NCBI GenBank assembly: GCA_003695725.1
Contig: RFHX01000287.1
Span: 1 to 7,093, forward strand
Direction of reading: 5' to 3'
Origin: J061 sp003695725 [NCBI: Candidatus Schekmanbacteria bacterium]
GTDB lineage: Bacteria; Schekmanbacteria; GWA2-38-11
Length of the DNA: 7,093 nt
Shown here: positions 1-7,093 of the stretch, one piece after another
Position numbering within the stretch: position 1 is the stretch's first letter
Layout: the number at the start of each line of letters is the position of its first letter
The notes under the pieces: model-generated
Database searches by the model: none
Told to the model about the DNA's origin: nothing
Seen by the model: the letters and a program-made list of their open reading frames with translations, nothing else
Translations under genes and position numbers: made by a program

Positions 1-30
1 ATAAATTAGTGAAATTTATCAATAATTAAA

Positions 31-35
31 AGGAG
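31..35 (+). promoter_or_regulatory. ribosome binding site of cheY
   Basis: AGGAG lies seven bases before the ATG at 43, a near-ideal Shine-Dalgarno spacing, and fixes the cheY start. The rest of bases 1-42 is very AT-rich. I could not recognise a convincing promoter there, so the operon promoter is probably further upstream or the transcript starts in an earlier gene. Confidence 0.85.
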
Positions 36-42
36 ATAAGTT

Positions 43-414
43 ATGGATGTATTGATTGTAGATGATTCTTCCGTAATGAGGAAAATCTTAACACGCAGTT
101 TAAGACAATCTAATTTGGATATTGGAGAAATCATCGAAGCATCTGACGGAGAAGAAGCACTAAATAAAATCAAAGAAAATTCTGTTCAGCTTGTTCTATG
201 TGATGTCAATATGCCCAAACTCAATGGCCTCGAGTTTGTCAAAAAAGTCAAAGAAAACAACATCTCTCCTGATACAAAAATAATAATGGTAACAAGTGAA
301 GGCGGCTTGGATACAGTAAACCAAGCAGTAGAAAATGGCGCCAAGGGATTTATCGTAAAACCTTTTTCAGCTGAGGATTTTAAAAAGAAAATAGAACATC
401 TGTGCGCCGCTTAA
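43..414 (+). CDS. cheY: CheY, single-domain chemotaxis response regulator
   Basis: This is a stand-alone receiver domain of 123 residues, the usual CheY length, with no output domain. All the catalytic positions are visible: acidic pair D7-D8 for Mg2+ binding, phospho-acceptor D54 in the motif CDVNMP, T84 in the switch position, and K106 in the VKPF motif. F103 stands where enteric CheY has the switch tyrosine, a common replacement. By family knowledge it is phosphorylated by CheA in the cytoplasm and carries the signal to the output, usually the flagellar switch. It starts the cluster, and the two genes just downstream encode CheX-like proteins that should dephosphorylate it. A start at 43 is supported by a strong AGGAG. 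A CheY acting as a phosphate sink, or in a non-flagellar pathway, cannot be excluded without flagellar neighbours. Confidence 0.96.
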   Translation: MDVLIVDDSSVMRKILTRSLRQSNLDIGEIIEASDGEEALNKIKENSVQLVLCDVNMPKLNGLEFVKKVKENNISPDTKIIMVTSEGGLDTVNQAVENGAKGFIVKPFSAEDFKKKIEHLCAA

Positions 415-452
415 AAGATGATTTTCAATGTCTTTGCAGAAGTAGAATTCTT

Positions 453-457
453 AGGAG
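453..457 (+). promoter_or_regulatory. ribosome binding site that sets the cheX start
   Basis: AGGAG seven bases before the ATG at 465 identifies that codon as the start. The same frame is open back to a GTG at 402 inside cheY, but that codon has no comparable ribosome binding site and would add 21 residues unlike the family. Confidence 0.85.
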
Positions 458-464
458 TGAGATA

Positions 465-950
465 ATGGAAAATATTTTAGCTATGCTTTCAGAAGCTACT
501 AAGGAAGTTTTTCAAACAATGATGTCATACGACATAGACACATATCAGGAAAAATTGGATGAATTTGCCGATAAGATTCATATGAGCACGATCATTACAT
601 TAGATGGCACAATAAAAGGAGCGCTTGTTTTTCATTGCTCGAATAATTTTGCCCAAAAGATTACATCTGCCCTTCTCAATACAGATCCCTCAGACACTTT
701 GGAAGAAGTGGAAATAAAAGATGCCATTTCTGAATTGACAAATATCATTGCCGGAACACTCAAGAATAAAATAAACAATTTAGGTCATACATTCACTCTA
801 TCCATACCAAAAAATCTTAATTGGTCTGAATATATCAATGAAACAAAACATTCTAAAAAAGAAAGGATAATAAAATTCAAATCAAAGGATGACTACTTCT
901 TTCTCGAATTGCTCTCTCATAAGGAGAAAGAACTCAAAAAAGCATCCTGA
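465..950 (+). CDS. cheX: CheX-type CheY-P phosphatase
   Basis: The product has 161 residues, close to the usual length of CheX (about 155). The key evidence is the CheC/CheX/FliY signature D-x3-E-x2-N, seen as D86, E90 and N93 in DAISELTN, followed by G97 and by P115 in SIP at about the family spacing. In this family the Glu and Asn side chains enter the CheY active site and speed hydrolysis of the phospho-aspartate. CheC and FliY normally carry two such motifs and CheX one, and one is present here, favouring CheX. The residues before the motif (about 40-60) resemble the family beta strands, with a GxIxGxLVF-like pattern. No signal peptide or membrane segment is seen, so the protein is cytoplasmic. 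The gene lies 50 bases after cheY and 11 bases before a second CheX-like gene, fitting a role in ending the CheY signal. Activity is inferred from the motif. Confidence 0.9.
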   Translation: MENILAMLSEATKEVFQTMMSYDIDTYQEKLDEFADKIHMSTIITLDGTIKGALVFHCSNNFAQKITSALLNTDPSDTLEEVEIKDAISELTNIIAGTLKNKINNLGHTFTLSIPKNLNWSEYINETKHSKKERIIKFKSKDDYFFLELLSHKEKELKKAS

Positions 951-961
951 GGGCAAAGCAA

Positions 962-1966
962 ATGGATGAAAAACTGATTGAAAAAGTTGAAGAAAAAATA
1001 GGAGATATCCTTGAACCTTTTAACAAGGATATAGACGAAATATTCAAAACTTTTTCAGAGAAGCCTATAAAATCACTTCATAAAAAGAGCTCGACGATTG
1101 AGGGAAAAGAATTTTTAACTTCAGAAAAGAATAAAAAGGCAGTTATTTGCACACTAAATTCAGATGAAGAATTTAAAGGTACAATATATCTATCCTTTAG
1201 TTATGAGGAAGTTTGCACCATTTCAGGAATAGTTAATGGATTGGCTGAAAATGATGTAGAAGAAAAAATCAAAAGCGGAAATTATGACGAAAATGACATC
1301 GATACTGTATCAGAAATTGCAAATCAGATAGCTTCAAAACTCAACAGCGCATTCAACCCTGTCTCACCTAAAAAAGTTCATTTCATAAAGAAAGCACATT
1401 TCATAAATGAGGGAAATGAGGAAAGCGGGAACAATATATTAAATGAAAATGAGAAATATCTTTCAAACGAATTCTCCATCAGCATTGAAGGAAATGATTT
1501 AGGAGTGCTCTTTATTCTCATTCCTTTAGATACAGGAGCAGAAATTTTAGGTTTGGCTGAAGATGATGAGGAATCAGAAAAGAAAAAAGAAAAAAAAGTA
1601 AGAAAGATAATCGTGTTGGCAGAAGAGTTAGACTCTGAAAGTGAAACAACATATTCAGAAGCCGCAAAGAGTATCGAAGCAGAAATACTCTCCTGTAAAT
1701 GCGATTCCGACATCAGTCAAAAAGGAGAACTCAAAGAGGCAGACATCATCTTTTTAGATTTTGAAAATGACCCTGAAAAGGGGATTTCAATCTGTAAAGA
1801 AGTAATCAATTCAGCAGGCAAAGGCAAAAAAGTTATCTTATCATCCAAAAACATAACCAAACCTATCTTGATGAAAGCGCTATCGAATGGAATAAACGAT
1901 ATCATTGTCAAACCAACGACTACGGAAACTGTAGTTAAAAAAGTTCAAATGAATATGGAGCAATAG
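962..1966 (+). CDS. CheX-like phosphatase domain fused to a degenerate receiver domain
   Basis: This 334-residue protein has two parts. Residues about 1-198 look CheX-like: D114, E118 and N121 in DTVSEIAN reproduce the D-x3-E-x2-N phosphatase signature, and strands around 61-80 and 171-190 fit the fold. This part is longer than ordinary CheX, with an Asn/Glu-rich insertion near 148-168. A charged linker at about 199-214 (Glu/Asp then Lys runs) leads to a receiver-like domain at about 215-330. There, A220-E221 replaces the normal Asp-Asp metal pair, while D266 (in FLDFE), S294 and K317 (in IVKP) occupy the phospho-acceptor, switch and lysine positions. Whether it accepts phosphate is uncertain. 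It may be a regulatory pseudo-receiver controlling the attached phosphatase. The gene starts 11 bases after cheX with a weak GAGGG-like site, and its stop is one base from the cheA start, implying translational coupling. I know no accepted gene symbol for this fusion. Confidence 0.72.
   Translation: MDEKLIEKVEEKIGDILEPFNKDIDEIFKTFSEKPIKSLHKKSSTIEGKEFLTSEKNKKAVICTLNSDEEFKGTIYLSFSYEEVCTISGIVNGLAENDVEEKIKSGNYDENDIDTVSEIANQIASKLNSAFNPVSPKKVHFIKKAHFINEGNEESGNNILNENEKYLSNEFSISIEGNDLGVLFILIPLDTGAEILGLAEDDEESEKKKEKKVRKIIVLAEELDSESETTYSEAAKSIEAEILSCKCDSDISQKGELKEADIIFLDFENDPEKGISICKEVINSAGKGKKVILSSKNITKPILMKALSNGINDIIVKPTTTETVVKKVQMNMEQ
1957..1960 (+). promoter_or_regulatory. ribosome binding site of cheA inside the preceding gene
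   Basis: GGAG sits seven bases before the cheA ATG at 1968 and inside the last codons of the CheX-receiver gene. The upstream TAG (1964-1966) and the ATG are separated by one base, so ribosomes ending the upstream gene can start cheA directly. Confidence 0.7.
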
Positions 1967-1967
1967 A

Positions 1968-4631
1968 ATGTCTTTTCAGATAAGTGAAAAAATAAAGAAG
2001 ATAATCGATCAGATAAATGCGCTTCTTATAGCAGACAGCGATGATTCAGCATTCAACAAGGAACTAAATGAAAAACTTATCGAGTTAAAATCAGCCCTTG
2101 AAAAATGTGATGATAAAAGCCTTCATAGTTTAATCGATAAATTGAATAAGCTCATCGAATATGAAGAAAAAAGCAGTAATTCATCGAATTCAGGTTATGA
2201 AGAATATATCAATCAAGTAAAATTGGTCATCTCAGAAATTGAAAATGGTTCTAATGATAAATCATCTGAACTTATTGATAATGATACAAAAAAAGAGGAA
2301 GACACCCTTATTGACTTTTCCGAAGAGGATTATGAACTTTACAATGATTTTATAGCTGAAGCATTAGAACATCTTCAAAACATTGAAGAATCAGTAATAG
2401 GGCTTGAAAACAACAGTTGTGATGAAGAGCTTCTCAATAGTATATTTCGCGCCTTTCACACCATAAAGGGCAATTCAGCATTCTTGAATCTAACCAAAAT
2501 GAATATTCTTGCCCACAAATCAGAAAACCTTCTCGATGCAGTAAGACAGAATAAGATCAATTACAATCCTTCCATAGCTGATGTCATCTTGGAATCAGTA
2601 GATATTCTTAAAAAAATGATCTCTACGCTGACAGAAAGCATAAAACAAAAAAAATCGTTTAAAGAAGAAACTGAAATAAACGAAATTATCGCAAAAATCG
2701 AGCAAGCATTGAATGAATCTTCACCTACCACTTCAAGGGAAGAAAAAGAAAACTTAATTTCAGAGGAAAATAAAGAATCCCTCAATGAAACTGATGATAA
2801 TAAACAAAGGGGAAAACAATTTACACTTTTTTCAGAAGAATCAGACAAAAGTTTTCTTTCTGATTTCATTGAAGAATGCAATGAATATATCAGCAATGCT
2901 GAAGCATCACTCTTAGAGCTTGAAACTGACCCTAATGACAAAGAAGCAATAAATACAATATTTAGAGCTTTTCATACAATCAAAGGAACTTCATCGTTTC
3001 TTGGGATCACACCAATTTCTGAACTTAGCCATAAGGTTGAATCACTATTAATTCCAGTACGAGACGGAAAAAAATCATTCAGCGAAACCTATGCCGACAT
3101 TTCCCTTCAAGCCATTGATTATTTAAAGGAACTGCTGAAATTAATTCAAATATCAATCGATGGAGGGAATATAGAAGAGCCGGAAGGATTTATAAATTTC
3201 TTGAAAAAATTAGACAACCCTGAAGAACTGTTATCAGTTAAAAAGATTGAAAGCGATGTACCGCGACTTGGCGAAATTCTTGTTGGTGAAGGCAAAATCT
3301 CAAAGGAGGATTTAGAATCTGCAGCATCAAAAGAAGGAAACGAGCCAATAGGGGTTAAATTGGTCAAAACAGGAGTTGCATCAGTAAAAGATGTTGCACA
3401 AGCAATAAGAAAACAGAAAAAAATTTCAGAAGTATTTCAGTCTCAGGACTCTTCTGTAAGGGTACGCACCGACCGTCTTGACAGACTTATTGATATGGTA
3501 GGAGAATTGGTAATTGCCCACTCAATGGTCGTGCAGGACACAACATCGCTCACACAACAATCAGAACTGCAAAAAAAACTTTCTCATTGCGGAAAAATTG
3601 TAAGAGAATTGCAGGATCTTAGTCTCGCAATTAGAATGGTCCCATTAAAGCCTACATTTCAAAAAATGACACGCCTCGTTCGAGACCTTTCAAGAAAAAG
3701 CGGAAAAGCCATTAACTTCATCACAAATGGAGAAGAAACAGAAATTGACAGAAATATGGTCGATATCCTTAATGACCCTCTTGTGCATTTGCTGAGAAAC
3801 GCAGTTGACCATGGCATAGAAGACAAGGAAACAAGGCAAAAGATGGGAAAAGAGGGAACAGGCACTGTGAAGCTTATCGCCTACCACTCGGGAGGTAATG
3901 TCGTATTGGAAATCATTGATGACGGGAAAGGTCTGGACAAAGAAAAAATCATTAACAAAGCCATAAACAAGGGAATTTTTACAGGTAAGGAAAATTTGTC
4001 TGATAATGAAATTTTCAACTGCATATTTGAACCCGGATTTTCCACTGCTGAAAAAATCACTGACATATCAGGTCGAGGAGTAGGACTAGATGTAGTGAAA
4101 AAAAATATTGAATCCTTAAGAGGGAAGATAATTATTTCTTCAGAAAAAGGGAAAGGATGCAAATTCACTATACGCCTTCCTCTAACAATGGCTATCACAG
4201 ACGGAATGATCATTAAATGTGGGAATCACAGATTCATAATACCAACAATAAATATTTCAATGAGCTTCAAGCTGGAAGAAAATATGATCTCAACAATAGC
4301 CGGCAAAGGGGAAATAATAAACCTTCGAAATCAAATATATCCCTTTTTTAGGCTGTCGGAAATCTTCAAAATTCCGCCAGATATAAAAAGCGTAGATGAA
4401 GGAATTGCCATAATCATCAATGACACACAAAATCCATACATTCTTTTGGTCGATGGAATTCTTGGACAACAACAGGTTGTAGCAAAATCTTTAGGTAATC
4501 ATTTTATTAATCTGCCTTCAGTTTCTGGTGGTGCAATTCTTGCTGACGGAAGAGTGGGACTAATTCTCGATACATCAGGGCTTTTTCAAATGGCAAAAGA
4601 AACAAAGCGAAAAAGGACGGTAAATTTATAA
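1968..4631 (+). CDS. cheA: CheA, chemotaxis histidine kinase with two phosphotransfer domains
   Basis: At 887 residues this is longer than a classical CheA (about 650-700). Order of parts: a helical charged extension at 1-120; Hpt1 at about 121-222 with phospho-acceptor H164 in RAFHTIKG and supporting E186; an acidic Ser/Asn-rich linker at 223-292; Hpt2 at about 293-395 with H336 in an identical RAFHTIKG core and E358; a duplicated LGEIL-type module at about 433-480; the P3 dimerisation helices from about 495; and the P4 ATPase with N box around N611 (HLLRNAVDHG), G1 box D651-G655, GFST near 690-693 and G2 box G702-G706. A CheW-like P5 domain runs from about 740 to the end. No P2 domain for docking CheY or CheB is recognisable. 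No receiver is fused at the C-terminus. By family knowledge it autophosphorylates on His in trans under receptor control with CheW, then phosphorylates CheY and CheB. Confidence 0.95.
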   Translation: MSFQISEKIKKIIDQINALLIADSDDSAFNKELNEKLIELKSALEKCDDKSLHSLIDKLNKLIEYEEKSSNSSNSGYEEYINQVKLVISEIENGSNDKSSELIDNDTKKEEDTLIDFSEEDYELYNDFIAEALEHLQNIEESVIGLENNSCDEELLNSIFRAFHTIKGNSAFLNLTKMNILAHKSENLLDAVRQNKINYNPSIADVILESVDILKKMISTLTESIKQKKSFKEETEINEIIAKIEQALNESSPTTSREEKENLISEENKESLNETDDNKQRGKQFTLFSEESDKSFLSDFIEECNEYISNAEASLLELETDPNDKEAINTIFRAFHTIKGTSSFLGITPISELSHKVESLLIPVRDGKKSFSETYADISLQAIDYLKELLKLIQISIDGGNIEEPEGFINFLKKLDNPEELLSVKKIESDVPRLGEILVGEGKISKEDLESAASKEGNEPIGVKLVKTGVASVKDVAQAIRKQKKISEVFQSQDSSVRVRTDRLDRLIDMVGELVIAHSMVVQDTTSLTQQSELQKKLSHCGKIVRELQDLSLAIRMVPLKPTFQKMTRLVRDLSRKSGKAINFITNGEETEIDRNMVDILNDPLVHLLRNAVDHGIEDKETRQKMGKEGTGTVKLIAYHSGGNVVLEIIDDGKGLDKEKIINKAINKGIFTGKENLSDNEIFNCIFEPGFSTAEKITDISGRGVGLDVVKKNIESLRGKIIISSEKGKGCKFTIRLPLTMAITDGMIIKCGNHRFIIPTINISMSFKLEENMISTIAGKGEIINLRNQIYPFFRLSEIFKIPPDIKSVDEGIAIIINDTQNPYILLVDGILGQQQVVAKSLGNHFINLPSVSGGAILADGRVGLILDTSGLFQMAKETKRKRTVNL

Positions 4632-4637
4632 ATATTG

Positions 4638-4644
4638 AAAGGAG
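4638..4644 (+). promoter_or_regulatory. ribosome binding site of cheW
   Basis: AAAGGAG, six bases before the ATG at 4651, within the 19-base gap after cheA. It is one of the strongest sites in the window, consistent with independent and efficient initiation of the adaptor gene. Confidence 0.85.
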
Positions 4645-4650
4645 TTTAAA

Positions 4651-5172
4651 ATGGAAAAGAATCATAGCGAACATAGCGAAAAATTAGGAGGAAAATTTTT
4701 AACCTTCTTTCTCGGGAAAGAAGAATATGGGCTTCCAATATTAACGGTGCAGGAAATAATTGCTTTACTGCCAATTACTCCCGTTCCGAGGACACCAAAT
4801 TACTTCAAGGGATTAACTAATCTTAGAGGAAAAATCATTCCTGTTATGGACTTGCGCTTAAAATTTGGAATGGAAGAATTGGAACCAACTGATGAAACCT
4901 GTATCATTGTCGTACGAACTTCAAAACAATTGATGGGACTAATAGTTGATAGAGTATCTGAAGTTAAAAATATCTCTGATGAATCAATAGATGAACCGCC
5001 TGAATTTGGCGACAATAGCATAACTGATTATCTTTCAGCGATTGGAAAATCAAATGAATCAGTTGTCCTGATAGTAGATATAGAAAAAGTAGTCAATACC
5101 AATGAATTATCAGAAATTAATTTCAATGAAGTTGAAAACAGCAGTGCAAATTCAGAAGAAAATATCTCTTAG
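4651..5172 (+). CDS. cheW: CheW, adaptor linking chemoreceptors to CheA
   Basis: A 173-residue single CheW domain, slightly longer than the usual 150-170. Recognisable family features are the N-terminal strand FLTFFLGKEEYGLPI (16-30), TNLRGKIIPVMDLR (56-69) with the conserved receptor- and kinase-contacting arginine R59, and GLIVDRVSEV (96-105). These are the two beta-barrel halves that bind the CheA P5 domain and the receptor tip. The last 25 or so residues (from about 150) are rich in Asn, Ser and Glu, look unstructured and are not part of the conserved fold. The protein is cytoplasmic with no membrane segment. It follows cheA by 19 bases, the standard pairing for stoichiometric array components. 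An alternative such as CheV is excluded because no receiver domain follows. Confidence 0.95.
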   Translation: MEKNHSEHSEKLGGKFLTFFLGKEEYGLPILTVQEIIALLPITPVPRTPNYFKGLTNLRGKIIPVMDLRLKFGMEELEPTDETCIIVVRTSKQLMGLIVDRVSEVKNISDESIDEPPEFGDNSITDYLSAIGKSNESVVLIVDIEKVVNTNELSEINFNEVENSSANSEENIS

Positions 5173-5196
5173 ATTAACAATCTTAATTTAGAAACT

Positions 5197-6039
5197 ATGG
5201 AAAAACCTAAGATAAAGAAATTCGAATTTGGAAAAATTGCTCAAACAATAAAGCAAATAAGCGGCATCAATCTCTCTGCAGAAAAAGAATCAATGATAAG
5301 ATCCCGCCTACTGAAGCGTATAAGAGCACTAAATTTCAAATCATTAAATGAATATCTCAATTATTATAATAATGATAAAAGCGGAAGAGAAATTTACGAA
5401 ATCATAGACCTTCTAACAACCAACAAGACAAACTTTTTTCGTGAAAAACATCATTTTGAATTTATAAAAGAAGTGGTCATTCCTGAAATAAAACACAGAC
5501 AGTACTTCATATGGAGCGCTGGTTGTTCTTCAGGAGAAGAGCCCTATTCTATTGCAATGCTGCTCCATAGCATTTTGCCCGAATCTTACCTTTCAAATGT
5601 AAAAATTCTTGCAACTGATATTTCAACAAGAATGATTCATAAAGCGCAAGAGGGCATCTACGACAAAGAATCTATAAAAGAACTCCCCGAATATTATTTA
5701 GAACAATACTTTAAACCTATCAAAAGCAAACACGGAACGAAATATATACTAAAAAATATCATTAAAGAGTCAGTAGTTTTTGCAAAACTTAACTTGATGG
5801 ACCCTTGGCCTATGAAAGGTCCGTTCGATTTGATCCTTTGCCGAAATGTAATGATCTATTTCGATAAAGAAACACGAGAAAGACTTATCAATCGTTTTCT
5901 CGAAATGTTAAAGGAGAACGGCTATCTCTTTGTGGGGCATTCAGAAAATTTAGCAGGAATCAAAACATCTTTGGAATATATAGAGCCGGCAATATACCAA
6001 AAGCCTGCAACGGAAAGAAGAAAAAAGGCAAAATTATGA
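5197..6039 (+). CDS. cheR: CheR, chemoreceptor glutamate methyltransferase
   Basis: This is a complete 280-residue CheR, the usual length. An N-terminal helical domain (about 10-80) ends in LTTNKTNFFRE (73-83), the conserved basic region before the catalytic domain. The S-adenosylmethionine fold shows WSAGCSSGEEPYSIAM (106-121) including the Gly-rich SAM loop and E115, the second-strand acid D141 in ATDIS, N199 in KLNLMD, CRNVMIYFD (215-223) and GHSENL (247-252). It transfers methyl groups from S-adenosylmethionine to glutamates on receptor cytoplasmic helices, opposing CheB. The beta-subdomain (about 155-192) is present, but its loop reads KSKHG and lacks the glycine-rich stretch of enteric CheR, so tethering to a receptor C-terminal pentapeptide is doubtful. 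The ATG at 5197 lacks a good Shine-Dalgarno, the gap from cheW is 24 bases, and the next in-frame ATG (residue 33) would delete family sequence. The 3' end overlaps cheD by four bases. Confidence 0.95.
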   Translation: MEKPKIKKFEFGKIAQTIKQISGINLSAEKESMIRSRLLKRIRALNFKSLNEYLNYYNNDKSGREIYEIIDLLTTNKTNFFREKHHFEFIKEVVIPEIKHRQYFIWSAGCSSGEEPYSIAMLLHSILPESYLSNVKILATDISTRMIHKAQEGIYDKESIKELPEYYLEQYFKPIKSKHGTKYILKNIIKESVVFAKLNLMDPWPMKGPFDLILCRNVMIYFDKETRERLINRFLEMLKENGYLFVGHSENLAGIKTSLEYIEPAIYQKPATERRKKAKL

Positions 6040-6560
6040 TTCATACAGTTGGTTTGGCAGATATGAAAATATCTTCTTCAAAAGAAGATATCATCATAAC
6101 CCATGGACTGGGAAGCTGTTTAGGTATTACCGTCTATGACCCTTTGGCTCATATAGGTGGAATGCTTCATGTAATGCTTCCTTTTTCCAATATCGACCCT
6201 GAAAGAGCAAAGGAAAAACCTTTTATGTTTGTTGACACGGGATTGCCTAAACTTTTTATAAGCTGTTACGAGATGGGAGCTTCCAAAGATAGACTAATTG
6301 TAACTGTGTGCGGCGGAGCAAATCCTCTGGGAATGAGCAACAACAAAGTTTTCAACATTGGTGAAAGGAATTTTGCAATCCTTCAAAAACTTCTCGACAA
6401 AAATAATGTATCTCTTGCAGCCTGTGATATAGGCGGCACTCAATCGAGAACAATGACACTCGAAATTGCAACCGGTAGAGTTTCTCTGAAAATAAATGGC
6501 TATGAAAATAAGGTCTTGTTTGACGCTTCTACAGACAAAAGCGCTCAAGTTTTCAAATAA
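6036..6560 (+). CDS. cheD: CheD, chemoreceptor glutamine deamidase
   Basis: A 174-residue CheD of normal length. The catalytic cysteine C28 lies in THGLGSCLG, the histidine H45 in GGMLHVMLP and the threonine T22 just ahead, matching the Cys-His-Thr arrangement of Thermotoga CheD. NIGERN (107-112) and DIGGTQSR (131-138) are further family motifs. It hydrolyses selected receptor glutamine side chains to glutamate, making methylation sites for CheR. In Bacillus and Thermotoga, CheD also binds CheC and increases its phosphatase activity. No CheC lies in this window, only two CheX-like proteins, so that partner is open. The ATGA overlap with cheR (start at 6036, cheR stop 6037-6039) implies translational coupling. 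A weak AAGG precedes the start. Confidence 0.95.
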   Translation: MIHTVGLADMKISSSKEDIIITHGLGSCLGITVYDPLAHIGGMLHVMLPFSNIDPERAKEKPFMFVDTGLPKLFISCYEMGASKDRLIVTVCGGANPLGMSNNKVFNIGERNFAILQKLLDKNNVSLAACDIGGTQSRTMTLEIATGRVSLKINGYENKVLFDASTDKSAQVFK

Positions 6561-6565
6561 GGGGA
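6559..6565 (+). promoter_or_regulatory. ribosome binding site of cheB
   Basis: AAGGGGA overlaps the last bases of the cheD stop codon and lies seven bases before the ATG at 6573, fixing the cheB start and placing the gene in the same transcript. Confidence 0.75.
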
Positions 6566-6572
6566 TCATATT

Positions 6573-7093
6573 ATGATTCGTGTTCTTATTGTTGATGATT
6601 CTTCTCTTGTTAGAAAAGTTCTCTCTGAAGAATTATCCAAATTCAACGATGTAGAAGTTGTCGGTACAGCAGAAGACCCCTATGCCGCAAGAGAAAAGAT
6701 TGTTGCATTGAAGCCGGATGTCATAACATTAGATATTGAAATGCCCAAAATGAACGGATTGGAGTTTCTCGAAAAACTAATGGCTCATTATCCTATACCT
6801 GTTATAATTGTGAGTTCACTTGCTCCTGAAAACAGTGCCACTGCAATAAAAGCTTTCGATTTAGGGGCAGTTGATGTTATCTGCAAACCCGGATCAATGT
6901 ATTCTACGCCTGATGTATCGACAAGACTCATTCATTCTATCAGGGCAGCGGCCATAGCAAAAATCAATGGCAAAATTTATAGAAAAGATATCAATCAAGT
7001 CATTCCAAAAATTCAACCTTCATTTCTTTCTTTTAATAAAATCATAGCAATTGGCGCATCCACAGGGGGACCGCAGGCGATTCAAGAGATAAT
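6573..7093 (+). CDS. cheB: CheB, receptor methylesterase response regulator (partial, 3' end outside the window)
   Basis: The reading frame opens at the ATG at 6573 and stays open to the right edge, giving the first 173 residues of a protein expected to be about 350 long. The N-terminal receiver has acidic pair D8-D9, phospho-acceptor D54 in LDIEMP, S81 at the switch position and K105 in CKPG. After a linker of about 30 residues (near 125-154) the methylesterase domain starts with IAIGASTGGPQA, where S163 is the nucleophilic serine. The histidine and aspartate of the triad lie beyond the edge. CheB removes methyl groups from receptor glutamates and is switched on when CheA phosphorylates the receiver, closing the adaptation loop with CheR. 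It starts 12 bases after cheD. Completeness of the gene cannot be judged here. Confidence 0.94.
   Translation, partial: MIRVLIVDDSSLVRKVLSEELSKFNDVEVVGTAEDPYAAREKIVALKPDVITLDIEMPKMNGLEFLEKLMAHYPIPVIIVSSLAPENSATAIKAFDLGAVDVICKPGSMYSTPDVSTRLIHSIRAAAIAKINGKIYRKDINQVIPKIQPSFLSFNKIIAIGASTGGPQAIQEI

Follow-up and report, generated by a model that had tools for sequence, protein, structure and literature searches.

A CheC/FliY-type domain joined to a degenerate receiver beside cheY and cheX in a chemotaxis operon

The locus and the family of its third gene

The window, by which we mean the whole 7,093-nucleotide stretch analysed, is one entire contig of a genome that has 374 contigs. It carries a tight chemotaxis operon in the order cheY-cheX-target-cheA-cheW-cheR-cheD-cheB (Table 1), where the target is the gene studied here. 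The target is an intact open reading frame with an ATG start, which opens 11 bases past cheX and stops 1 base short of the start of cheA. In bacteria without CheZ, signal removal is attributed to CheC, CheX and FliY, and the target joins a domain of this group to a receiver-like domain. Elsewhere in the operon, cheR and cheD overlap by four bases (window 6036-6039), and a part of CheA (residues ~425-490) between its Hpt stretches and its dimerisation domain may resemble MshEN-type repeats.

Table 1. Genes and features of the window, with the evidence for each
Feature	Position	Strand	Evidence or remark
cheY, likely substrate (predicted)	43..414	+	Response_reg 106.9 bits
cheX, canonical	465..950	+	CheX 66.3 bits; start set at ATG 465, frame open from GTG 402
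Target gene, 334 aa	962..1966	+	CheC/FliY-type domain, charged linker, pseudo-receiver
N-terminal CheC/FliY-type domain, aa 1-197	962..1552	+	Family profile A4 (33 rows), hhalign
Signature D114-x3-E118-x2-N121	1301..1324	+	D 66/67, E 67/67, N 67/67
Charged linker, aa 198-212	1553..1597	+	Between the two matched domains; read from translation
C-terminal pseudo-receiver, aa 213-334	1598..1963	+	Response_reg 29.3 bits; family profile A5 finds CheY structures
A220-E221 at acidic metal pair site	1619..1624	+	8svz alignment; Cys-Gln in G001 orthologue
D266, phospho-Asp position	1757..1759	+	8svz alignment; Asp in 5/67
S294, Ser/Thr position	1841..1843	+	8svz alignment; Ser 37/67, Thr 1/67
K317, Lys position	1910..1912	+	8svz alignment; Lys in 43/67
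cheA, two Hpt stretches	1968..4631	+	Pfam domain search
cheW	4651..5172	+	Pfam domain search
cheR	5197..6039	+	Pfam domain search
cheD	6036..6560	+	Pfam domain search
cheB, cut by contig end	6573..7091	+	ORF list and Pfam domain search

The fusion is a widespread family and not a local oddity. We traced 69 proteins in 41 genera and 16 families, 67 in a first set and two (L146 and L172) that were found later and are counted apart. The set of 67 consists of deduplicated proteins that scored at least 55 bits with the N-terminal domain matched; weaker matches, including receiver-only proteins and the FliY-like L100 and L101, were left out, and L147, which has lost the catalytic Asn, and the FliY-like L169 also lie outside it. 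Sampling was uneven, with 34 of the 67 coming from one family according to labels entered by hand. The original prediction had proposed looking for orthologues with the same fusion beside cheA, and one was found in G001, the only other genome of the window genome's family among the relatives searched. This close orthologue is 42-43% identical to the window protein and sits in the same order, cheY-cheX-target-cheA. Its operon (locus L123) also has an 827-aa open reading frame separating cheW from cheR, and cheD is followed there by a second cheY-cheX pair ahead of cheB.

The window protein itself matched in 4/60 genomes, two of the four being receiver-only matches. A two-row profile matched in 14/386 genomes at E 1e-5 or better; beyond the window and G001, the G311 match spanned both domains (E 3.9e-21, positions 44-334), the G192 match covered the N-terminal domain only, and the remaining matches covered the receiver part. 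When the loci were read, the G192 protein was found to have both parts, and the target gene followed cheY and cheX in both G192 and G311. At the same threshold, the four-row profile A3 matched in 184/196 genomes around G311 and in 95/147 around G192. We rejected the reading of every profile match as a family member, as many of the matches behind the 184/196, 95/147 and 312/386 tallies cover the receiver part only. Around G232, 4/193 genomes matched at E 1e-18 or better, including G001 and the receiver-only L173. The genome-contig collection gave no match with the window protein or the two-row alignment, one scan of the viral contig collection gave none, and neither did tblastn of two relatives against plasmids.

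The gene order is conserved on the upstream side. In 64/67 members, the same strand carries a cheX no more than 250 bases upstream and a cheY no more than 1,300 bases upstream. Of the other three, L084 has neither gene, L098 has its cheX 278 bases away, and L102 has cheY alone. The cheA gene lies directly downstream in the window and in G001 and three genes downstream in G582, and the downstream genes differ in the other loci read. Two further architectures were seen during the search. Eleven relatives of 585-661 aa (L085-L094 and L096) have two tandem CheC/FliY-type domains before the pseudo-receiver. L127, L137 and L139 (287-300 aa) represent another architecture of CheX/CheC type, in which the N-terminal part is repetitive and a D-x3-E-x2-N helix lies close to the C-terminus.

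Signature and class of the N-terminal domain

The original prediction, made from the letters of the window, had read D114, E118 and N121 of the target as a D-x3-E-x2-N phosphatase signature. The residues stand at these positions, and they are conserved in the orthologues: E118 and N121 are kept in all 67 members and D114 in all but one. In 33 diverse N-terminal domains, which are 14-39% identical to that of the window, these three were the only invariant columns; the chance of exactly those three among 197 positions is 1 in 1,254,890, a figure that serves as a yardstick only because columns are not independent. Both domain copies of the tandem relatives keep the motif (11/11). The loss of E118 and N121 in orthologues, which had been named as grounds for abandoning the prediction, was not seen in the set; outside it, the distant homologue L147 (G248, 1501-2487) has Tyr in place of the catalytic Asn, with Glu at the receiver Asp position, and is perhaps non-catalytic.

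Domain calls were weak on the window protein alone and clear with the family profile. Pfam CheX (PF13690) scored 12.4 bits on the window protein, below its cut-off of 27 (E 0.17), and reached E 0.01 or better in 6/33 members. Neither CheC (PF04509) nor FliMN_C matched the window protein, even at E up to 1, and where a FliN-type domain might be looked for there is a receiver-type domain instead; the G001 orthologue scored 13.1 bits with CheC against a cut-off of 22. When the 33-row family profile A4 was compared with solved structures, the best match was 4hyn, the CheC part of a CheC/FliN fusion (FliY-N), with E 1.8e-10 over positions 5-189 of 193. CheC 1xkr followed at 3.9e-5, and then CheX at 0.014 over 28 positions. 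A control profile of 26 neighbouring CheX proteins behaved in the opposite way, finding CheX first (9.3e-32) and 4hyn at just 0.0034. In hhalign, the N-terminal profile matched CheC/FliY at E 5.7e-11 over 166 columns (the partner profile being small, with four sequences) and CheX at 1.8e-9 over 99 columns, and CheX matched CheC/FliY at 9.6e-5 over 66 columns. Homology to the CheC/FliY superfamily thus covers most of the length of the domain, by both the 4hyn profile match and hhalign.

Judged from these alignments, the domain is better described as CheC/FliY-type, closer to FliY/CheC than to CheX. The label "CheX-like phosphatase" in the original prediction therefore held for the signature and not for the class, since the FliY/CheC match runs over most of the length and the CheX match over 28 positions. 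Of the two sites of CheC-type proteins, the second is invariant and the first is unconserved, with Asn in 2/33 and Glu in 11/33 members at columns that we placed from the ungapped 4hyn alignment.

The target therefore shares with FliY-N and CheC (4hyn, 1xkr) a profile match over most of its N-terminal domain, the D-x3-E-x2-N helix and the chemotaxis context, but differs from them in lacking the first site and a FliN-type domain and in having a pseudo-receiver instead. With CheX it shares a single site with Glu and Asn, and a canonical cheX lies directly upstream of it in nearly all loci, whereas its PF13690 score stays under the cut-off and its match to a CheX structure is short.

The match to FliY-N also bears on a different function, in which the domain would be a non-catalytic binder that holds CheY-P at the motor in FliY's place, with the signature kept for binding. 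The FliN frames of six target genomes tested are short (101-151 aa), and PF04509 had no match at the fliM/fliN genes of those six, where the larger gene partnering fliN was taken to be FliM. In G311, G483, G537 and G192 the target lies on the same contig as fliM/fliN at a distance of ~12-26 kb. We nevertheless regard motor binding as very improbable, because a catalytic Asn kept throughout the 67 and in both copies of the 11 tandem proteins is more than binding should need, and we identified no FliN-type domain and no motor-binding segment in the target.

The C-terminal receiver-like domain

A receiver origin of the C-terminal part, as originally proposed, was borne out by the family profile of this part (A5), which finds CheY and other receivers (e.g. 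3h1f, E 2e-14). On the window protein alone, Pfam Response_reg (PF00072) scored 29.3 bits against a cut-off of 30.2 (E 1e-6), and NCBIfam returned response-regulator models only, all far under their cut-offs. PF00072 reached E 0.01 or better in 19/33 members. A phmmer alignment to the receiver 8svz, weak on its own (E 0.0092), placed A220-E221 on the Glu-Asp pair, D266 on the phospho-Asp, S294 on the Ser/Thr site and K317 on the Lys. The broken acidic pair and the three retained residues were thus correctly located in the original prediction. When aligned with the C-terminal part, the CheY and CheB of the window misplaced the first strand, and these alignments were left out of the folding. Nor did we take a PleD match to indicate a PleD-like adaptor; two receivers (26 and 34 bits) add up to its score, which is no better than those of single CheY proteins.

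Structure models gave partial answers to the fold check that had been suggested. A full-length single-sequence model was uninformative, including its N-terminal domain (mean pLDDT 34.5). The C-terminal part folded alone, also from a single sequence, reached a mean pLDDT of 55.4, and a strand in this model covers residues 262-266 and therefore ends at D266. The ten best Foldseek rows for this model were receivers or response regulators, including 3bre at rank 6, which we take to be one; the best E was 0.011, none reached 0.001, and TIM barrels appeared at ranks 11 and 12. The models thus lend faint support to the receiver fold and say nothing on the N-terminal one.

Across the family the receiver site has decayed, and the decay takes different forms. 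The phospho-Asp is present in 5 of the 67 and absent from 62, Ser or Thr occupies the S294 position in 38 and Lys is found in 43; no member combines the acidic pair, the Asp and the Lys (0/67). These counts favour the pseudo-receiver, one of the two options that the original prediction had offered. The window protein and its G001 orthologue are half-decayed, keeping Asp, Ser and Lys with Ala-Glu (window) or Cys-Gln (G001) at the pair. The C-terminal half of the domain is better kept. G310 and P318 do not vary among 32 receivers, and column 298 (Trp), T299, A306 and K327 are conserved at 90% or more, with Ile at 298 in the window.

In L146 and L172, which come from two genomes of a single genus, the gene order is the same and the receiver is canonical (DD/D/K). 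Because this genus keeps the canonical form, the receiver probably decayed within the family, and we infer that it began as a normal, phosphorylatable one. Control by phosphorylation is unlikely in the window's branch, given that Cys-Gln stands in for the metal pair in the close orthologue.

The other option of the original prediction, a receiver that senses CheA phosphoryl flow, would make the target a working response regulator: D266 would accept phosphate from CheA even with the metal pair changed, and the receiver would then switch the phosphatase in a feedback loop. D266, S294 and K317 are kept in both the window and G001, E221 is acidic in the window, and L146 and L172 show the canonical site in the same gene order. 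However, three residues shared by two sequences at 42-43% identity are weak evidence of selection, and the Cys-Gln of the orthologue and the missing phospho-Asp in most of the family leave this option unsupported in the window's branch, where we consider it very unlikely. A CheA-sensing receiver may be real elsewhere, since the homologous genus of L146 and L172 keeps the canonical residues.

Proposed function and related systems

CheC-type phosphatases work by placing an Asn and an acidic residue in the CheY active site, and signal removal in CheZ-less bacteria is attributed to CheC, CheX and FliY (PMC3035606). Because the CheC-type Asn and acidic residue are invariant in the family, the N-terminal domain most likely dephosphorylates the CheY of the operon. 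The receiver most likely works without phosphorylation, because the metal pair is abnormal in the window and its orthologue and most relatives are without the acceptor Asp. We therefore propose, at roughly even confidence, that the target is a CheC/FliY-type phosphatase of CheY-P whose receiver-like part serves, independently of phosphorylation, as an arm for docking or dimerisation. The N-terminal domain would work with the one CheC-type site that it keeps: on the model of CheX, E118 would form a salt bridge with the Lys in the CheY active site and N121 would position the attacking water. The operon's own CheY, whose gene lies two genes before the target, is the likely substrate. The receiver would descend from a phosphorylatable one, would have lost phosphorylation in the window's branch, and would act through its better kept C-terminal half as an arm that sets the phosphatase beside a partner, for which CheX, CheD and CheA are candidates. 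The sequences show the family-level domain assignments, the invariant signature, the decay of the receiver site and the gene order; activity, substrate, lack of phosphorylation, direction of decay and the role and partner of the arm are inferred.

Several observations count against a phosphatase with such an arm. Neither domain of the window protein passes its Pfam cut-off, the window and G001 still have the phosphorylation-site residues D266, S294 and K317, L147 is without the catalytic Asn, the N-terminal fold is without support from the structure models, and the sampling is uneven.

CheD is central to another account, in which the target stands in for CheC and works mainly with CheD. Binding to CheD, tuned by CheY-P, would adjust receptor deamidation, and phosphatase turnover would be secondary; a link between CheC, CheD and CheY-P is described for Bacillus (PMC3513319). 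The domain is of CheC/FliY type, cheD lies in the same operon, and CheD was found in 24/24 target genomes tested. The window's genome (G000) gave one PF13690 and one PF04509 match, both to the window's CheX, and so by these models has no CheC besides. However, the 24/24 count comes from target-bearing genomes alone, many relatives have no cheD match near the target, and G537 and G483 carry a separate two-site CheC besides the target. We consider the CheD-centred account rather unlikely.

The phosphatase with a docking arm can be set beside systems already described. Response regulators that have a CheC output domain form an established class (PMC2222644), and Psyr_0886 is one of them (PMC5654926). 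The target resembles this class in joining a CheC-type domain and a receiver in one protein, but its receiver is C-terminal and degenerate and its gene belongs to a cheY-cheX module; this comparison is with the class as those papers describe it. For a phosphorylatable receiver controlling a CheC domain, the residues say no in the window's branch and yes in L146 and L172. Fusions of CheA with CheC/CheX are reported in Leptospirae (PMC10542144) and likewise attach a CheC/CheX-type domain to a chemotaxis signalling protein, although the partner there is a kinase and that of the target is a receiver. Two flagellated Desulfuromonas strains have a cluster of cheA, cheW, cheB, cheR, cheC, cheD and cheX beside flagellar genes (PMC8235581). 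We found no description of the target architecture or of the cheY-cheX-target module in the literature searched.

A last possibility, which we think unlikely, is that the target is a distinct further CheC-type line locked with CheY and CheX as a three-gene module. Its once phosphorylatable receiver would be a built-in mimic of CheY, seated on the E/N helix of the target itself or of CheX and displaced by real CheY-P. If this were true, signal removal would gain a threshold without phosphorylation of the regulator.

The family places another conserved CheC-type member, with an architecture of its own, next to CheX in many genomes. As much of the family escapes domain models, it may be undercounted in surveys of chemotaxis phosphatases. 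Its receivers range from the canonical form of one genus through the half-decayed form of the window to others that are fully decayed, and this series lends itself to studying what a receiver does when it has lost the capacity to be phosphorylated.
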